This document shows, piece by piece, positions 1-27,805 of a DNA stretch of 27,805 bases. The stretch comes from a virus. The position numbers and the translations under genes were made by a program. The first letter of the stretch is position 1; each line of letters begins with the position of its first letter. Location of the stretch: IMG/VR virus record IMGVR_UViG_3300017527_001189, positions 1 through 27,805 of that record. One strand, given 5' to 3'. The notes under the pieces are model-generated. The model made no database searches, was not told the origin of the DNA, and saw only the letters and a list, made by a program, of their open reading frames with translations.

Positions 1-1
1 C

Positions 2-61
2 ATTTTGGTAGACGGTTATCATTATATTTTAGGGAAAGTTGGTTATGAAAGGAGGTGGTAA
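2..61 (+). CDS. 3' end of a possible upstream gene (partial)
   Basis: From the left edge, one frame stays open for 19 codons and ends with TAA at 59-61; the visible tail reads ...VDGYHYILGKVGYERRW. The gene would continue to the left of the window. Another frame also stays open, to a stop at 46-48, so the choice rests only on which peptide looks more natural and on the spacing to the next gene. No function can be suggested from so short a piece. Confidence 0.3.
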   Translation: MLVDGYHYILGKVGYERRW

Positions 62-115
62 AAGTAGTTAAGGAATTTAAAATAACGCTAACTATTTAAC
101 AGAAAGGAGAATGAA

Positions 116-637
116 ATGAAAGTCAAAATTCCAGCAGAAATAATAGAAGTTCCAGAAGGCGACTATTGTGATGATTGTCAACAATTATTCATGAAAGACG
201 ACCATGAATGGCCAAGTTGTAGACAAGGATTTGGCGAATGGGAAGGAGTATCACTTGCAACTGGTTATGATGCTTTAAATAATCGAGATAATTGGGGAAC
301 TCTAAAACCAGAAGAATGCAAAAATTTAAAAATAATAGATAAAGAAACTTTTCTTGATGAACAAATATATGAAAAGATCTTTGAACTTGCATTAGAAGAT
401 ATAGATGGTATTCGAGAAGGTTATCGATCCGACTATGAAATTACTGAAAATGATTACATAATTGCAACTTTAGATCATGATGGTGGACCATCATTAATAA
501 CACTCCCTAAACATAAACTTCATATAAAAATAGATAATTTTTTCAAGAAATATAAAATCAAAACAATAAATGAATTTAAAGAAATTATATATAAAACCGA
601 TGACGATTTTTTTATTGATTTAATATATGGAGTTTAA
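116..637 (+). CDS. Unknown phage protein with Cys-rich N-terminus
   Basis: 173-aa protein that I do not recognise. The start is supported by AGAAAGGAG just upstream. The first 70 residues hold four cysteines (a CDDC pair near 18-21, then single Cys around 35 and 68) separated by aromatic and charged residues, which could bind a metal ion. The rest is acidic and looks like an alpha/beta domain with no catalytic motif I know. There is no signal peptide or membrane segment. It opens a run of four small unknown genes before the primase, a position typical of early accessory phage genes. Its leader shares the string ATTTAACAGAAAGGAGAA with the next gene's leader. Confidence 0.75.
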   Translation: MKVKIPAEIIEVPEGDYCDDCQQLFMKDDHEWPSCRQGFGEWEGVSLATGYDALNNRDNWGTLKPEECKNLKIIDKETFLDEQIYEKIFELALEDIDGIREGYRSDYEITENDYIIATLDHDGGPSLITLPKHKLHIKIDNFFKKYKIKTINEFKEIIYKTDDDFFIDLIYGV

Positions 638-662
638 CCATTTAACAGAAAGGAGAAAGACG

Positions 663-1112
663 ATGAAAGATGAGCAGTATATGAGTGAAGAAGATTATGA
701 TAAACTAATGCAAACCAAAATAAAGGAAGTGGAAAAATCATTAGAAAACATCAACCGCTTCACAGAAGAGGAGCTTGATGTTGCCGCACAAATCTTTGTT
801 GATGAAATATCTAATAGATGGATACATGATGACACACAAAGAATAACAACCCCTGGAGACTGGGAAATTCTAAAAGATAAAATTGTAATAGTTACACATG
901 GAACCGTAATGGAAGGAGATTATCATTCCGGCGCAGATTTATATGTTTTAAAACACAAAACCCTTATTTTTCTATATAAACTATATTTAGCAATAAAATA
1001 TACATGGAAGGAGGAAGATGGGTGGTCATCATATGAAAATCAACAATGGTTTCAAGATTATGTAAATAGTTATTTAAAACAAATATATGAAAACAGAAAG
1101 GAGAACAGATGA
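663..1112 (+). CDS. Unknown small acidic phage protein
   Basis: 149-aa protein with no family I recognise. An in-frame ATG lies upstream at 627 inside the previous gene, but AGAAAGGAGAAAGACG stands directly before the ATG at 663, so 663 is the better start. The N-terminal 50 residues are strongly helical and charged. The middle (IVIVTHGTVMEGDYHSG) looks like a beta-rich core, and the C-terminal third is helical with many aromatic residues. No signal peptide or membrane segment is seen. The stop overlaps the next start as ATGA, so translation of the two genes is probably coupled. Confidence 0.75.
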   Translation: MKDEQYMSEEDYDKLMQTKIKEVEKSLENINRFTEEELDVAAQIFVDEISNRWIHDDTQRITTPGDWEILKDKIVIVTHGTVMEGDYHSGADLYVLKHKTLIFLYKLYLAIKYTWKEEDGWSSYENQQWFQDYVNSYLKQIYENRKENR

Positions 1113-1888
1113 AAGGAGAAAATGAAGCTATGGAAATCTTTAAATTAGTGAAACAAGGGAAAAGGCTACCAGCTAAGATGGATGAGTTGGTTCCATTGTC
1201 ATTTATCGGCCAAACTGCGGTAAGCTTTTATCGGCAAAAGATAAAGTTGATGGATCAGCTCAACATGACAGAGGAACAACGGAAGGCAACGCTGGCAGAT
1301 GGGCAGGATGCGGGAGAGATGCTTCTGGATATTGAGAGTCGGATTGGAGAGCTGGTGGAGAAGGAACCCCCAGCACAGGCAAAAAGTGATGGAACCCGCT
1401 TTTTACCCTCTGGTAAAAGACGGAAAGATAAAAGACTTGGTATAGACAACAAACGTATGTATCAAGCCCAGACCATCCACAAGCACCCGGAAGTCGTTGA
1501 GCGAGTAAAGGCAAAAGCAAAAGAGAATGAGGATATACCGACAAAGACTGCCGTAATGAGTGAGATTAAGCTCCAGAAAACAAAAGCCAGATTAAAAAAG
1601 GAATTAGACCTCAAACAGAGCCGAATAAAGAAAAAAGTTGGTGATGACAAAGATTTACAAAAATTGGCACAAAAATGCAGAGATATTAGCGATGAATTTA
1701 AACACTTAAACGATTCTATGTTATTATTTATAAATGATGCTAAAAAACTTTCAGTCAAAAAAATTGGAGGACTTGAAGGGATTTTTAGTCTTAATGATAT
1801 CATAGATTTTGTAAATACAATAAGCCGCTACATAGAATTATTTGGATATTCAAAAAAAGATATTAAGAAAGGAGTGTTATTAAAATGA
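1109..1888 (+). CDS. Unknown basic protein, possible DNA-binding
   Basis: 259-aa lysine-rich protein. Residues about 119-145 (QTIHKHPEVVERVKAKAKEN followed by EDIPTKTAV) resemble a helical segment I associate with phage and plasmid ParB-like or HTH-containing proteins, but this is a weak similarity from memory. Before it lies a segment rich in Glu, Lys and Arg; after it comes a long amphipathic helical stretch that could form a coiled coil. A GGAG lies before the start and the gene is coupled by ATGA overlaps to both neighbours. Codons between about 1240 and 1500 are noticeably more GC-rich than in adjacent genes, hinting at a different origin for that part. Confidence 0.7.
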   Translation: MKGENEAMEIFKLVKQGKRLPAKMDELVPLSFIGQTAVSFYRQKIKLMDQLNMTEEQRKATLADGQDAGEMLLDIESRIGELVEKEPPAQAKSDGTRFLPSGKRRKDKRLGIDNKRMYQAQTIHKHPEVVERVKAKAKENEDIPTKTAVMSEIKLQKTKARLKKELDLKQSRIKKKVGDDKDLQKLAQKCRDISDEFKHLNDSMLLFINDAKKLSVKKIGGLEGIFSLNDIIDFVNTISRYIELFGYSKKDIKKGVLLK

Positions 1889-2481
1889 CAGAAGAAAAAG
1901 AAACACCGAAAATAGGAAAAGATGCAGTATGGGATTTAGCAACATATATCAATGAATTAAATGACAATGATGATATTGATTGCATTAAACAATATGATCT
2001 ACATGAACTTGACCAATTAATTAAAAAATCTAAAGCAGATTTAAATGGATTTGATATAGGAAATCATGTTGATAGGAACAGACTAAAAAGCATGTTAGAG
2101 GAAGCTTTTGAAGTTCTCAAATCTCCTATTCGTATCTGGACAAACAGAAGAAAAGAGAAAGTCGATCCAGAAGATGAAGGTGAATGGAGATATACCTGGA
2201 AATTTGAAAATGAAGAAACACAAGTCGGAATCAAAAGCCTTAAAAAATTTAACAAAAAAGTATCAAGAACTCTTGAAACAGGAGTAAAAAGAGCACTATC
2301 CTTAAAAATAGCTTCAGGTTTAATAAAAGGAGAAGCAAGCCTATTAAATAGATGGGCAAATGCCGCCGCAAAAGGAGCCACAGATAGTCTCGTAGCAAGC
2401 ATTGTCCAAATGAGAATGCCACGAGATTTAAAAAATGACCTATTGTTGGATCTTGGTGTTGATATGGACAAAGAAGAATAA
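1885..2481 (+). CDS. Unknown phage protein
   Basis: 198-aa protein that I do not recognise. It begins at an ATGA overlap with the previous gene and has AGGAG 10-14 bases upstream. The sequence is mostly helical. A middle segment (RRKEKVDPEDEGEWRYTWKF) is followed by a helical part rich in small residues, RWANAAAKGATDSLVASIVQ, near 150-175, and the C-terminus is acidic. There are no cysteine clusters, signal peptide or membrane segment. It ends three bases before the primase start, so it is probably co-transcribed with that gene and may be expressed early, but no job can be assigned. Confidence 0.7.
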   Translation: MTEEKETPKIGKDAVWDLATYINELNDNDDIDCIKQYDLHELDQLIKKSKADLNGFDIGNHVDRNRLKSMLEEAFEVLKSPIRIWTNRRKEKVDPEDEGEWRYTWKFENEETQVGIKSLKKFNKKVSRTLETGVKRALSLKIASGLIKGEASLLNRWANAAAKGATDSLVASIVQMRMPRDLKNDLLLDLGVDMDKEE

Positions 2482-2484
2482 GAA

Positions 2485-3423
2485 ATGACAGACTTTGACA
2501 TCATCCAATACTTTGAAGACAACGATATTGAGTATTGGACCAAAGGTAAAAATGTTCACAAGGGGTGGGTGAATGTCACCTGCCCCTTTTGTGGCGATCA
2601 CTCTTATTCCGGCAACAACCATTGCGGTATAAATCTTAAATCAATGATGGTCAACTGTTGGCTCTGTGGCCCAAAGGGATTTATCACCAAATTAATAGCA
2701 GAAATTGAGGAATGCTCCTTTGCTCAGGCCAACACAATCATCGCCAAATACGGCGGAGAATCGATTTTCTTAAAAAATGAATATAAAGATATAGATCTAA
2801 CCAAGAAAGTCGAGTCACGGCTATGTCTCGGCGATATTTTACCGAAAGAATCAAGTAATCAGTTCTCAAAATTACATTTAAATTACCTAAAAGGCAGAAA
2901 TTTCGATTCAGACATAATCATACCAAAATATAAGCTCAAATGTTGCCATAATATCGGACAATATAAATTCAGAATCATCATCCCAATCATACAGGATAGA
3001 AGAATAGTTAATTTCACCAGTCGCGATGTAACCGGCAAAACAGATATTAGGTATAAGACATGCCCAGATGAAAAGGCCATCTTACCAATGACCCACTGCC
3101 TCTACAATATTGATAATGTCAGAGGAGATACAATCTTAATTATGGAAGGAGCCACTGACGTCTGGCGATTTGGCAATGGAACGGTAGCGATACTAAGAAC
3201 TGGATTCTCTGATGCTCAAATAAACCTTATTTTACAAAAAAGAGTGAAGAGAGCATTTGTAATATTTGACTCCGAACCACAAGCAATAAATAGAGCCAAT
3301 CAACTGGCAAGGAAACTTGGTCTCCTTCTTGATCATGCCGAGGTTATAGAGTTGAGTGAAGGCGACCCATGTTCACTACCAGAGCGAGATATAGTGTATT
3401 TAAAGAAAGAAATTGGATTATAA
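2485..3423 (+). CDS. DnaG-type DNA primase (CHC2 zinc finger + TOPRIM)
   Basis: 312-aa primase that would make RNA primers for phage DNA synthesis with the helicase encoded downstream. An N-terminal zinc-binding domain is visible at residues 33-61 (CPFC, then His residues, then CWLC). A short core follows, with FRIIIPI and a conserved FTSRDVTG. The C-terminal TOPRIM fold has the conserved Glu at about 221 (LIMEGATDVW) and the acidic pair near 262-264 (VIFDSEPQA). It is about half the length of cellular DnaG and lacks the helicase-binding C-terminal domain, which is usual for phage primases. The ribosome-binding site is weak. It is the last gene before a non-coding gap with a promoter-like element and a long hairpin. 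Confidence 0.88.
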   Translation: MTDFDIIQYFEDNDIEYWTKGKNVHKGWVNVTCPFCGDHSYSGNNHCGINLKSMMVNCWLCGPKGFITKLIAEIEECSFAQANTIIAKYGGESIFLKNEYKDIDLTKKVESRLCLGDILPKESSNQFSKLHLNYLKGRNFDSDIIIPKYKLKCCHNIGQYKFRIIIPIIQDRRIVNFTSRDVTGKTDIRYKTCPDEKAILPMTHCLYNIDNVRGDTILIMEGATDVWRFGNGTVAILRTGFSDAQINLILQKRVKRAFVIFDSEPQAINRANQLARKLGLLLDHAEVIELSEGDPCSLPERDIVYLKKEIGL

Positions 3424-3434
3424 AAATAATACTT

Positions 3435-3461
3435 GATTTTTATAAAAAAGTAATTTATTAT
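3435..3461 (+). promoter_or_regulatory. Promoter-like AT element (copy 1, divergent)
   Basis: A T5 run at 3437-3441, an A6 run at 3444-3449, a G at 3450 and TATTAT at 3456-3461 follow the layout of five other gaps in this window. It is the most diverged copy, with an extra A-T pair between the T and A runs. It sits just after the primase stop and would drive the structured leader and the initiator/helicase genes. Confidence 0.45.
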
Positions 3462-3469
3462 GAATTTCA

Positions 3470-3636
3470 AGCGATTTAGAATTTTTCTTTTAGGGAACGA
3501 GACAAGTGATTTTACTTTTAGTGAAAAACCTATCTATCTCAGATGTAAGATGGCCTACCTGGGTCCCTAACCCTTTAGCCATCTACTGGCGGTTCTAAAT
3601 TGCTACCATCTTACATCTGAGTAGGTGGGTTTTTTA
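3470..3636 (+). ncRNA. Structured leader RNA with 29-bp terminator-like hairpin and crossing helices
   Basis: Bases 3524-3553 pair with 3606-3634 as a 16-bp perfect helix followed by 13 more pairs (two G-U) after a one-base bulge, ending in a T6 run as an intrinsic terminator would. The 52-base loop is also structured: 3564-3570 can pair with 3490-3496 (7 bp), 3578-3581 pairs with 3587-3590, and 3593-3604 pairs with upstream 3470-3481 (12 bp, one G-U). The last helix crosses the main hairpin, so the RNA is either a large pseudoknot or a switch between exclusive folds. A further 7-bp helix (3548-3554 with 3578-3584) competes with the end of the main stem. Function is unknown; attenuation of the initiator/helicase operon is an inference. 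Confidence 0.6.
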
Positions 3637-3667
3637 TTGTCTTTAATTTCAAAATAGGAGAATAAAA

Positions 3668-3973
3668 ATGAACAGAGAATGGAGCGGGACGTTTATTCCA
3701 GAAGATGTATTTTCAATAAAAAATTTAACCTGGACGCAGAAAATTCTATTCAATGAAATTCGTGACGAACAATATCATGATGGACATAAAGGCTGCTATT
3801 TCAGTAATCAATATTTCGCAAATCTTTTAAATGTATCGCAAGCAACAATTTCTAATGGAATATCTAAACTCAAAAAATTAGGACTTATTGAAATAGAATC
3901 TTTCGATGGCAGAAAAAGATGTATAAAAATGGATTTTATAGAAGTAATTCGAAAAAATGAAAATTGTCTATAA
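3668..3973 (+). CDS. Winged-helix (HTH) protein, probable replication or regulatory factor
   Basis: 101-aa DNA-binding protein. Residues about 49-72 (FANLLNVSQATISNGISKL) form a clear helix-turn-helix with a following KLGLIEIE wing. The preceding FIPEDVF and LTWTQKILFNEI pattern is typical of the HTH_36-like domain in phage and plasmid replication initiators. GGAG precedes the start. The next gene begins with the same kind of domain (YFVPVEVAFHP, then an HTH), so the two may be paralogues, the short one possibly acting as regulator or partner. It is the first gene after the structured leader, so its expression is the most directly exposed to any attenuation there. Confidence 0.78.
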   Translation: MNREWSGTFIPEDVFSIKNLTWTQKILFNEIRDEQYHDGHKGCYFSNQYFANLLNVSQATISNGISKLKKLGLIEIESFDGRKRCIKMDFIEVIRKNENCL

Positions 3974-4008
3974 CCTTAACTCGCGGGGAGAAAGGTAAAG
4001 GTACACAA

Positions 4009-5400
4009 ATGAGTAATGAAATAGATAAGAAAGAACTTCAATTTGGCTTTTCAGGTTACTTCGTTCCGGTGGAAGTTGCTTTCCACCCATATCTAAAAAG
4101 ATGCGATAAAGAATTATTTGGTTTCATAAAAAATCTATCCCAATCAAAAAAAGGATGTTGGGCATCTAACCGCACACTCGGAGAATGGGTACAACTAAAC
4201 GCAACATCAACATCTTCCGCAATAGCCCGCCTCAAAAAATACAAATTTATCTTAATTTGGAATGACACAAAATCAGGGACAAATATACGGAGGATATTTG
4301 TAAACCAAAAATATAAACAATATTACTCGTCGATGGCAAAAGAAATCAATGATGATTTATTAAATCAGAACCTACCAATAAGGGAAAAATACAAAAAAAT
4401 CATCGACACGTGCCTTATGCAAACCCAAAAGGGGCCTTATGCAAACCCAAAAGGGGCCTTATGCAAAATCATAAATAAAAGAAAAGATAATATAGAAGAT
4501 AATATAGAAGATAATAATTATTTTCTTTCAGAAAATAATATATGTTTTTCTGCGAAAAACATAGATAATGGTTCTTCTGAATTTCCTTCTGATAATAAAA
4601 GAATTTTGAAAAGAAGAAAAAAGAAATCTTACCCTTTATCATTAAATCCTTTTATCCCGAAGGAAGCAAAAGATATCATCTCTTATTGGAACAATAGTGG
4701 CTTACAAAAACATAATAATCCAAACACTAAACTTTACCGCAAAATCATCATATCGATAAAAAGACTCAAAAGTGGCACATTCTTTAAAAGCCTTCCTATC
4801 AATGGAAACTACGCTCAGTATAAAACAAAGAAATGGACATATGAAGAGATCCTACAGGCTATATCAAATTTTACCCTTGCTGCTACAAACTGCGACTATC
4901 TCCCAAAGTCAGAAAAGAGCAAGGAGTGGCTACGCAAACAATCATTACCCAATTTCCTATGGAATGAATACCTGCCTGATAAAACAGAAAAATCATTACT
5001 CCTAAAATACTTTGAAATCAAGCCTGAATTAGCAAAGCAATCAATGAGGCCATTGAAAGATGATTATCCAAAGATGACAAAAATAATAGAAAAGGTTTAT
5101 AATGAAAAAGTATTTGATGGAGTAGCGCCACAGAACTTACCAGTTAATATAAAGAACTCTTTTATAAAAGCCGCAAGGCGAGAAACGGAATATATAAGTA
5201 AACTTATCAAGCAGAGAAAAATCCGCACATATTTCATACAAACCAACCGATTAAAAGCGGAACTATTAGTTGATGCCGCTCTTACTAACCTAAAAAATCC
5301 AAAAGAATTAAGGCCACATTATTTATGCTCCGATTATATGTTCGATGATATCTTCCCTCGCTACCTAAGTAGCCAAGCCGTATTGGAGGCAACAAATTGA
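4009..5400 (+). CDS. Probable replication initiator / helicase-loader-type protein with N-terminal winged helix
   Basis: 463-aa protein from ATG 4009; an upstream in-frame TTG at 3964 overlaps the previous gene and is less likely. Residues about 12-85 form a winged-helix domain (ATSTSSAIARLKKYKFIL as the HTH-wing region) like that of its upstream neighbour. The middle (about 130-190) is low-complexity and encoded by tandem DNA repeats. The C-terminal 250 residues are helical and may be the partner-binding part, but I cannot name a family. Its position directly before the helicase and after the primase, plus internal repeats beside an AT-rich stretch, parallels initiators such as lambda O whose gene contains the origin. 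That role is inference. Confidence 0.65.
   Translation: MSNEIDKKELQFGFSGYFVPVEVAFHPYLKRCDKELFGFIKNLSQSKKGCWASNRTLGEWVQLNATSTSSAIARLKKYKFILIWNDTKSGTNIRRIFVNQKYKQYYSSMAKEINDDLLNQNLPIREKYKKIIDTCLMQTQKGPYANPKGALCKIINKRKDNIEDNIEDNNYFLSENNICFSAKNIDNGSSEFPSDNKRILKRRKKKSYPLSLNPFIPKEAKDIISYWNNSGLQKHNNPNTKLYRKIIISIKRLKSGTFFKSLPINGNYAQYKTKKWTYEEILQAISNFTLAATNCDYLPKSEKSKEWLRKQSLPNFLWNEYLPDKTEKSLLLKYFEIKPELAKQSMRPLKDDYPKMTKIIEKVYNEKVFDGVAPQNLPVNIKNSFIKAARRETEYISKLIKQRKIRTYFIQTNRLKAELLVDAALTNLKNPKELRPHYLCSDYMFDDIFPRYLSSQAVLEATN
4413..4468 (+). repeat. 22-bp tandem repeats (candidate origin iterons)
   Basis: Two perfect 22-bp units (4413-4434 and 4435-4456, each beginning CCTTATGCAAACCC and ending GGGG) and a partial third (CCTTATGCAAAA, 4457-4468) stand in tandem inside the initiator gene. 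The period is not a multiple of three, so each copy is read in a different frame, which suggests the DNA sequence itself may be the selected feature. A recent duplication is the alternative. Confidence 0.6.
4486..4515 (+). repeat. AT-rich 12-bp tandem repeat (candidate unwinding element)
   Basis: GATAATATAGAA occurs at 4486-4497 and 4498-4509 with a partial GATAAT at 4510-4515, followed by more than 40 bases of almost pure AT. It encodes DNIEDNIEDN in the initiator. Lying 18 bases after the 22-bp repeats, it has the usual geometry of iterons beside a DNA unwinding element. Confidence 0.5.
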
Positions 5401-6950
5401 CAGAGAGAATAAAACTAAGACGAAAAATCGAAAGTAGCCAAGAACGTCAAATGTTAATCGGATTAATAATATCCGATAAAGTCTGTAAATCTCTTATCAG
5501 TATGATTGATACAAAAACTCTCCAAGCGCCTTATTCTGTAAGGATTGTTAACTGGGTAAAAGCCTATTATCAACAGGAGGAGAAGGCACCTGGTAAATAC
5601 ATTGAAGATATTTTTAATAGAGAGAAGAAAGGGCTTGATGAAGCCGAGTCAAGTATAATCGATAAACTTCTAAAAAGTCTATCAGAAGAATATGAAATAG
5701 AAGACAAATTCAATTCAAATTATACCATTGATAATTCCTTAACTTACCTAACAGAGCAATCATTAAGACTCCACAGAGATAGTATTGATCAATGTCTTGA
5801 AACAGGGAAGCTTAAGAAAGCCGAGTCCGTTATTGCAAATCACAAAAAAATATCTCAAGTGACATCAAAATGGGTCAATCCTTTTAATCCGAAACAAATA
5901 AATGCAACATTTGAAGATGAGTCATATAAATTATTTAAGCTTCCTGGCGCACTTGGTGATATGATTGATTGGTTTGAGAGAGGGTATTTCGTCGCCTTTG
6001 TTGCCCCTAATAAGAGAGGGAAGACGTGGATGTTATTTGAACTTGCCGCTCAAGGTCTTATAAACGGATATAAGGTTGTTGTGGCTAATCTTGAAATGAA
6101 CGATAGGCGGATTAATAAAAGATTTTATAAGAGCCTGGTCAGCGGGATAGAAAATAGACCTAAAGTTATCTATCCTTGTTTTGACTGTTATAGTAACCAA
6201 ATTAATGAATGTGATAACCCGGAAAGAAAAAACTCAATAGCTTTAATTGAAAATGAAGACAACCAATTACCTCAATACAATGAGAAGATGAAGTACAGAC
6301 CATGCACCTACTGTCGTTTCAATGACCCTGGCAGCTATGTGCCCGCCACCTGGTTTACCACAGAAGAGAGACCAATTTTTAACCTTGAAACAACACGACA
6401 GAAAATGAAAGCAACAGGCAAGATGTACGGGAATAATAAAATCCGGTTTATTGCCTACCCAAGGTTTTCTGCCTCCATGGCTGACTTTGAACGCGACTTA
6501 GATATCCTGGAATTCACAGAGGGCTTCGTGCCGGATATTATCATCACTGATTACATTGATATTTTTAGACCAGACAACGATACTGGCGAACATAGACATA
6601 ATATTGACCATCTTTGGATGCATCATGCAAGGATGGCCACTCAACGCCATGCACTCGTTATAACAGCAAATCAAGCTAAGCTCCAATCGTGGGGTAGGAA
6701 GAATGTATTGGCATCTGATTCATCAGAAAATTATCGTAACCCAGCGCATGTTGATATAATGCTTACATTGAACCAAACGCCATTAGAAAAAAAGATGGGT
6801 ATTATGAGGGTTGCCGTCGTGGCGCATCGAGATAAGGAATTCCATGAGCTACAAGATGTTATGATTCTTCAACAATTATCAGCAGGTCAAACTCTAATTG
6901 ATTCAGAAAAATCTTACAAAGGAGGTAAAAAAGAATGGCAGGGAAATTAG
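5397..6950 (+). CDS. DnaB/RecA-type replicative helicase with cysteine-rich insertion
   Basis: 517-aa RecA-fold ATPase, probably the replicative helicase. The start is TTG in a TTGA overlap with the initiator stop, supported by GGAGG seven bases upstream. The N-terminal 170 residues resemble the helical DnaB N-domain. Walker A is at 203-210 (APNKRGKT), Walker B near 380-390 (DIIITDYIDIF), and ITANQAK near 430 resembles a downstream DnaB-type motif. Between Walker A and B an insertion holds CFDC (261-264), a Cys at 272 and CTYC (303-306), which looks like a zinc site. The gene follows the initiator directly and overlaps the next gene. It could also be a UvsW- or Dda-like accessory motor, but the order primase-initiator-helicase favours the replicative role. 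Confidence 0.82.
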   Translation: MTERIKLRRKIESSQERQMLIGLIISDKVCKSLISMIDTKTLQAPYSVRIVNWVKAYYQQEEKAPGKYIEDIFNREKKGLDEAESSIIDKLLKSLSEEYEIEDKFNSNYTIDNSLTYLTEQSLRLHRDSIDQCLETGKLKKAESVIANHKKISQVTSKWVNPFNPKQINATFEDESYKLFKLPGALGDMIDWFERGYFVAFVAPNKRGKTWMLFELAAQGLINGYKVVVANLEMNDRRINKRFYKSLVSGIENRPKVIYPCFDCYSNQINECDNPERKNSIALIENEDNQLPQYNEKMKYRPCTYCRFNDPGSYVPATWFTTEERPIFNLETTRQKMKATGKMYGNNKIRFIAYPRFSASMADFERDLDILEFTEGFVPDIIITDYIDIFRPDNDTGEHRHNIDHLWMHHARMATQRHALVITANQAKLQSWGRKNVLASDSSENYRNPAHVDIMLTLNQTPLEKKMGIMRVAVVAHRDKEFHELQDVMILQQLSAGQTLIDSEKSYKGGKKEWQGN

Positions 6951-7333
6951 ACTTAGTTATAAATGGTGGGAAGGTAGGCATGGTAAATCAATATCAGGCG
7001 TTAGCAAATATTTTCAAGATGGTCCCTACGCTCAAATATTGGTCCTATGACGCTTTGAAGATTTTTTATGTAGAAAGTATAAAAATGGTAAATGAAGTTT
7101 TTATGAGTAGAAAAGCAAATAAAACATCTTTACAATTTAGCCAAATGATAAAGAGAGTGCCAAAAGACCGGGATGGAATTTTAGCTGCAATTTATAATGC
7201 AATCCTTAGTGATGAGCAAAAAGGGTTATTACGCGGCTTTGGTGTCTCAAATACATTTGGAGATAATTTGAAAGGTAATCCAGAATACCAGTCAATTTTA
7301 AAAGGGCATAATAGGTTAATAAACACTAAATAA
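6935..7333 (+). CDS. Unknown helical phage protein
   Basis: 132-aa protein that I do not recognise. The start has an excellent AAAGGAGG and lies 16 bases inside the end of the helicase gene, so its translation is probably coupled to helicase production. The protein is predicted to be mostly helical and moderately basic, without Cys clusters, membrane segments or nucleotide-binding motifs. Its position suggests a helicase partner (loader or modulator), but nothing in the sequence proves that. It ends the operon; a promoter-like element follows. Confidence 0.72.
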   Translation: MAGKLDLVINGGKVGMVNQYQALANIFKMVPTLKYWSYDALKIFYVESIKMVNEVFMSRKANKTSLQFSQMIKRVPKDRDGILAAIYNAILSDEQKGLLRGFGVSNTFGDNLKGNPEYQSILKGHNRLINTK

Positions 7334-7341
7334 AAAACCCT

Positions 7342-7367
7342 CTTTTTAAAAAAGTATATTATAATGG
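7342..7367 (+). promoter_or_regulatory. Promoter-like AT element (copy 2)
   Basis: T5 (7343-7347), A6 (7348-7353), G and a perfect TATAAT at 7360-7365 followed by GG. It is one of the best copies of the recurring element and sits in the 98-base gap before the gene at 7432. No separate -35 hexamer is evident; the T5-A6 tract occupies part of the -35 to -10 interval. Confidence 0.6.
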
Positions 7368-7431
7368 TTTTAAATAGAAAAGGGATTTTATATTTAACTA
7401 AAAACATTTAATAGAGAAAGGAGAACAAAAG

Positions 7432-8064
7432 ATGGCAAAAGTAGCATATGAGACAATCGTTGGGCATGAGGATTTTGATTACAATGATTTTAAACAAGTA
7501 GTAAAGGACTTGAATGATTCAGGTTTATTAGAGAAAAAAGTCAATTTTGTTGGTAAGAAAGAAGTGGCTGTAAAGGCATTTCTGGATGCAGTGGAAAGGT
7601 TTTCTGATGAAGATGTGAGGAAAATGCCAGACGCAGCATTTGATATGAACAACAATTTCATTGATATCTTAGAAAACGCAGAGGCAGACGGTGAAGAAAG
7701 TGAAGGTGAAGAAGAGGGTGAAAGTGAGGGTGGAGATGGTAGTGCAGAAACCAATAGTGTAGAAGTTGAAAATAAACAAAAGAAAAAGAAGGAAGTTAAG
7801 AACAAAAAGGCCCAAAAGGAAAAGAAACCCTTTAAAAAGAAGGACAAATCAAAATATACCCGTTCTAACGCTCTTGTTGAATCATTACCTGAAAAAGAAG
7901 AAACAAAAACAAGAACCCAGATGGTAAATGATGCTAATCAACTTTATATTGAAAATGGTGGAAACGATAACTTGAAAGTTGCAAAGGCGCTTTTAAATTA
8001 TGTTATGCCGTCACTTCTTCTTTTAAGAATATTAACAAAAGACAAAGAAGAATATAAAAGATGA
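7432..8064 (+). CDS. Unknown protein with acidic then basic low-complexity linker
   Basis: 210-aa protein. The start has GAGAAAGGAGAAC upstream. The first 80 residues look like a small folded domain (HEDFDYNDFKQVVKDL, then an EVAVKAFLDAVERF helix). They are followed by about 30 residues rich in Glu, Gly and Ser, then about 35 rich in Lys, then a C-terminal helical part of about 55 residues. Such a charge-segregated linker is common in chromatin- or nucleic-acid-associated proteins, but no function can be assigned. It is the first gene after promoter-like copy 2 and overlaps the radical SAM gene by ATGA. Confidence 0.72.
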   Translation: MAKVAYETIVGHEDFDYNDFKQVVKDLNDSGLLEKKVNFVGKKEVAVKAFLDAVERFSDEDVRKMPDAAFDMNNNFIDILENAEADGEESEGEEEGESEGGDGSAETNSVEVENKQKKKKEVKNKKAQKEKKPFKKKDKSKYTRSNALVESLPEKEETKTRTQMVNDANQLYIENGGNDNLKVAKALLNYVMPSLLLLRILTKDKEEYKR

Positions 8065-8987
8065 AACCTTATCAAGGAATAGAGCATCAATGGTTAAATG
8101 ATGGATATAAAATATGGATTTGCAACAATATTTTATATGCGTCTATTATTTTTACTTGGAAAGTAAATGAAGTCATTTCTTTAATAAAAAATCAAAAAAG
8201 AAAGGCAATTGTTGGTGGCCCAGGAGCTATTTTAATGAGTTCTCACTTTGATAATATCGCAGAAGTGAGAACTCATTTAGATTTTATCGAACCTGTTACA
8301 CTACATAATCCCTTTGCGACTTTTACAACAAGAGGCTGTGTTAATAATTGTAAATTTTGTGCTGTTCCAAAAATAGAAGGAAAGTTCAAAGAAATATCCA
8401 ATTTTATTCCAAGACCTATTATTTGTGATAACAATTTTTTAGTATCAAGTAAAAAACATTTTAATAAAGTAATTGATAGCTTAAAACAAATGCCATATGT
8501 TGATTTTAATCAAGGATTAGAGGCAAAATATTTTACATCAGCTAAAGCTGATAGAATCGCTGAATTAAAAAACGTAAAAATCAGATTTGCATTTGATGTC
8601 ATAGAAGATGAAAAATTTATTATTGATGCGATTAATCTTGCAAAGAAAAAGGGATTTAAAAAAATTAGTTGTTATGTCCTTATTGGTTTCAATGACACTC
8701 CGTCAGATGCTTTGTACCGAGCAAAACTTCTTAGAAAGTTAAATATCTATGTTTATTGCATGAGATATCAACCATTGGATTCTCTTCAAAAAGATTCATA
8801 TATTTCTCCTAATTGGACAGATTATGAATTGAAAAGAGTTAAAAATTATTGGAAATGGCCACTCAATATTCCATTTGAAGAATACGAAACAAGAAAAGAC
8901 ACGTCAAATTTAGGATTTGGTTTAATAGACAGAAGAGGAATTAAAATAAGAAAGGAATTATACAAGGAGGAAATTAATGAAAATTAA
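8061..8987 (+). CDS. Radical SAM superfamily protein
   Basis: 308-aa protein with the radical SAM cluster motif CX3CX2C at Cys93, Cys97 and Cys100 (RGCVNNCKFC), preceded by a glycine-rich VGGPGA at about 51-56. Downstream strands FNQGLEAKYF, FAFDVIEDEKF and CYVLIGFNDTPSDAL fit a partial TIM barrel. The family uses a 4Fe-4S cluster and S-adenosylmethionine to generate a radical; the substrate here is unknown. It resembles uncharacterised radical SAM proteins in other phages. It is ATGA-coupled to the gene before it and overlaps the sliding clamp start by 11 bases. That position may mean nucleotide, tRNA or DNA modification, but this is not shown. Confidence 0.82.
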   Translation: MKPYQGIEHQWLNDGYKIWICNNILYASIIFTWKVNEVISLIKNQKRKAIVGGPGAILMSSHFDNIAEVRTHLDFIEPVTLHNPFATFTTRGCVNNCKFCAVPKIEGKFKEISNFIPRPIICDNNFLVSSKKHFNKVIDSLKQMPYVDFNQGLEAKYFTSAKADRIAELKNVKIRFAFDVIEDEKFIIDAINLAKKKGFKKISCYVLIGFNDTPSDALYRAKLLRKLNIYVYCMRYQPLDSLQKDSYISPNWTDYELKRVKNYWKWPLNIPFEEYETRKDTSNLGFGLIDRRGIKIRKELYKEEINEN

Positions 8988-9996
8988 AAAAGAAGAAATG
9001 CTGGATATTATGAAAAAAGTTTATGATAGTATTATCAGTAATGCATCAAATATAAGTGATAATACATCAGGACTAATTATATTTAATAATAAAACAATAA
9101 CTGGTTTTAATGAAGAGATAGCTGTAAATTATCCTTTTAAAACTGACCTAAAATGTGCTGTAAGGCTAACCGAATTATATAAACTACTACAGAAAGTTAA
9201 AGATGACTCTATTACCCTTTTAATAGAAGGCAATGAGTTGATTTTAGAAGCTAAAAATATTGATGCTGGTTTCCCACTTATTAAAGATTATACTGTACCA
9301 GATATTAATAACAAGATTGATGATTGGGAAAACTTGCCTGCCGGGTTTATCGATGGAATACAATTCTGCTCATTTTCTGTCTCAACAGACATTTCTGATG
9401 GTATCTTAGTTGCTCTTGAAATAAAGAATGATCATATAAGAACGACAGATAATTATCGTTTAACAGACTACTATATGGAAAGTAAAATCAAGTCTCCATT
9501 CCTTTTACACCAAAAATTCATTAAACCTATTATCGCCCATAATCCAATTAAAGTTTCTCAAGATGAATCATGGCTATATTTTTGTGATGAAAAAGATGGG
9601 ATTCTTAGTGTAAGGAAATTGGCTGAAAGTTACCCAGAAATAGATGAGTTTTTTAATATTAAAAAAATAGAAAATATTACATTCTCATCTAAATTAGAAG
9701 GAATATTAGATAGAGTTAGGACCCTTGCATTAGATGAAAATAACAATGAAAATGTTACTATTACAATTAACAATGATGAGATTATTTGTGAATGCCAAGG
9801 GAAATATGGATGGGTTGTTGAAACGATAAAGAATCAAACAAAACATAAAATAAAAAAGGAACTTAAATTTATTGCTGGTATTCAACATTTAACTCAAATT
9901 TTAGATAAAACAAAAACAGCAATTATTGGTGAGAATAGGTTGTTATTCGAACATGAAAACTTCAAACATGTTATCGTTACTACCCCATCAGAATAA
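8977..9996 (+). CDS. dnaN: DNA polymerase III beta-type sliding clamp
   Basis: 339-aa protein with the layout of the three-domain DnaN clamp: a first domain with LIEGNELILEAKN, a second-domain signature RTTDNYRLTDYYM near 145-160 (cellular clamps have ATDGHRLA), the clamp-like AESYPEIDEFF (cellular SFPDY), and a beta-rich C-terminal domain. Cellular clamps are about 365 residues, so it is slightly short. It would encircle DNA and tether the DnaE-type polymerase, loaded by the clamp loader at 17558. The start has CAAGGAGG seven bases upstream and overlaps the previous gene. Divergence is high; the call rests on fold pattern and on polymerase and loader genes in the same window. Confidence 0.78.
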   Translation: MKIKKEEMLDIMKKVYDSIISNASNISDNTSGLIIFNNKTITGFNEEIAVNYPFKTDLKCAVRLTELYKLLQKVKDDSITLLIEGNELILEAKNIDAGFPLIKDYTVPDINNKIDDWENLPAGFIDGIQFCSFSVSTDISDGILVALEIKNDHIRTTDNYRLTDYYMESKIKSPFLLHQKFIKPIIAHNPIKVSQDESWLYFCDEKDGILSVRKLAESYPEIDEFFNIKKIENITFSSKLEGILDRVRTLALDENNNENVTITINNDEIICECQGKYGWVVETIKNQTKHKIKKELKFIAGIQHLTQILDKTKTAIIGENRLLFEHENFKHVIVTTPSE

Positions 9997-10009
9997 TAAA
10001 TAATAAGCT

Positions 10010-10036
10010 ATTTTTAAAAACAGTATATACTACTAT
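10010..10036 (+). promoter_or_regulatory. Promoter-like AT element (copy 3, degenerate -10)
   Basis: T5 (10011-10015), A5 (10016-10020), CAGTATA, then overlapping TATACT (10026-10031) and TACTAT (10031-10036) in place of TATAAT. It lies in the gap between the sliding clamp and the ParB-like gene. Confidence 0.5.
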
Positions 10037-10045
10037 TAAAAAATA

Positions 10046-10099
10046 GAGAACATCGATTCTCGACTATGCCATGGCTGTCTGATAAGGCGTTAATTAACG
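10046..10099 (+). promoter_or_regulatory. Palindrome cluster upstream of ParB-like gene (possible operators)
   Basis: Three inverted repeats follow the promoter-like element: GAGAA/TTCTC around CATCGA (10046-10061), GCCATGGC (10068-10075) flanked by GAC and GTC, and a perfect 12-bp palindrome CGTTAATTAACG (10088-10099). They lie in the leader of a gene encoding a predicted DNA-binding protein, so autoregulation is plausible but only inferred. Confidence 0.4.
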
Positions 10100-10115
10100 G
10101 TGAAAGAAGGAAAGA

Positions 10116-11378
10116 ATGGATATTAAAAGTGGATTTGGTTTAGTTGGACAATCACAAAAAATTAACTATAAGAAGCTCAAAAAGCCCAGAAAACTTAAAA
10201 GGCTTAAAAAGTATAAAGGGAAATTAAATTATAAAGAGGTTATAAATGAAAGTGAAAAATTATTCTCAAGGTTAGAAGAATTAAATGTCCCGACAAAAAT
10301 TGAAGCAATAAATAAATTGAGATCGATTCTTCACAAACATAGCCCTTTTTCGGAAGAACCTGTTGATTTTGTTCAATGGGTACCAATAAACAAAATAGAG
10401 GCGAATGATTATAACCCTAATATTGTTGCCCCACCAGAAATGAAATTGCTCGAACGCTCTATAAAGGAAGATGGTTATACACAACCAATTGTAGCATGGT
10501 ATAGAAACGATAATTATGAAATTATTGACGGGTTTCATAGACACCGTGTTGGCAGAGAATGCAAAATTATCACCGAGAAAGTTAAAGGGTATTTACCATT
10601 AACAATTATCAACACTAACGGCCAAGAGAGTAAAGGTAACCGTATTGCGTCAACAATACGGCATAACAGAGCAAGAGGTAAACATACAATAATGGGGATG
10701 TCAGATATAGTTCTTGAATTAAAAAATAGAAATTGGACCAATGAAAGAATAGCAAAAAATTTAGGCATGGATCAAGATGAAATATTAAGATTATGCCAAA
10801 TTACAGGCTTAACAAAGTTATTTGCAGATCAAGGATTTTCTAAATCTTGGGATATTGAAGGGGATATTGATGAACATGATTTCGAAGAACTTTCTGATGA
10901 TGTAGAGACATATGGAGAAGAAGTAACTAATGTAAGAACTGTAAACACAAACGACAATACCAGAATATTCCATACTTGGGATAAATGGGAGTGCGCTAAA
11001 GCAGGTTTATATAAAACATCAAAAGAAGGCATGACAAAAGAAGAGTGTGAACAAGCATACTGCAATTTTTTATCTGATTTAGATAGATTTGCCGAAGCCC
11101 TTGAACGCGTTATAACAGAATGGAAATTCTCTTGTGAACAGTATCTTACGAATAGTGCAATGAATAGAATTGCTTGGTTAGGGCAAGCCTCTATGTGTTA
11201 TGCGACAGGTATTCCTGCTGCCTTTAGAAGTGGCTTTTATTTATTATCAGAAGAACAACAAATAAAAGCTAATGAAAAGGCACTTATTTATTTAAATAAG
11301 TGGCTTGAAAAAAATAACCGTAAAAAAGTTACAATGGAAGAAGCAGAATCTTTTAGTAGACAATCAGATATTTATTAA
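10116..11378 (+). CDS. ibrB: ParB/sulfiredoxin-fold protein, IbrB-like, with extra C-terminal domain
   Basis: 420-aa protein. A basic N-terminus is followed at about 88-145 by a ParB-like domain with VPINKIEANDYNPN, the SIKEDGYTQPIVAW strand-helix and the GFHRHR box (139-144). The conserved STIRHNRARGKH comes next, then a helical HTH-like part (WTNERIAKNLGMDQDEILRL). From about 285 a second domain begins (TWDKWECAKAGLY, later RIAWLGQASMCYATGIPAAF) that I have seen in phage proteins but cannot name. ParB-like proteins of this type pair with PAPS-reductase-like proteins, as in IbrB/IbrA, reported to activate prophage genes in E. coli. The partner gene lies 190 bases downstream. A regulatory or DNA-modifying role is possible. 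Confidence 0.75.
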   Translation: MDIKSGFGLVGQSQKINYKKLKKPRKLKRLKKYKGKLNYKEVINESEKLFSRLEELNVPTKIEAINKLRSILHKHSPFSEEPVDFVQWVPINKIEANDYNPNIVAPPEMKLLERSIKEDGYTQPIVAWYRNDNYEIIDGFHRHRVGRECKIITEKVKGYLPLTIINTNGQESKGNRIASTIRHNRARGKHTIMGMSDIVLELKNRNWTNERIAKNLGMDQDEILRLCQITGLTKLFADQGFSKSWDIEGDIDEHDFEELSDDVETYGEEVTNVRTVNTNDNTRIFHTWDKWECAKAGLYKTSKEGMTKEECEQAYCNFLSDLDRFAEALERVITEWKFSCEQYLTNSAMNRIAWLGQASMCYATGIPAAFRSGFYLLSEEQQIKANEKALIYLNKWLEKNNRKKVTMEEAESFSRQSDIY

Positions 11379-11392
11379 AAAGTAGAGGAACT

Positions 11393-11578
11393 ATGAAAAA
11401 AATCATAGAAATCACATTTTTGAAAAATTCAATATCCAATCAGATCAATCATATTATAAACAACGAATTTAGCAAATTAGATATTGATGAAATTGTTGAA
11501 GTTAAAAATAGAATCAATCAATCTATATGTAACAAAATTGAAAAAATGGCAGATAGGGCCTTAAAAAATGGCCATTAA
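11393..11578 (+). CDS. Small helical protein between the IbrB-like and IbrA-like genes
   Basis: 61-aa protein with no family I recognise. A GAGG lies upstream and the end overlaps the start of the PAPS-reductase-like gene by 11 bases, so coupled translation is likely. It is mainly helical, with alternating Ile/Asn-rich and charged segments (EIVEVKNRINQSICNKIEKM). Its position inside the conserved gene pair suggests an accessory or antitoxin-like partner, but there is no direct evidence. Confidence 0.6.
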   Translation: MKKIIEITFLKNSISNQINHIINNEFSKLDIDEIVEVKNRINQSICNKIEKMADRALKNGH

Positions 11579-12782
11579 AAGATATAGAAAAATAAATGTT
11601 TTAACAGCGGCAAGAGATCGGATTAAGATAATATTTGATAATTTTGAACGCATATATTGCGCTTTTTCAGGTGGGAAAGATAGTAGTGTAATGTTTCACC
11701 TTATTATGGATGAGGCTATAAAAAGAGATAGAAAAGTTGGCGTAATGTTAATAGATTTTGAAGCGCAATATAGTGAAACAATAAAACATGCCCGCGAGAT
11801 GTTTGCCATATATAAGAATAACATAGATAGACATTGGATATGTGTCCCTATGCTTTTAAGAAATGCTGTTACTAATTTCGAACCAAGATGGATTGCTTGG
11901 GATCCTTCAAAAAAAGATATTTGGGTTAGAGATAAGCCAATAGAGGCAAAAACAGAAAAAGATTATCCCTTTTTTATTGCGGAAATGGAATTTGAAGAGT
12001 TTATAATCTTATTCGCTGAATGGTATAGCCGAGGACAACGAACAGCTGGATTTGTTGGGATTAGAGCAGACGAAAGCCTTCATAGATATTGTGCAATAGC
12101 AACTTGGGAAAAAATTGGTAAAACTTTCAATGGGTATAGATGGACAACAAAAATAGCTAAAAACTGTTATAATATCTATCCTATTTATGATTGGAAAACA
12201 GAAGACATATGGAGATACCATTCAAAATATCCAGATAAAATACATAATGAAATATATGATAAAATGCAAATGGCAGGAGTTAAAATAAGTCAACAAAGAC
12301 TTTGTCAACCATATGGCGATGATCAAAGAAGAGGATTATGGTTATATCATATCCTTGAACCACAAACATGGTTTAAATTAATTGCAAGAGTGAATGGGGC
12401 AAATTCTGGCGCTTTATATATAAAAGAAACTGGTAATATGACAGGTTATAATAAAGTTACTAAACCGGATAATCATACATGGAAAAGTTTTTGTAATATG
12501 TTACTTCAAACTATGCCAAAAAAAACAAGAGACCATTATATAATTAGATTCAAAAAATTTATTTATGGGTGGAGTAGAAGAGGCTATTCTACTATCCCAG
12601 AAGAGGTACCATTGGAATTAGAAAGTAAATGCTGGGCTCCATCATGGAGAAGACTATGTAGAGTTTTATTAAGAAATGATTATTGGTGTAAAGGGTTAGG
12701 GATGGTTCAACCTAAAAGCGAAGCATATGGAAGATATCTTGAAATCAAAAGAAAAAAGAAATTAGATGACAAAATTAAATAA
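11568..12782 (+). CDS. ibrA: PAPS-reductase-like PP-loop protein, IbrA-like (DUF3440 type)
   Basis: 404-aa protein with the PP-loop SGGKDS at about 34-39, followed by the helix SSVMFHLIMDEAIKR and a strand VMLIDFEAQY. This is the N-type ATP pyrophosphatase fold of PAPS reductase and DndC. Later features match the IbrA/DUF3440 group: GIRADESLHRY, IYPIYDWKTEDIWRY, LCQPYGDDQRRGLW and the C-terminal KCWAPSWRRLCRVLLRNDY. It is unlikely to reduce sulfate, because assimilation genes are absent. It more likely adenylates an unknown substrate together with the ParB-like partner. A role in nucleic-acid modification or transcription activation is inferred from relatives. Translation appears coupled to the small gene before it. 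Confidence 0.8.
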   Translation: MAIKRYRKINVLTAARDRIKIIFDNFERIYCAFSGGKDSSVMFHLIMDEAIKRDRKVGVMLIDFEAQYSETIKHAREMFAIYKNNIDRHWICVPMLLRNAVTNFEPRWIAWDPSKKDIWVRDKPIEAKTEKDYPFFIAEMEFEEFIILFAEWYSRGQRTAGFVGIRADESLHRYCAIATWEKIGKTFNGYRWTTKIAKNCYNIYPIYDWKTEDIWRYHSKYPDKIHNEIYDKMQMAGVKISQQRLCQPYGDDQRRGLWLYHILEPQTWFKLIARVNGANSGALYIKETGNMTGYNKVTKPDNHTWKSFCNMLLQTMPKKTRDHYIIRFKKFIYGWSRRGYSTIPEEVPLELESKCWAPSWRRLCRVLLRNDYWCKGLGMVQPKSEAYGRYLEIKRKKKLDDKIK

Positions 12783-13005
12783 CATTATTCAAGAAATCAA
12801 AGATGAAATTGATTTTTCAAATGAAAAATTCAAACCTGGATTCAACTCAAATCAAGAATGGTTAGGTACATTGAGAGAAGAATACAAGGAACTTGAACAA
12901 GAAATATTTAACAGCAAAGAAGTTTGGGAAGGCAACTCAAAAATGAAAAAAGAAGCAATTCAAGTTGCAGCAATGGCAATCAAAGGAATTCTATCACTAT
13001 GTTAG
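12766..13005 (+). CDS. Small MazG-like protein
   Basis: 79-aa all-helical protein with the acidic EEYKELEQE helix and the EAIQVAAMAIKGI helix typical of small phage relatives of the MazG/dUTPase-like nucleotide pyrophosphohydrolase fold. Such proteins may hydrolyse nucleoside triphosphates, but at this length it may be a structural relative without full activity. It starts inside the end of the PAPS-reductase-like gene and ends four bases into the polymerase gene, so all three are probably translated from one message. Confidence 0.65.
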   Translation: MTKLNNIIQEIKDEIDFSNEKFKPGFNSNQEWLGTLREEYKELEQEIFNSKEVWEGNSKMKKEAIQVAAMAIKGILSLC

Positions 13006-16000
13006 ACTTTGCACATCTCCATGTACATTCAGAATATTCGTTATTAGATGGATTTGGTACAGCTGAAAATTATGCTAAAAAAGCAAAAGAAATCGGGTAT
13101 AAATATCTCGCTTTGACAAATCATGGCAATGTCGATGGCTGCATTGATTTTCAAAAACAATGTCTAAAGCATGGAATAAAACCCATCCTTGGTTGTGAAT
13201 TTTACATTGTCCCTGACGCAACCAAAAGAGAAAACAAGGACAGAAAGCATATTACTATCCTTGCCAAAAACCAAGAAGGATGGCAGAATATTCTTCAAAT
13301 GCTCACGTTTGCTAACCTTGAAGGATTCTACTACAAACCACGTATAGATTATAAATGTCTATTAAATCATCTTAATGGTCTGGTTATCATGTCTGCCTGT
13401 ACCGCAACATTTATAACCGACTATGATTTCCTGGTAACATTAACCAATGCAATGCCAGATATAAATGACTTCTATTTAGAAGTCATGCCACACAACTTCA
13501 AAGAGCAGAAGGAATTGAATAAATATATCATATCAATTGCAGATGAATTAAAATGGACAATAGTAGCCACCAATGACTGTCACTATATAGAAAAGAATGA
13601 TTGGAAGGCGCAAGAAGTCTTGCTCGCCATCCAAACAAAGGCAAAATGGAATGACAAAGAACGATTTAAATTTCAAATGAAAGGACTCCACCTAAAAACT
13701 CCCGCCGAAATGTTTCAAGCCTTCCTGAAACAAAATTCCCTTACAAAAAATGAAATACTAAGAGCAATGAACAACACCATTGAAATAGCGGAGAAATGTG
13801 CGGGATTTAGAATTAAAAGACAGAAAATCCATCTCCCAGAAGTCCCCGAATATGCTGGCCAGGATAAGGCGGAAATTCTTTGGTCACTCTGCCAAAAAGG
13901 CATCAAAAATATAGATAAAAACGAATGGAAGAAAAATAAACTTCAATACCTCGCAAGACTTAAAGAGGAATTTGATCTTATTACAAGTAAAAAGTTTGAA
14001 GGCTATTTTCTTATCGTTTACGAATTAATAAATTGGTGTAAAGAGAACGATATAATGGTGGGACCTGGAAGAGGATCGGTTGGTGGATCGTTAATCTCTT
14101 ATCTTTTAGACATCACTTGTGTTGACCCATTGGAGTACGACCTTTTGTTTTCACGGTTCATTTCAGAAGAACGGATTGACTATCCAGATATAGATATTGA
14201 TTTTGAGGATCGAAAAAGGGATTTAGTCAAACAGCATCTCGAAGATCTCTATGGCAAGGGTAACATTGCAAGCGTCTCCACATTTCTTACAATGAAAGGG
14301 CGCGGGGCAATCCGTGATGTCGCAAGAGTCTTCGACATACCATATAAACAAGTCGATGAGTTTGCAAAAACAATTGACGACGCAACCGGTAAAGATAAAA
14401 CAGGGGAGATTCAACAAGCAATTAACCAAACTAATGAAGGGAGGCAATTTTACAATAAATATCCTGAGGTAGTTAACTTTGCTATGAAACTTGAAGGGCA
14501 GATTAAAGGGGTTGGTCAACATGCAGCGGCATCGATTATATCAGCCGACCTAATTGCAGATGGAACAAGAGCGCATCTTATAAAGCGGAAAGGCAATATA
14601 GCTATAAACTGGGCGATGGAGGACTCAGAATATGTTGGTCTAATAAAATTAGACATACTGGGTCTAAGCACATTGAGCATCTTAAGTGAGACAAAGAAAC
14701 TTATTAAACAAAATCACAATGCTGATCTAACTTACAGAGATATTATTCCAAATGACAAAACTGTATTGAATGAATTTGCATTAGGACATAATGAGGGAGT
14801 CTTTCAATTTAGCACCTACGGTCTAACTGATCTTTGTAAGAAAATGAAGATAAAAACTTTCGAGGATCTGGTTGTTTCCAATTCGTTGTATAGACCAGGC
14901 ACACTACGAAGTGGTATGGTTGATGAATATCTAAAGAGAAAAAATGGCAGAAAGTTTAAAGGTTTGCATCCGAAAATTGATGGAATAACAAAAGATACAT
15001 TTGGTATAATTATATTCCAAGAACAAGTGATGAACCTCGCCTACCAATTAGCTGGAATGCCGTGGAAAGACGCCGATAAAATTAGAAAGGTTATTGGTAA
15101 ATCAAAGGGCACAAAAGAACTCCATAAGTTCAAAGAACAATTTGTCAATGGTTGTGTTGAAAATAAGACGTTGAATAAAAAAGTCGCCTCTAAACTATGG
15201 AATGACTTAGAGAGCTTTGGTGGATATGGCTTCAACCGTAGTCATTCTGTTGAATATTCATTAATTGGTTACTGGACGCAGTGGTTTAAAACCTATTACC
15301 CAACAGAATTTATTTGTGCATCATTAACATTTGGAAGCGAAGGGAATAAGGAATCGCTTATAAAAGAAGCTTTAAGATTGGGATTGAAATTAGTGCTACC
15401 TAAAGTTGGTATTTCCGATTCACATAAATGGGTTGCAAAAGATAACTATCTTTACATCCCATTTATAGAAGTTAAGGGGTTTGGTGATAAGACATCAAAA
15501 ACTGCATCGGTATTTAAAAGAAAAGCTCCTGCGAAAAGACAAGGATTCTTTGGTATAAAAGATAAAGCCAAAGAACAATCAAATAATAAAAAAACAAAGA
15601 TGGAGAAGATTTTAGATGACATAGGTGCATTTGATAATAATACTCAAATACCAGATACGGCAAAAGATTATTTTTCATTTCAAATCAGTCAAAATCCAAA
15701 ATTAATCTATCCAGAATTATTTAAAATTATGAACCCAAGAAAATATAAAGTCCAAATAAACGATATTATAAAAGGCCAAATAAATAAAATACCAGTCATA
15801 CAAAAGAAACGGTTCCGAAATACCGATATTATTCATTGCGATAAATGTGAGCTAAGAAATGAATGCACAAAACCAGTGCCTTCCTCAATGGGTATCTACA
15901 ATATTATGATATGCGCGGAGGCCCCTGGAAAGGATGAAGACAAACAAGGCATGGGGTTCGTGGGCCGTGCAGGTAATGATATTTTATGGCCAGAGATAGA

Positions 16001-17546
16001 GAGATATGGATTGAAAAGAAAACATTTCCATATAACGAATGTGGTTAAATGTTTTACTGATCCAAATACTCAAATTTATACATCAAAAGGGTTGAAAATT
16101 ATATCTGAAATAGAAATAAATGATAGAGTTCTTACTCATAAAGGTAGATTTCGTAAAGTATCATGGGTTCAAAAAGATGATTATATTCCCAGAGGTAAAA
16201 AATTAATTGTTATCAAATATAAACATTTAGGCGGCGGCAGGAAAGTTAAAACTACAATAGTAACTCCAGAACATCCATTTTTTATCGACGATGATTGGAA
16301 AGAGGCTTATAAAATCAAAAAAGGAGACAAATTAAAAATTTTGGCAAAACGTTGTCTTCAATGTAATTCTAAAATCCCATTTGACAGCATAAGAGATTTT
16401 TGTTCTAAAAATTGCGCTACTATTTATTCTAATAAAAATAGAGAATGGAACAATGAAAGCAAAAACAAAGTATCAAAAAATATGAAAGGGTTATATAAAA
16501 CTGGGATTTTAGATGCCTCAAAAATTACCATCAACGCGAATAAGAAAACCAGACAACTTGTTAAAGATGGAGAACAAATTCTTTTAAGCAAAAATAGAAA
16601 TTTTATTCACCCCTTTAAAGGTAAAACAAAATATAATTGTGAATCAATAATGAGAGGTTCAAAAAAGACTTATAGCGCGAATAAAGAAAATGGACATCTT
16701 TCAAAATTACCATTATTAGGGAAGCAAGCTTTAGAAAATTATTACAAAAAACCTGGCAACAAAAGAAAACCTATTTCCAAAAACAGAAATACAAAAATAG
16801 AGCTTGTGATGGCCTGGGCATTAAAGAAAAGAAAAATAAAATTTATCCATGGTCAAAATTTGTTCCATTATTATCCTGATTTTATTATTGATGGATATAA
16901 TTTAATAGTTGAATGTGATGGTTTATTTTGGCACTCCAGTGACAAAGCTATAAAAAGAGACAGAGAAAAAGATGATTTTTTAGAGTCTAAAGGGTACACG
17001 GTTTTAAGATTTACTGATAACCAAATTAATAAAGATGTTTTTTCTTGTATAGACGAAATAGAAAGGATCATGAGCAACCATAATGGGGAATATGAGTTTA
17101 TGGAAACCGAAATTGTATCTGTTAGGCAAATTACAACATATGGGAAAAGGAAATTATACAATTTTGCTGTTTGGGGAGATAATTCTTATATTGCTAATGG
17201 TCTTGTTTCTCACAATTGTTGGCCATCAAAAACAAGAACACCAAATATCAAACACATTAAAGCGTGCTATCCATGGTTGCAGGAAGAGTTAGAAAGGATC
17301 GATTGTAGATTAATTCTTGCATTTGGCAATACGGCGATCAAATGTTTTACAGAAATGACTGGTGGTATCACTAAACTATCAGGTAAGACAGAGTGGAACG
17401 AAAAGGCAAAGGCGTGGTTATGTTGGTGTGTTCATCCTGCCGCCGTATTACATAACAAAGAACAAAATGAAAGGTTATTTGAAGAAGGTATTAGAAATTT
17501 TATACAAACAATTAAAAGATTTGGAATTGATGAAATCTTATACTAA
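12999..17546 (+). CDS. dnaE: DNA polymerase III alpha (DnaE) fused to uracil-DNA glycosylase-like domain, interrupted by an intein
   Basis: 1515-aa precursor, 1126 aa after splicing. ATG 12999 is chosen because the PHP domain begins at once (HLHVHSEYSLLDG); upstream codons belong to the previous gene. PHP motifs LTNHGNVDG and TNDCHY follow. The polymerase core has GPGRGSVGGS, the catalytic PDIDIDFE (396-403, Asp397 and Asp399) and a third Asp near 552 (KLDILGL). After the fingers and a helix-hairpin-helix part, residues about 945 onward form a family-4-type uracil-DNA glycosylase-like domain: CDKC (947-950), AEAPGKDEDKQG with FVGRAG (about 973-992), NVVKC, KAC 16 residues on, and HPA (1479). 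It would replicate phage DNA with the clamp and loader here. No 3'-5' exonuclease domain is evident. Uracil scanning by the fused domain is inference. Confidence 0.9.
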   Translation: MLDFAHLHVHSEYSLLDGFGTAENYAKKAKEIGYKYLALTNHGNVDGCIDFQKQCLKHGIKPILGCEFYIVPDATKRENKDRKHITILAKNQEGWQNILQMLTFANLEGFYYKPRIDYKCLLNHLNGLVIMSACTATFITDYDFLVTLTNAMPDINDFYLEVMPHNFKEQKELNKYIISIADELKWTIVATNDCHYIEKNDWKAQEVLLAIQTKAKWNDKERFKFQMKGLHLKTPAEMFQAFLKQNSLTKNEILRAMNNTIEIAEKCAGFRIKRQKIHLPEVPEYAGQDKAEILWSLCQKGIKNIDKNEWKKNKLQYLARLKEEFDLITSKKFEGYFLIVYELINWCKENDIMVGPGRGSVGGSLISYLLDITCVDPLEYDLLFSRFISEERIDYPDIDIDFEDRKRDLVKQHLEDLYGKGNIASVSTFLTMKGRGAIRDVARVFDIPYKQVDEFAKTIDDATGKDKTGEIQQAINQTNEGRQFYNKYPEVVNFAMKLEGQIKGVGQHAAASIISADLIADGTRAHLIKRKGNIAINWAMEDSEYVGLIKLDILGLSTLSILSETKKLIKQNHNADLTYRDIIPNDKTVLNEFALGHNEGVFQFSTYGLTDLCKKMKIKTFEDLVVSNSLYRPGTLRSGMVDEYLKRKNGRKFKGLHPKIDGITKDTFGIIIFQEQVMNLAYQLAGMPWKDADKIRKVIGKSKGTKELHKFKEQFVNGCVENKTLNKKVASKLWNDLESFGGYGFNRSHSVEYSLIGYWTQWFKTYYPTEFICASLTFGSEGNKESLIKEALRLGLKLVLPKVGISDSHKWVAKDNYLYIPFIEVKGFGDKTSKTASVFKRKAPAKRQGFFGIKDKAKEQSNNKKTKMEKILDDIGAFDNNTQIPDTAKDYFSFQISQNPKLIYPELFKIMNPRKYKVQINDIIKGQINKIPVIQKKRFRNTDIIHCDKCELRNECTKPVPSSMGIYNIMICAEAPGKDEDKQGMGFVGRAGNDILWPEIERYGLKRKHFHITNVVKCFTDPNTQIYTSKGLKIISEIEINDRVLTHKGRFRKVSWVQKDDYIPRGKKLIVIKYKHLGGGRKVKTTIVTPEHPFFIDDDWKEAYKIKKGDKLKILAKRCLQCNSKIPFDSIRDFCSKNCATIYSNKNREWNNESKNKVSKNMKGLYKTGILDASKITINANKKTRQLVKDGEQILLSKNRNFIHPFKGKTKYNCESIMRGSKKTYSANKENGHLSKLPLLGKQALENYYKKPGNKRKPISKNRNTKIELVMAWALKKRKIKFIHGQNLFHYYPDFIIDGYNLIVECDGLFWHSSDKAIKRDREKDDFLESKGYTVLRFTDNQINKDVFSCIDEIERIMSNHNGEYEFMETEIVSVRQITTYGKRKLYNFAVWGDNSYIANGLVSHNCWPSKTRTPNIKHIKACYPWLQEELERIDCRLILAFGNTAIKCFTEMTGGITKLSGKTEWNEKAKAWLCWCVHPAAVLHNKEQNERLFEEGIRNFIQTIKRFGIDEILY
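16050..17216 (+). mobile_element. Intein with PD-(D/E)XK-type homing endonuclease
   Basis: 389-residue intein (precursor residues 1018-1406). Splicing blocks are complete: Cys1 at CFTDPNTQIYTSKG, block B TPEHPFF, block F NFAVWGDNSYIANG and terminal His-Asn followed by Cys +1. Between them lie a zinc-finger-like CLQC...CSKNC, a NUMOD-like segment (NREWNNESKNKVSKNMKG) and an endonuclease domain with ELVMAWALKKRKIKF, YYPDFIIDGYNLIVECDG, WH and TVLRF. This matches the Vsr/DUF559-like PD-(D/E)XK group rather than LAGLIDADG. It should excise itself and, at DNA level, home into unoccupied alleles. Codon use is AT-rich like the host gene, so no recent transfer is obvious. Confidence 0.9.
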
Positions 17547-17557
17547 AGGAGGTAGGG

Positions 17558-18496
17558 ATGGAAGAAAACACGGGGTTGCATCTAAAATATAGACCTAAGA
17601 AATTCAGCGAAGTTATTGGCAATAAATCAACGGTAATTTCTCTTCAATCCGTTATAACGAGAAAAGATAATGAGGTTAGATCCTTTATCTTTAAAGGTCC
17701 ATCTGGTACTGGCAAAACAACACTGGCAAGGATTGTAGGTAGTGAATTAAATTGCCATGAAAGAGACTTCAAAGAATTTAACGCGGCAAACACTCGTGGT
17801 ATCGACACAGTTCGAGAAATATCTGCAACATCTTCCCTCGCACCAATGAGTGGCAAGATAAAGATTTACCTTCTCGATGAGGCTCATTCATTAACGAAAG
17901 ACGCCCAAAATGCCTTATTAAAACTATTAGAGGACACCCCAAGGCATGTTAGGTTTATCCTTTGTACGACAGAACCTGAGAAACTTCTGAAAACTATCAA
18001 AACAAGATGTATGGCTTTCACCACCGCTAATTTGAGAAGAGCAGAAATTATTCAGTTATTGAAATATGTATTAGATAAGGAAGAAGTCGATTTACCCGAC
18101 AAGCATTTAAAAGAGATTGCCAGAGTATCAGAAGGTAGCCCTCGGCAAGCACTTGTTATATTAGATTCAATTATTGATATTACTGATGATGAAGAGGCCT
18201 TTGATGCAATCGCAGCAGCAGGGGTAGGTGAGGCAACAGTTCTTGAAATTTGTCGATTACTGATTGACCCCAAAACCAAAGGCCATGCTAAGTGGCAGGC
18301 GATGTCAAAACTAATCAGATCAGTTGATGCAGAACCAGAAAGCATTAGAAGAGCAATACTTGGTTATTTAGGTTCTGCGTTATTAAAGAATGGTAATGAC
18401 CGAATTTCTGATCTGATTTCTTTATTTGAGGAAAATCTTTTCTCCTCAGGCAACTCGGGTTTATACAATGCTCTGTACTTAGGATGCCAACTATGA
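17558..18496 (+). CDS. dnaX: Clamp loader ATPase (DnaX/RFC-type)
   Basis: 312-aa AAA+ ATPase that would load the sliding clamp onto primed DNA. The opening LKYRPKKFSEVIGN is the DnaX signature. Walker A is GPSGTGKT (47-54), Walker B LLDEAH (105-110), sensor 1 lies in the CTTEPEKLL region, and an arginine-finger-like KTRC follows. The zinc-binding cysteines of cellular DnaX are reduced to a single NCHERD. Length matches phage or archaeal small loader subunits, and no separate delta subunit is visible. AAAGGAGG precedes the start, 11 bases after the polymerase stop. Its stop codon touches the first base of a 37-bp direct repeat carrying a promoter-like element. Confidence 0.88.
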   Translation: MEENTGLHLKYRPKKFSEVIGNKSTVISLQSVITRKDNEVRSFIFKGPSGTGKTTLARIVGSELNCHERDFKEFNAANTRGIDTVREISATSSLAPMSGKIKIYLLDEAHSLTKDAQNALLKLLEDTPRHVRFILCTTEPEKLLKTIKTRCMAFTTANLRRAEIIQLLKYVLDKEEVDLPDKHLKEIARVSEGSPRQALVILDSIIDITDDEEAFDAIAAAGVGEATVLEICRLLIDPKTKGHAKWQAMSKLIRSVDAEPESIRRAILGYLGSALLKNGNDRISDLISLFEENLFSSGNSGLYNALYLGCQL

Positions 18497-18534
18497 AAAT
18501 AAAATCTAAGGTTTTTAAAAAAGTATATTATAAT
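18496..18534 (+). promoter_or_regulatory. Promoter-like AT element (copy 4), first arm of a 37-bp direct repeat
   Basis: T5 at 18512-18516, A6, G and TATAAT at 18529-18534. Bases 18496-18532 are repeated exactly at 18669-18705, so the gap holds two promoter-like copies that bracket the 18-bp array. Confidence 0.6.
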
Positions 18535-18548
18535 AAAAGTAAGAATTA

Positions 18549-18667
18549 AGAATTGCCATAAACAGGGAGAAAACCAAAAGCCCAGAGCGAGCCACATTCT
18601 TCGAGAAAACCATAGGTGAGGAGCGAGCCATATTATTATGAGAAAACCATTATTATTGAGCGAGTCA
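18549..18667 (+). repeat. 18-bp-phased array of GAGAAAACCA / GAGCGAGCCA (first array)
   Basis: Six 10-bp boxes alternate: GAGAAAACCA (18567, 18603, 18640) and GAGCGAGCCA (18585, 18621; 18658 has GAGCGAGTCA), separated by variable 8-base spacers (one of 9). A degenerate AGAATTGCCA lies one period upstream at 18549. The boxes share GAG..A.CCA, so the basic period is 18 bp and the composite period 36 bp. The array is intergenic, between two promoter-like copies. It could be iterons of an origin, operators for a repeat-binding protein, or an RNA-level signal in the transcript from 18534. Confidence 0.7.
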
Positions 18668-18668
18668 A

Positions 18669-18709
18669 AAAATAAAATCTAAGGTTTTTAAAAAAGTATA
18701 TTATATAAT
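18669..18709 (+). promoter_or_regulatory. Promoter-like AT element (copy 5), second arm of the 37-bp direct repeat
   Basis: Identical to copy 4 through 18705, then TATAAT at 18704-18709, 19 bases after the T5 start instead of 17. It is immediately followed by AAAAAGGAGG for the next gene, leaving a very short leader. Confidence 0.6.
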
Positions 18710-18733
18710 AAGAAAAAGGAGGTGAATAAATTA

Positions 18734-19198
18734 ATGGACTTTGAAAAAGATTGCCAGATTGATAAATACAATTTAGATATCGAATGGGAAAGGCAACCTC
18801 ATTTATTTGGTCAATATGCAAAAGCTAATGCCGAAGCCGTAGCGGAAAGAGATCGAGCAAAACAAAATAAAGATGTTACATCCGCAGAGTTAAGGTTGGA
18901 AATTTTAAATGGCTATAACGAAAAGGGTCTAAAAAAGCCAACTGAAAACGCTATTGATGCAGAGATTATAACTTCAAGCCCACACAAAAGAGTATCAGAA
19001 GAATTGATTGATGCCAATGAGAAAGTTGCCTTGACCGATGCTGCTAAATGGGCAATACAGCAAAAGAGAGATGCACTGGAAAACATGGTCAAACTCCACC
19101 TTGCCGGTTACTTCTCTGACCCCAAAATCCCAAATGAGGCAAAGGAACAAAGTGATCAAAAAACAAGGAGACGGTTGAAGAAATCGTTGAAGAAATAA
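18734..19198 (+). CDS. Unknown helical protein, possible UvsY-like recombination mediator
   Basis: 154-aa protein. The ATG at 18734 is preferred over the GTG at 18722, which overlaps the AAGGAGG. The N-terminus (FEKDCQIDKYNLDIEWERQP) has the D..ID..NL..E pattern I associate with phage UvsY-type recombination mediators. A long helical, charged stretch (AEAVAERDRAKQNKDVTSAE) and LENMVKLHLAGYF follow, and the C-terminus is very basic. UvsY helps load the RecA homologue onto SSB-coated DNA, and genes for a gp32-like SSB and a RecA-like protein lie directly downstream, which supports the idea. Similarity is by pattern only, so the name is tentative. Confidence 0.6.
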   Translation: MDFEKDCQIDKYNLDIEWERQPHLFGQYAKANAEAVAERDRAKQNKDVTSAELRLEILNGYNEKGLKKPTENAIDAEIITSSPHKRVSEELIDANEKVALTDAAKWAIQQKRDALENMVKLHLAGYFSDPKIPNEAKEQSDQKTRRRLKKSLKK

Positions 19199-19423
19199 AT
19201 GGATTTACTAACAAAAATATTCATATTTATTTTAATACTCTTAGCAGGATACATAGTTATAAGGATCTTTGCATACGGGGCTGCTAAGTCAGTCATTGAT
19301 GCAATGCAACAAACCTTACAATCTAAAGAAAGGAGAATGCAAAATGGCATCGAAGAAAAGACAACAAATGAGAGACAAGTTACGGGGCAGAACAGAACAG
19401 AGCGAAAAGACGAGAGAAAGTAG
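19199..19423 (+). CDS. Small single-span membrane protein
   Basis: 74-aa protein starting at the base after the previous stop, without a clear ribosome-binding site, so it would depend on re-initiation. Residues about 5-27 (LTKIFIFILILLAGYIVIRI) form one transmembrane helix, followed by a charged cytoplasmic-like tail. The last 80 bases overlap the start of the SSB gene in another frame, which is more overlap than elsewhere in the window. It may be real or a chance reading frame; the strong hydrophobic N-terminus argues for real. Function is unknown. Confidence 0.5.
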   Translation: MDLLTKIFIFILILLAGYIVIRIFAYGAAKSVIDAMQQTLQSKERRMQNGIEEKTTNERQVTGQNRTERKDERK

Positions 19424-20387
19424 CGGCAGGTTCGGCAGCTTTTTTAAATCGAACTTGCCAGAAGGGGCACAATTCTGGACAGCAGGCAAGGGTAATCACA
19501 TCATTGATATCATTCCATATGTAGCAGGGCCAAATGATCCAGATCCGGCAACAAATGAAGGTGATCCTACCTATGTTCTTGATCTTTTTGTTCACGGCAA
19601 TGTCGGAGTAAATGATGATGCGGTAGTATGTCCGGCAAGAACCTATAAAAAACCATGCCCAATTTGCGAACACCAAAAGCAATTACGACAAGAAGATGAT
19701 TTTGATGAAGACTTAGTAAAGAGCCTTAATCCAAAAAGGCGATGTATTTATAACATTGTTTGTTACGATACAGATAAGGAAGAGGATAAAGGTATTCAAA
19801 TTTGGCCGGTAGCACATTGGTTTTTCGAACGTCATCTTACCTCCCTTGCTCGCAATTCAAGAACTGGAGAACTCGAAACATTTGCTGACCCCGATGATGG
19901 AAAAAGCATTGAGTTTGAGCGTCAAGGCACTGGCATGACCAATACGCAATATATTGGTCATAAATTCAGTGATCGGCCCGATCCAATTCCAGATGAATAT
20001 TTAGATCAAGCCTTTTGTCTTGATGAGTTAATTGAACTCAAAAGCTATGACGAGATCTACAAATTATATTGGCAGGAAGATGCTCCTGAAGCAGACGATC
20101 ATGAAGAAGAGGAACAGGAAAAGGAAGAGGAAGAGAAACCTAAAAGGTCTGCTCGTCGTTCTTCTAAACCCAAAAAGGAGCCAAAAGTTAAGGAAGGGGA
20201 GTGCCCTTATGGTGGAGAGTTTGGTGTCGATCTTGGCGAACTAAACGAATGCGGTGAATGCAGTCTTTTTGAAGAATGTTCAAAACGGATGGAAGAACTA
20301 CAGGCTGACGGACAATCTGACGATGATAAAGATGGGAGTGAAAAAGAAGAGGAAAAACAAACTCCAAGAAGGCGACGGAGAAAGTAG
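19344..20387 (+). CDS. gp32-like single-stranded DNA-binding protein
   Basis: 347-aa protein; ATG 19344 has AGGAG eight bases upstream, while an upstream in-frame ATG lacks one. The basic N-terminus (SKKRQQMRDKLRGR) resembles the cooperativity region of T4 gp32-like SSBs. The core shows VLDLFVHGNVG, then CPARTYKKPCPICEH (Cys96, Cys105, Cys108), the likely structural zinc site, and WPVAHWFFERHL. The C-terminal part is unusual: an acidic run, a basic linker, a second cysteine cluster (ECPYGGEFGVDLGELNECGE), another acidic run and a very basic last six residues, whereas most SSBs end in an acidic tail. It would coat ssDNA for the replisome and the RecA-like protein. Confidence 0.8.
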   Translation: MASKKRQQMRDKLRGRTEQSEKTRESSGRFGSFFKSNLPEGAQFWTAGKGNHIIDIIPYVAGPNDPDPATNEGDPTYVLDLFVHGNVGVNDDAVVCPARTYKKPCPICEHQKQLRQEDDFDEDLVKSLNPKRRCIYNIVCYDTDKEEDKGIQIWPVAHWFFERHLTSLARNSRTGELETFADPDDGKSIEFERQGTGMTNTQYIGHKFSDRPDPIPDEYLDQAFCLDELIELKSYDEIYKLYWQEDAPEADDHEEEEQEKEEEEKPKRSARRSSKPKKEPKVKEGECPYGGEFGVDLGELNECGECSLFEECSKRMEELQADGQSDDDKDGSEKEEEKQTPRRRRRK

Positions 20388-20462
20388 CCAAGCCGGTTGA
20401 GAAAACCACACTCTATGAGCGAGCCACATACGTCGAGAAAACCAAGAGCATTGAGCGAGCCA
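20381..20462 (+). repeat. 18-bp-phased array of GAGAAAACCA / GAGCGAGCCA (second array)
   Basis: Four perfect boxes with exact 8-base spacers: GAGAAAACCA at 20399 and 20435, GAGCGAGCCA at 20417 and 20453. A degenerate AAAGTAGCCA at 20381, in phase, overlaps the SSB stop codon. The array ends 16 bases before the RecA gene start and leaves little room for a promoter. It is the same element as at 18549-18667, about 1.8 kb away. Confidence 0.7.
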
Positions 20463-20478
20463 TAAAGAAAGGTAGCAA

Positions 20479-21504
20479 ATGAGAAAACTCAAAAGAAAAT
20501 CGGCTGCAGAACAAGTAAGAGAGGTTGCTAAAAAACCAATTAAGAAAGACCCTCCCATTAGATTTGATAAGGTTATCTCCACCGGCTCCACAGTCTTAGA
20601 CCTTTGTATATCTGGTGGGAGGGTGCGAGGCGGTGGAATTCCCGGTGGCATATTACTCGAAATCTTTGGCCCTTCAGCCTCTGGGAAAACTGCAGTATTG
20701 GCAGAGATATGTTCCTCAGCTCAATCAAAAGGCGGACAGGTAAAATTCCAAGATGGCGAGGCAAGGCTTGATAAAGAGTATGCAAGGATCTATGGCTTAT
20801 CATTAGTGCAATCAGGTGAGAACTACTCCAGACCAAAGACAGTTAATGAAATGTTTGATGAGATAGAGGAATGGGAACCCGAAAATCCTAACGCCATTAA
20901 TGTAATTGGATCGGACTCACTCGCTGCTCTCTCCACTGAACTTGAAATGGGCGCGGAAGATAAAATGGGAATGAAGAGGGCTAAAGACTTCAGTGCCCGC
21001 ACCCGCAAGTGTTGCAAACTAATAGCGGAAAAAAAGTGGGTCATTGCCTGCACCAACCAATTGCGGGAAGGCCAATATGGTGAGACCACTCCTGGTGGCA
21101 AAGCCGTGCCTTACTACTCCGCCTTAAGGATGAGAATTAGAGAAGTTAAAAAGGTAGAGAAAGAAAAAGTTGTGTTTGATGTAAAGCAAAAGAAAACAAA
21201 AGGAATAGAGTCAGAATGTTACATTAAAAAATCAGACATTGATGATCCTTACAGACTGGCGAAACCGATCTTCATTATCTTCGGCTACGGTATTGATGAC
21301 ATTAGAGGTAATTTACAATGGCTGAAAACAAACACCAAAGCAACAAAATATCATGCGATTGACAAGGAGTATCAAAGTCTTGATGCCGCTGTTGGTTACA
21401 TTGAGAGGATGAAGTATGAAGATCAATTAAAAGAAGAAATCATCGATTTGTGGGAAAAAATTGAGGAAGAGTTTAAAATCGATAGGAAACCAAAAGTAAG
21501 ATGA
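20479..21504 (+). CDS. recA: RecA/UvsX-type recombinase
   Basis: 341-aa RecA-fold protein. Opening residues ISTGSTVLDLCISGG and GGGIPGGILLEIFG match the RecA start. Walker A is GPSASGKT (64-71), Walker B lies near 147-158 (INVIGSDSLAAL), loop regions are around MGMKRAKDFSART, and TNQLRE and TTPGGKAVPYYSALRMR correspond to RecA's TNQIR and GGxALKFYASxR. It would form filaments on ssDNA for strand exchange and recombination-primed replication, helped by the SSB and perhaps the protein at 18734. Its leader is occupied by the second 18-bp array, and the gene is ATGA-coupled to the exonuclease gene. The name recA is used for the family; it may be nearer phage UvsX. Confidence 0.88.
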   Translation: MRKLKRKSAAEQVREVAKKPIKKDPPIRFDKVISTGSTVLDLCISGGRVRGGGIPGGILLEIFGPSASGKTAVLAEICSSAQSKGGQVKFQDGEARLDKEYARIYGLSLVQSGENYSRPKTVNEMFDEIEEWEPENPNAINVIGSDSLAALSTELEMGAEDKMGMKRAKDFSARTRKCCKLIAEKKWVIACTNQLREGQYGETTPGGKAVPYYSALRMRIREVKKVEKEKVVFDVKQKKTKGIESECYIKKSDIDDPYRLAKPIFIIFGYGIDDIRGNLQWLKTNTKATKYHAIDKEYQSLDAAVGYIERMKYEDQLKEEIIDLWEKIEEEFKIDRKPKVR

Positions 21505-22355
21505 TACCACTTGTCATAGACTGTTCACCTATATGTTACAAAGCCCTTGGAGTAATGGGCGAGAACCTATCCTATGAAGACCAACAGACCGGGGTTATAT
21601 TTTCGTTTCTAATGCAGGTGTTTAAATTTGCCGATGCATTTGCAACAAAAGAACTCGTATTTTGTTGGGACTCCAATCACTATAAGCGCAAAGATATTTA
21701 CCCGGAGTACAAAGAGAATAGATCAGACAACGGCATAACCCTTTACCAAAGACAAATAGCAAAGAAACAGATGCTTGAGCTTAGATGCAAAATCCTTCCT
21801 GCCCTTGGGTTTAAAAATAACTTTATCGAAAAAGGCTACGAGGCAGATGATCTTATTGCAAAGATTGTTATGAGAAATCCAAATACTTGTTTCGTTATGG
21901 CAAGCGACAATGATTTATGGCAACTGTTGGATGATTGTGTAATATACAAACTTGATAAAGATAATAGTGTTTTCACAAAAGAAATGTTCATTGATCAATA
22001 TGGCATCGAGCCTGATGAGTGGAATGAAGTCAAAAACATGGCAGGATGTAGCGGCGATAATGTCAAAGGGATAAAAGGAGTAGGGATAAAAAAGGCTATT
22101 CAATATTTAAAGCACGAAATGCCAAAGGGTAAAATAAAGAAAAGAATTGATAGTAGAGAGAGTAAACAAATTATTGTACGCAATGATAGCTTGATCCGAT
22201 TACCATTCGTTGGCCTTAAATTTGATGGTAAATTAAATAAAACAGAATGTTCAGATTTTAGCACCTGGACTGATATTTTTACTGAATATGGTTTTAATTC
22301 ATTTTTGAAAAAGAATTATCTAAATAAACTAAAAACCACTTTTCACTTAAAATAA
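21501..22355 (+). CDS. 5'-3' exonuclease / flap endonuclease (T5 D15, T4 RNase H type)
   Basis: 284-aa FEN-family nuclease that would remove RNA primers and 5' flaps. Metal-binding acids are visible: Asp7 (VIDCSP), Asp57 (FCWDSN), Glu114-Asp116-Asp117 (GYEADDLIA), Asp136 and Asp138 (MASDNDLW), and Asp186 in SGDNVKGIKGVGIKKA, which is also the helix-hairpin-helix/helix-3-turn-helix signature. The arch-region residues YKRKDIYPEYKENR match. Length is usual for phage members. Translation is coupled to the recombinase by an ATGA overlap, so the pair likely acts in primer processing and recombination-dependent replication. A promoter-like element follows. Confidence 0.88.
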   Translation: MIPLVIDCSPICYKALGVMGENLSYEDQQTGVIFSFLMQVFKFADAFATKELVFCWDSNHYKRKDIYPEYKENRSDNGITLYQRQIAKKQMLELRCKILPALGFKNNFIEKGYEADDLIAKIVMRNPNTCFVMASDNDLWQLLDDCVIYKLDKDNSVFTKEMFIDQYGIEPDEWNEVKNMAGCSGDNVKGIKGVGIKKAIQYLKHEMPKGKIKKRIDSRESKQIIVRNDSLIRLPFVGLKFDGKLNKTECSDFSTWTDIFTEYGFNSFLKKNYLNKLKTTFHLK

Positions 22356-22358
22356 GGC

Positions 22359-22384
22359 GTTTTTAAAAAATTAATATATAATGG
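22359..22384 (+). promoter_or_regulatory. Promoter-like AT element (copy 6)
   Basis: T5 (22360-22364), A6 (22365-22370) and TATAAT at 22377-22382 followed by GG, spaced exactly as in copies 2 and 4. It begins the operon of the nuclease and SbcCD genes. Confidence 0.6.
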
Positions 22385-22466
22385 TATTAAAAAAGAGAGA
22401 AAGTGGAGTCACGGCGGTGTTTTCAAAGGATTACAGGCAAAATAAAGGAGATTAAGAACCTATATT

Positions 22467-23072
22467 ATGGCAAAAGGAAAAGGACAGGGGTTTGAAAGGC
22501 AAATTTCCAGAATGTTATCTTTATGGTGGACTCAGGATATGCAAACTCCGAGAGATGATATATTTTGGAGAAATCGGTTAAGAAGAACTACCAAAACTCC
22601 AAATGCAGATGCACAACTTGGTGACCTGAAAGCAGATGATCCAATCGGAGCGCCATTAACCGAAACATTCAATATTGAACTCAAAGATGGATATTCAAAA
22701 AACCGTGGCTCAAAGAAATTCAAAAACACTCCATGGGACCTTTTAGATGCCATTGATTACACAGAACGAAAAGGAAGGAAAGAACCTTACAAAGCAATCA
22801 TACTGGCATTTTGGGAGCAATGTGTAAGAGATTCAATAATCAGTAATCGTTTGCCTTGGCTGATTTTCAAAAGAGACTACCATGTGCCAGTATCCGTTAT
22901 TGAAAGAGAGACTTTTAATAGGTTAGAGAAATGGCAAGGTAACCATGATGTTCCTTATATCATTTATCGAACTGAAAAACATAATGATCTTTTTCTCTTT
23001 CGATTAGAGAAGTTCTTGGACTGGCTACAACCCGGAACAGTAAGCTATATTTATAAAAGGGATATTAAATAA
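22467..23072 (+). CDS. PD-(D/E)XK nuclease, possible Holliday-junction resolvase
   Basis: 201-aa protein with a nuclease-like core: a helix with Glu10 (GFERQISRML), a GDLKADD turn (52-58) and FNIELKDG, giving the E-x-K pair at 71-73. This spacing suits small RecU/Hjc-like or VRR-type nucleases. The lysine-rich segment after it and later PWLIFKRD support the same fold. It could resolve recombination junctions or process ends along with the SbcCD genes that follow; the exact substrate is not shown. The GGAG lies 16 bases before ATG 22467, longer than usual, but no better start is seen. Confidence 0.65.
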   Translation: MAKGKGQGFERQISRMLSLWWTQDMQTPRDDIFWRNRLRRTTKTPNADAQLGDLKADDPIGAPLTETFNIELKDGYSKNRGSKKFKNTPWDLLDAIDYTERKGRKEPYKAIILAFWEQCVRDSIISNRLPWLIFKRDYHVPVSVIERETFNRLEKWQGNHDVPYIIYRTEKHNDLFLFRLEKFLDWLQPGTVSYIYKRDIK

Positions 23073-24191
23073 ATGCTTAAATCTCTTGAAATACGCAACT
23101 TCAAAAGTCACAAAGATACCAAATTGCATTTCTCTGATGGTGTTAATGTTATTCTTGGACGATCACAGGCAGGGAAAACCAATGTACTGCGTGCCCTTTT
23201 GTTGCTATCGAGAAATAGACCGGCTGGGGCGGATTATTTCTCAAACTTTGCAGGGCAAAAGGGCACTACAAAAATATCAACTATATTAGACGACAACTCT
23301 AATATCTCTCTATCCAAGCAGGTAAGGATAAATAAAAAGGGAAATAAAGTAGTCAGCGAAGCTAAATATACAATAAACAAGGGGGCACTGGGCGTGAATA
23401 ATTTTGAAGGCTTCGGTGCCAGTGTACCTGATCAAATACAGGAAAAACTCAACCTATCAGAACTCAATATACAAGAGCAATTTGATACACCATTTCTTGT
23501 AATGGCAAGTGCTGGAGAAATAGCGCGGACAATCAATAGAATTACCAAATTGGAAAAAGTTGATCAATGGGTTTCAAAACTAACTACAAGAATAAATCAA
23601 ACCAATAGTCAATCAAAGTTACTCGAAGAGCAGATTGATGAGTCACAAAAGACTTTGAGAAAATACAGCGACATCAATGACGCAGAAGAATGCATAAAAA
23701 ATGTTGTTAGGTTAACAAAACAAATTAAATATCTCAAAATGAGAGAAGCCAAGATCAAAGAAACCACCAGACAAGTTAACAAAACAAATGAGACCATTAA
23801 ACAGATTCAGAAAGCCTTGGAAATAGAAAAAACTGTTGATGAGATAACAAATACAGATAACAAAATCTCCAGATTGATCATGATGGAAAATAAACTTTTT
23901 GAGTTGATCGATCTGGAGAAATTCATAAAACAAACAACAAAAACGTTTTTACAACTAAAGATCATCACCAAAGTAATCACTAAGATGTCAGAAAGCATCA
24001 TTGAAAGAATTGATTTAAAATATAATCTTCTCCAGTACATCAAGGCCGAAAAAGGTTGGCTGTCAACTAAAACTGAATATAAAGAAACAAAAAACCAATA
24101 TTTAACTCTTTGTGAAAAGTTTGGCAAATGCCCAATATGCTGGCGACCAATTGATAAAAATTGTATCAAAAGAATTGAAAAGGAACTGTAG
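23073..24191 (+). CDS. sbcC: SbcC/Rad50 (gp46-like) N-terminal half: Walker A and zinc-hook arm
   Basis: 372-aa protein starting at the base after the nuclease stop. It opens with the SMC/Rad50 signature LEIRNFKSHKDT and Walker A GRSQAGKT (29-36). From about 155 to 350 it is one long coiled coil. It ends with a zinc-hook-like CPIC (353-356) and only 16 more residues. There is no ABC signature, Walker B or returning coil; those are supplied by the genes at 25328 and 25566. It must therefore join other chains to form a complete ATPase head. The partner nuclease SbcD is at 24436. The break falls right after the hook, so the split is orderly rather than a random truncation. Confidence 0.85.
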   Translation: MLKSLEIRNFKSHKDTKLHFSDGVNVILGRSQAGKTNVLRALLLLSRNRPAGADYFSNFAGQKGTTKISTILDDNSNISLSKQVRINKKGNKVVSEAKYTINKGALGVNNFEGFGASVPDQIQEKLNLSELNIQEQFDTPFLVMASAGEIARTINRITKLEKVDQWVSKLTTRINQTNSQSKLLEEQIDESQKTLRKYSDINDAEECIKNVVRLTKQIKYLKMREAKIKETTRQVNKTNETIKQIQKALEIEKTVDEITNTDNKISRLIMMENKLFELIDLEKFIKQTTKTFLQLKIITKVITKMSESIIERIDLKYNLLQYIKAEKGWLSTKTEYKETKNQYLTLCEKFGKCPICWRPIDKNCIKRIEKEL

Positions 24192-24193
24192 AA

Positions 24194-24439
24194 ATGGGCA
24201 GTGATAAAGCTATAAAAGTAGTTCTTGCAGTTTTATTAGCACTAACTTCTCTTACTCTTGTATCCCTACTCATCATTTTAGATACCACCATAGCAACTAA
24301 CCAGTCTCTTGGAGCCAGAGTCACTTGGTTGGAAGACAAAATGATAGAAAAAGTTAAACCAGTAATCCAAGTCAATCGAGCCACTATTTACAATACAGAG
24401 GGTGAGATTGTGTTAGAGACAAATGAGGATAAAAAATGA
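24194..24439 (+). CDS. Small single-span membrane protein
   Basis: 81-aa protein. Residues about 8-31 (VVLAVLLALTSLTLVSLLII) form one transmembrane helix, followed by a polar domain that may lie in the periplasm. The start is two bases after the SbcC N-half stop, and the end overlaps the SbcD start as ATGA, so it is embedded in the SbcCD operon. I do not recognise it. A role in anchoring the repair complex to the membrane, or a lysis-related role (it resembles a class III holin or spanin only in topology), cannot be told from sequence. Confidence 0.65.
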   Translation: MGSDKAIKVVLAVLLALTSLTLVSLLIILDTTIATNQSLGARVTWLEDKMIEKVKPVIQVNRATIYNTEGEIVLETNEDKK

Positions 24440-25356
24440 AGTTGATACTCCTATCAGACCTCCATTTACTGGCAAAAAATCCAGTCGCAAGGTTGGATGA
24501 TTTGACAGTTACTCAACTTGTGAAATTAAATTATGTGCTTGATTGGGCCTATGAAAATAAAGCTATAATTTTGCAAGCAGGTGACTTCTTTCATCGGCCA
24601 AGAAGTTGGACTTTACTGCCAAAGATAATCGATGTGCTATATTATTATAGCTTAAAAATTTACTGTGTTTATGGTCAACATGATACTTACTTTTATAACG
24701 AATCTACAAAAGAAGCTACATCATTGGGGATTCTTGAAAAGATCGGATACGTTACCACATTAAATAACAAGGCAAAAAAAGAAGAAGAGATCAGGATTCA
24801 TGGTGCAAATTGGGGGGATGAAATTCCAGTACCAGAAGATAGAAATTATTTAAATATATTAGTAATACACGCCCCCATTGCTATTAATCCATTGTTTCCA
24901 GATCACCAATATACATCCGCACAAAGATTTTTTGAAAAACATGGCTATTATGATCTGATTGTTTGTGGTGATATTCATCGACAATTTCATATTGAGGAAA
25001 ATAACAGACATTTGGTCAACACTGGCCCAATGCTTCGAATGACAGCCGAGGAATACAATTTCATCCATAAACCATCATTCGCAGTTTATGACACAGACAC
25101 GAAGGAAATAAAATGGCATATAATACCTCACAAGAAAGCAACGGAAATTTTGACAAGGCGACATATTGAGCATAAAGAGCAGAACACAGAAATGCTGGAA
25201 GAGTTTGTCCAGAATTTAAAGGAAACAAACATTGGGGGGGTGAATTTGAAACAAAATATATTGCAATACTTAAAGAAAAATCCACAAACAAAAGAAGTAA
25301 ATAACATTTTGGCAGAGGTAATGGAAGATGGCGAACGAAGAAGAAAGATTATCTAA
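24436..25356 (+). CDS. sbcD: SbcD/Mre11-type (gp47-like) nuclease
   Basis: 306-aa calcineurin-fold metallophosphoesterase. All five phosphoesterase motifs are present: SDLHL (Asp8, His10), AGDFFHRP (Asp50), YGQHD (His82, Asp83), IHAP (His145) and GDIHRQF (178-184). The C-terminal 100 residues, helical and charged, should bind the SbcC coiled-coil base. With SbcC it would cut DNA hairpins and ends and prepare 3' strands for the RecA-like protein. It is shorter than E. coli SbcD (about 400 aa), as is usual in phages. The last 29 bases overlap the next gene. Confidence 0.88.
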   Translation: MKLILLSDLHLLAKNPVARLDDLTVTQLVKLNYVLDWAYENKAIILQAGDFFHRPRSWTLLPKIIDVLYYYSLKIYCVYGQHDTYFYNESTKEATSLGILEKIGYVTTLNNKAKKEEEIRIHGANWGDEIPVPEDRNYLNILVIHAPIAINPLFPDHQYTSAQRFFEKHGYYDLIVCGDIHRQFHIEENNRHLVNTGPMLRMTAEEYNFIHKPSFAVYDTDTKEIKWHIIPHKKATEILTRRHIEHKEQNTEMLEEFVQNLKETNIGGVNLKQNILQYLKKNPQTKEVNNILAEVMEDGERRRKII

Positions 25357-25573
25357 GTTAAAATCACAAGTTCAAAATTTAAAAACAGAACTTGCAGTCA
25401 AACAGAACAACAAAGATAGACTTCTGAAAGAGTTAAAAGATGAAGGAATTAAATCAGTAAAAGATGCCATTGAGAAACTCCCAGCAATATCAGAAGAAAT
25501 CGACAAAATGGAAGCAGAACGAGATGAGAAACTTGAAGAAGCAGAAAACTATTTGAGAGCGTACGATGTATGA
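25328..25573 (+). CDS. Short coiled-coil protein, probable third piece of SbcC
   Basis: 81-aa protein, all helical with clear heptads (LSKLKSQVQNLKTELAVK, later EEIDKMEAERDEKLEEAENY). It has its own GAGG before the ATG inside the SbcD end, and its stop overlaps the next start as ATGTATGA. It lies directly before the C-terminal half of SbcC, which has only a short coil, while the N-half coil is about 190 residues. It could supply part of the returning arm. It may also be a separate SbcD partner. A frameshift joining it to the next gene was considered and is possible, but nothing typical of a slippery site was seen. Confidence 0.65.
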   Translation: MANEEERLSKLKSQVQNLKTELAVKQNNKDRLLKELKDEGIKSVKDAIEKLPAISEEIDKMEAERDEKLEEAENYLRAYDV

Positions 25574-26222
25574 TATTGAAGCAAGGCTGGAACAGGCAAA
25601 AGCAGCCAAAAGGCTAATACAAAATCAAGTCCGGGAATCTCAACATATATTAAAGAAGAACCACCAGTATGCTGAAAATCTTGTAAAAGCTCGTTACATT
25701 TTATCGGAAGTTGCAAGGTTGACACAGGAAAATTTCCAAGCAAAGGTTGAAGGTCTCATAACAACGGCCATAAGAAGCGTCTTTGATCGTGACTTTTGTT
25801 TTAAACTTCAGTTGGAAAGGAAAAGAAATAAACTCGAATGCCGTCCTGTTATCATTGAAGATGAACATGAGTATAGTCCAGAGAAAGACATGGGTGGTGG
25901 ATTAGTCGATGTTATTTCATTTGCTTGGCGTATTGTGTTGTGGGCAATGGAAAATCCAAGAAGCAGAAACACAATAGTGTTAGATGAACCAATGAAAAAT
26001 ATGGGAGATCTTGTCTCGCTCGGCGGCAAGATGTTAAAGGAGATTTCAAAAAAATTAGGCATACAATTAATTGTGATCACTCATGACCAAGAATTGATGG
26101 AGTTCGGAGACACCAGTTACTTATTCACCTACAAAGATGGAATAACCGATGTTAAGATGATAAAAGGCGAAATACCAAAAGCAAGAAAACGATTAAAGAG
26201 AATAAACAAAGAAAGGAGGTGA
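25566..26222 (+). CDS. sbcC: SbcC/Rad50 (gp46-like) C-terminal half: ABC signature and Walker B
   Basis: 218-aa protein. The first 55 residues are coiled coil. The ATPase C-lobe follows: an ABC-signature-like MGGGLVDVISF (109-119, with Gly-Gly-Gly-Leu rather than LSGG), Walker B TIVLDEP (136-142) and a His switch VITHD (173). The basic C-terminal tail (RKRLKRINKERR) is encoded over the ribosome-binding site of the next gene. There is no Walker A; the N-half at 23073 has it. The two halves should pair to make a working ATPase head. Confidence 0.82.
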   Translation: MYDIEARLEQAKAAKRLIQNQVRESQHILKKNHQYAENLVKARYILSEVARLTQENFQAKVEGLITTAIRSVFDRDFCFKLQLERKRNKLECRPVIIEDEHEYSPEKDMGGGLVDVISFAWRIVLWAMENPRSRNTIVLDEPMKNMGDLVSLGGKMLKEISKKLGIQLIVITHDQELMEFGDTSYLFTYKDGITDVKMIKGEIPKARKRLKRINKERR

Positions 26223-26228
26223 AAAGAA

Positions 26229-26627
26229 ATGTTGAAAAGAATAATGGCATCCACAATAGCTATTATATTTTTATCTATGTTTATTCTATCCTGTGCATCA
26301 AGACCAGACAGTATCAAAGCCAGTTATGTTTCACCACAGCGGTATCAGACATGGTCATGTAGGCAAATTGAAGAAGAAATTATGCATATTGAAAGTCGAC
26401 TCAGACAGATAGAATCGGCCCAAGAGAAAAAGGCAACCAGCGACGCTGTCAGCATGGGGGTTGGAATGGTACTGTTCTGGCCTGCATTGTTCTTCCTGAC
26501 CGCAGGAGAGGATCAAAAAGCAGAATTATCCCAACTCAAAGGCCAATGTAAAGTCCTAAAAACTATGCTCAATAGAAAATGTATTCGCCCTCAAAGAGAG
26601 ATAGAAGCTAAACAAAAAACTCTATAA
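26229..26627 (+). CDS. Lipoprotein with inner hydrophobic segment (Proteobacteria-like family)
   Basis: 132-aa protein. A signal peptide (MLKRIMASTIAIIFLSMF) ends with the lipobox ILSC, so Cys22 would be lipidated. The mature part has the pattern YVSPQRYQTWSCRQIEEE, then a coiled-coil-like stretch, then a hydrophobic VGMVLFWPALFFLTAG (about 78-93) and another helical part with Cys. This pattern resembles a lipoprotein family I know from Gram-negative bacteria and their phages; its function is not established. AAAGGAGGTG precedes the start. It may act in superinfection exclusion or lysis control, but that is only a guess. Confidence 0.72.
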   Translation: MLKRIMASTIAIIFLSMFILSCASRPDSIKASYVSPQRYQTWSCRQIEEEIMHIESRLRQIESAQEKKATSDAVSMGVGMVLFWPALFFLTAGEDQKAELSQLKGQCKVLKTMLNRKCIRPQREIEAKQKTL

Positions 26628-26663
26628 AGATTAAATTAAACAATGAAAGGAGGTGAAAAGAAA

Positions 26664-27065
26664 ATGTTAGAGAAAAGAAACAGTATTGTTATTTTGTTAA
26701 TTGGTTTGGCCCTATCTTGGATCGTCATATCATGTGCAACGATGAATGTTACTCTGACACCGAAGAAAGCAGCGGCATGGATGAATAATATTTACGCTGC
26801 ACAATATGACGAGTACTTAACTTGGTTCAATGTCGTAGGGCAAGATGCGAATAACAAACCCATCTATGAACTCAAACCAAATGTTCCTGAGAAACAAAAA
26901 GAAATTCTCAGGACGAAGAAGAAGATTTTTATTGAACTTCAACCTTTACTCAACAGTTACTCTGCCTATGCCGCTTCAGGTATATCAACCCCTTTAATGG
27001 GAGAAGTAGTTTCAAGAGCTACCGTGTTAGTGCAGCAATTAGTAGAAATGAAAGGAGGTGAATAA
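26664..27065 (+). CDS. Second lipoprotein, unknown function
   Basis: 133-aa protein. The ATG at 26664 is preferred over the in-frame ATG at 26643, because the AAAGGAGG between them is the ribosome-binding site of the later one. The signal peptide (IVILLIGLALSWIVIS) ends at the lipobox VISC. The mature part is polar and mainly helical (WMNNIYAAQYDEYLTWF; later KIFIELQPLLNSYSAYA). I do not recognise it. It is the second of three genes with nearly identical AAAGGAGGTGAA leaders, suggesting a recently arranged, co-expressed envelope module. Confidence 0.7.
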   Translation: MLEKRNSIVILLIGLALSWIVISCATMNVTLTPKKAAAWMNNIYAAQYDEYLTWFNVVGQDANNKPIYELKPNVPEKQKEILRTKKKIFIELQPLLNSYSAYAASGISTPLMGEVVSRATVLVQQLVEMKGGE

Positions 27066-27068
27066 ATA

Positions 27069-27233
27069 ATGCCTTTAGATCCAATAACAGGAGCAGCTAT
27101 TGTCACTCTTATCCAAGTTGTGGCAGAATTGGCAAAACAACAAGGCATGACAGCCGAGCAGGTTAATCAATATTTTGCAGAATCTTGGAAAAAGATTCAA
27201 GATAGGCCACCAGGTGAATTGCCTGATGCATGA
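27069..27233 (+). CDS. Small 54-aa unknown protein
   Basis: 54-aa protein from ATG 27069 with AAAGGAGGTGAA upstream, starting three bases after the lipoprotein stop and ending with TGA at 27231. It reads MPLDPITGAAIVTLIQVVAE and continues with a second helix (QGMTAEQVNQYFAESWKKIQ) and a short polar C-terminus. The first helix is hydrophobic but short, so membrane insertion is doubtful. The spacing and ribosome-binding site argue that it is translated. Function is unknown. Confidence 0.65.
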   Translation: MPLDPITGAAIVTLIQVVAELAKQQGMTAEQVNQYFAESWKKIQDRPPGELPDA

Positions 27234-27239
27234 TTAATT

Positions 27240-27455
27240 GCTGGCAGTGGCGAAATTGGCAAGCCGAGGAGCGTGGGCAGGACGTAAAGGTGCAGGTAAT
27301 CTTCCGAAAGGGAGAGTCGAGGCCTGGTGTAGGCTTGTCATTGGAGTTTAGACGCAGGCACCTGGCGTCGGTTTGACGGCGTCTTAAAAGTGGTCGTCGT
27401 TTTAAGTTTTGCATGTGAGCTTAAAATCCCGGTTCGAGTCCGGGCTGTCAGCACA
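27240..27455 (+). ncRNA. GC-rich tRNA-like RNA with a split D arm (interrupted tRNA-Leu-like?)
   Basis: The ends fold as a tRNA: acceptor CTGGCAG (27241-27247) pairs with CTGTCAG (27445-27451), extended by G27240-C27452. The T arm CCCGG-TTCGAGT-CCGGG is perfect (27428-27444). TG at positions 8-9 and GCGAAATTGG (27250-27259) match a bacterial tRNA-Leu D arm, whose other half TAGACGC lies at 27349-27355, so about 89 bases (27260-27348) sit in the D loop. That insert holds a GAAA-tetraloop hairpin (27300-27315). Another 71 bases before the T stem include CTTAAAA, TTTTAAG and a second CTTAAAA that can pair in two ways; no normal anticodon arm is found. The first 60 bases are about 58% GC, far above the surroundings. 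It may be an interrupted tRNA, a tRNA-like regulatory RNA or a remnant. Confidence 0.5.
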
Positions 27456-27464
27456 TAAAACAAA

Positions 27465-27497
27465 ATTATGGATAGTAAAACAAATACTATCCATAAT
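27465..27497. terminator. Hairpin between convergent transcripts (bidirectional terminator candidate)
   Basis: A perfect 12-bp inverted repeat (ATTATGGATAGT / ACTATCCATAAT) with a 9-base loop lies between the plus-strand tRNA-like RNA and the minus-strand holin-like gene. Read on the minus strand it is followed by a T-rich run (TTTTGTTTTA), so it best serves as terminator of the minus-strand gene. Confidence 0.6.
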
Positions 27498-27516
27498 AAG
27501 TTCTGAAAAATAATTT

Positions 27517-27801
27517 TTATGCCCTTGGTTTTGTTACTGTCCTTTGCAACTCATACAATCCAACAGCAGCAGCTCCTGTCATAAGACCATACAAACCATA
27601 ATCAAACACTGTAACCATCGTCCAGTCTAACCCTTTATAGGGTATCGCGAGAATGCCAAGAATTATTCCAATACCGACGGCGATTGCAGCTTTGTATTTG
27701 TCTTTGTCCTTCAGTACAGGCAAAAACTTATAGACAATAGCCAATAAGATGGTTAAAATCAGCGGTAAACTATAATTGCCAAATACAACTTCCGTTTCCA
27801 T
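27517..27801 (-). CDS. Holin-like small membrane protein
   Basis: 94-aa protein on the minus strand, the only gene in the window on that strand. Three hydrophobic segments are visible: LPLILTILLAIVYKFLPV (about 12-29), YKAAIAVGIGIILGILAIPY (about 36-55) and a less hydrophobic YGLYGLMTGAAAVGLYEL (about 68-85), separated by a charged KDKDKYK loop. Size and topology suit a class I or II holin, which would open the inner membrane for lysis. No endolysin is in the window to confirm it. The start ATG is four bases from the right edge, so the ribosome-binding site is unseen and an upstream extension is possible. Confidence 0.6.
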   Translation of the reverse strand: METEVVFGNYSLPLILTILLAIVYKFLPVLKDKDKYKAAIAVGIGIILGILAIPYKGLDWTMVTVFDYGLYGLMTGAAAVGLYELQRTVTKPRA

Positions 27802-27805
27802 ATTA

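Follow-up and report, generated by a model that had tools for sequence, protein, structure and literature searches.

Among the replication genes of the virus record IMGVR_UViG_3300017527_001189 lies a series of short boxes at nearly constant spacing, and the question raised by this locus is what kind of element these boxes form and which protein may use them. The analysis covered the whole stretch of 27,805 nucleotides (hereafter the window). An earlier note, based on the letters alone, had described alternating 10-bp boxes with regular phasing between two promoter copies, and had stated that they match no known repeat class. The alternation and the phasing are confirmed; the statement about repeat class is wrong, as the boxes match a dual-repeat TIGR array. 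The window contains two such arrays, and both are very probably orphan (solo) TIGR arrays that would rely on a Tas protein from outside the known sequence.

Boxes and Genes in the Window

Array 1 consists of six 10-bp boxes that start at 18567, 18585, 18603, 18621, 18640, and 18658 (steps of 18, 18, 18, 19, and 18), with the last box ending at 18667. The sequences GAGAAAACCA and GAGCGAGCCA occur in turn, and the sixth box is the altered form GAGCGAGTCA. An in-phase degenerate box upstream, already seen in the earlier note, is present and corresponds to the known 5'-truncated edge repeat of TIGR arrays (Table 1). Array 2, which had been overlooked, has boxes at 20399, 20417, 20435, and 20453; its degenerate opening box overlaps the ssb stop codon, and recA starts directly downstream at 20479. 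Of the ten boxes in the window, nine are exact copies of the consensus, and all spacers are 8 nt except for one of 9 nt. Seven box pairs were observed in the window, compared with 0.12 expected, and none of 100 shuffles reached seven. Array 2 closes on an intact box and array 1 on the altered one, while other arrays end with GAGCG. Searches of the window against Rfam, and of positions 17500-19500 against a phage collection by blastn, returned no match.

Table 1. Coordinates of the two arrays and adjacent features in the window.
Feature	Position	Strand	Description
Promoter-like P1	18496-18542	+	Upstream of array 1; 47-bp direct repeat, 91% identical to 18669-18715
5'-truncated edge repeat AGAATTGCCA	18549-18558	+	Opens array 1; in phase; only ..GCCA kept
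tigRNA unit 1 (putative)	18559-18591	+	Spacer A TAAACAGG, loop repeat GAGAAAACCA, spacer B AAAGCCCA, edge repeat start
tigRNA unit 2 (putative)	18595-18627	+	Spacer A CATTCTTC, loop repeat, spacer B TAGGTGAG, edge repeat start
tigRNA unit 3 (putative)	18631-18667	+	Spacer A TATTATTAT, loop repeat, spacer B TTATTATT, final edge repeat GAGCGAGTCA with altered box C
Promoter-like copy P2	18669-18715	+	Between array 1 and the UvsY-position gene; repeat of P1
UvsY-position gene	18722-19198	+	Small, conserved; 35% identical to same-place genes of L012 and L032
5'-truncated edge repeat AAAGTAGCCA	20381-20390	+	Opens array 2; read from identical L069 sequence; ssb ends at 20387
Array 2, two tigRNA units (putative)	20391-20462	+	AGCCGGTT/CACTCTAT and CATACGTC/AGAGCATT; directly upstream of recA

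The two promoter copies of the earlier note hold as a direct repeat, and similar AT-rich promoter-like elements surround the array at the corresponding locus of L032 and L012. A sigma-70 scan gave no fit for P1, such that P1 and P2 are candidate promoters by resemblance only. As for the gene context, the clamp loader, a gp32-type SSB, and RecA stand, and the designation "UvsY-like" lacks a supporting database match; the gene at that position matches only PHROGs of unknown function. Further upstream, positions 12924-17546 hold an open reading frame of 1540 amino acids that by eye is a DnaE-type polymerase. Its C-terminal part reads, also by eye only, like a uracil-DNA-glycosylase domain that is split by an intein, which itself contains an endonuclease-like segment. 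A ParB-like gene (10116-11378; PHROG 2159, E = 1.8e-71) lies close to a PAPS-reductase/DUF3440 gene (region 10116-12782), and we take the two to resemble the IbrB/IbrA pair. This ParB-like gene was considered as a TasParB and set aside, as it is away from the arrays, near the PAPS-reductase gene, and looks like part of a different pair.

The Box Pair Across IMG/VR

The search of other phages for the box pair that the earlier note had suggested was run in IMG/VR with the pattern GAGAAAACCA-N7..10-GAGCGAG and found 71 loci. Most have the same 36-nt unit as the window, namely GAGAAAACCA, eight random bases, GAGCGAGCCA, and eight random bases. Most loci also carry longer arrays (some with about 60 boxes), mostly at strict 18-nt steps, and several phages hold more than one array. 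A handful of isolated matches at other spacings probably reflect chance. Over about 2,240 boxes, the information content is mostly 0.8-1.9 bits per position in the repeats (0.4-0.6 at the first base) and below 0.1 in the spacers. In the loop repeats, the positions of CCA are conserved at 88-99% and those of AG at 96-98%; the edge repeats have Y-C-A, with CA at 91-97% and AG at 97%. The D motif of these arrays is AG. Truncated edge repeats retain GCCA at the 5' end of arrays and GAGCG at the 3' end. The exact box pair also occurs in five contigs of bacterial or archaeal metagenome-assembled genomes (L169-L173). The contig G003 (L100-L101) has very long, somewhat degenerate TIGR arrays at positions 18471-21722, and no TasA was found in its 28 kb. 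A radical SAM gene adjoins these arrays, and a related gene is found in the window at 8061-8987.

One protein family, TasA, recurs in the fetched stretch of 48 of the 71 loci, as revealed by comparison of open reading frames across loci. The profile of this family (A1) matches TasH (E = 4.5e-62) and TasR (E = 5.8e-46) among PDB entries, with weaker matches to IS110-type transposases. All 110 arrays scored are on the tasA strand, at a median distance of 98 bp, and 84 of them are within 500 bp of the gene. Examples of these TasA proteins (L009:4106-4813 and L032:3303-4277) belong to phrog_4285, which is labeled "transposase" in PHROGs. The RecA filament has a pitch of about 18.6 nt per turn; this pitch had been considered as the cause of the 18-nt step and was dropped once the link to Tas appeared.

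TIGR-Tas systems have two alternating repeats of 8-12 nt, short spacers, and RNAs processed to 36 nt, and the repeats bind Nop-domain Tas proteins as RNA (Faure et al., 2025, Science; PMC12045711). Their arrays start with a truncated edge repeat and most commonly have 5-15 units; in TasR arrays, both repeats end in CCA and box D is UG (PMC12045711). The window has two distinct alternating repeats in this length range and variable spacers of 8-9 nt, within the range of about 8-12 nt, in a 36-nt unit. Based on the truncated ends and the published description, GAGCGAGCCA is assigned as the edge repeat and the A-rich GAGAAAACCA as the loop repeat. Among the three options in the earlier note, the RNA-binding platform came close, since such repeats bind Nop-domain Tas proteins as RNA, while origin iterons and a multi-site operator are unsupported.

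No Detectable tas Gene in the Window and Some Relatives

A tas gene beside the array, as found in 48 of the 71 related loci, is what a complete TIGR-Tas system would include, and none was found in the window. The window and the contig IMGVR_UViG_3300017613_002652 (G001) share an identical overlap and together cover 35.4 kb. Three profile searches of this stretch detected no tas gene, while tas-bearing records do give signals in the same searches. The arrays are therefore read as orphan. Because the sequence is only a genome fragment, such that the absence covers 35.4 kb and not the whole genome, the feature is classified as a TIGR array rather than as a complete TIGR-Tas system. Although TasH and TasR are well within the range of the A1 profile, a more diverged Tas may escape these profiles. 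Searches with the Pfam Nop (PF01798) and IS110 C-terminal (PF02371) models were uninformative, as known TasA carriers were missed too. A scan for close relatives by RecA found nothing beyond the overlapping contig.

Several observations count against the orphan reading. The window lacks the gene that is the usual partner of such arrays; no terminator, which would be expected for a TIGR array, was found after array 1 on the + strand; and the arrays are short (three and two units). An ordinary TIGR-Tas system seen in part, with tasA in the unsequenced part of the genome and the window arrays as outlying ones, is possible but less likely than not. It would fit the limited 35.4 kb, which carries the replication genes, and the presence of multiple arrays in several phages. 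However, arrays in tas-bearing loci usually flank tasA, and a relative with the same promoter-array-promoter form (G002) has no tas by profile searches in 89 kb. This relative carries terminase, portal, tape measure, and tail genes, and no terminal repeat was found in it. Two other array-bearing records appear to be complete genomes, as judged from terminal direct repeats: G014 (80,025 bases; repeat of about 114 bases; 16 boxes) and G019 (63,240 bases; repeat of about 55 bases; 9 boxes). The same profile searches detected no tas in either. Dual-repeat TIGR arrays are known as such, and the unusual feature here appears to be arrays without a detectable tas gene.

Synteny and Possible Array Turnover

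The contigs G040 (L032) and G002 (L012) share the replication module with the window, and their clamp loader is about 48% identical to that of the window. Between the clamp loader and the UvsY-position gene, G040 has a promoter-like element, an array, tasA, an array, tasParB, an array, and a second promoter-like element. In the same interval, G002 and the window have a promoter-like element, one short array, and a promoter-like element, with no tasA-tasParB. The complete syntenic locus in G040 and the tas-empty one in the other two suggest a further explanation, in which a complete locus has lost tasA and tasParB by deletion and the array that stayed behind is a functionless remnant. This explanation is unlikely, given that nine of the ten window boxes keep the exact consensus and that further tas-less arrays occur in the two terminally redundant genomes. 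In addition, G002 and G040 are 97-98% identical across most of their shared ~37 kb, yet their spacers are largely different; no G002 spacer exactly matches a G040 spacer, and the closest differ by one to two of eight bases. This contrast argues for a higher rate of change in the arrays than elsewhere in the genome, and against simple decay. G040 (with tasA-tasParB and three arrays) and G002 (with one array) thus offer a natural comparison for array turnover and effector loss or gain.

The earlier note had placed the array within the replication module. However, in more than 15 further related contigs the clamp loader, the UvsY-position gene, and SSB are all retained and no phased boxes lie between the first two, such that the array is better regarded as an accessory element. 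A set of origin iterons in the replication module, or an operator there with several sites for a DNA-binding phage protein, would account for the regular spacing and the location beside the clamp loader, ssb, and recA. Both are highly improbable, because relatives have the same genes with no boxes at the corresponding position and the same boxes adjoin tasA in many phages, always on its strand.

Putative Targets

Targets were modeled as spacer A, zero to two bases, and the reverse complement of spacer B, which was derived from the published cleavage rules (PMC12045711). None of 327 guides matched its own record with zero or one mismatch, whereas 3 of the 611 shuffled pairs did. Among 828 guides searched against the 2.9 Mb of fetched sequence, 7 had exact matches, a number without enrichment over eight shuffled runs (2-9) and including two window guides whose target stretches had been fetched on purpose. 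Scans of IMG/VR with four window guides returned at least 120, 7, 73, and 11 stretches, compared with 11 for a mismatched control pair, and the largest count is mostly one conserved terminase motif from one contig group. Guide 1 (TAAACAGG/AAAGCCCA) matches the terminase large-subunit motif ..LADKQGWALFIS.. (a gene assignment made by eye) with a 2-base gap, in about 100 contigs among the matches listed (L174-L293). Guide 1 does not match the terminases of G002, G003, or G014. Because guide 2 also has repeated matches in related contigs, the recurrence for guide 1 can be due to chance, and the terminase match is unproven as a target.

A Proposed Model for Orphan TIGR Arrays

The reading of both stretches as orphan arrays entails the following model. 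Each array is ordered as edge repeat GAGCGAGCCA, spacer A, loop repeat GAGAAAACCA, and spacer B with a 36-nt period. Transcription on the + strand would probably start at P1 for array 1 and reach array 2 by read-through from ssb to recA. The precursors would be processed to 36-nt tigRNAs, and each of these would be held by two copies of TasA, a Nop-domain protein that would act as a dimer, through box C (CCA) and box D (AG) at the ends of both repeats. The two 8-9-nt spacers may then act as guides, each base-pairing with a different strand of the target DNA. The Tas protein would act in trans and could be encoded by a co-infecting relative, by a resident provirus, or in the part of this genome that lies beyond the known sequence. 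One suggestion is that P2 allows expression of the downstream gene even when the precursor is cut.

A more tentative proposal, which we regard as rather doubtful, is that tas-less phages both retain and renew their short TIGR arrays and rely on the Tas of a co-infecting or resident relative. If so, guide arrays would circulate among phages apart from their effector, as has been proposed for viral mini-CRISPR arrays. The origin, expansion, and target finding of TIGR arrays were left open in the original work, which started from Nop-domain proteins (PMC12045711); arrays without tas would therefore be missed by that approach. The conserved box pair provides a simple DNA pattern for finding further arrays.

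Comparison With Known Systems

Compared with TIGR-Tas arrays, the window arrays likewise have two alternating repeats of about 10 nt, 8-9-nt variable spacers, a 36-nt unit, a 5'-truncated edge repeat, box C (CCA) ending both repeats, and an A-rich loop repeat; the relatives also share a TasA gene on the same strand. In contrast, the window arrays have no tas in the known sequence and no terminator after array 1, are very short and upstream of replication genes, and have AG rather than UG (TasR) as box D. The TIGR-TasA operons with tasParB find a counterpart in G040, where tasA and a ParB-like gene are likewise flanked and separated by arrays with 10-nt repeats. Its operon locus corresponds to array 1, and the window and G002 keep the array without either gene. 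Origin iterons are similar in being short direct repeats close to replication genes; however, the window boxes are of two alternating types with random spacers, and in relatives they are locked to the tasA strand and absent from replication modules. Finally, virus-borne mini-CRISPR arrays are short guide arrays with a proposed role in virus-virus conflicts (PMC6858448). The TIGR arrays of the window differ from these in repeats and guide type, are unrelated in sequence, and have a presumed effector in trans, yet both are short guide arrays carried by viruses.

What the first reader, a model, noticed from the sequence alone, without database searches (positions are those of the whole stretch)
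20381..20462. A second copy of the 18-bp-phased array fills the SSB-RecA gap
Four perfect boxes with exact 8-base spacers, and a fifth degenerate one overlapping the SSB stop, recur 1.8 kb from the first array directly before the RecA start. Two independent placements next to recombination genes argue for function. With almost no room for a promoter here, a role in the transcript (translation control, RNA processing) becomes more attractive than an origin. A shared regulator would tie SSB and RecA levels together.
Basis: partly seen in the sequence, partly recalled or inferred. Interest (0 to 1): 0.7.

Follow-up and report, generated by a model that had tools for sequence, protein, structure and literature searches.

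The report
TIGR guide-RNA mini-array between phage genes
The repeated boxes between the phage's SSB and RecA genes are a short TIGR array, a recently described CRISPR-like store of paired 8-base guides, here carried by a phage fragment in which no gene for the matching Tas protein was found.

Summary
The explanation is a known but very recent one: both arrays in the window are dual-repeat TIGR arrays (Tandem Interspaced Guide RNA, Faure et al. 2025). Two 10-nt repeats alternate, edge GAGCGAGCCA and loop GAGAAAACCA, with 8-nt spacers of free sequence and a 36-nt unit. The "fifth degenerate box" over the SSB stop is the 5'-truncated edge repeat that opens a TIGR array. Over 100 IMG/VR stretches match the pattern, many with true arrays. 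Arrays co-occur with one protein family that matches TasR and TasH by sequence and fold. The reference TIGR phage (Salicola CGphi29) has repeats 1-2 nt different. A colinear relative of the window phage carries array-tasA-array-tasParB-array at the position of array 1; a close relative of that phage keeps one array without tasA. The window shows the same tas-less layout, plus an extra two-unit array in the SSB-RecA gap. No tas gene was found in the 35.4 kb known of this phage. Transcription, processing and guide use are inferred from the literature. No spacer target was found. The SSB/RecA co-regulation reading is not supported.

The parts
20381..20390 (+).
   Evidence: Ends in AGCCA, in 18-nt phase with the next box; matches the TIGR rule of a 5'-truncated edge repeat
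20391..20398 (+). spacer A of tigRNA unit 1, AGCCGGTT
   Evidence: position between repeats
20399..20408 (+). loop repeat GAGAAAACCA
   Evidence: exact box
20409..20416 (+). spacer B of unit 1, CACTCTAT
20417..20426 (+). edge repeat GAGCGAGCCA
   Evidence: exact box
20427..20434 (+). spacer A of unit 2, CATACGTC
20435..20444 (+). loop repeat GAGAAAACCA
   Evidence: exact box
20445..20452 (+). spacer B of unit 2, AGAGCATT
20453..20462 (+). closing edge repeat GAGCGAGCCA of array 2
   Evidence: exact box
18549..18667 (+). array 1: truncated edge 18549-18558, then three tigRNA units (spacers TAAACAGG/AAAGCCCA, CATTCTTC/TAGGTGAG, TATTATTAT/TTATTATT), last edge GAGCGAGTCA
   Evidence: same position as array-tasA-array-tasParB-array in G034
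18496..18539 (+). AT-rich promoter-like element upstream of array 1 (copy 1 of a 45-bp direct repeat); likely drives array 1
   Evidence: 95.6% identical copy at 18669-18712; similar elements before other genes of the window; a similar element precedes the array in G034 and G002. Inferred, not a sigma-70 consensus hit
18669..18712 (+). copy 2 of the promoter-like element, after array 1; likely drives UvsY-SSB-array 2-RecA
   Evidence: inferred
18734..19198 (+). UvsY-like recombination mediator
   Evidence: phrog_231 E 0.0012, phrog_2058
19344..20387 (+). gp32-like single-strand DNA-binding protein (SSB)
   Evidence: PF08804 E 2e-10
20479..21504 (+). RecA/UvsX-like recombinase
   Evidence: PF00154 E 1.9e-28, phrog_97
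17558..18496 (+). clamp-loader ATPase upstream of array 1
   Evidence: PF13177 E 7e-25

Best explanation
Both arrays are dual-repeat TIGR arrays. Array 2 (20381-20462) would be transcribed within the UvsY-SSB-RecA message and array 1 from the promoter-like element just upstream; the RNA would then be cut in the middle of each edge repeat into 36-nt tigRNAs (two from array 2, three from array 1). Each tigRNA would load a Tas protein dimer whose two protomers grip the GAG...CCA repeats, and its two spacers would pair with opposite strands of a 16-bp DNA target, so that the complex binds (or, with a nuclease-bearing Tas, cuts) that site. Shown here: array anatomy, its match to a reference TIGR array, its genetic link to Tas proteins, and a colinear relative with tasA and tasParB at the site of array 1. 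Inferred from Faure et al. 2025: transcription, processing, guide function. Unknown: targets, and where this phage's Tas comes from, since none was found in the 35.4 kb known; it may lie on the unsequenced part or act in trans, or the locus may be a leftover of tas loss.
For: Alternating 10-nt repeats, 8-nt free spacers, 36-nt unit, CCA end on both repeats, and 5'-truncated edge repeat on both arrays fit the published definition. Salicola phage CGphi29, the SpTIGR/TasH reference of that paper, reads AAGCGAGCCA/AAGACAACCA with 8-nt spacers and opens with a truncated edge. In 32 of 60 array loci one protein family lies on the same strand, often within 50 nt; array-Tas association among the loci p=5e-9. 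From the protein side, 34 of 80 TasA loci have such arrays, all on the tasA strand, none on the opposite strand or in the reversed control. That family matches TasR 9mty (E 2.6e-45) and TasH 21kl (E 5.7e-37) by profile, and its AF2 model matches TasH/TasR first, then IS621. Colinear relative G034 has array-tasA-array-tasParB-array between clamp loader and UvsY; its close relative G002 has one array and no tas. Predicted RNA is unstructured (z 0.34), in line with the paper's remark that unprocessed TIGR arrays form no extended duplexes.
Against: No tas gene in the window or in the 7.6 kb that a 100% identical contig adds, even with an iterated HMM. Array 2 has only two units (5-15 is usual) and no terminator after it. 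No target signal above chance for tandem spacers. No expression data.
Confidence: 0.88

Rival explanations
1. Orphan remnant: the arrays are leftovers of a TIGR locus whose tasA and tasParB were deleted in this lineage, and they no longer do anything. (This shares the identity claim of the best explanation and differs only in present activity, so the two confidences overlap.)
For: No tas gene found in 35.4 kb of this phage. G002, 93-98.5% identical to G034 over the flanks, has the same locus without tasA/tasParB. L223 carries what looks like a one-unit remnant at the same site.
Against: Nine of ten full boxes in the window are exact and spacing is kept, with an extra array at a second site; neutral decay should have damaged boxes unless the loss is very recent. 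The contigs are incomplete, so tas may be elsewhere.
Confidence: 0.3
2. Binding sites for a regulator or antiterminator that coordinates SSB and RecA, acting on DNA or mRNA leader.
For: Position directly before the RecA start, in-phase spacing, second copy near UvsY.
Against: The same boxes sit next to tas genes in unrelated phages, in arrays of up to 61 boxes. Clamp-loader relatives mostly lack them, and L219, which keeps SSB-RecA, has no array in the SSB-RecA gap.
Confidence: 0.04
3. Replication origin iterons beside replication genes.
For: Direct repeats next to DNA polymerase, clamp loader and SSB; AT-rich DNA flanks array 1.
Against: Two distinct alternating boxes with 18-nt phase, always on the tasA strand in 34 loci; two sites in one phage; association with Tas rather than an initiator.
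Confidence: 0.02
4. Coding repeat: the array encodes a 12-residue protein repeat (EKTxxxERAxxx) whose reading frame ends in a TGA overlapping the RecA ATG.
For: 18-nt phase is a multiple of three and the frame through array 2 is open (sequence).
Against: Boxes are identical at synonymous sites while spacers are free; array 1 has a frame-breaking 9-nt spacer; long arrays elsewhere have stops in all forward frames, with 17/19/37-nt steps and boxes GAGTAA or GAGTGA that are stops in that frame.
Confidence: 0.02

Closest known systems
TIGR array of Salicola phage CGphi29 (SpTIGR, with TasH)
   Same: 10-nt edge and loop repeats ending in CCA, 8-nt spacers, 36-nt unit, truncated opening edge; repeats AAGCGAGCCA/AAGACAACCA against GAGCGAGCCA/GAGAAAACCA
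   Different: CGphi29 has a tas gene (TasH, HNH nuclease) directly upstream and a terminator after the array; the window has neither nearby
TasA-TasParB TIGR operons (Faure et al. 2025, fig. S14)
   Same: 10-nt repeats; relative G034 has array-tasA-array-tasParB-array at the same genomic place
   Different: Window and G002 keep arrays but lack tasA and tasParB at the locus; the window's own ParB_N gene (10116-11375) lies about 7 kb away beside a PAPS-reductase-like gene and is not in a tas operon
CRISPR arrays, including Cas-less mini-arrays in phages
   Same: repeat-spacer store of guides carried by a phage without its effector gene (analogy from general knowledge)
   Different: TIGR repeats and spacers are far shorter, two repeats alternate, and guides work in pairs on opposite strands
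IS110 bridge RNA and box C/D snoRNA
   Same: Tas proteins share the Nop/Transposase_20 fold
   Different: single two-loop RNA or snoRNA with K-turns, not tandem arrays

Membership tests
Dual-repeat TIGR array | two distinct alternating repeats of 8-12 nt | tested here: met
   GAGAAAACCA and GAGCGAGCCA alternate in both arrays
Dual-repeat TIGR array | spacers of about 9 nt (8 in SpTIGR), variable | tested here: met
   nine spacers of 8 nt plus one of 9 nt, all different
Dual-repeat TIGR array | both repeats end in box C (CCA) and share a matching box D at the start | tested here: met
   both start GAG and end CCA; published box D is UG in TasR arrays but may diverge if edge and loop covary
[quoted passage not shown]
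   18549-18558 ...TTGCCA and 20381-20390 ...AGCCA, in phase
[quoted passage not shown]
   array 1 ends in an altered edge without terminator, array 2 in a full edge running into RecA; the paper calls this feature typical, not obligatory
TIGR-Tas system | associated tas gene (Nop domain) next to the array | tested here: not met
   none in the window or G001; present at the same place in relative G034. So the arrays are filed as TIGR arrays; a complete TIGR-Tas system is not shown for this phage
TIGR-Tas system | transcribed and processed to 36-nt tigRNA | not testable with these tools
   needs small-RNA sequencing
TIGR-Tas system | spacers A and B direct DNA binding on opposite strands | tested here: inconclusive
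   no clear excess of tandem-spacer matches in 1.6 Mb of viral loci; array-2 unit targets give 6 and 1 IMG/VR hits
Tas protein (family found with the arrays in other phages) | sequence and fold match to TasR/TasH | tested here: met
   9mty E 2.6e-45, 21kl E 5.7e-37; Foldseek top hits TasH 9w04 and TasR 9mty
Replication origin iterons | direct repeats bound by a cognate initiator | not tested
   no initiator candidate was sought; anatomy and strand link to tasA argue against

The most novel reading that the evidence does not exclude
Guide-only TIGR arrays: this phage (and G002) keeps intact arrays without a tas gene and relies on Tas protein supplied in trans by a co-infecting phage, prophage or host, with array 2 placed in the SSB-RecA message so that guides are made exactly when recombination proteins are.
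Probability: 0.15. Interest if true: 0.75.

Novelty: new member of a known kind. Interest (0 to 1): 0.45.

Why it matters
TIGR-Tas is an RNA-guided DNA-targeting system described in 2025 whose natural role is unknown, and nuclease-free TasA is its most puzzling form. This locus adds arrays that sit in a phage replication-recombination cassette without a tas gene, and a natural comparison: G034 with array-tasA-array-tasParB-array and G002, 93-98.5% identical around the locus, with one array only. It also supplies the simple search key GAGNNANCCA-N8-GAGNNANCCA, which finds many of these arrays without knowing the protein.

Tried and rejected
Literature search for GAGCGAGCCA: 32 papers, the 20 listed are unrelated, apparently primers or other sequence. 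Rfam: nothing at E<=0.5. Coding-repeat reading: rejected by stops and frame-breaking steps elsewhere. Search for tas in the window, G001, G002, G039, G041, G043: none, also with an iterated HMM; the best sub-threshold window ORF (E 0.55) is the UvsY-like gene and was dismissed. Target search for 461 tandem-spacer pairs in 1.6 Mb of viral loci with four geometries and edge-spanning control pairs: no exact match at the permitted gaps 0-2 and no convincing excess in the predicted geometry (37 one-mismatch hits at gap 0 against 14-23 in the other geometries, within the 14-34 spread over all gaps). Exact predicted targets of the two array-2 units in IMG/VR: 6 and 1 hits, at or below chance by my rough estimate of collection size. 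No TasA record from sample 3300017613 among the best 80 relatives of G034's TasA. Structure of array 2 RNA: not more stable than shuffles.

Full report
Observation. The window is a 27.8-kb IMG/VR viral record. Between SSB (stop 20387) and RecA (start 20479) lie four exact 10-nt boxes at 20399, 20417, 20435 and 20453, each separated by 8 nt, and an in-phase partial box at 20381-20390 over the SSB stop. Two box types alternate: GAGAAAACCA and GAGCGAGCCA. Array 1, 18549-18667, has the same build with six boxes, a partial opening box and one 9-nt spacer. Dinucleotide-preserving shuffles never give such pairs.

The boxes are not special to this phage. Many carry long arrays, up to 61 boxes. GAGCGAGCCA is nearly constant; the partner box varies between phages but little within one (GAGAGAACCA, GAGAAACCCA, GAGAAAACCA and others). 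Of 522 steps of 18 nt, 477 alternate between the two box types; spacer positions show nearly even base use. Long arrays contain stops in all forward frames and steps of 17, 19 or 37 nt, so they are not coding repeats.

The partner protein. In 32 of 60 array loci one protein family, mostly 230-330 residues, lies on the same strand, usually with an array starting within 50 nt of one of its ends. It is PHROG 4285, with weak Transposase_20 matches. A profile of 29 members finds TIGR-TasR (9mty, E 2.6e-45) and TasH (21kl, E 5.7e-37) in the PDB, then IS110-type transposases. The AlphaFold2 model (pLDDT 89.5) has TasH and TasR as best fold matches. Array-bearing loci are enriched for this family (29 of 40 against 14 of 80, p=5e-9). 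Started from the protein instead, 34 of 80 TasA loci have GAG..A.CCA arrays, always on the tasA strand, with none on the other strand or in reversed sequence.

Comparison with the published system. Faure et al. 2025 (PMC12045711) define TIGR arrays as two alternating 8-12-nt repeats (edge, loop) with spacers of about 9 nt, repeats that end in CCA in the solved TasR system, a truncated edge at the 5' end, and processing in the middle of the edge repeat into 36-nt tigRNAs that pair with both strands of a DNA target. They also report tasA-tasParB operons with 10-nt repeats. Their reference phage, Salicola CGphi29, is among the few hits of a tblastn of a TasA from these loci against annotated phages (three records, two of them this phage), and its array reads AAGCGAGCCA / AAGACAACCA with 8-nt spacers. 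By analogy GAGCGAGCCA is the edge and the A-rich GAGAAAACCA the loop. Array 1 then holds three and array 2 two tigRNA units.

The genomic setting. No tas gene is found in the window or in G001, a 100% identical contig that extends it 7.6 kb leftwards. G034, a colinear relative (clamp loader 48% identical), has at the place of array 1 the series array-tasA-array-tasParB-array. G002, 93-98.5% identical to G034 over the flanks, has one four-unit array there and no tasA or tasParB. The window shows the G002 layout: promoter-like element, array, promoter-like element, UvsY. Other clamp-loader relatives have no array there, apart from an apparent one-unit remnant in L223; L219, whose RecA is 52% identical, has no array in its SSB-RecA gap. 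So the arrays are optional cargo of this cassette, not a conserved control element of SSB and RecA.

How it likely works. Array 1 would be read from the element at 18496-18539 and array 2 within the UvsY-SSB-RecA message; processing of array 2 would also separate the SSB and RecA parts of that message (inference). The tigRNAs would guide a Tas protein to 16-bp DNA sites. Which Tas is open: encoded on the missing part of the genome, supplied in trans, or lost. Intact boxes at two sites argue against a long-dead remnant.

Targets. The predicted geometry (one strand reads spacer B then the reverse complement of spacer A, gap 0-2) is my derivation from the published 3' overhangs and pairing rules. 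With it, 461 unit pairs gave no exact hit and no clear excess of one-mismatch hits in 1.6 Mb of viral loci. The array-2 targets gave 6 and 1 exact hits in IMG/VR, not above chance. Targets remain unknown, as in the original paper.

Verdict. A real, well-formed TIGR mini-array: a new member of a known kind, made more interesting by the lack of a tas gene and by its place inside a recombination operon.

Noticed in passing
window 12924-17546: The DNA polymerase III alpha-like ORF (1540 aa) carries a C-terminal part that looks like a family-4 uracil-DNA glycosylase, interrupted by an intein-like insert (CFTDPNTQIYTSKG...NGLVSHNC). Read by eye only.
   Followed up: no
window 10116-12782: A ParB_N-domain gene followed by a PAPS-reductase/DUF3440 gene, resembling IbrB/IbrA-type pairs; not the TasParB of TIGR operons.
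   Followed up: partly
window 3434, 7338, about 9997, 18507, 18680, about 22360: A recurrent promoter-like element (TTTTTAAAAAA-GTATATTATAATGG type) precedes genes or gaps across the window; probably a phage-specific promoter class.
   Followed up: partly
window about 3500-3640: A noncoding stretch holds a long inverted repeat (CTCAGATGTAAGATGG ... CCATCTTACATCTGAG) near a T run; possible terminator or small RNA.
   Followed up: no
L208 (G034) 7827-10126 and L164 (G002) 1030-1165: Two phages, 93-98.5% identical over the flanks, differ by presence or absence of tasA and tasParB between TIGR arrays, a natural comparison for TIGR function.
   Followed up: yes
L147 and G020 (Acidobacteriaceae bacterium KBS 96), L138 (Aenigmatarchaeota MAG), L131/L139/L140/L148 (Dehalococcoidia MAGs): The same boxes form arrays in bacterial and archaeal assemblies; KBS 96, apparently an isolate, has both an array and a Tas match.
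   Followed up: partly
L223 7880-10190: A relative with a one-unit TIGR-like remnant (GAGAAAACCATACTCAGAGAGCG) before the promoter element, with an ORF that looks like a homing endonuclease in the same gap, at the same cassette position.
   Followed up: no
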